Assembly: GCA_022457155.1 (NCBI GenBank)
Contig: JAJGOT010000164.1
Span: 822,501-886,500, forward strand
Direction: 5' to 3'
DNA length: 64,000 nt
DNA from: Cladopsammia gracilis
Taxonomy: Eukaryota; Cnidaria; Anthozoa; Scleractinia; Dendrophylliidae
The translations under genes and the position numbers were made by a program. Position 1 is the first letter of the stretch. Each line of letters begins with the position of its first letter. Under the pieces are notes generated by a model. The model worked only from the letters and a program-made list of their open reading frames with translations, was not told the DNA's origin and searched no databases. Shown here piece by piece: positions 1-64,000 of the stretch.

Positions 1-1044
1 TTAAGTTCCAAGTTGCCTTTAAACAGTTTTTATTTAAATTGAATTGAGAGGTAAAATAGTTTTTCTTAGCAGCCTATAATGGGGGTCATCGAGCATCCAA
101 GAGAGTAAAATTGCTGCGAAGTTCTCAAAGCGACCATGTATTTGCCATGTTTGTTAACTTCCGTGCTCTACAATGCATGACGTATGTGTTAAAGTACATT
201 TGCGTGACATGCGTAACAAAATGCGCAGTAGAAATGAGCGCGGAGTGTCGACTGCAAGTGCACCAGGTGTCCACAGGGATACATTTCCGTTCTGCTGAAT
301 AAGATAAACGTGGGTTCTGCGAATGAAATAAAGCTTATAATAAATAGAAACTAGCGTGAAGAGAACTAGCCTGTGTGCAGCCGTCTCCGATTTCCTCGCT
401 CACAAAGGAAATATTACACGTCTGTGCGCAGGCTAGAAGAGAACACACTCCTTGATTCTTAGAGTAGTTGAACAGTATTATCCAGGCGGTTCGGAGCCGC
501 CATTTTGAACTTTACCTTCGCGATACGCATGTTGTACAGCTAAATTTATGCCATTGGAGAGGCAGCGATGAAAAGTTGTTTCGGCCTTACTAGGTTTCAT
601 TAGTGAGTAGAACATGAATGTTAAGTGCCTTTGCGGAGGCAAACCAGTAGGTTGGTTGAACTTAAAGAAGTAATTGGCAAGCATATTGATCCGAATATCC
701 ACTGATAAAATAAATCTTCAGAAACGATTGGCTAGTAGAGCTGCACAGGCCTACCAGGTTCCCAGGGTCTTCTCCGCTTTCCCTCGCTTTTAGAGCGGAC
801 TAGTATGTGTTCTTACCTAGGAGGTTTGAAAAGATGGAAACAGTGGGGTTGGTGTAATCACATTTGTTGCCTGCGTGTCAACCCTTTTCAATTTGCAGTT
901 TAGTTGCAGTGGCTGCTTAATGAAGTCAGTTCTTGTTCTTCGGTGCTTAATGTCCGCTACAGGGTTTTGGTGGGTTTTTCCGTTTCACTGAGTTATGCGT
1001 TGTAAGATCTTGTGATACTAAGTTTTTGCTCTTATGTTTCCATA
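1..1044. other. Intergenic or repeat DNA, no gene seen
   Basis: I see no convincing coding region here. A short inverted repeat at about 366-437 (arms resembling CTAGCCTGTGTGCAG) looks like a small degenerate MITE. Open frames are short, use non-ATG starts and show no recognisable domain. Confidence 0.4.
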
Positions 1045-1440
1045 TTTTTAGAATCGTCAAAGACTGACCAGTTTCGTGATGGGGCGTGGATTGCGATTGT
1101 AACGATAGCCATTCCTATTTGTCCTGTGAAGGCCTTGGAGCAATACATCGCAGCTGCGTATATTGATCTCTCTGAAGATTTACCGCTGTTCAGAGCGATT
1201 GCCAGGGGATTAACTACATAAGAACGATGGAGTTTCTTATGGACGGTTTTAGAGAGTTTATAGACGTTTTGATTACCAGTGTTCATAGAATTTGAGCCGG
1301 AGGGTCCACTGCTGCAGCGAACGCTGGCATTCAAGATAGATTTTTTAAGGGTCGCGGTCGATGGGCGAGTTAAAATGCTAAAGATGGCTATGCTAAAGAC
1401 ACTATCTATCACAGCTGTCAGTTTCTCAGTCATTTAGGAT
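1045..1440 (+). pseudogene. Tyrosine recombinase (Crypton/DIRS-like) relic
   Basis: The plus strand reads as the C-terminal half of a tyrosine-recombinase domain typical of transposons in cnidarian genomes. One piece carries the TDQFRDG and LPLFR blocks (about 1060-1220). After stops and a frame change, a second piece carries AGGSTAAANAG, GRGRW and NAKDGYAKD (about 1295-1415). These correspond to the region around the HxxR arginine and the tail with the nucleophilic tyrosine, but the His/Arg motif is damaged by a stop. It would have cut and rejoined DNA to mobilise an element; this copy is dead. Assignment rests on motif order only, and the exact superfamily is unresolved. Confidence 0.6.
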
Positions 1441-2233
1441 TTCAAATTCTTGTAAAGTTTTGTTTCGATTGAGCTCGGCAAGTTGGAGACAATTGTTTAT
1501 AAGTGGGGGATTTTTCTTCTGTCTTTTCGTAGCGAGCGGTATGGGGATTTTTTCATGCTATGGATGCTCGTTCGTTCTCTCCAAAGTTCTGTTTGTTGTC
1601 ACTTCCCGTGTAACGATTTAGTTTGTTTTTACCTTAATAAATGGTGCGGACTCCAGTGAGCATGCGATGGTAAAAGGTGTTTATTGTTTTTTGTGTCCTT
1701 GCGTTTCGCACGGGTGTTATGAAATTTGGGAAATTTAGTAAACGGCTGTATTTAGTCATTTGAGAACTGTTAGTAGTCCGATGCTTGTACGATTATGTCA
1801 TACCCATTGGTGCTAAGAATATCCAAATTTAATACGCTTCGCGGGCGATTAAGTTTTCGGCTTGTAGAGATTCCGTCGTGTGGTTTTGTGGTTTTCATTT
1901 GTTGTCATGTCATGTATATGTATATGTTTGTATATGTTTTGTGAAGTTGAGTTTGGTTAATTGTGAAGATTCGAGAGTCGAGAGTACCTTGATTTCAATA
2001 GAGACACCAAAAGGTATGAGAAGCCGTTATTTTTGTATAAAAGTATATTTTCACTGAAATATAGAACAGCTATTTCATTTGAGTTGTGGATCAGATATGT
2101 CATCTGAGCCGTTCCGGAGCGTTTTTAACGATAAAATTTGACAGCTTACATTGTTTTAAAAATGCACGTGGCGCTGCGATTTAGTTTAATGCTGTGAAAA
2201 GTGAAACTGAGATCGTTTATTGCGTTCTGGGCG

Positions 2234-2272
2234 GTGGAGGGGGGGGGGGGGGGGGGGAGGGGGGGTGGGGAG
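2234..2272. repeat. Poly(G) tract
   Basis: A run of 19 G (2239-2257) is followed by further G blocks. Similar long G or C tracts occur at 3679-3710, 5322-5338, 11113-11129, 14643-14662 and 15066-15082. They are G-quadruplex candidates and places where read or assembly errors are likely. Confidence 0.85.
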
Positions 2273-3066
2273 TGTTTTCGAGGGGAGTGTGGTTTTTGTG
2301 TTTCTTAGATCAGAATGGTTCCGGGTGATGTCTTCCAGGTTTGTTGTTTAACTGGTTCACTATATGGACTCCTTTTTCGCGCATTTCATTTGTCAGTGTC
2401 CCTTGGTTGTTTTCTTGCTGTGATGGGCATAGAGTCGTATAAAACGACGCAAAGCGACGTCAACCGACATCACTTTGCCGAACAATTTTGACAGAAAATT
2501 GTTGACAAGTCATCAAAGTGTAAAATCGCAAATATGCATTACATGCTTTTAACTCTAATTAGCACGCCATAAACACTTCCTATCTCCGATTACTAACCAC
2601 AAAAGAGCCACTGTATTAAACTCGCCAAAAACTTATGAAATGAAAATACAATTTTTCTATACTCGACATATCTTACACAATACAAAATACTAAACGCGTT
2701 TTCCAAATATTACTCTCTAAAGTAACAACTCTAGAAATCGAATTAACAGCTTTTGAATAAAGACGGACCGCCTCTAAGTTGATAAGATGTAACTATTTTA
2801 AATCAATAAACACACACGGAACGTCCAGTAATCTCTTTAAATACCAATTCATCTTCATTTAAACACAAATACCCGATTTATTATTTATCAAATCACCATA
2901 GAATATCGTTACAATTTCCAAGTGCTAAATAAATCTTACAGAACTGGCGGTTTTTCTTTATGCAAACAACATCGTTACACTGCTCTTAATAACGTCACTT
3001 ATACAACGCCGCCAGAGTCTGACTATCTGCACGCTATTTTCTTCTTTTTTTTTTTAAATCAATAAG

Positions 3067-3520
3067 ATGTGGGCATTGGAGATTTGCGGTGTTACGGTGT
3101 TGCTCATTTTTTTATGCGGTGTTGCGGTGAATAAAATCCCAGCTTGCGGTGTTGCGGTGATCTCAAACTTTACGGTGTGCGATGTTTACACTTTACAGTC
3201 TGCGGTGTTCGGTGCAACAAAATTATCTGCGGTGTCGCCGTTTCCTGTTTGACTCTAAATTTAGCCTCTATATGTTATTTACTTCGCACTTAGTTTTGAA
3301 AAGCAGGTACCATTATGTTAAATTTGTAACAAAAAACAGTACAATACTGTTTAGTTAATCTTCAATACTCTGCTGGTCGCCAATCCTAAGCCTTTTTCAT
3401 GGTAACTTGACAAAAAGATATATTGCGGTTACGGTGTTTCGTCGACTTTTCTTGGGGCGATGCGGTGTTCCGTAATTTATTTTGCCGGTGTTGCGGCGAT
3501 TCAGAGCGCCGTAATGTCTC
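3067..3520. repeat. Degenerate GCGGTG(TT) microrepeat block
   Basis: Irregular copies of GCGGTGTTGCGGTG are scattered between 3085 and 3245 and again at 3420-3510, separated by unrelated spacers of 10-30 bases. They make spurious short open frames on both strands. No function is evident. The block lies inside the left arm of the foldback structure and is missing from the right arm, so it was probably inserted or expanded there. Confidence 0.6.
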
Positions 3521-3677
3521 CCTCCAATAATATGAGCACAAAATTAAATCAAATAAATTGCCACTTTTACACTCTATGTAGTTTACCATTGAAAGAAAAC
3601 AAACTGCTCGTAGTCTAAACGAACATCTCTGTAACAGGCTATTGATTGTGTTCTAAAAATCAGATCTTTCTTACATC

Positions 3678-3678
<1 letters not shown>

Positions 3679-3710
<32 letters not shown>
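3679..3710. repeat. Poly(C) tract, 32 bases
   Basis: An uninterrupted C32 run lies at the inner end of the left foldback arm, facing a poly-G tract at the mirrored place in the right arm. Confidence 0.9.
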
Positions 3711-3712
<2 letters not shown>

Positions 3713-6094
3713 GCTCCCTACACAGTAGGCAGCAGATACACTTGGACTACAATGGCTCGTGGAAGGCACGACGCACACGACACCTGTTTTCTAATCCTTA
3801 AGTATTTAACTAACCAATATTATATAGAGTTTAAAGAGAATTGAAGACTTATCATTGCGACAAAAATCATCTACCGATCTAACAACTAATAATTTCATTC
3901 ACACGAAAGAACGAACAGTGGAAAGTCAAATTCATCGCATATTATTACTCATCATATCACTACAGCACCTGTGTTTTTAAACGCAAATCACTGTCAAATC
4001 TTATCATTAAAACCACTTTCCTTAGATGCCCTTCCGCTTTGCGGTGGCCACTCTGTTGTGCAGGCTAGCCATTTGACTTTACAACAAACGCACAGTTTAT
4101 TCTATTACAACTAGCAATTTGCCTTACCGTAGTTATCAAGTAATTATACTTACATGGAAACAATGTGTCGCGATCCCTAATTGTTTTCGGTGATGGCGGA
4201 ATGTTGTACAGTGTTCTATATGTGCTGTTCGCTACGAATTTCTACGCGCACCAACGACCTCAGAGCTAGAGGTCTAGCAACAAAATGGATTTCAAGCGAT
4301 CCAATTTTACTTGAAATTGTTGAAAAATCGAAACGCGTTCTTACAATGTCTTATGTAGAATGGTTTACGTGATTTAGAATAGAATGTCGTAAGTTTTCGT
4401 CACCGGAGCGTTGCAGTTACATTCCTTTGGGAGAGCGGAGTTCGTTTTGTACAGTATATAGTGATGTTCGGGTCGATATGTTAAGGTTTTTGAGGTCATG
4501 GTCAGTCGTTAAATAGGGTATTATTTTTGGTAATTTTGGTTTTGTGATGGTTAGAAATTCTACAATTGTAGTGTGCGACTAAAATAGGAGTTAAAAGGAG
4601 TTTCAAAAATTTGGTTTTCTACTGTCAATAGACGTTATCTTTAAGTGTCGGCAGTATGGTCCTGTGGTCGCCGCTGTCTCTCGTCGGCTTTCACATGAAA
4701 TGATGGACTATGACGGAGCGCGAAAGGCAAATTTATGTTCGAAGTGTGATGAAGTTTTATTGCGTTTATACTTGTAGCCAAGGGTAGCTGTGATGCTGGT
4801 TATTCGTGAGAATACTGTATGTCTATTTCAGAGACATTGTTTTAAATGTTTGAGAAGCAGCATATGTTTGATAAAACAATGGGTAGGTCTGTGTTTTTAT
4901 AAGCATAACGTTTAATTGGTAAGTTGAAAGAAAATGAAGATGATTTACAATTTGAAGAGATGAGTTGTCCGAAATAGCGTTTGAATGTAAAGGTTAGCAA
5001 TATTGACAAATTGTTTAAGATTGGTTATTAAATGTTGTATGATCTCTAATATTTTGTTGAAACTTGTTTAATTGTGGGTGGGCCGAAATATCTACCTTTT
5101 CCGGTTTACATTAGCGATGTCTGTCTTTCTGTTAAATGGAGTAATCAGGTAGTTGTGTATGGTTGTTGAAGGAATGATCTAATGCCGTTGTGGTGTCATC
5201 TGTTTCCTAACTATTAGGGATTACTGAAATGGATCATTTTAAATTTTAGAAATGAATTGGTTTTTATTTTATTGCTATTTGAAGTTAATTCTTGTTAAAA
5301 GTCTTAATATTTTTTGAGTGAGGGGGGGGGGGGGGGTTAAGGGTGGTGGATGAACTAAGAAAGATGTGATTTTTAGAAGAGAATAGCCTGTTACAGAAAT
5401 GTTCGTTTACACTACGAGCAGTTTGTTTTCTTTAAGTGTTTCACTATATAGAATGTAAAAGTGGCAATTTATTTGATTTAATTTTACCGTCATGTTTTTG
5501 ATTTTGGAAAAAAAGGATAGGAAATAGAGTGCAGATAGGCTTTCAGTGACACGGCGAGGTTTCGTGAGCCAAACGATTTAACGTGTGGTTGTCGGTCTTT
5601 TTTTTAGTGAAGATTTGCGTGCCTATCCTACCTAACCCTAACCTCATGTCATTAGTATTACAAGTTAAGTTTTTGTATTTTCTAGTTGAGATAATGAAAT
5701 CGTTGTTATTCGAGAAATCTGTGAAGTATATTTTATGGGAAATTGTTGAATTTATTTTTCTGTTCAGAATGTATTGTATAATTCTGCTTTAAATTTTCGT
5801 GCGTTTTTATTGATTTAAAATAGTTGCATCTTATCAGTTTTTACGCGGGTCGGTTTTTATTCAACACGTGTTAATTAGATTTCTAGAGTTCTTACTTTAG
5901 AGAGTAATATTTTGCAAACACGTTTACCATTTTGTATTCGGTAACATGTTTTGAGTATGGAACAAGTGTGTTTTGATTTAATAATGCTTTGTCGAGTTTA
6001 ATACAGTGCCTTTTTTGTGGTTAGTAATCTGAGATGAAAACAGTTAATGACGTGCTAATTAGAGTTAAAAAGATGTAATGCATTTTTGAGGTTA

Positions 6095-6293
6095 CTAAAT
6101 ATTCAATGCCAAGACTACGTATATAAAAATGGTTCGTAGCATCGCCATACAATTGATGTGATACGGCACGAAAAAAACAATCGCCACCTCCTCCAACATC
6201 AAGAGCAATTCTATTTAATTCAGATAACCTACTTTCTAGTAGTAAAACTGAATCTATAGCACCTGAACCATTAAAAGCAACCATTACAAACAA
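6095..6293 (-). pseudogene. OTU-like cysteine protease fragment, transposon-derived
   Basis: The minus strand encodes about 66 residues with the block DVGGGGDCFFRAVSHQLYG. This matches the catalytic aspartate-to-cysteine stretch of OTU deubiquitinase domains, where the cysteine of DCFFRA is the nucleophile. The fragment stops where the right arm of the neighbouring foldback begins, so the catalytic histidine region is absent. OTU domains of this type are common in ORFs of invertebrate DNA transposons. The piece is truncated and not expected to be active. The family call is good; the parent element is unknown. Confidence 0.6.
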
Positions 6294-6359
6294 TTGATAA
6301 TTTTGTTTAACGAAATAATAGATTTAAATATATTTTTTCTTGCTTTAAGTGTGCTATAT

Positions 6360-6480
6360 TCTTTGCTAATAGAGCTACGTTGAGCGCTCGAAGGCAACTC
6401 TCTTGTGTCAGGATTTCAATGCAATCAAGCTACGTTGAGCACTCTAACGTAACTCTCTTGTCCGCTTTAGGATTTCAATG
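6360..6480. repeat. Short tandem duplication
   Basis: Two direct copies of a roughly 58-base unit containing AGCTACGTTGAGC, AACTCTCTTGT and AGGATTTCAATG lie at about 6372-6420 and 6428-6480. They lie beside the OTU relic and may belong to the same dead element. Confidence 0.5.
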
Positions 6481-6689
6481 TTATCAGTACGACACGCAAT
6501 TGATATTCGTCTTCTTTTTATGGACTTTATACGCCAACAACGTTTTCTCTCTCTTACTTGCCACTCAAACAATACATTGTCTTTTTGTCAAATAGAGACA
6601 AAATCTCTCTTAAAAAAATAAACACGCTGAAATCGCTTATAAAATGCTTCTTAAAATGCTTCCTTGATAACTTTTACAAACAAAATCAG

Positions 6690-8004
6690 GAACATTTTTA
6701 CGTCTTTTGCGTACTGTTGCATAATCAAACTGTAATAGCAATGATTAATTGTTTTAAAATAGCACAAAACCGAAATCCATACTCTTGCATAATCAAACCG
6801 AAACATTTTTAGTTAGCTGAATAAGCAAAATCTACCCTCTCTTGCATACTATTGCATAATCATGACACCTAAATATTTAATAACTATTGTCGACTATTGG
6901 AAAAGCAGACAAAGATTACAACTCAAAAAGCGAACAAAAATACAGCGTGAGATTTCTCAGCTTCGTCGAGCGCGAAAAGTTGACTCGTTTAACTTTAAGC
7001 GAGTTGACTTTAAACGAATCGTAAAATTAACTCTTTTCACGAGATTTCACTTTGACATTCGTTAAGCGACATAAAAAATCGCTCCTCGCTGTTCATCATA
7101 CCGCGTAGACAACGTATAGCAGAACCCCGGAGGAGGACTCGCATATGTGGTTGGGTGGAGATACTCGTCGTATCTTTTAGGGGTTAAAATTAGGGGATCT
7201 AGGTATCTTTTAGAATATATGATTAAAAAAAAACTCATTTTCCCAGAAAATGGTATCTTTTAGTGTGTTGATAGCGAAAGACGAGTCGCTATTGCCTTCC
7301 GGTGTTCCTTCTGATGGTAGCTGAAATTCGACCCATGTATAGTCAGATCTATTTATTTCCAGCACTCTAGCCGCATCGCATTGTTCCATCGCATATTTGG
7401 TAAAAAAAATGGTATCTTTTAGACGTAAAATTCTGGTTGATAACGGCCACTTTGATATCTTTCAAGGTTTCACTTTTTTTCCTGACGAGCACTTCCGCTT
7501 GACGACTTATAGGAGTCCCCTCCCCCCCTCCGGGAGCAGAATATTCTTACCAATTTTTCTTTTCACGATATTTCCGGTTGTCACTCGCTAAGCGACTTAA
7601 AACGCAGAGCAAAATAGCATGTTCTTTTGAGAACAAGTCATATCTAGAATATTTGATGTCACTTTTAACGTGATTAATAATAAGAGTAATGTTAATTAGC
7701 TCCACGCAGCTATCAAATGTACTGAATAGGACAGCCTCTGACTAACTTAAATTTCCCATATGACTAAAAAAAAATTGCCGGATTGACCCCTTTCATAAAA
7801 TAGAAGTCCGTATAAAGGTGAATATTTTAAGTTCGTTTACCTACAGGTTGCAACTAATTTGATTGAACCTGCACTTGGCACCGGTAGCATACGTGTTGCA
7901 GTATCGGCTGACCCGTGTACTTTCGCCTTTGTGCTATTTTAAAACAATTAATAATTGCTATTACAGTTTCATTATGTAACAGTACGCAAAAGACGCAAAA
8001 ATTT
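6690..8004. mobile_element. Inverted-repeat element with arms of about 83 bp
   Basis: The segment 6690-6772 returns inverted at 7922-8004 with few mismatches (CAGTACGCAAAAGACG, AAAACAATTAAT and TGTGCTATTTT are shared). The interior holds several copies of TTGCATAATCAAAC and of GGTATCTTTTAG. No transposase frame was found. It is probably a non-autonomous transposon, possibly carrying a second smaller repeat. Confidence 0.5.
7165..7425. repeat. Dispersed TATCTTTTAG motif array
   Basis: Four copies of (GG)TATCTTTTAG occur at irregular spacing (about 7170, 7204, 7252 and 7411). The irregular spacing argues against a classical minisatellite. No gene was recognised here. Confidence 0.45.
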
Positions 8005-8169
8005 AAGCCATTGAAGGCTTGCCGCAATTCCATTCAACCGTCATCATTCAATAAGCCAAAAAATCAACACAACTATGACATGTTTACCATACTATTGCAC
8101 AATCAAACCGCTTGGCCAATCATAATGCAGAACGTAGCTAATACAGGAAATCGCCTGCTGCTGAGTTGA

Positions 8170-9672
8170 CCTCTGATACGCTTGGTTAATTGCACGCTTA
8201 CTTGTAACTCTAAAAAAAACTTTCCACCAGTGATCGAGTGCATTGTTATTTAGAAGTTGCTGAAACCAATTCTTTGGTCGTCGAAATACCCAAGCCCTCC
8301 TTGGCGACGAGCAAGTTCGTGGCGAGCTCCTAAATGTAAATAAAACGCCGACAAACCTTGAAGATAGCGTAGTTGAAGGCGTCTTCTTCCGTGTCTTCTC
8401 GCAAAAAAAAATGCCGGATTGTTATATTTATCAAATGATAAGCAGGAGAATGACTGAAATTAAACTTACAAGATCTCGATTCGTGTCATTCATGTCGATC
8501 TGTACGTTTTCGCGCGTAAACTGCAGTGTCAGTGAACTCATATCTTATTATATTTTACCCTGGGGAGTCTTTTACTGTGTAACCGCATCCCCAAGGGTAA
8601 GATGAAACCGGAGATAAACCGAACCCAAGCCATTAACCCTTGGGAAGGCCCCAAACCCAAGGTGTGTGTAACCACAACTCAATAGAAAAAAACGCAAAGT
8701 TCATGCTATTTTGCTCTGCCATACCGCTCATATTAACACACAAATTTTCCTGTCCCATTTAACTTTCTTATAACCTCTCCATTAGTAAAATACACCCTGA
8801 AATTCTCAAACTACGTTTCCCAAGAAAACGCATTTAACCTATTTGTACCCTTTTAAAGTAGCTATAATGGCTTTACGACAAATGATTGAAACTGATACGT
8901 AACGTGAGATATCGAAATTTAAGAAGGACTAATACCTTTGCGGTAACGTAATGTGAGATATGACAAGTTCATCACAAGTTCTGACATCCCAATACCCTAG
9001 GGAAATTAACAATAGGTCCGGGGGTGCTCCCCAAACATTTTAGTGGCAGTATGTGACGCCCTTCTTGAAATCCTAACCGCTTTAACCAACCATATCCTCA
9101 ATGCCCTAATATAGCTTCTATAAAGAAGGAACAAGAAACCCCCCCGGACAAAAGTCCACAAAATTTTGTTAACAACTTTTGTCCCTTTTTACTACTCGAC
9201 TTCGAAATCTCGCTTAATGCGCAAGCGCATTAACGAGATAAAAACCGAATGTCAAAAAAGTGTAAAACCGTAAACCGGAATAGACATTAAAACCGAAAAA
9301 CCGAAGGAAATGGGTGCAAAAACCGAAAAACCGAAAATCCCAACGCTCCCCTCCTTGATATTTATGACGACACCGAAACGTCGAGAAGGTAAATCTTTCT
9401 TTAATTTTTGCATGTCTTTGCTTTAGCAAATCTCTTTTGATTAAAAGTAATTTAATTTAGTATTAAATTTAGTATTAAATTGGGATTATATACCCAAACG
9501 ATAACTCTCTTTCATTGGTGCTTTTCCGTGCATTCGAAAGCGGAAGATACGGCACTCATCAAACACCATGCATCTGGGTTAATACCGTTTATGTCGGGTG
9601 GGGTGCTTCCATAATCAGGCCCAAATTCAAATTGCTTTCAAACTTATATAAACTTGCCTTCTCTGACGTCTC
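8170..9672. other. Gene-poor stretch with simple repeats
   Basis: No coding region could be supported. Repeats of AAAACCGAAAAACCG are concentrated at about 9235-9345, and a roughly 20-bp motif GGTAACGTAATGTGAGATAT is partly duplicated near 8895 and 8942. Otherwise nothing is recognised. Confidence 0.4.
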
Positions 9673-9994
9673 TTAACCCTTTCACTCCTAGAGTCAATTA
9701 CGCAGACATGTAGCTCTAACTTTTGAATCTGTACACGAAATCCTATGGTGTGACCATTCAAATGAAACCTCTTCAGCAGTACTTTTGCATGGTACCATTT
9801 GCTCTAACTTTTGAATCTGTACACGAAATCCTATGGTGTGACCATTCAAATGAAACCTCTTTGGCAGCACTTTTGCATGGTACCATTTTTAAATCTTAAT
9901 TTAAATTTGTAAAAAAATGATTTTTTTTTACAAATTTAAATTAAGATTTTTCTTGACTTTCAATGTTTGACACTCTTGGGAGCTAAAGAGTTAA
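9673..9994. mobile_element. PiggyBac-like MITE bounded by TTAA
   Basis: The unit starts TTAA-CCCTTTCACTCC and ends GGGAGCTAAAGAG-TTAA. TTAA boundaries with CCCTT-type ends are the signature of piggyBac superfamily elements. Inside, an 88-bp block is tandemly duplicated (from about 9713 and 9801), followed by an AT-rich near-perfect hairpin (about 9892-9951). A second copy of the family is at 18498-18935. There is no transposase, so it depends on a helper element. Confidence 0.65.
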
Positions 9995-11321
9995 CGAATA
10001 TATATTATTAGGATATACAGTAGTCCTCTAGTTTCTTTGAGCTGTTCGAGTGTTGGTTGAGTAAACAAGATACTTTGCTCCAAATATTCTCACCCCGCCC
10101 ATGCTGGTGTATAAATGTGTACGACGAACACGCATTCCATCTTCATGCTACAGAAACCGGGTCGCGGCTCCGGCCCTGTGTACCGTCTGTGGCTCGTACG
10201 CAATTTTACCTTGTTTATTTTTATTTTCTCAACATGAAGATCCTTCAATAAATTTTGGCAAAAAAAGTCGAAAATTTCATCGAACGGTTACCTGTCTCTC
10301 GTACGCATATTATTATTTCGGTTAGAAATGTTTTGCTGTAATTAATCTCGCTCTCTACCGGGTCTGTTCACTGTGTCCCTGACGAGATTGACAGACCTGA
10401 TGAGCAAATAAATTTATTTTCATATTATCAATCTATGTTGTTTATTAATAAAATTTTAGTGAGCTCACTAAAGTGCATATAAGCTTATATGAATTACAAA
10501 TTTTCAATGATCAAGCATTTTTTTGTTCGTTTTTAATCAAAATTCTTATGGCGTTTTTTTAACTCCCTCTTTAATTCATCTTCTTGCGTTTCTACATTTC
10601 TCCTTCACTTGGGAGCCTGTAGTTGCGCTTACATCCCTTTCTTTCCCCCTTATCTTCCATGCATTTATATTTCCTGTTTCTTCTGTCTTATTGTCCTCTT
10701 GGGCTCTGGGTCTCATCTCCATTGCACCGTGGTTCTGTATTTCTGCAATCTTGTAATTTACGGTCCTGTTGGGCTTTGGTTATGTGCTGTCCTGTTTCCG
10801 TGGGGCTTTGGCTGGAGTCTCGGGGTCCTATAATTTTGCATTAAGTCCCAAACACAATCAATCAAAATGCTTATGGCGTTTTTTTCAACTCGATGCCTAA
10901 AATGACACTACATTTTGTTTAATTTACCGAACAAGGTGGCAGTAACGACTCCTGATAATACGCATCAAGACTATTCTCTTGACCTAAATGAGTAGTGTTG
11001 GACCCACCCGGCGCGGTAAAGACCCAGTCTGTAAGTCGAAATGAGAGTAAAGCAAGGAAAGCCCACAATACGAAACGTTTGCACCCTTCCCTCCCGACGT
11101 TTTGCTCCACATACCCCCCCCCCCCCCCCAAACCACTTCGTTCAAAACCCCACGCCCTCCCTCCAACGCTGTCGCCATGGGTAAGGCAGGTGACCATTAC
11201 ATCTCGCGGGCTCAATGTCAACAGCCCATTGACCGACCTACAGTGAATTTTGTCTCCAACTGCGGGAACTCGTTCAACGCGTATTCGCGTATTCACGAGT
11301 TAAAAACGATTTACTTAGTCC
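9995..11321. other. No gene recognised
   Basis: Several overlapping open frames around 10600-11300 are driven by C/T composition and a C16 tract, and none resembles a protein family. A direct repeat containing CTTATGGCGTTTTTTT occurs near 10545 and 10870, about 325 bp apart. It could bound a small insertion, but this is not proven. Confidence 0.35.
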
Positions 11322-11963
11322 AACTAAACTGCAGATACCGTGAACGATCCATTGCGTCACATTGGATCAAATACAAACAGTGATAAGCAACAGACCACTG
11401 CAAGGACCGATCAAACAATGTAAAAAGGCATTCTCTCGAAATGGCACTACGGTCGGCCAAACCTGACATGATCAGCGCTCAAAACTAGAAAGCAGACACA
11501 GACAGCTGTTTCGGGCTTATTATGCCCTCGTCAGTGTGCCATAGCTAGAACATAATGAGACTCGGAACCACTGCACCTATCTCATATATGTCGCTAATCA
11601 TTCTAGAAAGAGCTGTGATAGGGAAAATTGCGCAACGGTCACGCCACAAACAATTGTGGCACATGGCCAAAGAGCAATTCAACCTAACAACCGATATATA
11701 TGAGATAGGTGCAGTGGTTCCGAGTCTCATTATGTTCTAGCTATGGCACACTGACGAGGGCATAATAAGCCCGAAACAGCTGTCTGTGTCTGCTTTCTAC
11801 TTTTGAGCGCTGATCATGTCAGGTTTGGCCGACCGTAGTGCCATTTCGAGAGAATGCCTTTTCACATTGTTTGATCGGTCCTTGCAGTGGTCTGTTGCTT
11901 ATCACTGTTTGTATTTGATCCAATGTGACGCAATGGATCGTTCACGGTATCTGCAGTTTAGTT
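11322..11963. mobile_element. 642-bp foldback MITE with 14-bp target duplication
   Basis: Ends are AACTAAACTGCAG and its inverse. Inverted arms of about 270 bp (11322-11591 and 11693-11963) are nearly identical and enclose a loop of about 100 bp. The 14-mer GATTTACTTAGTCC flanks the element perfectly at 11308-11321 and 11964-11977, which gives precise borders. Short frames inside are mirror images caused by the palindrome and are not genes. A 14-bp duplication is longer than those of most cut-and-paste superfamilies, so the class is open. Confidence 0.8.
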
Positions 11964-12039
11964 GATTTACTTAGTCCCCCAGTAAAGGTTTAAACTCATC
12001 AACAATAGATGAGTGTCGGGGATGGTGCCTGAAGGCTCG

Positions 12040-12345
12040 GTGGCTGGGTGGCCGCCCGCACGCGCAGGAGGCAACCATGACAACCCTGTTTGCGGCCCCC
12101 ACCAAAGGCACCGTCACACTGATAGGAATCAGTGGAAAGCGAGTAAATCGCACTTACCAATACTTACCTAAAGGGAGGGAAGGGCCGGGAGCGAAAAGCA
12201 AACGAGCACGTTTACAGAACGGCAACGCGAGTGAAATGCTTGACCTTCGCGGGACAGCTGTAAACCCCGAGCCGCGGGGCCGAGCCGCGGGGCCGCCCCG
12301 CGCCCATGGGAGAGACCGCTGGCCAGCATTGTCTCGAGTTTAACC
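12040..12345 (-). other. GC-rich island with strong splice-donor-like sites, possible 5' exon
   Basis: This stretch is markedly GC- and CpG-rich compared with its AT-rich surroundings. It contains CCGCGGGGCCG twice in tandem near 12270-12295. On the minus strand two consensus donor sites, GTAAGTATT and GTAAGTGCG, follow each other at about 12150-12170. A promoter plus non-coding first exon of a minus-strand gene is possible. No protein is recognised, and no matching acceptor was identified. Confidence 0.3.
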
Positions 12346-13202
12346 TCGCCTAAATTACATTTAGCCCCATAAAAATATTAAAACACAAGTTTAAATGTCT
12401 CCTCTTTATGTAAATGTCCTACGCCGAGAGCGTCTGGGAAACCCAACACGTACATCTGAACATTAACGACCTAAGAATATAAATTTACATTATATCTGTA
12501 CGATAGAAGAAGAGAAGTTTCTTTATTTTTTTAATTACACAGATGTTCATAAAGCTTAAGTTATTAACAGTGACCAGGAGTTACATGTTTCTTTGTTTCG
12601 TTTCCTGGATACCATATCCTACTTTTTCATAATGTAGTGTCTGTGACTACTCTCCTTCGCAGCCTTTGTTTTATTCCTAAGCGTTGCGTGATGCGTGACG
12701 ACCAAAATTACGGCAACGAAGGAGACAAGTTAGACTATGACGAAAGAAAAAGGAACATGTAACTTCCGGTTACCCACCAGACACATTATTCTCTCGTTTC
12801 CTTGACCACCCTATGAAAAAAGTGGATTGGAAACCAATTTGTCATTCTATAAACATTTCACATTTCAGTAAAAAGAACACGTTTTAAGAGTCTAAAATGA
12901 CCTTCTTTCTTCTCTTTTCATAACGAGCCTCAACCGTGACTCTAGTCTATTCATTTCTACGATGATAAAATCACCACTGTACAATGTATCTTCATTGCCT
13001 GCAAATTCTATCTTTGATTGAAATTTCAAGGAAGAAATTCAGTCAAATGCCTACTATTTACATGATTCATATATCCACATATATGGACTCGAGGTTTCTC
13101 TGTGATTCACACGCAATCGGCGACCTTTGAACCTCGATGATTTGTGTCTATGTTCGGGATGTTATGGTGCAAGAGTGTCCGTATCTGCTGGTTGTCACGT
13201 GA

Positions 13203-16200
13203 TTAGTATGGCGCGTATCTGTAGCCTGTGCTGTAACCTGTTGGGGGAGCCTGAGGTGGAACCGCTGGCCGGTATGCTGGCGCGGGAGCAGCGTAGGTGC
13301 TTGCCTGTAACGAAAGTAACGGTGAGATTTAATACAATGGAGAAAGAGGTACAGTCGGAACTCTTTGGAACCCGGACACCCTCGGGACCAGCTCTAACCA
13401 CCCGCATGATGAGATGATGTAATCTCAAACTGGAAATCTGTGACAACATCGTTCTTATTATCGCAGAACCTGTTACAGGCTTATTTTTAGTCAATACGAG
13501 AATAAAGCAAGTTGGAAAAAAATTGTTTTCCATTTTGAAACATTTTTTACTCAGGCAGCCTCTGTTTACTGAGACCCCATCGTTGGAGTGTTGAAAGATA
13601 TTTCGTGATTGCTTTGGTTTTGCATTGCTACGCTTTGTGATTGGCTAAAAAAAACTTGCGCCACTTTCTCAACCAATCAGAAGTAAACAACAAAACTAGT
13701 CGTGACTTGTTTCTACGAGTTTTCCCGCGCTTGGCGCCAGCTACTTTTATTTGCTTTGAGTTCTGATTGGTTCATTGGATTGTCTGTGTCTGTTGTGATT
13801 GGCCAGAGTGATTACGTTGGTTTTGGTTTTATGACACTCGAGCGAAAACCGCTACAAATATGGCGGCCAATTTATTATTCCTTTATACGTATGTTAATTA
13901 GCCTGACTAGCCTCATTTTAGAGTAAACATTCTTTTGAGCTTTGCACATGCTAACGATGCTAGTCAGGCTAATTAACATACATATAAATCGGCCGTCATA
14001 TTTGGGTGACCCGAAAACACTGACCCCCGGTCCGCGGACTCCCTCTACGGACCCCCTCTACGGACCCCCTCTACGGACCTAGGTCTAAGAACGCGTTCTT
14101 AGACCTAGGTCCGTAGAGGGGGTCCGTAGAGGGGGTCCGTAGAGGGGGTCCGCGGACCGGGGGTCAGTGTTTTCGGGTCACCCGTCATATTTGCATTCGG
14201 TGTATAACGAGTAACTAAAAAGGAAAGGACCGCGAACGAAAATGTTGCTGGTGTACGAAGGATTTGGAGAAGATCTAGTAAAATGAAATAAAGACCATGT
14301 ATTAGAACTCTCTCGCAGCTACACAGCGCTGAAAATAAGCTTGATGAGTGTGATTGTCTGGATTGGTGTGGAACTGGTGAGATTGACGTTTCGACACCCG
14401 AGCGGAAATCATCATCAGAATCAAATGAAGAGTTAAGAGAAGTGCCAAGTTACTGGTAAGTAGTGCTACTAACTATATTATACTTATTTGTGTTAACAAT
14501 TAATCCAAGACAGTAAACATTTACCGGGCCATATCCACCTCCGTAAGGTGCTGCTTCGTATCTGTTGGTAAATGCAAGCCATGTTAGCAAAACAACTGTA
14601 ACAAAAGCTTTATCATCATTGGCGTACGGGAAAAATGTTGTCGGGGGGGGGGGGGGGGGGGGGTGGCTTGAAACGTAAGTTCTCCGAATGAAACTCGTGA
14701 CGTCATTCTAGCACTCGCTGACATTTTCAATACTTCGACGAAGACATACTTCAATCGACCAATTACCAACCACACATACTATCCCAATAAGCAAAATGTT
14801 ATACGCAAATTTGTCGTTCCAAAGCTACTCACGTGGTTAGCATCTGATGGAACTATAAAATGAATGACATGATCGATGCGGTATAGAGCTCGGATAGAAA
14901 GTTAAGTGAGTAGTGTGAGTTACGGGATAAATACAAATATGTAAAGACATACAAAATGAATACAAAATAACTCAGTAATTTTACTGTGTACCCGAAAAGT
15001 CGACCAGTGTTGCCCAGATAATACCATATTTTTTTTAACCCTAACCCTCACCCTAACCCTACCCTCCCCCCCCCCCCCCCCCGTACGCCTATGTTTATCT
15101 ACACTTTTTACATAGCAGAGACAATCCATGATTCCAACTTTAAAGGCCCATGTTCACCCAAAACGCAATGCGCGCTCGGGCCGATTTTCGCACAGACGGA
15201 AAATCGAAAAATCGACGTGCCAGCCAATCATAACGCTACATTAAACAATTGAACCGTTTCAAAACAAAAACACAAGCGCGCAAAGCAGATTGGGTGAACA
15301 TTGGCCTTTCAAGCCTGTGATGGAGAAAGCATTATTACAATCACTTTCCTGGAAAGTCGTTGTTCTCTTTTTCATTTTCCACCCGTGGAATTTTTGAACA
15401 TTCGACAAATTTGGAAATGACGAAGTACCAAGAAAAAAATACAGAGCATATTATAAACCACACTTCATTTTTCCTCACCCTGTAAAGCCTCCTATTCTCC
15501 TAGCACCATACGTCTGAGAAAAAAAGGCCCAGAACAGAGTATATCATAAGTATATTTATTATGTGGTTGAACTGGTCAACCGTGATAGGTTCCTTGAGCG
15601 ATCCAAATTTTGCTATACAGACCAATCAAATGGAACGCTCATGCACCTCTCAGAAGCAATTGTTTTGTTTGATGTTCCTAGTCTACAATTTTACACAGCA
15701 AAACATTTGTGTAAAAGGCCCAAAACGGTTTGCGTTTGCGCCGATGTAGATATAGTTTCGCAAATACTTCCTTTGGCTCACAATTCCAGCCCAAAGTTCA
15801 CAATTCGCACATTCTCTATTTTCGAATTGCCCATAATACACTTTGTTTGCCCCCCAAATTTTGCATAAACTATTGTTTTGAAATGCTCTTGGGAATATGC
15901 AGTCCTCCCAAGAGCATTTACAAACAATAGTTTGTGCAAAATTTGGGGGGAAAACAAAGTGTATTATGGGCAATTCGAAAATAGAGAATACTTGCGAACT
16001 ATTACTTTAAAGTGTATATGACAGATATTTTTTTATTTGCTTGATGGAATCTACATAGCGTTCTGATAAGAAAGTGGAAAAAAGTTTTTCGATATCGATT
16101 TTTCTTGTCCGTGATTTAGCCGTCTAAAAACGTGAAATTTCACTTCCGGTGGGTTACAAAACCGCGCAAGAAAAAAGACTGGAAATGGTCCGCTGTGACG

Positions 16201-19200
16201 TCAATACAAGAATGCCAGTGTCGCGGTTTCTCAGTTCCTCCGTTTTTTGGTGCGTGTTGCTACAACCATATGTTTCTTCCTCAGGGCGCACCAAAAAATG
16301 TGAGGAACCGAGAAACTGCGACACCGGCATTCTTGTATTGACGTCACAGCGGACTATTTCCAGTCTTTTTTCTTGCGCGGTTTTGTAACCCACCGGAAGT
16401 GAAATTTCACGCTTTTAGACGGCTAAAATCGATATCGAAAAAAACTCTTTTCGATTTTCTGATCAGAACGCCATGAAGATTCCATCAAGCAAATAAAAAA
16501 AATATCTGTCATATACACTTTAAGCTGCTCACATAAAGTTAAGAAAGCGTAATACAAATATATCAAGGAGAATTATGCGTAGAAGTGAAAAGTGAACCAT
16601 ACCTGATCATATCCATCATAACTTCTGAAAAAAAAAAAAAGAAACAAAAAGCAAAATTAGCGATAGGCAAAGTATCTAAATGACCGATATTTCATGCATA
16701 AGTATCAATATATTTGGACCATTCTCGATATCAATATCGATATCAGCCTGTCATTATGCTCCTTACCCAGTGTAATTGCCATTATATGCTGGCACTTGTG
16801 GTGGTTGAATGGTCCGTGTACTAAACTTGTTCATGGGAGAAGCTCGGCGAACCCCTCTCATTCCGCGAAAAGGGGTGCCTGAAAAACAGTCAAGTATTTT
16901 AATTGCATATACAGAATGTAACTGGGAACTTTCTAAGTTAGCATATAAAGCAAAATCTCCGCAAAAATCTAAGCGATGTCTTGAAAAGAGGCAGGATTTA
17001 TATATATATAAATTACAGTACCGCCAATTCTATTTATAAACGTTATGGTAAAAGTTTATTTCAGCAGTAGACAAATATACTTGAGCCATTTCTTTTAACC
17101 TCCACTTCCTCAAAACATACGAGCTGTTTGGATTGGTATCAAAGATACTTTCAAATTCAAATCATCAGCGTTTAAAGTGGTCGCGGTCGCTTACAAGAGG
17201 TAGTCACCTATAGAGCAGTTTTCAATTGAGTGTCGAAAGTAGTTACACAATTGCTTTGGTTTTGCATTGCTGTGCTTTGTGATTGGCTAAAAAATCTCGC
17301 GCCACTTTCTCGACCAATCAGAAGTGAAACCAAAACCAATCGTGACTTGCTCGCACGCGTTTTCCCACGCTTGGCGCCGGCGACATGTAATTGCTTCGAG
17401 CTCTGATTGGTTCATTGGATTGTTTACGACTGCTGTGATTGGTCAGAGTAATAACTTTGGTTTTGGTTTTACGACACTCAATTGAAAACTGCTCTAAGAG
17501 GTTTCAACTATAGTGATTTGCTTGGTAGAAATTTGGTATTTTGGAAAAGTGATCGTCGCACACGGCAGTTCAACTGTAGTAGAGAGAAGGCCAAGTTTGC
17601 TGCAGGAGTTTGTTCAGTTGTCGAGCTTCTACTGTAAATCAATCTTCAAACTAATGCTTTAATTTTTGTTTCAGAGCCACATCATATAAGTTATAATACA
17701 AAACTCCTAAAACATTGTCTTAAATTAACATTAAACAAATGACTCTGATTAGAAGGCAATCCAGTGATTACGCTGCACATTAATACTTATCTGCATAATC
17801 AGTACTGCATAATAAACTGGAGGACACATGCATTCTCTTACACACAGTACACGCCACTACAGATCAATGAAATGACAAGGGGAAGGAACAAAGCATGCTG
17901 TACCATTCGTATAGGGTCCTCGATTTTGGCCCGGACTTTTTTTGGCGTGCGGACGAGGGGTTGCATTGTTAACCTAAGTGAAAAATTATCAGTGTCAATG
18001 TGGAATCATGCAACACATGCGGGAATAAAATGTGTTAATAAATTCGTGGTTTGTTTTAACATTTTCTAGTTTAATTTAATTCTGAGTGATGTATATTAAT
18101 AATGAAGGGCTTAGTGAAAAATGGGTGTAGGTACTTGATGATCATGGTGGGAATATTGCGCATAAACAATTTGCAGTTGTTAAAGGACTGCATGCAAGAA
18201 CATCCAACATCCTTGTAAGTGACTCTTGCAATTTTCAATAACATCTTGTGTATTGACCTCAAAAAGCATGACATTCACCTCTCTCTTCTGACAGAGAGAT
18301 CAAGACAGATAGTTTGCACTGGTTCCACTGTTGACCATATTAGAGAGAGATAACTGTTGACTGTTGTCCAAATAATGACTGATTTGTGTGAAAGTGCTGA
18401 AAACAAATTCATGGCGCCCTAATTGAAGATGGGGTGGAAGAGTGGTGGTGGTAAGTGTGCTTGTTAGTGGTTGGTTTCTGCCGTTGCATTGTTTCCTTTA
18501 ACCCCTTTCACTCCCACAGTCAATTATGGAGACATTTTACAGTGTAGTTGTAACTTTTCAGTCTGTCGATGAAATCCTATGGTGTGACCATTCAAATAAA
18601 AATCTCTTCCGCCAATACTTTTGCATGGTACCATTATTTTGTTTTTCAATATTTTACTAGACTACGAGTAGTCCCTCCTTTTTCCTCAGAGATAGTAGAG
18701 CAAGCGAAACAAGAGCGCGCGTGAAAATCACCCCACGCGAGAAAGGCGAGACGCACGTCTCGCTTTTGTCGCGTGGAGTGATTTTCACGCGCGCCCGCGT
18801 TTCACTAGCTGTACTATCCCTGAGGAAAAAGGAGGAACTACTCGTAGTCTAATATTTTACAAAATGAAATTTGGGATTTTATATAATATAAATTATTTTT
18901 ATCTTTGGCACTCTTGCAAGTTAAGAGGTTATTAATTAAAAAGAACTTTGCTCCTCATTGTCTCTCTCCTTGCAGTGGACTAGCATCCCAATGCAGGGAA
19001 AGTAGTGATACATGTTTATACTCTTGGTCTCTTCATACTGCAGAAACCAGGTCAAACTCCGCCAATTGTGTGGGGCCACTTGGCTTGTAAAGATTTGAGC
19101 GGGGTCATAGCTGTCCAAACGATGTCTGTGATTGGCTAACGATATGATTATTGATATATCACTTGAACAATGCCCCTATCTCTAATCCCTATCCCAGCGG

Positions 19201-22200
19201 GACAAATCTATTGTTTTCTTAGCAAATCACAGACATCGTTTGGACAAGTGCAGGACTACCCAAAGATTTTACTTTTGCAACTGACCTTTAAGTTCTTTAG
19301 GAAATTACCAAAATGACCAAGTTTGAGGCCTCTGACATTGAATTGGGCATTATTTTTTATGAGTTCTTAAATATCTGGAAGAATTGAAAGATTTGTACGG
19401 GAAAATTGCTGGACAGCCATGCAACATCTGGTAACTTTTTCCTTAAAAATCCTTCTAAAGTGCCAAAAAATTCACTTCTAAACGTCATGGGCTTCAAACT
19501 AGGCCATTTTGCAAATTTCATTAATGCTTTTTTACACAGCCCATAATATCAAAAGTAGGTCATGTTTACTCCCACCTTCAGAAACTGCAGGATGTTTTGA
19601 ACTGGTTGAAATTCTATACATGATTGAGTCATTATTATTACAAAAGTTCTTTTGGGGCCTACATGTAACACAAACTTTTAGTGAAAATTACTGGTCAGTG
19701 TAAAACGCAGACTGCAGACCGGGGGTAAAATGCAGACTGAGGGTAAAATGCAGACTGCAGACTAGGGTTAGGGTTAGGGTTATTAATATTTTATTTTACC
19801 CTCAGTCTGCATTTTACCCCTGGTCTGCAGTCTGCAGTCTGCATTTTACCCTCAGTCTGCATTTTACCCCCAGTCTGCAGTCTGCGTTTTACACTGACCG
19901 GAAAATTACACGTCACTTAAACTGTTAGGAAGTTTAATAATTTGTGGATCCCTTTAATTTTGAATTTTGTCCTAAGGTTGAATTTTCATATTATTATTAC
20001 TTTCACTATTTCAAATACCTGAATACTTTCAGCATGTCAAAACAACATTTATGTTGTGATGCTAAACATTTCTTAGAAATCTACCTGTAGCCTTCAGACA
20101 CAAACAATAAGAATCAAAACACAAAAGCTGCAACTTGAGCTGTAGCTGATGTGGCTTTCCTTTCTAAATATAGTTATTTATTTATTTATTTATTTATTTA
20201 AAAATCCAATTTATGAGCTTAGATCAGCTAGCAAAATTGTCCTAATTACACCCATTTCTCACAAGCCCTTCAATTGGTTATTTCTATGAAGAGTGAAAAT
20301 AAAAAGAGAAAACAAACAAACTGACTGTAAAAAAAGCTACGTAATCACATACCTCTATTTTTCTTCCATCAACTATAGTCCCATTTAACTTTTCCCTTGC
20401 TTTCATTGCATCGGCAGAATTCACAAATGTAACAAATCCAAATCCCTAGTAAACATTTTTGGTAAAAAAATAATCCCTATTTAAGGCAAACATTTTTATA
20501 AATGTCATGTAGTCATGTAATATTATTATAACATGTTGTTTCACTGAAAAATATTTAGCCATAGTTGGATTATCTTTAGCAATAATATGCACTTACAGTA
20601 TTGACTGAGTGGGAGGGCTGGACGGGAAAATATTTGGCTCGAGATCATGGCATATGGACCGAGCGCAGCGAGGTCCATGCGCCATGACCTCGAGCCTAAT
20701 AAATTATTTTCCCGTCCGGCCCGACCTAACTCAGTCAATAAGTATTTTATAATATGACTAGAAAGTACAAGATTAGTCGTGCAGTGAGAGGTCACTTGAA
20801 CTCGAGCGGGGCCGGACGGCTTTTTCCGGACTGGCTCACGTCAACCCGTCTGGCCCCGCTCACATCACCTTACAATTCTATTTTCTGTAGGATTGCGTCA
20901 GCAGGGCTGTACGGTCATATTATAATAATAGAGATCAAAAATATAAAAATAAATATTTGATAATGTATAATCTTGGAACACATATCAGTGATTCAAGTCA
21001 TCAAGTTATCAGTGGAGTTCAACAACTGCTATTATTTATGTAGAGTAAAACCTGGCTAATGTACCTTTGATCCTCTCTCATTGTAGATTATTTCACAATC
21101 TGCTAGACTACCAAATTGCTGTAAGAGATTAGATTAAATGGTTTATTAAGCATAACCAACGATGCAGACTGTCATTAGTAACTGGCAACCGGTGGTATGG
21201 CTGGCAACTAGTACCAGGGATCGAGACTAACTTTTCAGCTTACTAGCCTAGTGGCTAGTAACAGCTTTGAATTCATTAGCTAAAATAAATTTTCACTAGC
21301 CAAAATTGTACAGGGGGTGGGGGTGGGGGTGGGGGTGGGGATTGGGCGGGGGAGATAATAGCATGTGTCACACCGATTAAGAAAAAAAAACTCCAAGACT
21401 TGGAAACACAGCTTGATCATATTTTTTAGCTTTCTTCATAAATCTCATACTAACACCTTTCGAACCTACTAAACATAATTACGGAAAAACATCGAGAAGG
21501 TAATGTAGAGGTGCTTCATAACAAGGAGTCCAAAGTAACAAACAATCCACGTTTTCTCTGTACGTGCTTCGTTTACTGATCCTACAACCTCGTGCTCCTA
21601 GGCTACACAATACCCCACCATATTCGGTAGCAGCACTATATATGGTAACGACACTACATCCCTCTCCTCCCTGGAGAGAATTCCGTACACCAAGGCTAAA
21701 CAACTATGAATTGAACGAAGATTATACATGTGATATGCCCAAAAGTAAACCTAACTGAATACGGAATAAAGTAACAGAAAGTGTCCGGGTCCCTAAGAAC
21801 CTAAAGTCCTTATAGAAGAGTTCTCGTGCAAGCAGTGTCAGTCAAGAACGTCAAGAACGTAGTCAGCGAACTTGGTTGGGCATGCTCGTGCACGCTGGGG
21901 GTAGCGTCTCGCAGGCGCATCATTGAGCTGCGATGGTGGACCATCACCGTAGGGGCCCTCTTGCTCTTCATAGGAGGCCTTGAAGTCGGGCACACTCTTA
22001 AAGAACGAAGAATTTCTTGTAATAGGGACACCTTCAGCATCTTCTGCAATGACCATGGGCCCTTTGGTCTGGACGACAGTCCGCGGTACCGGGTTATATA
22101 TCTTGACCAGTACAATGTCGCCTTTTTTGATAGCCAACAGCTTAATGTACTGCTTGTTGTCCGCATGCTCCTTCATTTTTGCCTTCGCTGCCTGGTCACG

Positions 22201-25200
22201 CTGCCTGATATCAGCGTCTGAGCAGGGTCTCATTACCTCAGGTAGCTTTGTTTTCATTGGCATGCCAAACAGTGCTGCCAAACATCACTGATGTTGATTG
22301 CGTCGTCAATACTCTCAAGCATCTCACAGATCACGTTTTGGAAGATCTCAGCAGTGCTTGAAATACCAAAGTTGAGATGTTTGTATCTCATGAGACCCAT
22401 GTGTGTGCTGAAGGTGGTGATGTACCTGGATTCAAGTGCCAGTTCAAGCTTATTGTAGCCCTTATTAAGGTCTAGTTTGCTGAAAACTCTGGCCCCATTG
22501 AAGTCTCCGATCATCTCTTTCCCAGTGGGGATGACATGACATTCACGTTTGACCGCCTTGTTTGCCTGGCGCATATCAACACACACTCGTACCTCACCTG
22601 GAGATTTTGGCTTAGGTGCAACCACGATTGGGGACACCCAAGGCGTAGGCCCTTCGATACACTTATCACGCCTAACTCTTCGTTGCATCTTAGCTGCTCC
22701 TCTAGCTGCTTACGAACATGGAATGGGACTCTTCTGTGTGGCTGTGCGACGGGTGGTACCTCCTCGTCAATGTGCAACTTTATCTGATAGTTCTTAAGTT
22801 TGCCTAGCCCATGAAACATCGTCATATTCTGCTAATAGACCCGAGGGTGTTCCTGCTTCCAGCTCCGATGGTAGGGTTTTGACTTGCTGAACTGTATGAT
22901 GCAGACTAAGCTCTTGTGAAGTCTTCCAGCTGAGCAGGGAGCCACTGGATCCCTTCACCACATAGAACTTGGCATGCAGCTTCTTCGTCTCCGACTCAAG
23001 CATGGTACTGAATTTTCCAAGGACACCAACAACGTTTTTGCTAGAATCTTCTGAAAGCGCTTAGGAAATGGAACTAAACATGTCACATAATTTAATCACC
23101 TTTCTCCCACACGGAGAGCACACAACTTCGGAAACTCCTTCAATTTTCTCAACAGATATCCCGATCTGATGAAGACTTCGAGCTATTTTCAGCCACAGTC
23201 GTTTTCCCTCGCAGACAGCTTGAAGAGATTCATGTAAGACATAAATCTAGACCTCTTTGTAAGGCAGGGCCATAAACTATTCATAAATTTGTTTTGCACA
23301 GACAACAGAAAATATCAGAATTTTCATTGTCTCATTTCTCTGTCAAAATTTTTGACAGATCACACAATGCTGCCAAGTAATTGGATAGGGGGCGGAAGAC
23401 GATTTTCGTGGGCCCCTTGAGCAGGCACTCCTTCTCTCCTTGCGTGTCTCCCTCGCGCACCCCATTCTTTCTTGTTCTTTATTTATTTTCATGCGCCTGC
23501 TATGCAGGCTAGCCCAAAATTGGCTAGTGAAAGCAAACTTATACTAGCCAAAAATGAATTTTTACTAGACTTTGGCTAGTTGGCTACCGTCTAAGTCTCG
23601 ACCCCTGAGTACAGTAGAAATGACTGGTTACTCAAAATTTGAAAATGACTAAAAGACAAAAGGGATGAAAGCTTTTCCTTATTTTCTGACCGGCTACTTT
23701 TCTTGTAGCCAGCTGATCGTGTGGTAATACACTGTACATGTACAGTGTACTACCCTTAAAAATACATGGAAATCAAATGCATTCAGTACACATTTAAATA
23801 CCTACCCCAAACATTTGAACTAGATCATGATCTCTAAATCTGAATGGGATATTGGTAACATGTAGTCTCTTTGGTCCTGTGTCGCCATTTTGTATGAGAA
23901 CTTCAGTTGGCTGAAGCTGGTGTGTTTGTATCTGTAACTGCTGTGTCGTGTCTATGGATGGTGGCACAGCAACTTCTGTGTAGGGTTGGACAGGGAGCGC
24001 CTGAGTGTATTGAACACCGTTGCTGACCTGTAAAAATATTTAATGAGGTATGAACACTTATTTAATAAATAGATCATATTTATAATTTCGATATTTTATC
24101 AAACTCAGGATAAAATCCCAGTCATCCCACACAAATCCTTATATTTTTGTTGCTGAGGATTCCTGCTGTGAGCCTGGGCTCCCTGTGACAATGAGGGGGT
24201 GATCTACAACTTTAAAAACACTGTTTGAGCAATACTACGTTCCCGATATTTTCAGAAACATTCTGACTCGCAAAAATTGAACAAACTTCCCAAATTTGAA
24301 TTAATTTACATTATCTCATGTTCTGTAAAAATTCCCGATTTTCCCGATTCCCAACAAAATCTGCACATTACCAGAACAATTTTGTGTCTCCCAAAACAGG
24401 TCTTCTTTAATAGAGTTGTCATCCCCCATTCATATTTATTTATATTTAGCAGATCTCATGCCCTAATTATGTTTTATAATTTTACAGTAAAGAACAATGT
24501 TTCCTGGTCTAATTCAATTTAGTTGTAAGATTTCTGTAATACTAGAAATCACAAGACAAAATTTACAAATGTTGTTGACAAATTAATGACTGGTGAAAAG
24601 AAATGGTCACAGAAGCTAATAGATTCCTGCACTACACAAGCCAAAAATCCAGAACAGAAATTGACAACAAGTGTTACTTGGTTAAAAAAAATGCTACTTG
24701 GTTAAGTGCAATGTTTAGTTACTAATTTTTTACAGGGTAAAGATGGTTAAAGACAAAACATAAAATGTCCAACTGTGTATATTAAAACAAAAGATGAAAA
24801 TGGATAACTTAGAGTCCTTTCACTGAAAAGTAAATAATTTATAACATCTTTCAACCTTTTGTTCCAAGAACAATTTCTTGCTGACATATGTCAAAAAATT
24901 AACAGGTAGACCACCAGAAAACAAATAAAAAACCTGCCCTGGATGGTTTGAAGTTAAATGTATTAGGAAACTAATTAGCTCATATAACCCAATTAGCCAA
25001 GGGTTACCTTTACACGCAATATTTTGTCTATGAAAGAAAGAAAAAACAAAGATGTACATGTAGTTCCATTAAACATTCTTAAAATTACTGCATTACTTAT
25101 AATATCTTACCCACAGAGTACAGATTTACCAAAACGTATATAATTAAAACTGTCATTAGATAGTCCAGTGCATAAGAAAGACAATACAGGTATAGCACAG

Positions 25201-28200
25201 TTTGCTTCTAGTGAAACACAAGAATTAACATACAATGAAACTACATTTCAATAGAAGTGATATTGCTCAGTCACCCCTGGTATATTCATTTGAAATTTAT
25301 CAAAAGAACTAAAAGTATAATGTTATATTTAATACTCTGCCAGAATTCACCATTTAAAGTTAATTTTGGATCAGATATTTTATGCTCTAATAATTGTTTG
25401 TAAAAATAGCTTGCCAGGGAAAGTGAAAAACTGGCTGTCACATTTACATGACTGTCACCAATAAAATAGAGAAATGGAAAACAAATTGCACAGCACATAG
25501 CTACATTATTAGCTACAAAAACTAAAACCACAAATGTTGGCTCAATCCAACCTGTAATATATATTCTATCTAGAGGATTCAAGATAACTGCTTTTGAATA
25601 CACATACAGTAGACACAGACAAAGGCCATTGCCTTGTCAATGGTTACAAATACAAACCAAATCCTTTTAGAAGACATAAGTTAGGCCCGCACAATCTTTC
25701 AAACAGAATCCGTTATAAAACAATTTACCTCCATGATGAAAATCCTGAGTTTTTTCTGTGACCCCTGCATGTACGTGTAGTTGAGATAGCTGCCAAACAC
25801 TCTAACATAGTTTTTACACAATGTGTTAATAATTTAAGATCAGTGCCCTACCAGCTGCTAGCACTTTAAGATTTAAGGTTCATTAACATTGTTATTTCAC
25901 AACAAAATATTGTATATAACACAAAGATTATGCTTAATTTTCACTTTACCTCCAATTTCAAGGAATTTTAGTTTTAATGAAAAAACAAACAATAAATCAT
26001 TGCTTAAATTAAAAATGCTGTATGTACAACTGTATTTCTTAAAGACAATCAGATCAGTCCTTTAAAACAGAAAAAAATATATATCAAAATACGAATTCTC
26101 ACCACAAAACAAAGAGTAACATCACCAACATGTGATGAGTATTTACATGTCTTATCAAGAAGGATTATCTTCCGAAGACACTGGTCACTAATTTTTAAAA
26201 CATGTAAAAAAGTCCACAGCCCATCTCAGATCATGTTGTGATTTAGTGTGTTAAAGATTTTAAAATCTATAACATTAGTGCAGAGTCTTTACACTTGTAC
26301 CTTAAGGTTACAGTGTACCTTCAGATCGAAAATTTATCGAAAATTTTTTTTGGCATCTAAATAAAATTTACAGAATGAACTTTCATCCAAAAAAAAAAAA
26401 TATCGAAAAATAGTGAAAATTGACGGAGAAATGACGGTATAACTTTTGTGGGCGGAGTTTGTTTATGAAGCGATATGTTTTTTTAAGCGCTGTTTTCTCA
26501 AAGTTAATTTTTCGCTTGTTGGGGACACTTTAAAGAGCTACAACTCAAAGGGAATTTGTTCGATTTTCCTCAAATTTGGACAGAAGCTAGGCTAACATAT
26601 AATCAACAAAGACGTGTCGGCGAATTTCTTAATTCCGAAAACTTTTTCGTCAAGAGCCATTTCCGTGCGATCATTCCAATTTTTTTCTCCCTTTTTCGAA
26701 AATATTCTGTAACTTTTCTCTGCAATTGAATATGGGAAATCGCCGACACGTTTTTTTAGCGCTTCGTGTCCAGAAACCCGAAAACAAATCAAATTAGCAA
26801 AATGCAATAATCGCTTTGAGTTATAGTGTTTTAAAGCTGATTCGGTCGTTCGAATTTAGACGTCGTAAAAAATTCGACAATTGATTTTATTACCAAATGG
26901 TTTCCATATTTAGATAGCCAGCTCTATAAGCTTTAATTTGATATCTGGGTTTAGGTATATTAAGTGTAATCTTAAGACGCTAGAGCTGTTATACTGGAGA
27001 CACCCCCGAAGGTACACTGTAACCTTAAGTAAATACTTTTCACTAATGAACTATTGCCACTAAATATAAGAAATTAAACTCTGATTTTTGTTAATGAAGT
27101 CCATTATGGATAAAATGTATATAATTAGAGTGAAAAAGTAGTATTTACTTGATGTGTCTAGAAAATAATATTAACCAAGATCCATGCAACAAAAAAATCA
27201 CAAATTTCCACTTGAAAAATAAAGAAACTTTGCTTATCTACAGTGTATTTACTGGTACATGTACACTCCAGCTATCACAAGATTAAAATAGATTTATGTG
27301 CAATAAAACTTAATATTTATTTTTTCCATCTAAGCCTAGGCTCAATACTTACCCATGTACATGATTGTATATAGAGCAAAATCAATTGCAAATGTTTGAA
27401 ACATGATCTAGCTGTTCTATTTGCCTTATTATTATTATTATTATTGTTGTTATTTTTATTATTTTTAATAATTATTATAAATATTATTAATAATTATAAA
27501 AATATGTTTCTCAAAATAATATCTTAAGATGTATAATTTCAATTAAATTACTATTAGTCTGTATTCAACAAGTTTGGTTACAAGAGAACAATCGACTCTT
27601 AAAATAATGTGAGAAAAACTATCCATCATGGATGTAATACACTCTCAACTTGATCTCCTTTCCTTGCAAACCAAGTCAAAGTCAACTGGATTAACGGACA
27701 CTCTCGTAAGAGGACAGCTCTACTTACGGATGCCTTTTCAAATCCCTGTTTTACCTCCCAGTCAAACTCTGTATTTACACATTCCCGTAAATGGACACTC
27801 TCTTGTAAGCAGACGTGGACACTTTTGAAAATGAAAATTGGATTTTTCTTTTGTTTATGCTCTCTCGTAAGAGGACACTCCATGTATAATAATTGACTCT
27901 TGGCAATGAAATTTGTCTTTAATTTGCAATAAATCAACAAAAATATGACCTTTGACAGAGCAACAGAACGGCGAGGATCGGTTTTGTCAAATCTCCATCT
28001 GTCCGTGGGAATTCAAGCTGTCCGTTTGTTTGACATTAACAAGAGTCCGACATAACATTAATTTTGTAGTGTCATGTTATGGCCATGTTCATCATGGTCT
28101 ACTTTCCTTCTTGTTTCTGTTTTCAATCACTGACTGTACCGAACACTATATCCCAGATAATCAAGCTTGGACTTGAGCCACTGTAAAGAAGTTTTAACAT

Positions 28201-31200
28201 CACCATAAAAAAAGTATTTACAAGGTATTTCCCGGCCGTACCCAGCTCCTCTGTTGACACGTTTACCCATTATGATGGCTTTCCCTTTGTTTGTTCCGCA
28301 CTTTAAAAACTTGGGTGACAAATACAGCCATCCTCAAAAGAATGTGACCAAGTATCTCATCTAATCAAGTAACTGTGTTAGCATGTTCCTTGGCTGTGGT
28401 TTCAAGACTGCAATCTTCTTAATTAGGCCTCACTACAGCAACCGCGTAACTCTGCATAACTCTTCCGTAAGCGGACATTCACCCTATTTTTCTTTGGTGT
28501 GTGCTTATGGGAATAATTCTCGTAAGCAGACAGCTCTCCTAAAGAACACTTGTCTTCAATTCCCGAGGGTGTCCGCTTACGAGAGAGTTGACTGTATTCA
28601 CATTCCAACCAAAATTTCCAATTTTTTTTTTTGTAAAATATGGTAATAAACACTCAGTATGAAAAATCCATAAATAATTCTGTTCAATCAACAGAAGCAA
28701 TTGTGTGCGAGAATTTCTGATTGTACAGTAGGTAATAACAGATAAGATTAATTTCTATTTTGTTCTCGACTGCTGAATAAGATCTCATCCATATCAAAAG
28801 TACTGTTACTAATTTAAAATAATTCAAAACAAAAAATTGAAAATAAAAATATTATTGTGTTACATGAGGATGTTTTTCTTCTTTTTGTGTTAAATTTATA
28901 ATAATGACATTTTTTTGTATAAATGGTCAGCTTCAAATACAAAATTAATGAATGTTGTGGAAAAAATGTTTTGCATTTAAGATTTTATTAAAAACGCTAA
29001 AAAAACCCTCTGCTTTTCTTTTCATTAAAATCGATCTCTCAGCAGAAAACTTTCGAAATGAGATTACAAAAATTTATGATATTTATAGCTCAACCACACA
29101 TTACAATAAATTCATGACTAAAGGCATATTGAAAAACATGTAGAAATGTAACTTAAGATTATCTTGAAAGGTTCAAAGCAATGTGATCTTGAAAAATACA
29201 CTCAGGCACTATGAAATTAAACTTATTACCATTGATAATAAATGTATAAGTACAGTCATAGTTAATTTAAATTAAATGAGTTCCAATACTCACATAAATA
29301 CTGTAAAAGTCCATAACATCAACTTCCAACAAGAAATTACATCAGTTCAAGAATGATATGTTGTGTGAATGAAGTAAACAGTTTAGGAGGCAAATGAGAC
29401 ACAATTATGTTTCCAGTTCTCATTATTAAATTCATTACAAATTTGCCTCCAAACCAATCACATCACAGAGAGTGAAAAACCAAGGTGTACAGATGTGTTG
29501 AATGGCATCCAAATAACATACCTAGACTGTACTACAGACAGCGAAGTGTGATACTTCAACTTAAACTGATTGTTAAGGGTGGGAAAAAAATTATCAACTG
29601 AAGCAAAGTCTATTATAATAACATAAAAAATTATGGCTTAAATATAAATTAAAGTCAGCTGAATCTGTTTCTCTCTTTTTTTTGCAGATATTAATTAACT
29701 GATTAGTTTAATGTGGTTTTGTCAATGACATGCTTGTAAAGAACACAATAAATGACAAAATTATACAATGTAAACATGTCTTTGGTTGATTCCAGCATGA
29801 ATACCAAAATGCTTATAAATTATACAAGAAGAGCGAGACAACAATATTTAAATCCAAGGAAACAAAGTTATTCAATTCAATTTAACTTAAAAATATAGTC
29901 TCATTTGCTGATGTTTTTAAAATGTTAATTACTCTAAAATATTTTTCAATTTATTATTTCATTACATGTACATGTAGATTAGAAAATACATGTAAAAATG
30001 TGTGTGTTACTAATACAAATTTTAAAGGTGAAATTTAACTTTACTTTCATGTGCGAACTCAAACCTCATCCCACATTCATAATGTAATACTGCAACTGTA
30101 TGATGTGGGTTGCATTTGTTGTGCAGTAACAAGCTTCCAACTGTTAACCTTTTCAAAATGTATTGTTGATGTTGTGGTTCAAATTATTTTCTTTTTCTTA
30201 ATAGCTCACGAAGCGAGGTTTAAAAATTTGTTGTGCTTGGAATGCTTTAGGGTGGTGGAATCTTGTTTGCCTTAATATACAAAGCTCCAATTGACGTCAT
30301 CCAGTGTGATGAGCGACTGGGAACAAGAATGACTCAACTTCAAATTTTGGGACCATTGCGGCCATGCAACCCAACCTTTCCAGTTAAACCAGAAATTCCA
30401 TCTCTCCCTCCCCCCTCACTAAAATTTTGCAGTGCACTTTGCCCCAAGGGTGTAGGTAAGAAAACACTTAGCAAGCTCATTAACAAGTTCAGCCGGTTTT
30501 TCTGGCTTGTGCACCTTCAAATTCTCCCAAAGTCTTTCTTTTCAAATGAAATTTCAGCCAGTGATAAGTTCTCTTTCAGGTGGTGAAATTAGTCGGTAGC
30601 TGGCTCTTAGCTATATCCCTGCTGCCCCAAGCTTCGCGAGGTCTGCAAGACACACATTCCTAATTTAATTTTCATTTTCTTTAGTTTCAGATTCATTATC
30701 ATATTCTGAGACTAAGGAAAACAAAAATCAAACTGGTTTAAAAAATTTTAAACCAAAGAAAAATTTGAACCACAACACAGACAAACATGAAAAACCTTGA
30801 ATTGTTCTGCTGGAAAATGCACAGGTAGACCAAGATTAGGATGCCATTTTCCTTTCAGTCAAAGACAATAAATTGATTCTGTTGTGGGAAAAATGTTTCA
30901 TATTATCACCGCCATGACAGTAAACATGGAGGATGATGTTGAGGTGGCGTCATGTGCAGCATGGCTAAAAATATGCATTAAAGTGCACCTAACCCCCAAT
31001 TTTTTTTTTCTTTTAATCAACTCAATGTACGTTGAAAAGTTGAATAGTGAAATATTTCTTGTTTTTAACTTCACGTGAGTGAGTTATAGAGATTTGAATT
31101 TACAAAATGCTAATTAGATGACGTCAAATCAAGACTTTACCGTTATTTCTACTTCAATTTACAATATGCAGTTCACAGCTTAAGGATAATCAATTTAAGA

Positions 31201-33735
31201 AATACTAAATAAAAACTGTTAATAGTCAATTGATTTGTAAAAAATATTACTTAGAGGTGGAAACAAGTAGTTCTATAATAAACAATTCTTGATTTGACGT
31301 CATCTTGTTAACATTTTGTAAATTCAAACCTCTATAATTCACTAACGCAACATTAAAAACAAGAAATATTTAACTATTCAACTTTTCAATGTACATAGAG
31401 TTGATTAAGCGAAAAACAATTGTGCAGTTCCAGAAAATATCCATACTCCCCCCACGGAAGGTTTTTGTTTAGCACCCCCCATCCCCACAGGAAATTCCAG
31501 TTTAGCTTCATACTTTGCTTCTATAATGTTGGCTTTTAAGACCCCCCTCCCCCTAGGAATTTCCAATGACCTTCCATGGGGTGGGTTTGGATTTTTTTCT
31601 GGAACTACACATTTTGGGTTTAGATGCACTTTAAAAGAATACCCAATTGACATCTATATAAAGTACATGCAGTATAAAATTGTAGGTCTTTTATATGTAG
31701 GTTTTTAGGTCGCATATCAGACTAGACAGAGCACTAGCAGCACAGTGTAGCAGTTTACAGGTCCAAAAATTATTTCCCATCCTTTCCCTCCCTTGGCCTT
31801 GGGTCCTGCTTATTTTTATACCATCAACAGCATGTTTCTGTTTTTGTTGTTCTATTATTTATTATTACATGTAGGAATGTTTTGGTTTATTTTTTCATTG
31901 TTATTGTTGTTTTTTTTTTGTTGGAGATTATTAATTAATTATTATTTGTATGCAATTTTAGAGATCTTTTATGTGAATTAATAATAATGCTTTCTTGTAC
32001 CCATACTGTGGCTGGCTTATTGTGTCTTGTGATTTTCAAAGTGGTATCCAGGAAGAAATAAGTTGCTGATCACTTTCAACATTTCAACAAGAGTTCATTT
32101 TTCCGACTTGGACCTTAATATATTAATTATCATCTTAGTGTTGAATTTCAAAAATCTCTCAATAATAATTACAGTTGGAATAAGAAATATCAATCAGTAG
32201 ATTCTCTCTTACTAACAGCAACCCTATCAAGAAAGCTAAGCTGTTTTCAGTGCAATACATAAATAACTGCGTTTAATTTAAGTCTTCAATTATCCAATGC
32301 CATGAATCCAATACTATGTAAGTGAAGCGCATTCAATCGTATGATGTTGTTTTGACTTGTATAAGAATGTTTGTGATTTCAAACCTGATACTGTTCTTGT
32401 GGCGGTAATGAGCTTCCACAGAGTTTGCAAATATATTCTGGAACGTGCTCCATTCAAATTAAGTGGTAACTTAAGCGATGAAGTGGTAAACAAACCGATA
32501 TTTATCCACTGTTTCACCCTCTAGACATCTGCAATGCAGTCGTTCGCCTCTCGGTAATGAATACTGAATATGCGGAATTGTAATGAATATTTGTTGCACA
32601 AATCGTCGACATTTGATACCCGTCTGCCGGTAAATTGGATAAAGGTTTTTTTTACGCAAGCTATTTCGATCGTCAAGATGCTTTTCATAATTACAGATGA
32701 ACACAGACGATAGCTGTCTTGTAAATAGCTTAAACTTGGACCATGTGATCGCAACAAGTTGACAAGTTCGAAAGACAAAACAAAAGCCGAAATCGACCAG
32801 GTGCAAAGTACATTTAAAGACTTTAAAAGGATGATTCACTTAGAGATATACATTTCCATCCGTTATGTTCTCACTGGAAAATCAGATAAACTAAAGGAGT
32901 GAATTTATCGATTGATGCAAATGCAAAAAAAAGTGCCATGATATCGTGATTGCTTCTGTAAAAGTATTAAGTGAACGCGACAATATAATGCTTAGTGACT
33001 GATTAGGCGAACTGCTGAGTTGAATACACACGGAAAATGGTAAAATGCGGAAATGCGTGTTCGCCGCATTTTGCTTCACTGCTCACATACATTAAGTCTA
33101 TAAATTATTCCCCAAATACCTTTGAAACTAACGAACGCAATATGCAAGGAACTTGATGAACATTGTTATGTATCAAGCTCGATTTATGCGACTGACTATT
33201 TATGGACGATCGCCAAAGGCGGTTTGTCTAACTTTTTCGCCCATCAAAACATTTCCGCATAAATGCAAATGTGTCAAAATACAAGCAACAATATTTCACA
33301 ACAGTTTATAAAGCATAATTTGCCTTTGGATCCGTTAAGAATTGCCAATTAAGAATTTGGAGCCGACTTTAATGTCAGCGCCGTTCAATGTCGCTTTAAT
33401 ACTACGTGACCACAACAGCGGCCCTCTTCTTAGCATTTCCAGCATCCAGCGATTGAGACCAGAGCTTCAGATAAATGTCAATTGGAAACTTTAAACAGCA
33501 TTAAGAGCTCCTTGTTGCGTTAAAGTTTTAAGAGCTACATGGATCATGGTTTGCTATGGAATTGATCGACGATAATAATTAACCAAACGTCAAAAGATAC
33601 GGTCTGCAGCTGAACCGCAGAAACTATACAAGCTTGAACTCTTACCGGCTCTGTAGAATTCGGCACGTTTTCCGTGGTTCCATTTGTCGCCGAACCAACC
33701 TCCGCCTGCAATGAACTGGTGCCTCGTTGTTCCAT
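13203..33735 (-). CDS. RBFOX: RBFOX/Fox-1-type splicing regulator, 10 coding exons
   Basis: This is a nuclear RNA-binding protein of the Fox-1 family, which binds UGCAUG-type sites in introns to control alternative splicing. Exons with GT/AG borders and matching phases: 33646-33735 (ATG), 23806-24027, 21065-21118, 20353-20445, 17904-17973, 16767-16878, 16603-16624, 14833-14852, 14525-14561 and 13203-13304 (TAA). The total is 822 nt, 273 residues. One RRM is split over exons 2-5: [11 protein letters not shown] (RNP2), a 54-nt exon ending NERGSK, and GFGFVTF (RNP1), then VNNAT. The tail is Arg/Gly/Tyr/Pro-rich and ends GYRYAPY, as in family members. Exons of 22, 20 and 37 nt suggest regulated splicing. 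Introns carry many MITEs and a Gypsy relic. Family identity is nearly certain; the 5' end and isoforms are inferred. Confidence 0.93.
13591..13845. mobile_element. MITE copy 1 (CCAATCAG family)
   Basis: The segment with GATTGCTTTGGTTTTGCATT, GATTGGCTAAAA and ACCAATCAGAAGT is repeated at 17212-17498 with about 85-90% identity by eye. This copy lacks clear terminal repeats, so it is diverged or truncated. Confidence 0.6.
13855..14003. mobile_element. Foldback element, TTAATTAGCCTGACTAGC arms
   Basis: Arms at about 13855-13911 and 13958-14003 are inverted copies around a loop of about 46 bp. The right end (catattt) forms part of the target site used by the neighbouring palindromic MITE at 14004. 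Confidence 0.55.
14004..14183. mobile_element. 180-bp near-perfect palindrome with 9-bp target duplication
   Basis: Two 90-bp arms begin GGGTGACCCGAAAACACTG and differ by one base as read. Each arm holds three copies of a CTACGGACCCCCT-type unit. GTCATATTT flanks it on both sides (13995-14003 and 14184-14192). The 9-bp duplication fits Mutator-like or Merlin-like elements. It lies in an RBFOX intron between exons 9 and 10. The near-identity of the arms suggests recent insertion or arm correction. Confidence 0.85.
15036..15082. repeat. Interstitial telomere-like CCCTAA repeats and poly(C)
   Basis: Imperfect (CCCTAA)n is followed by a C16 tract. TTAGGG is the usual animal telomere unit, so this is an internal telomere-like scrap within an RBFOX intron. 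Confidence 0.6.
15141..15309. mobile_element. Small MITE with GGCC-rich terminal repeats
   Basis: Ends AAAGGCCCATGTTCACCC and GGGTGAACATTGGCCTTT are inverted with one or two mismatches. There is no coding capacity, and it lies in an RBFOX intron. Confidence 0.6.
15806..15996. mobile_element. Foldback MITE, 191 bp
   Basis: Arms sharing ATTCTCTATTTTCGAATTG and CCATAATACAC are inverted around a short loop near 15895-15905. It is non-coding and intronic. Confidence 0.7.
16009..16523. mobile_element. Foldback MITE, about 515 bp
   Basis: Long inverted arms (about 16009-16250 and 16280-16523) start AAGTGTATATGACAGATATT and share CTTCCGGTGGGTTACAAAAC. Open frames inside are mirror artefacts. It sits immediately 3' (in gene direction) of RBFOX micro-exon 7 (16603-16624). 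Confidence 0.75.
17212..17498. mobile_element. MITE copy 2 with 25-bp terminal repeats
   Basis: It is bounded by TAGAGCAGTTTTCAATTGAG and its inverse (17213 and 17497). The internal part matches the copy at 13591-13845. It is non-coding, in an RBFOX intron. Confidence 0.7.
18498..18935. mobile_element. PiggyBac-like MITE copy 2, interrupted
   Basis: It starts TTAA-CCCCTTTCACTCCC and shares CCTATGGTGTGACCATTCAAA and TTTGCATGGTACCATT with the copy at 9673-9994. A second MITE (18658-18851) is inserted inside it. Confidence 0.6.
18658..18851. mobile_element. 194-bp palindromic MITE nested in a piggyBac-like MITE
   Basis: Ends TAGACTACGAGTAGT and its inverse are perfectly paired for most of the arm. 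ATATTTTAC is duplicated at 18649-18657 and 18852-18860 (9 bp), which fixes the borders and shows it landed later than the host element. Confidence 0.8.
19112..19245. mobile_element. Small foldback MITE
   Basis: GTCCAAACGATGTCTGTGATT and its inverse bound 134 bp with no coding content. It lies in an RBFOX intron. Confidence 0.6.
19693..19899. repeat. Palindrome of GCAGACT/GGGTAAAAT units around TTAGGG repeats
   Basis: Both arms are built from repeats such as GTAAAATGCAGACTG. The outer ends GGTCAGTGTAAAACGCAGAC are inverted copies. At the centre (19763-19782) lies a short GGGTTAGGGTTAGGG telomere-like run. It is non-coding, in an RBFOX intron. Confidence 0.7.
20600..20739. mobile_element. Foldback MITE, 140 bp
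   Basis: ATTGACTGAGTTAGG-type ends are inverted around a central GGACCGAGCGCAGCGAGGTCC palindrome. It lies in an RBFOX intron, close to exon 4. Confidence 0.65.
21312..21342. repeat. GGGGGT tandem repeat
   Basis: Four to five copies of GGGGGT form a G-quadruplex candidate in an RBFOX intron. Confidence 0.7.
21810..23003 (-). pseudogene. Gypsy-type retrotransposon pol relic with internal deletion
   Basis: The minus strand carries pieces of a Ty3/Gypsy polyprotein. The piece at 22794-23003 is a protease-end spacer. At 22254-22825 are the N-terminal and palm parts of reverse transcriptase ([35 protein letters not shown]), with a frame change at about 22600. At 21838-22281 is the integrase C-terminal tail. 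The reverse transcriptase ends at ISD, inside the catalytic motif, and passes straight into integrase-tail sequence. RNase H and the integrase core are therefore missing. It lies in RBFOX intron 2 in the same orientation as the gene. It is dead. Confidence 0.8.
25729..25734 (-). other. Candidate alternative first coding exon of the RBFOX gene
   Basis: Inside the first RBFOX intron the minus strand shows ATG GAG followed by a donor GTAAAT. Its phase would join to exon 2 (23806-24027) without a shift and give a protein starting Met-Glu. Alternative promoters are usual in this family. The signal is only a start codon plus a donor, so it is weak. Confidence 0.25.
26302..27028. mobile_element. TTAA-bounded transposon, 727 bp
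   Basis: TTAA-GGTTACAGTGTACCTTC at the left and its exact inverse ending in TTAA at the right give 17-bp terminal repeats with TTAA boundaries, as in piggyBac elements. An internal 71-codon frame is not recognisable. It lies in the first RBFOX intron. Confidence 0.7.
27640..28605. repeat. Scattered TCTCGTAAG(A/C)GGACA repeat units
   Basis: Units resembling CTCTCGTAAGAGGACACTC recur at about 27700, 27785, 27865, 28465, 28527 and 28575. They occur in both orientations and are separated by unrelated sequence. A related GGTGGACACC block is at 38808-39045. This is probably a diverged family of interspersed elements; no coding region is seen. Confidence 0.5.
28650..31012. other. AT-rich RBFOX intron sequence
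   Basis: No exon or domain was recognised. At 30720-30785 is a lone A-rich element (AACTGGTTTAAAAA ... AACCACAACACAGACA). It matches the terminal repeats of the Ginger-like transposon at 46-48.6 kb. Confidence 0.4.
31013..31409. mobile_element. Foldback MITE, about 397 bp
   Basis: Arms of about 115-120 bp (31013-31130 and 31290-31409) share TTAATCAACTC, TGAAAAGTTGAAT and GACGTCAAATCAAGA in inverse order. It lies in the first RBFOX intron. Confidence 0.7.
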
Positions 33736-34563
33736 AGAATAATCGGAAGGAATCCGTCCAAAATGACCATAAAATACAAAGGAGAAATCGAAATTTCCTC
33801 CCTGTCAACTTGCAGAAACTGTCCGGAATCGCGCCAATAGTTCTCCGCGGACCACATGGCATGGCAGTCACAGACGCTAATAACTACGAAGTTAGGGGAG
33901 GGAGGGGGTTATTTTTGTTACAATACTTTTTACACTTTTTATACCGTATAACTCACATAAATAACAAGAAATCACATTTATATAACAATTTTATGTTTAA
34001 GTTTAATACATCACAAGAAAAGGTGAAGATTTTACTTTTCTTTTCTTAAAACTTAAAAATTGTATTTCTACCCTACCCTGCAAAAAAAATTGTTGGCACC
34101 CAAATGCATTTTGACAACACCTGCCCGTAAAAAAGCGAAAACAAAATTAACTCTTTAGTGTAAACAGTGAGATAAATGATGAATATTACCATATATCATG
34201 CATATTGGTTGTATATTTTACTTGTTACTTCTATTTTTAAAAAATCTGCATACTTTATTTAATGATGGCAAAAGCCTCTTTTCAGTGACAGACTGTTGTT
34301 TAAATGCATAAAAATTGCTCCAGACCTCGTCAATAATTATCTGCCAAAGGATTATTCAGTGATGCATTAATCGGCTCAACCCATAACGCAAATAGGCGGC
34401 TTGGGCTTTGCGCTTTTTTTTTTTGCGCGCTATATGTCAGTCGGCGCGCGCTATGGGTGAGCGAATTTGGACTTGCGAATTTATTTGTTTGCATCAATTC
34501 TTGGTATTTCCGGGCATTTTTTAATTTCTTTACGTACGCCCACCTCAAATGTGAAGGCAATGT

Positions 34564-34573
34564 TTTCTTTCCT

Positions 34574-34623
<50 letters not shown>

Positions 34624-34655
34624 TTCCTTTCTTTCTTTCTTTCTTTCTTTCTTTT
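34564..34655. repeat. (CTTT)n microsatellite
   Basis: About 22 CTTT units occur with a short CCTT interruption, followed by poly-T. The serine/phenylalanine-rich frames across it are not genes. Confidence 0.95.
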
Positions 34656-36750
34656 TTTTTTTATATTTATTTATTTTTATTGGTTTGCTACTGACAATAC
34701 ATGTATGTGCTCTAGATTAATTACAGTGAGTGAGTCTTAACCTTAATTACTTACATTTTCACAAGACCTTTTTTTCATTGAATTAATTAATTTTAAATTT
34801 ACATCAATGTAAGTAATACAGAAGCAAAGACAACAAGATAAAGACAACAATATACAACAAAGGAATAAATACAACTACTTACAGTAAAAAGCTTTCTTTG
34901 GTTCTTTTTTTTTCATTCCTTTCTTTCATTCTTTTTCACAGTATGAATGGGCTCCCAACAGCGTGTAAAATTTACTCAAAGAAGGAAAAATGAAAAAGGG
35001 GTTTAAACTAACACTGAACAGACTGAATGCGGTTATGCATATTTCCAGCGAAATCGCGGCCGAAAGGTGCTGTTACAAGATGCATTTTTTTCTTGGCACA
35101 AAATTAGAATTAAAAAAACACCCGTAAGTCCTGTACTGGCCGCCTCTTTGCAAGTTGTTTCGCAACTGAGAAATTGCGAGTTTATAGCCTAGCTAATGTT
35201 CAATGTACTTTTGGTAAAACGTGAGATTCCTTCAGTTGCACAACAGTGTGTGTGTGTGTGTATTTTGCAATATTAACTTATTTGCCTCGGCCGAATGCTT
35301 TTGTGGGCAATACCTTGCATGTTACAAGGAAAAATGATGCCGTTGCGTATGAACAGAACTATTAAAAGAAATTTTCGCGAATAAAATAAACTCCTGAGAA
35401 AAAAAAATTCGCTAAAATACTCTATTTATTTAAAATACTGAATTCCAATTAAATTGACTGCAAAAACACTGATTGCAACTAGCATTGATCGCCCCTCTGT
35501 GTTTACCAGAATGATCTTAAGATCACTGCTGAGGTAACTAGTCAGTTTTCTCGCCGGATGAGTCATTCTCAGGGTGGCCGATAGTCCCGGGCGGCTTCTC
35601 GAATCACTGTGAGATCAACTTCTAAAAATAGTGTAAGTGTAAAGAGCTTGTATCCGAAAACCCTTCGGGATTATTCAGACTACTTTTGAAAACCTCTGGT
35701 TTGTGGATTGTGAGAAGAGAGTCACTCTGACGAACTTCAACTTGGAAAATAACGGTAACGGGTACCACAGAAAACTGCGAGTAAACTCCGCGGCAGCTAG
35801 TCAAACAACTGCACCAGCTGTGTATATTAGCTCAACAACCTCGGAACGTACTGTTAATAAAAAGAAGTCCGCAACAGACAAGCTAAAATCCGTCTTAATT
35901 GACTGATAGACTTAACTCTAAAAATGCTTCAGTGTTAATGTTTCCTTTTTGCTTAGCCCTTGGGGATAAAATAAAATGGCCACACCCTTATTATGAAATT
36001 ATGGTACCTTTTAGAGGTTCTTTTAAAAATTCAAAGTTACAGACAAGCATCCTCGTTGTTCAAGTTTATACCGGAGCTCCCCGTCCCCCTACAACGGAAT
36101 ATTTCCCCCCCCCCCCCCCACCTACCCCACCCGAAAAAACAAATACCAGTAAACGCAAGTGCATGCAAGTTGCGGCCAAACGGCGGCGATGCACCTTTTC
36201 AACAAATTTTCAACTTGCGTTGACGTGTGTTGTCTCCGTTCCGACAAGTTGAAAACTTGCATTGACTTGCAATTCGACTCGGTTTTGCGTCTTCGTTCAG
36301 CCAAGGAAGGCTTCAGATCTCTTAGGTTGTGTGGAAACAAGAGGTAGGGACCTTCAATTCCAGCCCCCCTTTTTTTCCTGGATGAACTGGAAGAAATTGC
36401 AAATTGAATAATAAATTGTGTTCACGGTATTTTGAAATCGAGCAAAAGCGCAGAGAGGCAGGAGCCACCGAGGAATTAGGGGCTCCGCTGGAACATAGAG
36501 AAAATGGAACGTGAAGCAGGAAGTACTGAAGTACTGCACCCCTCATTCTCCCTTTACATGTATGTCTCCCTCCATTTGGTAGGCTGGGTGAAATATCATC
36601 CGATCATCATCGAAGACTACCAAATTGAGACACTGAACAGCAGAACCACGACTGCAAACCAGCGAGAGTTACCGGATCTGTGACAAAGGTCTGGATCTGC
36701 AGAAAATCTTAACAAATGCAAAACAACACGGCAAACTGATCCATAAAGGT

Positions 36751-36831
36751 GATGTTTCTAACGCTAGCCTTTCGTCAGACTGAATCGCACTAATGCAGCT
36801 CTGACGAAGGGCTAGCGCTCGAAACGTCAGA
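36751..36831. mobile_element. Short foldback (CGAAACGTCAG family)
   Basis: CTGACGAAGGGCTAGCG and its inverse surround a loop of about 25 bases. It is non-coding. Confidence 0.5.
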
Positions 36832-37545
36832 TTTTAAATCTCTTTATGGTGGCCAATTTGCCTTAAGAGTTTTTTGTTTCACTCCACCGCCAACACCACA
36901 TACAGTTTCTGAGCTTCAGAAACTCACCCCTTCATCTCAGAAATAGCACGTCTGTATATAACTTGAGAATCTGACGTGTGAGAAATATTTACCATAATGG
37001 CATATTAATTCTTAGAAAGCACGGGGATGTAATGTCTTAATATTAATAGATTAGGTAGCATTTTTGCATTAACATATTATAGCAAATATTATTTCCAGCT
37101 AATTTCAGTCAAATTTTAATTGTCACAATATTTTCACCCCATTTAAGTACATTTTGAAAGTGCTTGAAATAATTTAAAAGTCAGTTATTTTTTGTACATT
37201 TTAAAATAGATCATTGTTATGTTTAGATCAAGATGTTGCTGTTAAAGATATTTTTGTGAAATAAACTAAGTACACATTTTGAACATGTGTGGGTCCTGGA
37301 AAAGCCCTGTGAAGTAATTTCACAGGATGTTTCTCAGAAAGAACATGAATCGTGTCTTGGCAACTTTTTTGGTAAATGTAAATACAGTCAAACTACAATG
37401 TAGACTAGCCTTGTCAGATGTCACCTATGTAGCAAAATAACCATCTTAACCATCTTAGTTACCTCACATTTTTAAGCAGACTACCATCATATTTGGCAAT
37501 GCCCTGCTTCATAAAATGCAGGTTTATTTCCTGGGTGACTTCAAG

Positions 37546-37706
37546 GCTGTGCTCTTAGAAGAATCACAGGAAGCCCAAAGGCTCCCAACTGTGAAATCTG
37601 GGGAGCCCGGCACTTAAGCTTTATGCAAAAGTAAGTTTTTCTAGTCGCCCGAAGATAAAAGTAAGGAGCCCGAGGCCCCTGGGTACTGCTAGAGCACAGC
37701 CCTGGA
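37546..37706. mobile_element. Small MITE with GGCTGTGCTCT ends
   Basis: AGGCTGTGCTCTTAG at the left and CTAGAGCACAGCCCT at the right are inverted. About 160 bp, non-coding. Confidence 0.5.
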
Positions 37707-38807
37707 CTTACTTTTCGCACAGCCAACTTAACATAATGGTTCTCTTTTTTTTGTACAGCCAGCTCAAAACACAGGATACTTATTTATAGTTAGTACATGT
37801 AGTTAGTTCCAAATTTAATAATAATAATTTAAATCTATCATAATCTGGCATTGTAAATATCATATATTTTTTTACAATAAATACTATTCCTTTTTATTAT
37901 TATTTAAATAATACTGGCAAAGAGTCCCCAGTTATTTGACCAACAGTCTGCCAGAAGACTGGACATTTAAAGTTGATTATTATGACTAGTAACTTTCCTA
38001 AGGTGATTCCTTAGTATTGCATTGTGCATCAGTGATCACTACTGCACATAATTTCTTGCATCGTTAGCATGCGCACAAGTGCGTATACTGTCCCAACCAA
38101 GAGGGTTTTCTTTGAGTATAGGTTGGCCAAATGAATAAGAGATTGTTTTCTCCCAAATGAGTAGGGTGACCTATCTTTTTTATTGCTTAATATTACTCTT
38201 AAAAGCATCCTCTTTGAGTTAAAATAGTTTTAAAAATTTCTTAATTAGGAACAAACATTATCTCTAAAACCATGTACATACCCATCGCTCATGGCCATAA
38301 AATCATGACATTGAGATCAAGCAGGCAAGGAGAGTTTTAAGTCAGTGCCACGTGAGGCTGTGTACCTTTGCCGTGAGTTATAAAAAAATCAAATTGTTCC
38401 TTATGGTCAATGAATTATATCTATTACAATTTTTCAAGCATTCTATTTTAGCTATGCTTCAACTAGCATGTAAAGTAACATGAACTGATCAAATAATCAT
38501 GCGTAATAGGCAGTATTACAGCTCTTTTGTGAGCATGGTGACCTATGTTTTTTATTGCATTTTTCAAAACAATGCTTGGTCGGAAAAAAATCAGGAAAAG
38601 TTTGAAAAAAATTGTTCGTCAACTTTTATTTCTGAGGAATCACCTTTAATAACTGCCATGTTTCTTTTCCCAAATCCAGCTCAGACTTATCAAAAAGATC
38701 CCCACAATGGCCAACTCTCTACAATGGCTGGAACGTTCTGTCCAACTGTGGCTATTGTGGAGAAGTTCAAATGTATGTTGAAGTATTAAGCTTACATGTA
38801 GTACAGT

Positions 38808-39045
38808 AAAGTCTCTTACAAGTACGATGGACACCCAGACACCTCATTAAGGTGGACACCCAGCCATAAGGCAAACACTTCTTTAAGGTGGACACCTTTC
38901 TGAGAGGGACATCAATTATTGGCTGGTTCTAGCCAAATTTTACTTGTTCATCATTCTGTAACTCTATAAGGCAGACACCTCTCTAAGGCAGACAGCTAAA
39001 GATGTTCCCAAAGGTGTCTGGCTCAAAAAGAGTTCACTGTACATC
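38808..39045. repeat. Irregular GGTGGACACC minisatellite
   Basis: Six or so diverged copies of TAAGG(T/C)(G/A)GACACC are spaced by 20-60 bases. It abuts the 3' end of the F-box gene. Confidence 0.6.
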
Positions 39046-39068
39046 CAATGCAATACCCAGACATTATT

Positions 39069-40847
39069 CTAGTGAGAAAATTTAACAGATCCAAGAAATG
39101 GAGATAGTTCTCTGAAATTACTGGCAATAAAGTTGACTTCTTCCTGACTTGGCAAAAATGACAGTCCAGAAACATTGAGCACTTCAAGGGATGGACAAGT
39201 TAAATTGATGTGATCCATAAGCAGGGATGTACAAGAGACAACGTGTACTTCTCTGAGATGTTCACTGCTCAGGTTCAGCTGACAGGGTCCGTAACAGTTC
39301 CTCAGAGTCAGCGACTCCACAATGCCGCATTGTTGGATTAAATCACCAACAGGACAATCAAGGTTACAGAATTCCAGGGATATATGCTGAACATTACACC
39401 TGGAAAATACCAGGGCTTTCAGATTGCACCTCTTTAACACAAGATGGTTGATTTTTATTGGGCACAACTTGTTTCTGAAATTTAACTTTGTAAATTCAGC
39501 AGGTTTGACATGATCCAACCTCCTTTCAAAGTTCAGTTCAAGGTACTTTATCTTGTCGGCATCAACTGTGATTTTCCGGAGGTAAGGTATGTCATTTATC
39601 ACAATCTTCTTGATGTCAGGTGATGATATTGATACAGCTTTTAAAATAGTCGACCTTGTCATTGACTTTTTGATCAGAAGATGCTGCAGTTTGGGACAGC
39701 GAACGTCAACTGATGTCAAACGTTCACCATTGTCAAATATTGTGATACTTTCCAGTGATGGAGTTGAATGCTGATCTAGTCTTAAACTTGACCAATAAAC
39801 TTCAAGCTCAAGTGATTTGATATCTGGGTTTCTGACCAGAAGACTTATCAGTTCAGCTGGGATAAGGGCATTGCATCTTCTAAGCTTCAACACATGCAGA
39901 GAGCTTGCAGAGATTCGCTTGAGATTGCGCACCTCAACACAGAGCAATAGATGTAGAGATCTTAATGCAGATGCATCAATGTTCAATTCACACACAGAAG
40001 TACAACCATTTAGGGTGAGCTTTTTCAGATTAGGAAATTCAAAATGGAACTCAGCAAAGTCTCCCACCTGAAAAAGCTCCACTTCCAGCAGCGACTTGGA
40101 ATACAACTGAAGCTGCTGAATGGATGGCAAACCATGAATTTGGTCATTTCCATAGCCAAATTTTCTCAAACCTTTTAATTGTTTGACACTGTCTCTGAGA
40201 TCAGATGCATCCATTCTTGCTCTTTCCAGAAGTAGACATGTTATGTGATGGCTGTACTTGGACGCCACAACATCTTTTACTGCAGTTACCGAATCTGGCT
40301 TCACCACTGAATATTGTAAACTGAGGCTTCTCACTTGAGGAAAACCCTCAATGATGTAGCACAAATCATCCTCATTGAAAATTCCCTCTGAAATAAGTGA
40401 AGCTTCAAAGAATACTTTCCGCAGGCATTTATGGCATCTTAGCTCCCTGAGAAGTCTCTTTGACCATGGCATTCCAGCTATTTCAAGAGTTGTCAAAAAG
40501 GAAAGAGAAGAGGCATAAAGAAGGAGGATTTCTGTGAAAAGTTCATGGCATTTTTGCAGCCGAATGAGCTTCACATGACGGCCAAATCTTTTGATGATGG
40601 TCCTGAATCTGTTCAAAATAGCATTGTCGTAGCTACAGTTTCTAACATTTCTTATGGTAATGTTTTCCCAGAGAGAAGGATCAGGATTAGTTACGATGAT
40701 ACTTCTCCAATTCTTACACACTAAACTCAGCGTAAAAAGATCATCATATATGGGGTTAAATTTTTTGAAAATAGCTAACCAAAGCTCAGAAGGAAGAGCG
40801 ACTTCAAGCTCAATATCATGATTGTCTTCTCGCTGAAAGGAGGCCAT
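39069..40847 (-). CDS. F-box and leucine-rich-repeat protein (FBXL-like), intronless
   Basis: A single 592-residue frame. An F-box fills about residues 15-62 (LPSELWLAIF, LSLVCKNW, PSLWENI). F-boxes bind SKP1 to place a protein in SCF ubiquitin ligases. The rest (about 90-590) is a run of irregular leucine-rich repeats rich in L-L-L-C and SLEL/LTLNGC patterns, the usual substrate-binding part of FBXL proteins. The start is an ATG followed by ASFQREDNHDIE, with the F-box at a normal distance. It is transcribed away from the HAUS2-like gene with about 500 bp between starts. No intron is needed, unusual beside its neighbours, so it may be an old retrocopy or a lineage-specific single-exon FBXL. 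The substrate is unknown. Confidence 0.85.
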   Translation of the reverse strand: MASFQREDNHDIELEVALPSELWLAIFKKFNPIYDDLFTLSLVCKNWRSIIVTNPDPSLWENITIRNVRNCSYDNAILNRFRTIIKRFGRHVKLIRLQKCHELFTEILLLYASSLSFLTTLEIAGMPWSKRLLRELRCHKCLRKVFFEASLISEGIFNEDDLCYIIEGFPQVRSLSLQYSVVKPDSVTAVKDVVASKYSHHITCLLLERARMDASDLRDSVKQLKGLRKFGYGNDQIHGLPSIQQLQLYSKSLLEVELFQVGDFAEFHFEFPNLKKLTLNGCTSVCELNIDASALRSLHLLLCVEVRNLKRISASSLHVLKLRRCNALIPAELISLLVRNPDIKSLELEVYWSSLRLDQHSTPSLESITIFDNGERLTSVDVRCPKLQHLLIKKSMTRSTILKAVSISSPDIKKIVINDIPYLRKITVDADKIKYLELNFERRLDHVKPAEFTKLNFRNKLCPIKINHLVLKRCNLKALVFSRCNVQHISLEFCNLDCPVGDLIQQCGIVESLTLRNCYGPCQLNLSSEHLREVHVVSCTSLLMDHINLTCPSLEVLNVSGLSFLPSQEEVNFIASNFRELSPFLGSVKFSH

Positions 40848-41343
40848 TTTGTTAGGACTGTCACTAAGTCTTTAAGATAATTTCTCTTTTCAGCCATGCA
40901 TATCTGTTCCATCGATAATAAATTCTTGAAGCAAACCCACTCGCCATGTAAGGCGCCATGTTTGCAATTGAGCCTCGTTTTGAAACTACAAGAAATTGTC
41001 TTTCAGCGGGGGCTGAGGAGGGGAGCTAGAACAGGAAAAACTCCCGGGAAATACTTTGATTCACATATATGCTTCCAAATGGTTTATAGTTTAAATTGTG
41101 TAATCTTCTTGGAACATTATTTCAATATCGCCATACAATATACGTAAATTATTTAAAAGGGAGTCTTTACAAATTTCGCACCAAAGAAGCCTACCCCTAC
41201 CCTCCCTCCCTGACATATTTTTTTCGTTGTTGAGTACATGAAGCGGGAGTTCCAAACTGATATTGCCGCCATCTTTTTGTTTTGTGCAAAGCTGCTTTTG
41301 TTGATAATGATTTTGTGGTAAATTGCTCTTTATAAAGTGGGCA
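40848..41343. promoter_or_regulatory. Bidirectional promoter region
   Basis: About 500 bp separates the divergent starts of the F-box gene (minus) and the HAUS2-like gene (plus). No TATA element is obvious. The role is inferred from the head-to-head arrangement. Confidence 0.45.
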
Positions 41344-44300
41344 ATGTTTCGCTCGTCCTTCGTTGATGAGACTGCAAATCCATGGTCACCCTCTTCGACA
41401 TACATTCACGTTGGATCTTTACAAAATATCCTTACTTTTGCCGAGAAATCCGGCCACATTGACAGGGTAAGTTGAATTGAACTAAATTTTTAAGTTTATG
41501 TCTAGTTTCTGGATTTTCAGGTTAGTTTGCAAAAGAATTAATGAAGATGATTAAGGAGTAGGCTCTGATGTTAACAAAATACTAAAACACGAACTTGCAA
41601 ATTTTCAAAGCAATATGACTGGTAAGCTTAAGCTTAAGCTTATGTTTTTTTGTGCAGAGAAATGTCAACATTGAAAACATCCGGAGAAAAGCAGATACGA
41701 CTTCTCCATCAGTGGCCTTAATAAGACTGCTGAGAGAAATCACAAGTCTTGGCAAAGCTCTTGACAAGGTAATTTCCATTACTCATAAAGGCAGTGTAAA
41801 ACTAGGCACTAGGCAATGCTTTATGCAACTTGTCTCGCTTCATTTCACTATAACTATTGAAGAGAAAGCTTACAGTAATAAAAAGTCCATCGAAATTACT
41901 TGTAAGACATTCCTTCTAATTTTTTAGTCAAAGTACTGAAAGATGTATCAATCTGTATTACAACAGTTAAACGTCAGCAGCCGATGTTCAGGGTCCCAAT
42001 AGGGTTCATCCCGTCGAAATTTTGCGTCAATCCCATCATCCCGGTGGTTTTTATCAGCCAATCCCGATCCTGGTGAAAAAACAATTTAAGTTCCTTACCT
42101 CACGGCACAGTGTCAAAAGTCACCGTTGCAAGTTAATGCTCAGCCTGAAGAAGTGTTGTTAACAGGGCTTCATATTATATCTTTCTCATCAAGAACCTTT
42201 TTCAGCGATCATAACAATCATCTCGAACCAAAATACAGCATGTGTCAGTGGACTGAAACTGATAATTGTTTCAACCCTAGTGTAACTTAAGTGTCATTTC
42301 AGATCTAAAATTAATAAAGTAAATCACAACAATCAAAAGATAATTTTATTATTGAAATGAATAGTTCTTCCGAACTGTGAAACCGTTCCAAGAAGAAAAT
42401 TGGCCTCTCGATCCAACCATGGAATTTCTCCAACATCATCGTCGGCCTCATCGTCTTCCTAGAAATCTTCATCGCTGCTATCAGAATCGTTCTCTTGAGT
42501 TCAGTACCGCCTTCTTCTGTTTCGTCTGTGTTTCCCTGTTGTTCTTCTTCAGTGGTAGAGGGTTCAAGGGAAACCAATTTGCCTGGTTGGATTTCTCTCT
42601 GGTAGAGGTAGGAAGGCAGGGTTCCGGCTCTTGCCATCGTTGTCTCTTGTCCAATGGAGCGCTGATGCACTGCTGCACCAAACGTTTGCGCCCAGTCCCT
42701 CATGCTCTGCATGCACTGACAGTGATGCCATTGGTGCAGGTGGCAAAGGTTGCATGATAGGAATGTCTGACAGAAACACAGTTACACACTTCAAATTGGA
42801 CCGGTAAACTCTTTGACCTTGTATCTTAAGTTTACAATTCATAGATTTTTAAGAATTGAAGTTGTGCGGAATTTATTTGACATGGAATTCCGTATTTCGT
42901 GCATGTTTTGCACCCTCGACAACATGCAGCATTTACTTTGAAAAGGTTGACTATTCAGTCAATTCACTGTCTTCACTGTGCCATTTATTTGATCATTTAT
43001 CTCTGTCGTCATTTTGATGAAGGCACTGAATATGGTCATGACGAAATGAGTAATAGCAAGGTTCTGAAATCTACTAAAAAAAAAAAAAAACAGAACTTTC
43101 CAAACTTTCTCCTTCACGGTCTTCAATAACGTCACCTTCCATGGAAGTTGAACCCGAAATTTCGCCTTTGTTAAAATTTTTCCTTTCGTAAAAAGGAACT
43201 TCCGCTCTTCCCCTTCTCATAAAAGAGAGCCACACAACTAATAATGTCATGTACGTTGAGATCATCACTGTCTGTGTTAACTGACATTGCTATATGTCCT
43301 ATACAAGCATGCTTTTCTAAAAACTACCGTTAGATTCAGATTGTATTGCTCTCTTGTCCTCTCTGGCCTATTCCATGTGCACTGATCCATAAATGTCACA
43401 GATGTCACACTTCCGGTCAACAAATAGAGTCCCTTGTGAAAATGGATCCAAAGTATCTTGTTACGGCCAAGGTTCACAAAAACATACCACAGATCGCCAT
43501 AGGGATCACAATAGCCGGCTGCGTGATAGGGTTATTTCTGACATTTACGAACACGAGAGCTTGATTTGATGGATTTTCTTTGTACATTTCTGTCACAGAA
43601 GTTGTCAAGACTTCCCGGATCTCGCTTCTTTAAAGTTATGTAACATTTTACGAGTCCCGCTTTGTAATATCGCGAAATCCCGCATCCCGTTCAAAATTGC
43701 AATCCCGAATCTCGCACCCCTTTTCTTCCAAAATCCAGAATCCCGGTCGTGAAATGGGCCAAATCCCGGATCCCAAAAAGCCTATTCGATGTTATAGGCT
43801 ACTCGATCTCCTTCGAAGATATCCATCAAAGGTCTGTGGGTAGCGCCTGGAACATTTTCACAGGTGGTTCCCAGGTAATCTCCGGGATAAAAACATGGCG
43901 TCCGCGCCGAAGAAGCCTTCGGCGCTCGAGTGCCAAGCCGCCTACTTTCCATTTTTAGCCTGCTACTGTACTTACAAAATTAATGACAGCCCTGCCTAAG
44001 GAATGTTTGTTTGCCTCTAAACAAAGCTGAAAAGTGGACAAATCTGTGACGCCAAACTCAGGAAATTGAACCATTCCTTATTGTTTGCTAACTATTGCAT
44101 TTATTATCAAAAGATAAATGAGAAGGAATTGAAGGGCTTCCGGCAAGAACGTCCTAAAAGTACTTTGTTGGAAAATTTTCACTGAAATCTTGGATTTTTG
44201 GCCTCAAAAGGGACTCACTTGCCAAAATTATGACTGGATCATGTAAATATGACTGAAAGGATTTCAACCAGGTCAACAAATCTTCATCTTGAAAAGATGC

Positions 44301-47300
44301 ATACATGTAGAGTGTCCTTAGGACCAAAACATTTTCTCAATGATGTGGATTTTCTTCCCCATTTTGGATCTGTTTTAAGTACAGTGGTGTACATGTTCCT
44401 TAACTATGATGAATCATTAATTTGACAAAACTGTGCTTTTAAAGGCCTAAAATATAAAACATACTTAGGACATTCTTGCCAGGAGCCCTTCAATTGAACT
44501 ATTGTGAATTCAGAAACGACTCACCATGTCATTTCTATTGTAATTATTATTAGGTAGCAAGTGTATATACCAAGATTTAAATAGATGCTAAACAGTTGTT
44601 GCATACTATACTCTGTATTTGTCATGAGAGTAGCAAATAAATAAATAAAGGAAAGAAAGAAAGAAAGAAAGAAAGAAAGAACAACAGGCCTGTTATATCT
44701 TAATTTTAATTTGTTCGGGAAATGAACCCGCACTTCTCCCCAGAAAAAGACGGCTGGACGCGTAAACTTGTTGTTGTTAATTTCCTCCAATCGGAAGCTT
44801 TCCTGTACAAATCAAGCAGGTGAGTAAATTATTTTTCTAGAGCATAATTTCAAAATTGCGGATGTGAAGGAGTTGTTTGATTTGGTGTGCAATCGTGTTG
44901 TAGAGAGATTTAAACTTGAAAATCTCAAAGTTTTAAAACAGAAAGCACTGGAAAAGCTGGTCAATGATTAAGATTTGTTCAATATTCAACCTATGGGTTT
45001 GAAAGAAAAGTCCCTTATTTTCCAATCCGCACGAATGATTTTCGATACTGTGAAAGAGAAGTTTTAAGTCCATTGCTGTTGTTATTTCACCCCTGACTTT
45101 GCTAATGGAAGATCAAGTAAAATTCCTAAAATCAATAGGCATTGCTGCCAAGTTTATTGGCGGAGATCAAAAGGACGAGGAGGCGAAAAAAGCCATTGAA
45201 AGGTGCGACTGCGAGATTGTCTTTGGATCACGGGAGTCATTTTTGTGTTCTGATTGGTGGAGGAAGATGTTGTCGACTGAAGTCTATGAATTCAAGAGAG
45301 ATTGTGCCTCATTGCTGTGAATGAAGCTCACCGTATTTCACATTTTATAGATATAGACATAATAACAAGATCTGGCACAACATCACATGTGTTTGACATA
45401 TCCGGTGACCATTAGCTATGCATAAATTAAATTTTGAATTTACGTCAAAACAGACATGATTGGTCACCCACGCATCCAGCCGTTCTTCTCGGGGAGTCTC
45501 TGAGACCGGACGCGAGAAAGCGGCAGAAATCAAGCCTAGCCACATACTTGGGCTATTCTAAAGATGGGCTGAATTCGAAATGCCCATTTTAACAATGACT
45601 AGGATTTGTGTCAGGCGTGTTACATGTACCTTGAAAAGAATGCCGACTTATCATACATACATACATGTACATACACCAAATTGAAGAAACGTTGACCCGT
45701 GAAAAGCATCAACCATGAATGATGAGACCAAATGGGATTATGGGTAGGCAGCATTGGCAAGCTGAGACATTTTAGAGCATGATTCATGCGTCTTGTCTTG
45801 ATATAAGGTATATTCTATTAGAGACGAAGGTTAATTTATCCAATTTCCCAGTAAACCTTTGGGTCGCATCGTTCATGGTTTATGCTTTTCACCCGACAAT
45901 GTTTCTTCAATTTGGTGTACATGGTTTATTTGGTAATGCAGGTCAGTAGTGGTAGCTTACACAAAAATAACTTACAAAAACAATATAGTAATGTCATACT
46001 AAACCAGCACCAATAGTAAATAAAATATACATTCAATATATAGAAAATTGATGTTGTTTATAGATGTTGTGGTTTAATTTTATTCCTGGTTTATTTTTTC
46101 TTTCAAGCCAGTTTATTTTTTCTTTCAAACCAGTTTGTTTTTTTCAAACTGGTTTGTTCATCAACTGTCTAAAAAGGGATTTTATTTATGGGGTGTGGTT
46201 AAAAAAATAGGGGCTTGGCTTTTTTAAGGGTCTAAAAAGAATGGTAAGAAAAAAAACTTGCAAAAGAACGGCAGACAAATTACCCTCTCTGCCCACATCC
46301 TTTCTGTGCACCCCCTGACCTCACTTACCCTCTCCCCTACCCTCCTGACCTGCCCTGCCCTGCCCTGCCCTCCCCCTGACATGATCTCTGTTAATACCTA
46401 CACTACATATTTTCTTAATTTTTTCTTTTTATTAAATAAAAATCCTCCACCGCAACCCTCCACCGCAACCCTCCACCGCAACCCTCCACCGCAACCCTCC
46501 AGCTCTGGAGTCTATCTCCATATCCACTTGACCACACAGGACTTGCTGCACTGTCGACCAATATTTTCTGTAATTATCATTACTTATTCATCCCAGACCC
46601 CTTCTGTCAAAAGCTTAATTTATTCATAGATCCCAAGTCCTTTCTGCTTGTCCTATGTGCAAGGCATTGTCGGTTCTTGCAAAATGGCAGCAGCAAATGA
46701 AGATTATTGTGTGGATAAAGAACAGTTTTACCTAAAAATAGCTGCTCAAGCTTAAACAAAAACAAACAAACTCAACTTCACCACCAAATATATTCTTAGA
46801 GGACTCATTTTATGAGAAAGCAATTCAGCATCTTAGAAGCAAACAAGACAACCTTACCAATGGAAACAGAGCACCATTTCCAGGAAGAAGTGGATCTACT
46901 CTCATGGTATGATTCTTACAAAGGACAGAAAGCAAGTTATTCCTAAATGTCAACTGTTTGATGTTCTGACTGAAGCTCACAAACAAGTTGCCCACAGAGG
47001 AAGACAAAAAAAAAAACAGAAAAATGGCCAACTGACAGAAATTACTCTGAAATAAGTTGAGTTACCAATGTGTTTGTTGGACTATGCAAGCTTCATTCAG
47101 AGCAGAAATCAATAACAAACAGAGTTAAGCCTATAAAAAAAGCTCACTACAAAGTGAAGGTTTCCTAAGCCTCATTGAAATGGGTCATGTCTGTAGACGA
47201 TCACCACACAAAGTTTGTCACTGCTTATCCTCTTCATCAAAAGAAAGCTACTGAAGTCCTGGCTACTCTGAAGGTGTCCTTTAACACATACATGTATGGG

Positions 47301-50300
47301 TACCCAAAGCAAATGCTCTGTGATAATGAAAGAAAATTTAAGAATGAATATAGAATTAAAGCATGGAAGCCCAAGAACACCACACAAGGACTTGTTGAAC
47401 GTTCCAACAGAACATGGAAAGAGGATATGAGAGCTAATTCATTATGAGCAAAGCAAACAAAGACCTTACAAAGTGGTGCCATTTCACAACAGAACCAAGC
47501 TACACCATGAACATAACATATCAGAGAGCCATACAAACTAGTCCATATGAAGCAGTGTTTGGCTTCAAAGCTCAAAGAGAAGTCAAGTAGCACCCTGATG
47601 CAGAAGAACCAGGCCTCTAAGCAGACCAGGAAGAAAACTCAGAGAGTCAATTCACGATTAGCAGCAAGCAAAAAGATGCAAGATTGTCTCCAACCAGTCT
47701 ACATGTACCTACAATGAAAAGATGGTCCAGCAAGTAACCAAAAAACAGCAGGCTAAAACAATCTTCAAAGTTGGTAGCCATTCAAATAGAAAAGTGTGAT
47801 AAAGTAACATCACTTCATCCCAAAAAGTTGCTAGGGAAGCAACCTGTCAAAATAGCTCTTTTAAGAGAAGCTCTGGGGTTAAACCCAAAGGGTACACTTT
47901 GTAGCACTGGTGAGCAGTGGCCCTTACCTTATATAAAAGCTAACCATTTAAAATCAGTGTTTAGGGTTAAATAGTATGCTGGCAGAAACCCATAGGGTAG
48001 CACTGGTGAGCAGTGGCCCTTACTTTATATAAAAGCTAACCATTTAAAATCAGTGTTTAGGGTTAAATAGTATGCTGGCAGAACCTCCAGAAACCCATAG
48101 GGTAGCACTGGTGAGTAGTGGCCCTTACCTTATCTAAAAGCTAACCATTTAAAATCATTGTTTAGGGTTATCAAGCATGTCCAATACTCTCGATTGGATT
48201 CCAGTGGACAAAACCTGGAGTCCAATGGAGTCTAGTCAAAAAATGAAACCGGAAGTACAGTCGAGTCCACTTGAGTTACCGGAAGTCTAGTCACCAGATG
48301 AAAACAGAAGTGTAAACAATACTTTCAGAGGAGGGTTGAAAGTCATCCAATGGAGTCCATCGGATCCATCGGAAACACACAGATTCCGATGGAATCTCTT
48401 TTCCATCGGAATGTTTTTGTAACATCAGTTCTTAACCCTAAAAATTGGTCCTGTATTATATCCTCAATTAAAATAACTGTTTTAAAAAACTAAACTGGTT
48501 AAAAAAAAATTAAAATAAACCAGTTTAAAAAAAATAAACCGGTTTGAAAAAATTAAACTGGTTTGAAAAAAATTGAACCAGAACTAAAATTGAACCACAA
48601 CATAGACACCATTGTGTTTAATAAGTAAATCCACAAGTCCTTGCATGATTAGTCATCTTGATTTGCCCCGTCCTTATTCCCGGGACAAGAACGCTTGAAA
48701 AAATTCCCCACTCCTGGGGGTTGCTGGGGGGATAGTTAACAGCTAGAATTGAACCGTGCATAACAAAATGCGTGACACCAGTTACACAAATATTAAAATT
48801 GCCTCATGTAACAACCCTGCAACCGAAAAATTTCACATTAGTTTTTCAACATTATTTTTTCCTGTGAATGCAATCATTGTGAAAAGTTCATTTTTAAAAT
48901 GATTGCCGGAGTGGAAAAAATGCAATAAATATATCCGTTTTGGGGCAATGGTGGATCTAGGGTAGGGGCCCAGGGGTTCTGACCTCTCCCCCACCCCCAT
49001 TCCCCACTTATGCAAAAAAAAAAATAAGGCCTGAAGAGGCAAAAACAGTTTCAGTCTCCAACATTTTCACCCCTTGCCTTCAGGATTCAAAGCTGGGCCA
49101 CATTGGTGGGAGGAGTGTGCACTAACCACTACACCCCCCCCCCAATCATACTACAGTACTGTTGTAAACAAACCTTTCGTTTTTTCTCTGACGAACCAAG
49201 GTTAACCTTGAAATTCACAGCCCGCCCCCCCCTATCATACTACAGTACTGTTGTAAACAAACCTTTTGTTTTTTCTCTGACGAACCAAGGTTAACCTTGA
49301 AATTCAGTGCCATTTGAAAGAAGCTGAAACTAGAGATATCACTCATGTGGACATACTTGGTAGGTTTTCTTTCATGTTTATTTTTCTTGGCTTAACTGAG
49401 CATTAACCCATTGACAGCTCAACCATCCAAAACTGCCCATGACAGGACCATGGTCCTTCTACCATTAATTGTGATATCATCCCTCGACAACAAAAGATGT
49501 CTTTTATCACTTACTCATGCAGAAGGAAGAAATCTTTCAAAGTGTTCAAATGAGAGAGATCTTGTGAATTGGGCCAGAATTACATGCGAAAAACGTGTCA
49601 GATTTGACTGGCAAAATGGTAGGAAAATCTGATCTTACTACCACTTGCCACTTCTTGTTATTAAAACATTTTACCTCCTTCAGCATTTTCGGCAAACTTT
49701 TACACATAAATAAAGTCTAGTGAAAGGCCAACAACAAAGGGGAAAAATTGGAATAAGAACGAAAAAGAATGGGGAGTAAAACAAAGAAAAAGAAATTAAG
49801 TCAAACCTATTATCGATGCTTTTTCTCTTTCAAAATTTTGCTTTGTGCACATCCCCAAAACCAAAAGTCGATTTATTTGACCCAGAATTAGGAAAGGAAG
49901 CTTTAAGTTTTCATGTTGCAAACAACGTTTTGGACAGTTTGCTTGCAGTGTTGTACAATTTGTACTTATTAATCAAAGGGATTTATAGTCTTGTATTGGC
50001 GAGTGGGTGAGCACTTATTTCCAACCCGGCTCTTCCCATTGTTCCTCTAAACCTCTGTAGTTTGTTTTATTTTTCCATGAGAATTTTTTTGATTGTCAAA
50101 AGCCTCTGAAAGAAAGCCCTTGCCGTTCTGTGGTATTTGAACTTCTGTTTCTTTTATATATAGATGTAACAGAGAACACACTTACTAGTTTGAAGACTCC
50201 TAGTTGGTTAGGGCTTAAAAACAAAAACAAGAACAAACATTATTCAGAGATTATTACTAGAATTGAATACTTGACTACTGCAGGTAGAAGTATGAATATT

Positions 50301-53300
50301 AGGTATTAAAGGTTATAATAAGCAACACAGCTTCTGTTAACAACATTTTATGTACATTTCTGTTACATTTCTTAGCCATCGTCTGTAAAACATCAGGGTG
50401 TAATCGTATTGATTTCATTACTTTATGTAAATTGGAGATTTTCAACTGCAGGACAGCAATTTTGTCATGTTTTGCTTTATTAAACCTTATTATTTACTTT
50501 CAAACATTGTCTGACACAAAAAGTGTCTGTACATGTAATGATTGTAGCTATCACATGTTTATGTTAGACAAATGAACAGATCTCAACAATTTCAAAAGAA
50601 TAATTATCTTAACGTAATATAAGTTATTTTTGTTTCATAGGTCAAAGATGTCATCAGTTAGAACAGATCTCTGGCCAATTGTCTACCATCATTGATACTA
50701 AAGATGATCTCATTTCCAGACTGCAACAACCCTTTGTAGGAGAATTCTTAGAAATAGATGCAGCGCATCATAAGTAAGCCAGTCTGTATAACATTTTGTT
50801 ATAAAGTTATAATTATGGTTTTCAAAAAGAAACAAATTCACCAATGTCACTTGTCAAGTTTAAAGGAAATGGTCTAGACAAACAATGATGTATTGAAAAT
50901 AAACCCAAGACAGTTGAACATCTTCTTATGAAAACCACCCTCTTTATTATGCAGCACTTTCTATAAGCTTGTCCTTGGATCTGCCGTAACCTGAGCCAGC
51001 TCAGGAACTGAAAGAGAACTGGAGTGCCCAAGTTTCTCAACTATGGATATGTCTTTGTTCCCTTTACTGCCATGCTCCGTCACAGGTGACCAATATTTTT
51101 GAAAATCTGAATGGAGTTTTCAAGTTTACGCGTCGGTTTTGTAAATTCATTCCGAGATTTGTAATTCCCGTGAGAATTTTACCGCATTTTCGGAAACAAA
51201 CAGCAACAAAATATCATTTTATTTGAAATGTGACATATCCGAACAATATTAGGATTTTTATGCATGTAGCGAAGTTTTTTTCCCGTTAACTCGTGACTTT
51301 CAAAGTGTTTTCCAGAGAGAAATAAATCTCGGACATTTCAAAGAAATATAAATATTCAAATGTTCATTTCACTCTTGTGGATTACTGGTCACGGGTGACG
51401 GAGCAAAAAAGGGGAAGAAAGATGAAGAATGTTGAGAGCAATTACCTATCCACCATTATGGCTCACTGGTTCTATTCCAGGACTTATCATCATATGCGGC
51501 TTGTGGTTTATGAATTTAAATCTGCTGTTGGCCCTAGTCCTTGCTTTATTTTTTAAGTTTTTTTCTCTGGGAACCACATGTACATGTACTACCACAAAAA
51601 CTTATATCATACAGCTGTATATCACAATTTGAACTGAAGAGCCACTCTCTGGATTTCCATTGCAAATTATTCTTTCATTACCGAACAGAAGCAGCTTAAC
51701 GTAAAACTCAGAGCAGAATGCATTAATTTTGCATGCAAACTACAAACCTGTCAAAAACTTGTGATACACAAAATGAATTCTAGATTGTACTTAAAATTCA
51801 TTTTGTGGATCTTTAGTTTTTGACAGGTTTGTGGTTCATGTGCATTGTACTCTGCCGTTTCTTCAGAAGAAAGTATTGTTGTTTCTCAGTTTTGTGATTA
51901 ACTACTAGAATGCTGGATACTATAAAGTAGCCAAATGAATTGCTTATTTTTTTCTTTTTTCTTGCAGGAATACAGCAGAGATTTTGCCCATGATCTCATC
52001 AAACCTAGCTAGTTTCCCAACACTGCTGGAAAATATAACTTGGATAAGAAACTTCTCACTAGCAGATGGCCATTTGGTAGATCAATCATTTTATTTATGG
52101 CGGGAAGGGGTATAAAGGGTGTACTAAGGGTTTTGTATTCCATACCCTTAACTCTTAGTTCGTAATACTTCCTTGAAAGCTCCCACTACTTTGACATTTC
52201 ACAATATTAGTTTACCTACAGTTTTTTTCCCTTCGCACTGAACTGTGAATCCCATTTTCTCAATTTTCCTTCTCCCATCTCTCTCAGTGTCTTTTTTCTC
52301 CCAGTTTTCCACCCCCTGCCCCCTGCATTCCTGGACCCCCTGCCTTCCTCTACCTCCACCCCCTTCGTTTTGCTGAACTTGTTGTAATGATGCTTCCTCC
52401 ATCTCTAGGGGCAGACAATGATTTTTCTTTCTTTAAAGGACACCCAGATCCTTTTTTTGTCCGTTTTGGCCGTCCACGCATAAACAATAAATCTCCAGCG
52501 TTTTTGAAAATGTCCATTTTTATGGTGTGTTGGTCGGAACACCTATTAAACCATATAAATATCTTCATTTTCAAACAAAAACGATCAAAATCACATACAT
52601 GTACATGTGCAGAACTGGAAATAATTTGTCTAGCTTAACAGGACATATGTCCTTCCAGACCTTTATTTTGATCTGAAATCATACAACATTGGTCGGCCAT
52701 CTGCCATCTTGGACTTCTTTCCTAGATAAGATAAGATAGGTTTGCAATGCATTTTAGGGCGATTTCAAATTTCTCAAATCAGGATGGCCTTTTACGCGAA
52801 ATAAATGGCGTATTAGACTCCATTGCAACACTAGTCCGACAATAACCGATGAACAACTGTTATTTCTAGTACTGCTTAGAGACGAGGCCTTAGGTGTTTA
52901 ATTCATATGACAATTTCCGGGTGTTGCGAAGCCATTGTTGGTTAGCTTTTGTGTTGTGGTGTGGGTATTGTTTAGTGTCTTTTGAATCGTTTGTTTTATG
53001 TCATTTGGTGATCACACCATCCGCAACACCAAGAAACTACCCAATTTCCCAAAACAGCATTATTTTGCAAAGGGTTTTTACTCTCTGAAGTATGTATTTT
53101 ATACGTAATATATCAAACACAAGGAAGAGTGTTTCATCAAGATTTCCAAACACAAAGAAGTGGGTTTAAAAAGTGAGATGCAGTTGTGTTTTATTTAACC
53201 GACCTCAAGGTATTTGGATACCTGATGAAACACTCTTCCTAGTGTCTGATATAGGTTCTTTGCAAACGGATCATTAAATACAGAGAAAATGAAGGAATGA

Positions 53301-53566
53301 AATCGGCCAAAATCTATGTCAATTTCAATCGGATTCCAAACCACTGTCGTGCTTATAATTTTCTTTATTTAAACGTGATGAATTATTAATGAGTCCAAGA
53401 ACAGTTTATCAAGACGTGTTTTGTCTCCTTTTTGTAGCTGGGTGTACTGTCTTCTATCGAGTCCTCATTTGCCGAGATTCAGAGTTTCTATCAAGCTTTG
53501 TGTCAGAGTCGAAACCTCATGTCACACCTTCAAGAGGAGCAAGGGAAACAAATGGATGCACTGTAA
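41344..53566 (+). CDS. HAUS2: HAUS augmin-like complex subunit 2, six exons
   Basis: Augmin recruits gamma-tubulin to spindle microtubules; HAUS2 is a small coiled-coil subunit. Exons, with matching phases and GT/AG borders: 41344-41466 (ATG), 41658-41768, 49308-49359, 50641-50773, 51968-52076 and 53438-53566 (TAA). They sum to 657 nt, 218 residues, close to the family's usual 230 or so. Family-like blocks are ANPW near the N-terminus, QRCHQLEQ over the exon 3/4 junction, RLQQPF, and a helical C-terminal half. The 7.5-kb intron 2 holds a RecQ relic, a Ginger-like element and a SINE. The sequence before exon 3 is a tandem duplicate that repeats the acceptor. The gene ends just before the viral insertion. 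The protein family is assigned from aligned blocks recalled from known HAUS2, without a search. Confidence 0.85.
42311..42760 (-). other. 133-codon open frame of unknown status in HAUS2 intron 2
   Basis: An open minus-strand frame with a Glu/Thr-rich middle (EEEQQGNTDETEEGG) and no recognised domain lies between repeats. It could be a transposon scrap or chance. I do not call it a gene. Confidence 0.15.
43590..43790. repeat. TCCCG(G/C)ATCCCG-rich repeat
   Basis: Many diverged copies of AATCCCGGATCCCG occur here. A shorter related block is at about 41985-42075. Both lie in HAUS2 intron 2. Confidence 0.5.
44127..44495. mobile_element. MITE with 30-bp terminal repeats
   Basis: AATTGAAGGGCTTCCGGCAAG at the left and its diverged inverse at the right bound 369 bp. 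It lies in HAUS2 intron 2. Confidence 0.65.
44640..44683. repeat. (AAAG)n microsatellite
   Basis: A short run of AATA units is followed by about seven GAAA units. Confidence 0.85.
44841..45345 (+). pseudogene. RecQ-like helicase relic
   Basis: The reading passes through three frames. First comes a piece ending KEKSLIFQSARMIFDTVKE (GKS-type ATP-binding region, degraded). Then LMEDQVKFLKSIGIAAKFIGG and CEIVFGSRESFL (45105-45260) match the helicase stretch after the Walker motif. Last is NEAHR (45322 on), a DEAH-box remnant with the Asp changed. Frameshifts and a stop separate the pieces. RecQ-like frames of this kind are common in transposons and gene relics of corals and anemones. This copy is not functional. 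Confidence 0.7.
45667..45923. mobile_element. Foldback MITE, 257 bp
   Basis: GTACATACACCAAATTGAAG and its inverse at 45901-45923, with further pairing of AAGCATCAACCATGAATGAT, bound a non-coding interior. It lies in HAUS2 intron 2. Confidence 0.6.
46442..46502. repeat. 13-bp minisatellite CAACCCTCCACCG
   Basis: Between four and five perfect copies lie inside the Ginger-like element. Confidence 0.9.
46684..47600 (+). pseudogene. KRBA2/Gin-type integrase relic
   Basis: A broken frame starts MAAANEDYCVDKEQFYLKI. It continues through QLFDVLTEAHKQVAHRG, the zinc-binding region before the catalytic core. It then enters VDDHHTKFVTAYPLHQKKATEV, LCDNERKF and TTQGLVERSNRTWKEDMRA (47185-47440), the D-D-E integrase core, and ends near SPYEAVFG (about 47540). 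The second catalytic Asp (CDN) and the Glu (LVERSN) are present. At least four stops or shifts disrupt it. This family gave rise to the vertebrate KRBA2 gene. Confidence 0.75.
47878..48178. repeat. Tandem repeat, three units of about 100 bp
   Basis: Three copies share TAGCACTGGTGAGCAGTGG, AAAAGCTAACCATTTAAAAT and GTTTAGGGTTA. It lies inside the Ginger-like element; the short frame here is an artefact. Confidence 0.85.
49030..49132 (-). mobile_element. tRNA-derived SINE fragment
   Basis: On the minus strand GTGTAGTGGTTAGTGCAC resembles an RNA polymerase III A box and TTTGAATCC a B box, about 35 bases apart, as in tRNA-headed SINEs. The tail is diverged. It lies just upstream of HAUS2 exon 3. 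Confidence 0.55.
49144..49307. repeat. 88-bp tandem duplication covering a splice acceptor
   Basis: Two copies (about 49144-49217 and 49233-49307) share TACTACAGTACTGTTG, CTCTGACGAACCAAGG and CTTGAAATTCA. The second ends in the acceptor used by HAUS2 exon 3, and the first also ends in CACAG. A C-rich joint separates them. Confidence 0.85.
51736..51840. mobile_element. Foldback MITE, about 105 bp
   Basis: AAACCTGTCAAAAACT and its inverse AGTTTTTGACAGGTTT surround inner arms AATGAATTCTAGA/AAATTCATTTTG. It lies in HAUS2 intron 4. Confidence 0.65.
53109..53252. mobile_element. Foldback MITE, 144 bp
   Basis: ATATCAAACACAAGGAAGAG and its inverse bound a short non-coding interior in HAUS2 intron 5. 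Confidence 0.65.
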
Positions 53567-53728
53567 ACAGTTTATTTATTGTTTATATAATACTTTTACG
53601 TTACAACACTTTCACAAATATACCCAGCATAGAAAATCATGTTTAGGGAAGCAGTCAAGAACTGAATTGTTTAGTTTGTGTTGCTTCTTTCATACTCTCA
53701 GTAAATAACTATATACATGTTATAAGAT

Positions 53729-53734
53729 AAATAA
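53729..53734 (+). terminator. Poly(A) signal AATAAA for HAUS2
   Basis: AATAAA lies 163 bp after the HAUS2 stop codon and is the last host-gene signal before the viral insertion. Confidence 0.6.
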
Positions 53735-53823
53735 AAACGTTCAGTTACTGTGGTTACAAAAATGCTGTATAAGGATAGATACTCTATAAAAACTCAACTC
53801 TGGCCTTTTTCAGGGGAAGTGAA

Positions 53824-54154
53824 GTAGATAATAAAAGATTATTCACAGACAAAACATCATTTCGAACACTCCCCCAAACGTAAGGAATCTCATCAAGCAT
53901 TAAGCTAAAAAGCAACAAAACCATTTTGAGAAATAAATCCCAAATATTCTGCAGTTATTTGATATCCCTTTGAATTTGATTTAGAGTTCGAATCAACTAA
54001 CCAAATTCACCCCCAGTGTTAGCTAGCATAAGTAAAGAAATTTATTTCAAGTTTGAATTACCTTGCTTTTTAGCTTAATGTTTTATGAGATTCCTTACGT
54101 TTGGGGGAGTGTTAGAAATGATGTTTTGTCTGTGAATAATCTTTTATTATCTAC
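53824..54154. repeat. 92-bp inverted repeat at the left border of the viral element
   Basis: Arms 53824-53915 and 54063-54154 begin GTAGATAATAAAAGATTATT and differ at about four positions; the spacer is 147 bp. The inner edge lies 8 bp from the VLTF3-like stop codon. It could be a viral terminal foldback, the element's terminal repeat, or a MITE inserted at the border. Confidence 0.8.
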
Positions 54155-54162
54155 CGCTGAAA

Positions 54163-54917
54163 TCAAGCAGAAAATTTCCATCCCAATCTCAAAAAAATCT
54201 TTTTGCAGATTTCCTTATGTTCCTTTTTCCTATCTTCCGTCTTGATCAAAACAAAGTTTTCCTCCTTCACATTATGCCCCAATCTTTTCAGCAAATGAAA
54301 CAAAACAAACTGGGAATGAAGAAGTTTCTTTCTCCCTCCAGCAATCAAATCATATTCAGCTGAAAAAGTTCGAAAGTCTTCGAGCAGCTGCGTTTCCAAA
54401 TGACCAATGTCATCCACATATTTTCCCGTGATTAAAACCACCAACGCATTTTCTTTTCCTTTCACAGATTTCACATGCCATATCGTCACAAAATCCAATA
54501 TGTGTTTCCTCGTGATTTCTTCTTTCTGCCAATAACAGAGTATTGTTGCAACTAACTTTTCAAGCTCATCTTCCTTCATGTTGATTTTGTTTTTCCCCTG
54601 ATATTTCTGCATGCAATTAGCGAAATGAGTAATTCGAGAATATGATTTTGGGGCTGAATTTGTTGAATATATCTCAAGCTGAATTTTTTCTTCCTCTTCC
54701 TCTTCCTCTTCCTTTTCGCTTCGCTCCGCTTCCCACACTCCAGTTGAAATGAGAAATGGTTTCGTTCTTTCATTGAATTCATTTTCAAGATCTTCCAGCG
54801 CTTCGCTTCGCGTTTTGCTTCCCGAAATCTTTCCATCACATCACCCAGGAGAGAAAAAAGAACTAACCGGTCATCGTCGGTTAGTTTTTCAACGAGGGAA
54901 AGATATTTCTCAAACAT
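54163..54917 (-). pseudogene. VLTF3-like late transcription factor, frameshifted
   Basis: The C-terminal part has the pattern of the VLTF3 family, known from pox-, asfar- and other large DNA viruses as a late-gene transcription factor. It shows RITHF followed by KYQGK, a helical middle, a LLHSQFVLFHLL block, and a lysine-rich end finishing LGWKF. The ATG at 54917, in context CAAAATG, opens a helical N-terminus (MFEKYLSLVEKL). The frame changes by -1 somewhere between about 54840 and 54740, near GAAGCGAAGCG microrepeats, and no in-phase slippery heptamer was seen there. An acidic Glu8 run follows at about 54690-54720. It is divergent from the acidic coiled-coil gene, with a 29-bp gap. The family call rests on motif order; the zinc-binding N-terminus usual for VLTF3 is not evident. 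Confidence 0.65.
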
Positions 54918-54946
54918 TTTGAAAAAAAGAAATCTTTCATTTCAAA

Positions 54947-55234
54947 ATGGATGCGGATGAAAGTGACCATGAAAATTGTCTTACTTGCTCAGAGGAAGAA
55001 AAAAGGACCGACGATGAAACCCCAACAACATCTGACGAGGAATTCATTGTCTCTGATTCGGAGATGGAGGAAGAAGCTGAGCGAAGCGAAGATGAAATGG
55101 AACTCATCTATGAGACAATTGTCAATCTCCAAGAGGAAAACAAGATTCTCAAAAATGAACTCAAAAAGCAAAGTTGCCTCCTCTGGGAAATCCACCGGGA
55201 ATTGAAAGAAAGCAAAGCGAAGCGAACGAAGTGA
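54947..55234 (+). CDS. Small acidic coiled-coil protein of the viral element
   Basis: 95 residues: a very acidic N-terminal half (EEEKRTDDET, SDEEF, EMEEEAERSEDEMEL) is followed by a heptad-like helix (about residues 50-90: YETIVNLQEENKILKNELKK) and a basic end (KESKAKRTK). The start ATG has the context CAAAATG, like the divergent VLTF3-like gene 29 bp away, so the two probably share a promoter. No family is recognised. Acidic, helical proteins of this sort may act as oligomerising adaptors or histone/DNA mimics, but that is speculation. The frame is intact. Confidence 0.6.
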   Translation: MDADESDHENCLTCSEEEKRTDDETPTTSDEEFIVSDSEMEEEAERSEDEMELIYETIVNLQEENKILKNELKKQSCLLWEIHRELKESKAKRTK

Positions 55235-55280
55235 GCCGCGCGAAGCGAGTAAAGCGAAGCTGAGCGAAGCGAAGCGGTGT
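55205..55280. repeat. GAAGCG/GCGAAGC microrepeat cluster
   Basis: The end of the acidic gene and the following spacer are made of AGCGAAGCGAAC, CGCGAAGCGAG, GAAGCTGAGCG and AAGCGAAGCGG units. The same unit occurs inside other genes of the element (54700-54725, 54798-54815, 55077-55092, 57293-57301, 61000-61015 and 59670). Confidence 0.75.
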
Positions 55281-55326
55281 TTTGAAACCCTGAATATGAA
55301 TGTAAAACATTTATATTCTGTCTAGA

Positions 55327-56277
55327 TTAATTTAGCTTTTCCGCATCAATCAACGGTATCCACGAATTGAATTTGTCGGAATAGCCTTTCCACTTAACGA
55401 ATGCTTTCTTTTTCTTCTGGTCCCGGCGAATAACCTTTTCAATGCGGAAAACATCCTGCGTAGTAGGCGACAATTCTGCTTCATAAAACGATCCGGTTAT
55501 TTTTTCTCCCAGCAGATCGACTAATTTATACGTTACAGGATTTGTGTTCAATATTTCATCGATAACAAATATCTCTTCTGTCCAGTTCGGCGTGAAACCT
55601 TTGTCGAATATCTTTCGCTTGTATTTTGAAATTCGGACTCTGTCGCCGACTTTGAATTTTGCTGGGTTGTGTTTAGCATAAAGTAAATCGCCGTATAAAT
55701 TAGCAAAAACCTTTTTCTCATTTTTCTGTTTGCTCGCCTCTGCGGGAGTCATCCGAATGCTCGAATGAAAACGACGATTATATTGATTCACTAACCTGTC
55801 AAGTTTATCGAAATACACTGTATTATTGTTAGCAGAAAACATCTTAAAGAGTTTCTCCTTCATCGTCTTATTCCAACGCTCGACAACAGATGACTTTTCT
55901 TCGTTCTCCGTGACATACAATTTTATCCCATTCTTATCCAGGAGATTCTTCTTTGTTCCATTGAAAAATTCAGACCCTTTGTCTGTCCAAAGCATTTTCG
56001 GTTTTCGCTTCGCGTTGAATATGGATCGGAAAGCATCGGCGACTGATTGACCTCGCTTGTCTTTCAGGGGGCGTATCCAACCATATTTTGAGAAGACATC
56101 GATCACCATCGGGAGATGTTTGATCCCTTTGTTCCACTTCGAAAATTTCCCCATCTCGACTAAATCAGCCACCCAGATTTTGTCAATTCCATATGCTATG
56201 CCTCTTCGTTTTGGAAAGCGCCGCCTGATTGGCCGGTGAAGTTCGTTTGCCAGATTTTGAGCCCAGCCTTCACTCAA
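55327..56277 (-). CDS. Retrovirus-type integrase with C-terminal chromodomain
   Basis: It catalyses strand transfer of the viral DNA into host chromosomes. Counting from a TTG at 56277, the rve core shows VADLVEM (D38), LWTDKGSEF (D99) and VVERWNKTMKEKL (E133), the D-D-E triad. An SH3-like DNA-binding part follows (KVGDRVRISKY, about 205-215), then a chromodomain (about 272-316: FRIEKVIRR, AFVKWKGYSDKFNSWIP) that would target histone marks. All key residues are present and the 316-codon frame is unbroken. No ATG precedes the conserved start. The frame overlaps the end of the PLA2-like gene (TTGA overlap) and is open in its -1 frame from the slippery site at 56289-56295. First internal ATG: VEM at residue 42, too late for a complete core. 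Confidence 0.92.
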   Translation of the reverse strand: MSEGWAQNLANELHRPIRRRFPKRRGIAYGIDKIWVADLVEMGKFSKWNKGIKHLPMVIDVFSKYGWIRPLKDKRGQSVADAFRSIFNAKRKPKMLWTDKGSEFFNGTKKNLLDKNGIKLYVTENEEKSSVVERWNKTMKEKLFKMFSANNNTVYFDKLDRLVNQYNRRFHSSIRMTPAEASKQKNEKKVFANLYGDLLYAKHNPAKFKVGDRVRISKYKRKIFDKGFTPNWTEEIFVIDEILNTNPVTYKLVDLLGEKITGSFYEAELSPTTQDVFRIEKVIRRDQKKKKAFVKWKGYSDKFNSWIPLIDAEKLN

Positions 56278-56295
56278 AATCTTTTCCCGTTTTTT
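56237..56295 (-). promoter_or_regulatory. Candidate -1 ribosomal frameshift signal (PLA2-like to integrase)
   Basis: Reading the minus strand, the heptamer A-AAA-AAC (56289-56295) is in phase with the PLA2-like frame. It is followed by a 7-base spacer and a 9-bp perfect stem GATTTTGAG/CTCAAAATC (56273-56281 with 56253-56261) with an 11-base loop. Loop bases TGAAG could pair with CTTCA at 56237-56241 as a pseudoknot. The PLA2-like stop TGA (56274-56276) lies 12 bases after the heptamer, and the -1 frame is the integrase. The arrangement is textbook, but function is untested. Confidence 0.5.
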
Positions 56296-57040
56296 GGGAC
56301 ACCCAAACCAAGTTTTTGTTTTACATCAATGGTATTTCGCGCCAAAGCATGACCCCATTGTCTTTCTTTCCAGGGAATGGAATCCAAAGCGGCAACCATT
56401 TTCCTGTCTGCTTCATTTTTGCATTTGCGTGGATTCTTTCCCTTCGCACAAACTAAATAATCAACATCGTGCTGCATAGCAACTGCGTCTGTTTTTCCCG
56501 TGGGCTGCTGATAAATTTAGAGGATTTCTCCTTTTTCATTGAATCTGACTTGCTTTTTGAGTGGGTTTCCGGGTCCTGTGAAGTTATGCCCTGGGAGAGT
56601 GAAACCTTTCTTTGGTCTTGGCAGTTTCATAATTAAAGCATGGGCGTCAATGCCACGACCGGATAAGGGATCTAATTTCTTTGAAAGGTCTTTTCTGAAT
56701 GCATCCAAACCTTGATCAAGATATTTGCTCACAGTACTTTTAATCTTTTGTTTGGCAAAATCTGATTTAACCGCTTTACTTAATCCAATGCGGCCAAGAT
56801 TATATAATCCTTTAACACTGCCTTTTAAAGCCATTTCGCCGAGTGAATGGCTATCGGCTATATCGAAAAGGCCCCCACCTCGTGAGGGCAGACTCAGTTT
56901 CCCTTCACAAATCTTGTCTTTTTTATTCCACGGGAAGCGCAACGGCAAAACCACATATTTCTTCCATTTTTTGTGGTCATATATCGAGATGGATTCACGC
57001 ATTCAGTTTGTTTTTTCTCCTTCACACAATATGACTTCAT
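56274..57040 (-). pseudogene. Zinc-ribbon plus PLA2-like capsid protein, broken
   Basis: ATG at 57040 (context GAAAATG) opens a zinc-ribbon-like stretch with YCVKEKKQ, TTKNGR and CASRG; two of the four expected cysteines are replaced. The frame shifts by -1 between about 56930 and 56890. The next frame has GGGLFDIADSHSLGEMALKG, GLYNLGRIG, and a glycine/proline block GFTLPGHNFTGPGNPL. After an in-frame TAA (56517-56519) it continues with QHDVDY and NEADRKM. GPGNPL, HDxxY and the later Asp are the calcium-loop and catalytic elements of parvovirus-type phospholipase A2 domains, which help virions leave endosomes. Similar proteins are known in adintoviruses and Polintons. It is upstream of the integrase, with which it overlaps. 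Confidence 0.7.
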
Positions 57041-57042
57041 TT

Positions 57043-57492
57043 TCAATCGAAATATTCTTTTATGAATCTTTCATTAAACATGGAATCAGTCAGACTGAGA
57101 GGTTTGACAATATCATAATAATCTTTTCCCATTGCCCATTGATGCAGAAAATACAAGCAATAATACCCGCAAAGGACACTGTTGATGTTTTGATACTGAC
57201 TGCTGTTCCAGATCACCCGTTTGCCACTTCTGAATTCTTGGGGATAACCCATCCCAAAACTATCGAAATACCACGTGAATTTCCCAGAAGGAGCGAAGCG
57301 ACCAGGCGCGCAACAAACCCAATGAGTTCCTGCATTTTCAAGCGAATCAAGATTGATGATGCATGGGCTGTGTTTTTTGGGCATGAATTCATCCCTTGCA
57401 AAGATGCCTTTGAAATTTGGAATTTTCAGATAGTCTATCCACTTCATGAGATCAACATTGTTCAGAGGTTTATTCACGAATTTGGGTTTCAC
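57043..57492 (-). CDS. Adenain-type (Ulp1-fold) maturation protease
   Basis: A cysteine protease that would cleave capsid and core precursors during virion maturation. Counted from GTG at 57492, it shows THW (His57), FDSFG (Asp77), a glutamine at 99 or 101 for the oxyanion hole and LCGYYC (Cys108), with 149 codons in all. The conserved start (PLNNVDLMKWIDYLKIPNFKG) lies partly before the first ATG (codon 16), so the natural start is upstream of it. The GTG overlaps the stop of the core gene (GTGA), where an ATG is missing. The frame is also open in the -1 phase from slippery runs at 57558-57573 in the core gene. All catalytic residues are intact. Confidence 0.9.
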   Translation of the reverse strand: MKPKFVNKPLNNVDLMKWIDYLKIPNFKGIFARDEFMPKKHSPCIINLDSLENAGTHWVCCAPGRFAPSGKFTWYFDSFGMGYPQEFRSGKRVIWNSSQYQNINSVLCGYYCLYFLHQWAMGKDYYDIVKPLSLTDSMFNERFIKEYFD

Positions 57493-58340
57493 AGTATTGC
57501 CCCGAGAATTGGTACTTTGTTGAATGGACTGTTCCCCCCTAACAGAAGTCCTTTGCCCTTTTTTGATTTTTTTTTACCCATCGCAACAGGGTTTCGTCCC
57601 CAGTTACCAATAAATGGGGGAGGTGGTTCCCAAGGGGCTCCCAATCTTGGAGCACCTTTTCCTTTTGGACGTCCAACTCTTGGAGCACCTTTTCCTTTTG
57701 GACGTCCAACTCTTGGAGCTCCCTTCCCAAACAAATTTTTAACCATGTCAAGAGCTAGCGGAATTCCAATGGATGCCAGCACAGTTCCCAACAATCCACC
57801 GGATTGTTTTGCTGATGGTTTTATCACTAATCGACCTCCTGATTTAAGGGCATTCAGAATTACCTGTTTCTGTTTATTTGTCAACAAATGTTTATTGTCA
57901 ATCAGTTTCTGAATTTTATCTTGGGGGATGAGAAACCCACCCACGTGCCCCTTCCCACTTATCTTTTTAACGACTTGACTCGCTCCTTCACTTGCCAGTC
58001 CAGCAAGAGCTGATAATCCAAGTGTTTTAGCCAGGGTGGGTGCCAGTGAACGAGCTAAGGGAACAATAGCAGAAAATAAACTTCCGCCCTGTCTCATCAC
58101 CTTTCTTATTTGTGTTTTCGATATTTTGATCTCAACTCCCATTCCAAGGGATGCCGCTTTGCCGATTCTTTTAATTTGATTGGCTGTTAGCAATAATTCA
58201 TCACTTCCGCTTGTTTGATTTTTACTTAATCTCAGGGTGATAGGGCTGTTTGTTCTGAATGCTTTTGCAAGCTTGTTTTTTTGCCCTTCGGATAAATTTA
58301 CTTTATATGGATGATATGTTGTCATTTTAAATGATAACAT
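57489..58340 (-). CDS. pX/pVI-like core or minor capsid protein
   Basis: 283 codons from ATG 58340; a second ATG at 58325 (MTTYHPYKV) has the TTAAAATG context shared by neighbouring genes and is the likelier start. The N-terminal third has a KVNLSEGQKNKLAKAF block and an ITLRL strand. In the middle is a hydrophobic or amphipathic stretch (SLAPTLAKTLGLSALAGLA). Then comes GGFLIPQDKIQKLIDNKHLL and QSGGLLGTVLASIGIPLALD, which are repeated hallmarks of this family in cnidarian and mollusc Polintons. The tail is Lys/Gly/Pro-rich with 2.3 copies of GKGAPRVGRPK (33-bp repeat, 57646-57724). It resembles adenovirus core/protein-VI-type products: DNA condensing and membrane active. It is upstream of the protease, its probable processor. 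Intact. Confidence 0.7.
   Translation of the reverse strand: MLSFKMTTYHPYKVNLSEGQKNKLAKAFRTNSPITLRLSKNQTSGSDELLLTANQIKRIGKAASLGMGVEIKISKTQIRKVMRQGGSLFSAIVPLARSLAPTLAKTLGLSALAGLASEGASQVVKKISGKGHVGGFLIPQDKIQKLIDNKHLLTNKQKQVILNALKSGGRLVIKPSAKQSGGLLGTVLASIGIPLALDMVKNLFGKGAPRVGRPKGKGAPRVGRPKGKGAPRLGAPWEPPPPFIGNWGRNPVAMGKKKSKKGKGLLLGGNSPFNKVPILGAIL
57541..57573 (-). promoter_or_regulatory. Candidate -1 frameshift signal (core gene to protease)
   Basis: On the minus strand two in-phase heptamers occur in the core frame: A-AAA-AAA (57567-57573) and A-AAA-AAG (57558-57564). Six bases after the second, a stem of 4+4 bp with a TTC bulge can form (GGAC-TTC-TGTT with AACAGTCC, loop AGGGGGG). The protease frame has a TAA just before the first heptamer and is open from there. 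It may instead be chance in a lysine-rich tail. Confidence 0.35.
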
Positions 58341-58351
58341 ATGTTTTCAGA

Positions 58352-59639
58352 TCACACGATAACTAATTCATTTCCAATTTTATCAATTTTCACCATTTCT
58401 TCATAAACAACTATCGCATGTACATTGAAGTTGGCGGCTGCATGCATCTGCGTTCAATCGGAACCTGAATATCAACTGTTTGGGATCTCTTGTTGGTTTT
58501 TCAGTTTGATAAGTCAGATCGAAATAAATCAATCCATAAAGGGAATTGAAATTGGCCAGATTCAATTGTGTTCCAGTGTTGTAGTCATTTTTCCTCATTG
58601 CATAAGCCATTACATCCTGGAATATTCTTACTTTGCTTTCACTGTCATACTCTGTTTCCGGGTAGAAAACGTTTCCATACTCTAATCGACAGTTCAACAA
58701 GGATTAGTCGTTATCTGCCTCATTCAGCTTGAAAGTGTCCATCAGATAAGGGTTATCTTCTGCAGGGTCATTATTGGGTGGGTCTGTTCTTTTCAAATAA
58801 ATGAAAATATGCCTCACATTGTCAATGGATGCAGATATCTGGAAGAATCCTGATGACCGCGTTGGAGCTGATTGTTGATACATTTCCCTCAGATATTTCC
58901 ATTGCGTTTCTTTCAGGAATGCGCTGACAAATTTGTCATACAGAGAATCTTTGGGGGTCAATCTTGGCACCCAAAGCAAAAACCGGTTCACAACAACTCT
59001 TCCAGCATCAACTCCATTAGCCATATGAATTAATTCCCCATCATCATTAAGGGTAATCCCAAATTGCAACTGCATAGGCACAAGCATCTTATCTTCCAAC
59101 TCTTCGAAAAAGGAAAAACGATTCAGGGGAATAATCACGTTAATGTTCTTTGCACCTCCGTTTCCATCGTTTTGCGCTGCTTGAGATTGCAACCGGCGAG
59201 CTTCAAATCCGGTATTTCCAACAGCTGTTGTTCTAGTCGTATCCAAATACCAGAAACTGTTCTTAGCTACTGATCTGCTGAAGTCATCGGAGTATTCTAA
59301 CAAATTCTTTGCGAAACAGACTTTATGCAGATTGTCACTGTCATAAACAATCTTTCCTGCAGATTTAATCATCATGTGCTTAATCAGGGAATGAGCCCCA
59401 TTGATCACTGTGATCCTGTCAGCTGCCCTATATCCAGCACCGTCTGCCGTTTTCTGGAGTTGAAATTGCACCTCCAAATAAGCATTGTACCAATCATAGA
59501 ATGCGGATCGGTCATTAATTGTGAATTTATAACCATTTTTCGTTTGGTGTTGCCCATTAGCTGGAGCTCTGATTGTGTCATCCAGCTGGACGCGCACTAA
59601 TTCATTTCTTTGAAGATATTCATTCGATCTAAAAGCCAT
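58352..59639 (-). pseudogene. Major capsid protein (double jelly-roll type), broken
   Basis: The gene begins MAFRSNEYLQRNELVRVQLDD (ATG 59639, context TAAAATGG). It carries the beta-rich pattern expected of the hexon-like capsid protein that builds the pseudo-hexagonal shell, including NDRSAFYDWYNAYLEVQFQL, KHMMIKSAGKIVYDSDNL and IIPLNRFSFFEEL. An in-frame TAA at 58704-58706 interrupts it, and the same frame continues with YPETEYDS, FQDVMAYAMRKND and TGTQLNLANFNSLYG. Near the end a TGCATGCA tandem duplication (58439-58446) shifts the frame; the last 20 or so codons are read one frame over to a TGA at 58352. The full span is about 429 codons, short for a hexon. It is placed by context and fold-like pattern; no search was run. 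Confidence 0.75.
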
Positions 59640-59640
59640 T

Positions 59641-60024
59641 TTATATTCTTTTATTTCTTTTTCGGCTCGCTCCCCCAGAGATTAATCTGTTCAATATAGC
59701 ATCAGCACTTTCTCCGGATGCAGGGGCTGATCGGGTTGGCTGTTTTTTGCCTGGCGGCTTCCCCTTTCTCATATTTCCCAGTTTTTTCATTACCAAATCA
59801 CCAAATTTTTCAACTGCTTTTTTGCCCAGTTTTTCTCCAGCGTGAGAAATTCCTTATTCCAATGCTTTTTTCGCGAAAGGTTTTGCAACTTTGTTGAAAA
59901 CGGCTGACATAACCGTCCTCATTGGCCTGAAAATATTATCCACAATGACACCTGTTCCTTTGTGTCGATAAACAAACCGCCCGCTTCGGGGGTGGAAATA
60001 ACGACGGAATTCATATGATTTCAT
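59641..60024 (-). pseudogene. Small basic viral protein with in-frame stop
   Basis: A 127-codon frame: MKSYEFRRYFHPRSGRF, then a Lys/Ala-rich helical part (VAKPFAKKALE, GEKLGKKAVEKFG) and an Arg/Lys-rich end. Codon 57 is TAA (59854-59856). The start overlaps the stop of the penton-like gene as ATGA. The next gene (capsid) begins one base after its stop, so it sits inside a tight block. The charge suggests DNA binding or a capsid cement role. No family is recognised. Confidence 0.6.
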
Positions 60025-60791
60025 TTTATTACCTTTTTCAAGATAAGAGAGAATGCTGTATCAGCTCCATTCAGATTAACAATCCTCCTTCGACCATCAG
60101 TGATATAAATTCGAATGGAGCTCACCGTGTTTTTATTTACAGGGCTGAATGTGATTCTCATGGGTTCCAAAGTGAAACTATATGATGCCTGCAGAACAGA
60201 TGTTGAAAAGGAGAAGATGATATCACTCTCTTCCCCATCCACAAGCGAATCATTTGTGAGATCGCAATGAACGTTCAACATATCAGTATCTTGGCTGAGG
60301 TTTGGAACTTTGGGGCCAACATTAACTCTGTCTTTCAGAATCTTTTTATCGAAACCAATGCGATCCCCGAAATTGGATTGGGTGAGATCCAGTTGATAAT
60401 TTTCTGTTAGCCCGATTGTTACTCTGAAGGTTGTGAGACTAAAAGCAAGATTGATTGGGAATTTTTCATTTTTACCTGGGGTGGATCCTGCGAGGGGACC
60501 TGTTGCTTTTTGAAATGCCGCATTCGTCGTGGGATAATCCCAAACCCCAGCAGGAAAGGTGATATTGGAAAATGTTTTCCCACCATCAGAGCTGAACCTG
60601 ATCAGCTGATTATTCAATGTCGCATTGATGTTATACCACGTAAAACTCATATTGATAATTCTGTTAAGCCCAACAACATATCGTTCATTTGGGTCCAAAA
60701 CGATTGGCTGATTGAATTTTGTTGTGAAATTTTCTGGTTTGTTTCCGCCTGTCTTGACGGCGTAGGATGATAAAACAATTTCTCTTTCCAT
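60021..60791 (-). CDS. Penton-like single jelly-roll minor capsid protein
   Basis: 256 residues from ATG 60791 (context TAAAATGG, one base after the stop of the previous gene). Beta-rich, with KPENFTTKFNQPIVLDPNERYVVGL near the N-terminus, NYQLDLTQSNFGDRIGF in the middle and a C-terminal run of strands (SYSFTLEPMRITFSPV, SSIRIYITDGRRRIVNLNG). Position next to the major capsid gene, size and predicted strands fit the vertex (penton) protein of Polintons and adintoviruses. An upstream in-frame ATG at 60827 lies inside the preceding gene and is unlikely. Intact. Confidence 0.7.
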   Translation of the reverse strand: MEREIVLSSYAVKTGGNKPENFTTKFNQPIVLDPNERYVVGLNRIINMSFTWYNINATLNNQLIRFSSDGGKTFSNITFPAGVWDYPTTNAAFQKATGPLAGSTPGKNEKFPINLAFSLTTFRVTIGLTENYQLDLTQSNFGDRIGFDKKILKDRVNVGPKVPNLSQDTDMLNVHCDLTNDSLVDGEESDIIFSFSTSVLQASYSFTLEPMRITFSPVNKNTVSSIRIYITDGRRRIVNLNGADTAFSLILKKVIK

Positions 60792-60792
60792 T

Positions 60793-61794
60793 TTAGGGTT
60801 TGAAATAGTTTCTGAAGATCTTCTCATGTTGGGATCTGTTGATGCGCCCCTCTTTCAGGAGAAGATCGAGAATTGACACCCCGGTATTTCTTTCGTCGAT
60901 GTTTGTATTCCCAGCAAGGATGGAGCCAACGATGACTTCAAGTTTCTGGGCAAGATCTGTCGGATTGGAGAAAAAACGGATGGCTCCGCCGCCCCTTCGA
61001 TCGCTCCGCTCCCGCTTTCGGCCCCTGATTCCAGAACCTGTCAATGTTGTCGCTTTCTTTTTGTAATGATTTATGTATTCATTTAATGCTTTGAATGAAC
61101 GATCTATTCTTTGATGTTGCCAATTCTTTTGCTCTTCCGTTATTTCCCCTTTCTTGAATTTTTTGGTGAAAGATGATTTATACCCTTTCAATTGATTTCT
61201 TCTGAAGTTTGCAATGGTCACAAGATCATTGAGATAATGGATTTTCTTCGCTGATGAGACATTTGGTTCACTGAGAGTTTTCTCCGCAGTATCATAATTC
61301 GTGAGGTCCAAGCTATCCAATATCTGATTGGCTTCATCTCCTTTTTCCTCTTCCTTTTCATCACCCGGTTCCAGAGTATAATCAGGGAATGGCTCTTCTT
61401 CATATTCAGGTGGATCTTCCCCTATCTCTTTCGCAACTTCTTCATATGTTGGAGGAGGGGGTCTGATTTGTTTCGCTGCTTGCGGTGGAACAGCTGGTTC
61501 ATCAAACATGCCTTCAACATCCATCTCTTCAAATGGGTCGGCTTCTGGGAGATAATCTATGCCTGGTGGATCTCCAACGACTTTCTTTTTCCGGATTTTT
61601 AGGGGCAACGGCCTCAAATTCGATGCAATAACATCATCCAGTTTCGATGTGACTGGCTTGAACATTTTTTCAAGTCCGATTTGACTTGTTTCTTCACCCA
61701 ACTTTTTCCGGGTGATGGCATCATGAACAAAGTTGATTTTTTTACCCAAAGCAGATTTGCTTTTTGCAATTTCTTGCCATTTCAATAAACTCAT
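60793..61794 (-). CDS. Structural protein with two PPxY late-domain motifs
   Basis: 333 residues from ATG 61794 (context ATAAAATG). The frame is also open further upstream, but that lacks the context. The N-terminal part is basic. Residues 78-160 are acidic and proline-rich with PPTY (114-117) and PPEY (128-131). PPxY motifs bind WW domains of NEDD4-type ubiquitin ligases and in viruses serve budding or endosomal trafficking. A helical middle (NFRRNQLKGYKSSFTKKF, about 215-235) and a C-terminal helical domain (about 280-333) follow. Adenoviral capsid proteins carry comparable PPxY motifs. It is divergent from the packaging ATPase and first in the late-type block. Intact; the exact homologue is unknown. 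Confidence 0.65.
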   Translation of the reverse strand: MSLLKWQEIAKSKSALGKKINFVHDAITRKKLGEETSQIGLEKMFKPVTSKLDDVIASNLRPLPLKIRKKKVVGDPPGIDYLPEADPFEEMDVEGMFDEPAVPPQAAKQIRPPPPTYEEVAKEIGEDPPEYEEEPFPDYTLEPGDEKEEEKGDEANQILDSLDLTNYDTAEKTLSEPNVSSAKKIHYLNDLVTIANFRRNQLKGYKSSFTKKFKKGEITEEQKNWQHQRIDRSFKALNEYINHYKKKATTLTGSGIRGRKRERSDRRGGGAIRFFSNPTDLAQKLEVIVGSILAGNTNIDERNTGVSILDLLLKEGRINRSQHEKIFRNYFKP

Positions 61795-61874
61795 TTTATT
61801 ACTCAAAGATACAAATTTGGGATGAAGAACAGGATGTAGAACAAGAAGTAGAACATGATGTTCTTCATAATAAA
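61795..61874. promoter_or_regulatory. Divergent promoter between PPxY gene and packaging ATPase
   Basis: An 80-bp AT-rich spacer lies between two divergent ATGs, both preceded by ATAAA. It contains the palindrome AGAACATGATGTTCT (61850-61864, one-base centre), preceded by two GTAGAACA half-site-like copies. A shared operator or promoter is plausible. Confidence 0.45.
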
Positions 61875-62511
61875 ATGAAGATCCCAAATTATGATTGCCA
61901 TGACCCAATCACAAATTTCGAGCAGCTGCTCGATTTCATGCCTGATCGAGCTTTCAGAATGCTTATCTGTGGCCCTTCAGGGTCAGGGAAAACAAATGTT
62001 CTCCTGGATATGATATTACGCCCGCTGCTGTATTACGATAAAATCTATCTCTATGCGAAAAATCTTGAACAATCCAAATATCAGCATCTGCTAAAAAAAA
62101 TTTCGCCCAATCAGCAAAGAAGCTGGGTATGACGTCGTGGAAGCATCCCCGGATGAAATCATCCCAGTTTCTGAATTATCCGATGATAATCAAAAACTGG
62201 TTGTTTTCGATGATTTTGTTTGCGAAAAGAATCAAAAGCCATTGATTGATTATTTTATCCAGGCCCGACATAAGAATTGCTCTGTCGTGTATCTTTCGCA
62301 AAGTTATTTCAGAACACCAAAAGATATCCGTGTGAATTGTTCGCATTTTTGCATCTTCGAATTCCCCAGCAACAAAGAAATTGCTGAGTTATGCCGGGAT
62401 AATAATGTCAGCAAAGAATATTATGTGAAGGCAACGCATGACCCATTCTCTTTCCTGTACGTGGATAAGCCGAGGAAATTCATTGCCAAAAACGTTGATG
62501 AGAGAATCTAA
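61875..62511 (+). pseudogene. A32-type (FtsK/HerA) genome-packaging ATPase, frameshifted
   Basis: The ATPase that pumps viral DNA into the capsid. The first part (ATG 61875, context ATAAAATG) has the Walker A motif CGPSGSGKTN at residues 33-40 and ends out of frame at 62132. After an A8 run (62093-62100) the frame moves by +1. The second part carries Walker B KLVVFDDF (about 62187-62220), a QARHKNCSVVYLSQSYF stretch (sensor region) and ends at TAA 62511. With both parts the domain would be about 210 residues, normal for this family. The break is in a homopolymer, so it may be a real lesion or an assembly error. Confidence 0.9.
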
Positions 62512-62512
62512 A

Positions 62513-64000
62513 ATGAGCTATTCAAATGGACTGCTGTCCGATACAATCACCCACCAGGGAGGAAAAGATGGACTGCTAGGTGTTGGTTTTCAGCTGACAC
62601 CAGCGGGGGATTATGATATTCAAAGGAAAAAATTAACCAATGTCGCTGAAGGAACAGCGAATTCGGATGCAATCACAAAGCATCAAGTTGACACGCTTGC
62701 AACGCAGTTGCGGGCAGATTCACTTCAGGTTGATGGTTACTCGCATATGACTGGGGATCTTGATCTCAGGGGGCAAAACCTCATTAACCCCGGGGAAATA
62801 AAAATGAATTGCAAATTGATCACAAATCTGGATACTGATGAAAACAATGATCTTTCAGCGGTGAATGTGATCACTCTGAAAAAATTCCACCCTGATGCCC
62901 CAGCCCACACTCATGAAGTCACGAAGGATATTGATTTGAAAGGACTTTTCAATGTGGAAAACTCAAAACAGCAGACGTATCATGATTTGGGAGCGCATTA
63001 TAACAACCTTGTTTCATATAATGACGTAAAGAATATCTTTCTCAGCCGCAAAGAGGCGTTTCCAATGGAGACGACTTTGGATATGGGAAATCACACCATT
63101 TTCAATGTGAAAGATCCCGAAGTTGCCGACCAAGGCGCAAACATGCGATAAGTGGATGACCAATCCGCGAAAAAGCTTTCGTTGGAAGGTGGAACAATGA
63201 CTGGAAACCTGGATATGAACTCGCAACAAATCAACAATATTGCAGCGCCAACTCTGGATCATCAACCCGCGCCAAAATCTTATGTTGATGGACAACTTAA
63301 TCTCAAAATAGGAGATGTGGTATTCCACACGATAGAATTAGAAAATAAGCTCAAAAAATATGTAAATGAATCGCATATCACGTCAACCTCTCACCCGAAA
63401 GATGAATTCCGGAATCTGATGGAAGATGTGGATGAATCCAGCTCTGAATATAATATGACAGTGACTGCAATAACTGATTTTTCAAGTTCTCCGCATCATT
63501 TCAACAAGAAGGCGTACGATTTGAAAATAACAAAAGATCATTTTAATGAATACTCTGGGAGACTTGGATTCAATATGTTCCAATTACCAGAGGGAGAATA
63601 CACCGTGTGCGCGGAATTCTTCCCCGCGTCAATGGATGGTGTTAGTGTTAATGTCGTGAGCACCCGCCTGAATATCAATCAACAATCAACAAAGAAGTTT
63701 TCGAATTATGCCAGATCCATCATCCACATGCATAAATGGCAGATCTCCCCACCTGAATTCATCTATCTGGGTTTAAAATGGCGGGGAACCCCTGAATCAG
63801 CTGTAAAAGGAGATGCAAATCTGATCATATATGGCGTCAAAGGTTCTCAACCTGATGTTGAAAGCAGCGTTTATGATTCCCCTTTCGTTTTTGAAAATCA
63901 AAAGATGGTTATGGAGACTGACTTGGATTTGAATGGGAAAAAGTTGTTGAATTTCACTCCGCCTCCTTCAAAAGCTGTCATTCTTGCAAGGTATGAGAAT
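62513..64000 (+). pseudogene. Phage-tail-fibre-like protein, in-frame stop, runs off window
   Basis: ATG at 62513 (context TAAAATG) follows the ATPase stop by one base. It begins MSYSNGLLSDTITHQGGKDGL. Three copies of a fibre-type unit follow: MTGDLDLRGQNLINP (about 62750), TMTGNLDMNSQQINN then YVDGQLN (about 63195-63300), and METDLDLNGKKLLNF (about 63910). Such M-(T)-G-x-L-D-(L/M)-x-x-x-x-I-x-N units recur in tail fibres of tailed phages as triple-stranded shaft repeats. An in-frame TAA (63149-63151) sits where these repeats usually have YVDD. After it the frame stays open to the last base of the window (about 283 more codons). The probable role is host attachment; the homology is inferred from motifs. 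Confidence 0.65.

Follow-up and report, generated by a model that had tools for sequence, protein, structure and literature searches.

A block of virus-like genes fills the end of the 64,000-nucleotide stretch of Cladopsammia gracilis DNA analysed here (the window), and one of them resembles VLTF3. VLTF3 serves as a marker of giant viruses and is regarded as a gene of these and of poxviruses. The locus raises the question of what kind of element carries this gene in a coral, and whether the gene is a regular part of it. An earlier note, made from the window alone, had read the block as an integrated adintovirus or Polinton-like virus of twelve genes; the count for the window part came to some ten genes plus a small acidic ORF (Table 1).

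The element and its ends

The window stops inside the element. Extension of the contig past 64 kb, proposed in the earlier note, yielded the other end and a polymerase-like gene on the same contig; the window part is the left half of a complete Polinton/Maverick of 22.4 kb. The termini, read from both flanks, are AG...CT, and the 6-bp target-site duplication AAGTGA flanks both ends. The start had been placed at 53824, right to one base (53823). The terminal repeats are palindromes of about 330 nt each (left arms 53824-53915 and 54063-54154), and their outermost 92 nt match in inverted orientation at 97.8%, forming terminal inverted repeats with the 5'-AG...CT-3' ends of Polintons/Mavericks. 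Over the whole repeat the direct orientation aligns best (96.4% over 331 nt; inverted 76-78%), because each repeat is a palindrome whose loop runs in the same direction at both ends. The 6-bp duplication, an rve integrase (PF00665, over cut-off) and an A32-like ATPase (both pieces) are further Polinton/Maverick characters.

The element part contains 10 ATG-started frames of at least 140 aa (both strands, overlaps included), compared with 0 to 2 per 10 kb in window positions 1-50,000 and 0 in each of 20 mononucleotide shuffles, a number above chance. The copy is dead, with interruptions in the genes for VLTF3, PLA2, capsid, ATPase, fibre and polymerase, and a LINE lies inside the polymerase region. 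Neither the interruptions nor the run-on past the window appeared in the earlier note. Montipora is one named relative (75%).

A contaminant contig join, named beforehand as a possible refutation, is rejected, since the duplication stands at both ends within a contig of 1.5 Mb and over 100 relatives occur in the genome. The locus is very probably one full-length but degraded member of a Polinton/Maverick family, integrating DNA viruses with double jelly-roll capsids, that is present in many copies in this animal genome, probably a cnidarian one. Vertebrate Mavericks, as described in passages of PMC8097293, likewise have terminal repeats, 6-bp duplications and AGT-type ends, and genes for integrase, polymerase, ATPase, protease and capsid; intact ones measure 12.7-24.6 kb and most copies are degraded, as here. 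In contrast, vltf, late transcription and phospholipase are absent as terms from the main text of that paper.

VLTF3 and the A32 ATPase are core genes of giant viruses, and the block might be read as an integrated giant virus fragment instead of a Polinton. As a rule, Nucleocytoviricota have a large genome without Polinton ends or integrase. VLTF3 is present here, in an element that measures 22.4 kb and has an integrase and both Polinton ends. Its completeness at about 22 kb, from terminal repeats and 6-bp duplication to integrase and a protease-like gene, makes the giant-virus reading scarcely credible.

Table 1. Features of the left half of the element (window positions; L009 and L010 lie beyond the window).
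Feature	Position	Strand	Remarks
Target-site duplication AAGTGA, left copy	53817..53822	.	right copy L010:2190-2195; both flanks read
Left terminal repeat, imperfect palindrome	53823..54154	.	partner ~L010:1863-2189
VLTF3-like gene, A type	54166..54917	-	PF04947 3.4e-25; frame broken between ~54795 and 54819
Small acidic coiled-coil ORF	54947..55234	+	76% identical ORF at matching place in L043
rve integrase with C-terminal chromodomain	55330..56277	-	open frame in window copy
Parvovirus-type PLA2 gene	56277..57002	-	TAA at 56519-56517 interrupts; PF08398
Adenain-type cysteine protease (putative)	57046..57492	-	PF00770, just under cut-off; 80% identical frame in L043
Conserved protein, glycine-rich hydrophobic stretches	57492..58340	-	268 residues shared with L043 at 88% identity
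Double jelly-roll major capsid gene (predicted)	58355..59639	-	stop 58706-58704; frame shift near 58440
Candidate minor capsid (penton) protein	60024..60827	-	position and length only
PPxY-motif protein	60796..61908	-	motifs in translation; frame may start later
A32-like packaging ATPase	61764..62511	+	PF04665 on both pieces; broken near 62132; start not determined
Fibre-like protein	62438..64000	+	stop 63149-63151; continues to L009:336; start not determined

Gene content and likeness to adintoviruses

Several earlier identifications stood as they were: the rve integrase (3.4e-9) with its C-terminal chromodomain (7.2e-6), the A32 ATPase (halves at 3.7e-5 and 8.7e-8, both above cut-off), the VLTF3-like factor and the PPxY protein, whose translation contains PPPPTYEE and PPEYEE. 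NCBIfam gave IS481/IS3 transposase matches for the integrase, below their cut-offs. The adenain-type protease falls just under its cut-off (PF00770 4.5e-4; 20.4 vs 21.3 bits, 0.9 bits under) and has its close counterpart in L043, a sister copy with the same gene order. The PLA2 gene has a GPG loop before its stop and HD..Y after it; the second half is also just under the cut-off (PF08398 1.1e-4; 22.9 vs 23.9 bits), and in PDB the top parvovirus VP1 matches lack significance (E 0.5 and 1.5), but in L043 PLA2 is a single frame at 1.8e-10. The product of 57492..58340, for which no Pfam family was found, is presumably a minor virion protein.

Jelly-roll capsid proteins had been proposed in the plural. 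The major capsid piece has 1299 relatives and found nothing in PDB by sequence; a relative 89% identical (P0001) was modelled (pLDDT 60.5) and folds like double jelly-roll capsids. Among the 50 PDB matches listed, all are double jelly-roll capsids or their scaffold relatives, at low query TM-scores (0.22-0.32), and the major capsid is accordingly predicted, from a model, to be of double jelly-roll type. The second jelly-roll protein stays a candidate, with no telling profile or PDB sequence match and a useless predicted model (pLDDT 30.6). The phage-like fibre retains weak stalk matches (YadA_stalk 2.2e-4, below cut-off; a phage fibre profile 6.3e-5).

The polymerase-like gene beyond 64 kb has an Endonuclease_7 match within its frame. 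Its frames matched no Pfam polymerase profile at E up to 10 and nothing in NCBIfam; by sequence in PDB, the first piece gave low-scoring unrelated matches only and the second nothing. The L009 frames contain DANSLYSWAM, NNAIFGK and TDTDS, which by eye and by place are taken to be polymerase motifs. The L010:6-377 frame, examined for an OTU-like N-terminal domain of the polymerase, gave no Pfam match (E up to 10). No free viral relative was detected when viral contigs were scanned with the capsid, a capsid alignment, the polymerase piece, the minor capsid candidate, P0194 and the VLTF3 alignment.

The Polinton, with most of the proposed gene set, was confirmed; the narrower claim, an adintovirus (Eupolintoviridae) in the strict sense, stands at slightly less than even odds. 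An rve integrase with C-terminal chromodomain, present here, is listed as an adintovirus feature in passages of PMC11071296, the second-ranked match of the structure search is a MELD virus protein and the third is from an Adintovirus, under the name Penton capsid protein, and a figure legend in PMC11071308 names a Stylophora coral adintovirus. However, the OTU-like polymerase N-terminus was not found by Pfam, and passages of PMC10120064 place cnidarian capsids outside the main cluster that holds all known adintovirus capsids.

The gene set had also been called unusual for Polintons. This is true of VLTF3 but not of PLA2, known there before (passages of PMC4642659). Deviant cnidarian Polinton capsids, outside the main animal cluster, were likewise known (PMC10120064, in part); cnidarian Polintons share the double jelly-roll capsid, and the passages concerned (PMC4028283, PMC10120064) are without VLTF3. 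Polintons, their PLA2 and such capsids being known already, the unusual part is VLTF3. The proposed links to larger DNA viruses are upheld and strengthened, and rest mainly on this gene.

VLTF3 across the genome

VLTF3 is placed beside one element end, between the end repeat and the integrase; at its break the relatives align in two frames. The same genome has at least 150 VLTF3 matches: of 1524 candidates 150 were scored, all of them above cut-off. For the integrase 126 of 4904 candidates were scored, and in a further search 98 of 2971; since candidates far outnumber those scored, the copy numbers given are minimum values, and the loci read are those that scored best. VLTF3 had no match in 14 control genomes, apparently prokaryotes (six named), a control of little weight.

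A related integrase lies in the flanks of 24 of the 29 other VLTF3 loci read, with matches spanning only 41-48 residues in two (L019, L021); the remaining five show no integrase within ~1.5 kb, and two of these belong to another element type. Conversely, VLTF3 was found in the flanks of 26 of the 29 other integrase loci (none within ~1.5 kb in three) and PLA2 in all 29; the two sets overlap, with at least 5 copies in common besides the window. An end repeat of the window type adjoins VLTF3 in 5/29 loci at 87-92%; it is partial and weaker in 3, covers 19-23 nt only in 2, and was not found in 19. VLTF3 is inferred to be a regular gene of this Polinton lineage, and not a stray.

Median dN/dS of VLTF3 is 0.34 for A types (78 pairs) and 0.19 and 0.24 for B types (21 and 119 pairs), and below 1 in every pair used; copies with stops or low coverage were excluded, and the pairs are not independent. 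Judged from these sequence comparisons, VLTF3 is kept by purifying selection.

The A and B types of VLTF3 are 39% identical and occupy one shared slot in opposite orientation, beside steady neighbours (acidic ORF 76%, integrases 80-91% identical to those of the window). Neither the A type nor any B type seen has the N-terminal zinc ribbon that is present in P0194 and in L042, a second element type of the same genome with its VLTF3 beside a large polymerase. The VLTF3 tree (window and those 64 of 87 hits that reach 140 aa), built without named giant-virus references, is unrooted; A and B may go back to two captures, or to a single capture and a later swap. A first integrase tree (window and 19/25 matched loci, picked by coverage, one repeat copy omitted) separated A from B (94/90). 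In a second tree, enlarged by the loci of the integrase search (45 loci and the window, six repeat copies omitted), not one of 200 bootstrap trees united either type in a single clade. L049, L057 and L058 of the B type fell among A types together with the three VLTF3-less loci (16-row set, 98/95). Support is low for many inner branches of this tree, and its bootstrap had not converged. Two types in one slot, together with an integrase tree that does not separate them, point to swapping.

A bolder reading, to which a probability of roughly 60% is given, is that an animal Polinton lineage made VLTF3 a core gene. VLTF3 would have entered one slot beside the end repeat at least twice (A and B), by uptake or by swapping, and L042 would carry a third, zinc-ribbon form.

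Role and meaning of a Polinton VLTF3

In the proposed life cycle, the virus would integrate by its own integrase and replicate by a protein-primed polymerase; the protease would mature its capsids, the ATPase would fill them, and PLA2 and the fibre would serve entry. VLTF3 most likely turned on the late (virion) genes. No RNA polymerase subunit was matched among the frames scanned, and VLTF3 therefore probably worked with the polymerase of the host or of a helper virus. In a helper-dependent version, by analogy with virophages, a giant virus infecting the same cell would supply the RNA polymerase to which VLTF3 fits the late promoters. In favour of this, VLTF3 belongs to the core genes of Nucleocytoviricota (passages of PMC11253617), no RNA polymerase was matched among the frames scanned, and two very different types in one slot could mirror different partners. 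Host polymerase II may equally be the partner, however, and the present data show no giant virus in this host, so that helper dependence is rather unlikely.

VLTF3 in a Polinton has partial counterparts. In Amoebidium, a unicellular relative of animals, adintovirus-like regions of about 30 kb combine VLTF3, capsid genes and an adintovirus-like polymerase, as here, with terminal repeats, and list a Dam methylase; the likeness is by description (PMC11244446, in part). As a guess, the L042 type may be nearer to these regions than the window type. VLTF3 is known from another cnidarian, the sea anemone Exaiptasia, where a 2017 report described copies of one giant-virus gene standing alone amid genes of the animal (PMC5294986, in part). 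A Polinton of the present kind could, by analogy, explain it.

Passages of a 2024 paper treat VLTF2 and VLTF3 as diagnostic of the giant-virus phylum and undetectable outside it (PMC11253617). Surveys that infer giant-virus insertions from VLTF3 could mistakenly count Polintons. The finding also makes it possible to trace gene flow between small and giant DNA viruses, and it raises the question which RNA polymerase a Polinton VLTF3 serves. If the core-gene reading is true, VLTF3 would no longer be a giant-virus marker, and isolated cnidarian VLTF3 genes would be Polinton remnants.

Extent, ends and gene content of the element

The terminal repeats, the 5'-AGTAGATAATAAAAG termini and the AAGTGA immediately outside, present at both ends, delimit the element from window 53823 to L010:2189 (contig C304:876323-898689; 22,367 bp). 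The window therefore holds the left part only, and the remainder is recovered from L009 and L010, two further 10-kb stretches of the same contig past its right end. The earlier note proposed to look past 64 kb for the other end and for a polymerase. The other end is there, marked by the right terminal repeat. Polymerase-like frames are also present, presumably a polymerase as judged by eye from sequence motifs and from position in the element; no polymerase profile matched in a profile search of these frames.

Both terminal repeats are imperfect palindromes with arms of 92 nt. In their outermost 92 nt the two ends are inverted copies of each other (90/92 identical). Compared over their full length, the repeats agree best as direct copies (96.4% across 331 nt); the inverted comparison gives just 77.9%, because the loop between the palindrome arms has the same direction at both ends. 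Parvoviruses have flip/flop hairpin ends, which these palindromic ends with same-direction loops recall. In the five copies with the end repeat and the window's form of VLTF3 (A type), the loop at the VLTF3 end is oriented relative to VLTF3 as in the window. A second palindromic inverted repeat, laid out like the end palindromes, lies between PLA2 and protease in L043, the 10-kb stretch around the L031 copy. Marks of vertebrate Mavericks include 6-bp duplications and (AGT)2 ends, according to excerpts of PMC8097293.

From the left end, the gene order is VLTF3, a small acidic ORF on the strand opposite to the window's VLTF3, integrase with chromodomain, PLA2, protease, a 283-aa protein, major capsid, candidate minor capsid and PPxY protein, followed on the + strand by A32 ATPase and a fibre-like protein ending at L009:336. 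The second half of the window's PLA2 (P0124) has a weak PDB match to ryanodine receptor chain 6uhi (7.6e-4), probably by chance.

Features of the element and of related loci
Feature	Position	Strand	Remark
Left terminal repeat	window 53823-54154	.	partner at about L010:1863-2189
PLA2, second half (P0124)	window 56277-56516	-	
Conserved protein, 283 aa			between protease and major capsid
154-aa ORF	L009:352-816		past fibre-like protein
Two adjacent ORFs	L009:1453-2333	-	NUMOD1 domain (3.9e-5); HTH-like match (0.0034, below its cut-off)
Tandem repeats, three stretches	L009:2372-3594		between accessory ORFs and polymerase end
Polymerase-like frames	L009:7843-9999, 4664-5317, L010:3-377		with Endonuclease_7 domain
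LINE-type reverse transcriptase	L009:5318-7840		PF00078, 3.5e-31
ORF with SAP/Rho_N-like match	L010:583-1026		
Second palindromic inverted repeat	L043:7634-7921		78-nt arms, 94%
Reverse-transcriptase-like frame	L042:2989-4272	-	by eye
Inverted repeat	L042:3450-3687 / 4272-4509		99%, 238 nt
Zinc-ribbon VLTF3	L042:4715-5803	-	
1320-aa open frame	L042:5835-9794	-	DNA_pol_B_2, 6.8e-49

The window copy is decayed. The VLTF3 reading frame switches between about 54795 and 54819, and PLA2 is interrupted by a stop at 56519-56517. The capsid frame contains a stop (58706-58704) as well as a frame shift near 58440, the A32 ATPase frame is broken near 62132 and a stop at 63149-63151 interrupts the fibre; the integrase frame is open. 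A LINE-type reverse transcriptase lies between the polymerase pieces; neither its precise boundaries nor a target duplication was found. Among the best-scoring genome copies, judged on stops alone, 108/126 integrase and 85/98 capsid matches lack an internal stop.

VLTF3 as a family gene

VLTF3 is a family gene of the Polinton, not a stray. In a profile search of the host genome, 150 of 1524 first-look candidates were scored, all above the curated cut-off. Of the best 30 loci (3.4-3.5 kb each), one is the window; in 24 of the 29 others the flanks of VLTF3 contain a relative of the window's integrase, with matches of just 48 and 41 residues in L019 and L021; none was found in the flanks at L012, L013, L020, L027 and L040. 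In the reverse test on the best 30 integrase loci, again including the window, VLTF3 flanks integrase in 26/29 others (not found in the flanks at L051, L059 and L061) and PLA2 is present in all 29. The two sets overlap, with at least five common copies besides the window.

The order in L043 is that of the window, from end palindrome through VLTF3, acidic ORF, integrase, PLA2, protease and 283-aa protein to capsid. The window-type end repeat adjoins VLTF3 at 87-92% in L021, L022, L025, L026 and L028, and is partial and weaker in L030, L034 and L038. At L015 and L024 the match spans just 19-23 nt, and in the remaining 19 of 29 loci no such repeat was found beside VLTF3. The L021 copy (C1051) is rearranged, because a polymerase-like piece (95% identical) directly adjoins its remnant of integrase and VLTF3.

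In excerpts of the literature, parvovirus-type PLA2 is already published in Polintons (PMC4642659), cnidarian Polinton capsids lie outside the main animal cluster (PMC10120064) and Adintoviridae are now named Eupolintoviridae (PMC12451622). VLTF3 is listed in adintovirus-like regions of the protist Amoebidium (PMC11244446), and a 2017 survey found it in Exaiptasia, a sea anemone, standing alone amid animal genes (PMC5294986); the Mriyavirus paper describes VLTF2/VLTF3 homologues as undetectable outside Nucleocytoviricota (PMC11253617). Among the papers found by literature searches linking VLTF3 to Polintons, adintoviruses or cnidarians, no title or abstract opening reports VLTF3 in an animal Polinton.

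Two VLTF3 types and a second element

Polinton loci carry two VLTF3 forms, A type (4/27 integrase loci with VLTF3, window counted) and B type (23/27). VLTF3 lies on the PLA2 strand in all four A loci and on the opposite strand in all 23 B loci. A and B VLTF3 are 38.8% identical over 183 residues, whereas identity in the acidic ORF that separates VLTF3 from integrase is 75.8% over 91 residues, and integrase identities to the window's overlap (79-97% in A loci, 80-91% in B loci). A first integrase tree (20 rows) places A apart from B (94/90). In a fuller tree (46 rows), where many inner branches are weak, A and B are not separated: A types, B-type L049, L057 and L058 and the three loci without VLTF3 form one set (98/95), and neither type is a single clade (0/200 bootstrap trees). 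Unequal divergence, flipped orientation and A/B mixing in the tree point to VLTF3 having been swapped, or recombined, in its slot beside the end repeat. Two independent captures, of A and of B, are possible.

The same genome has a second, different VLTF3-bearing element. VLTF3 of L012 and L013 (363 and 343 aa) has a CxxC...CxxC ribbon, found only in P0194 among the 54 of at least 150 aa in 87 protein-database relatives. In L042 (C689:40850-50849), the 10-kb stretch around L012, the zinc-ribbon VLTF3 adjoins a 1320-aa open frame with a DNA polymerase domain; this VLTF3 is 37.1% identical to A, which is equally distant from B. Downstream of the zinc-ribbon VLTF3 lies a reverse-transcriptase-like frame, at which an inverted repeat is found; this frame has no Pfam match above cut-off.

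Selection and proposed mode of action

Median dN/dS of VLTF3 is 0.34 for A and 0.19 and 0.24 for two B sets, and that of integrase 0.12, with values below 1 in every pair used. Judged from these ratios, VLTF3 is retained by selection for protein function during element spread.

Poxvirus VLTF3 acts together with the virus's own RNA polymerase. No RNA polymerase match was found among the element frames scanned, mostly those of 90 aa or more, so the element probably relied on polymerase II of the host or on the polymerase of a helper giant virus; we lean towards the host's polymerase because a giant virus of the host is not in evidence. The parts of the element suggest, as the most likely mode of action, that fibre and PLA2 would serve cell entry, the integrase would insert the element at 6-bp staggered cuts and protein-primed replication would start at the element ends. 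VLTF3 would assist late expression of virion genes, and protease and ATPase would act in assembly.
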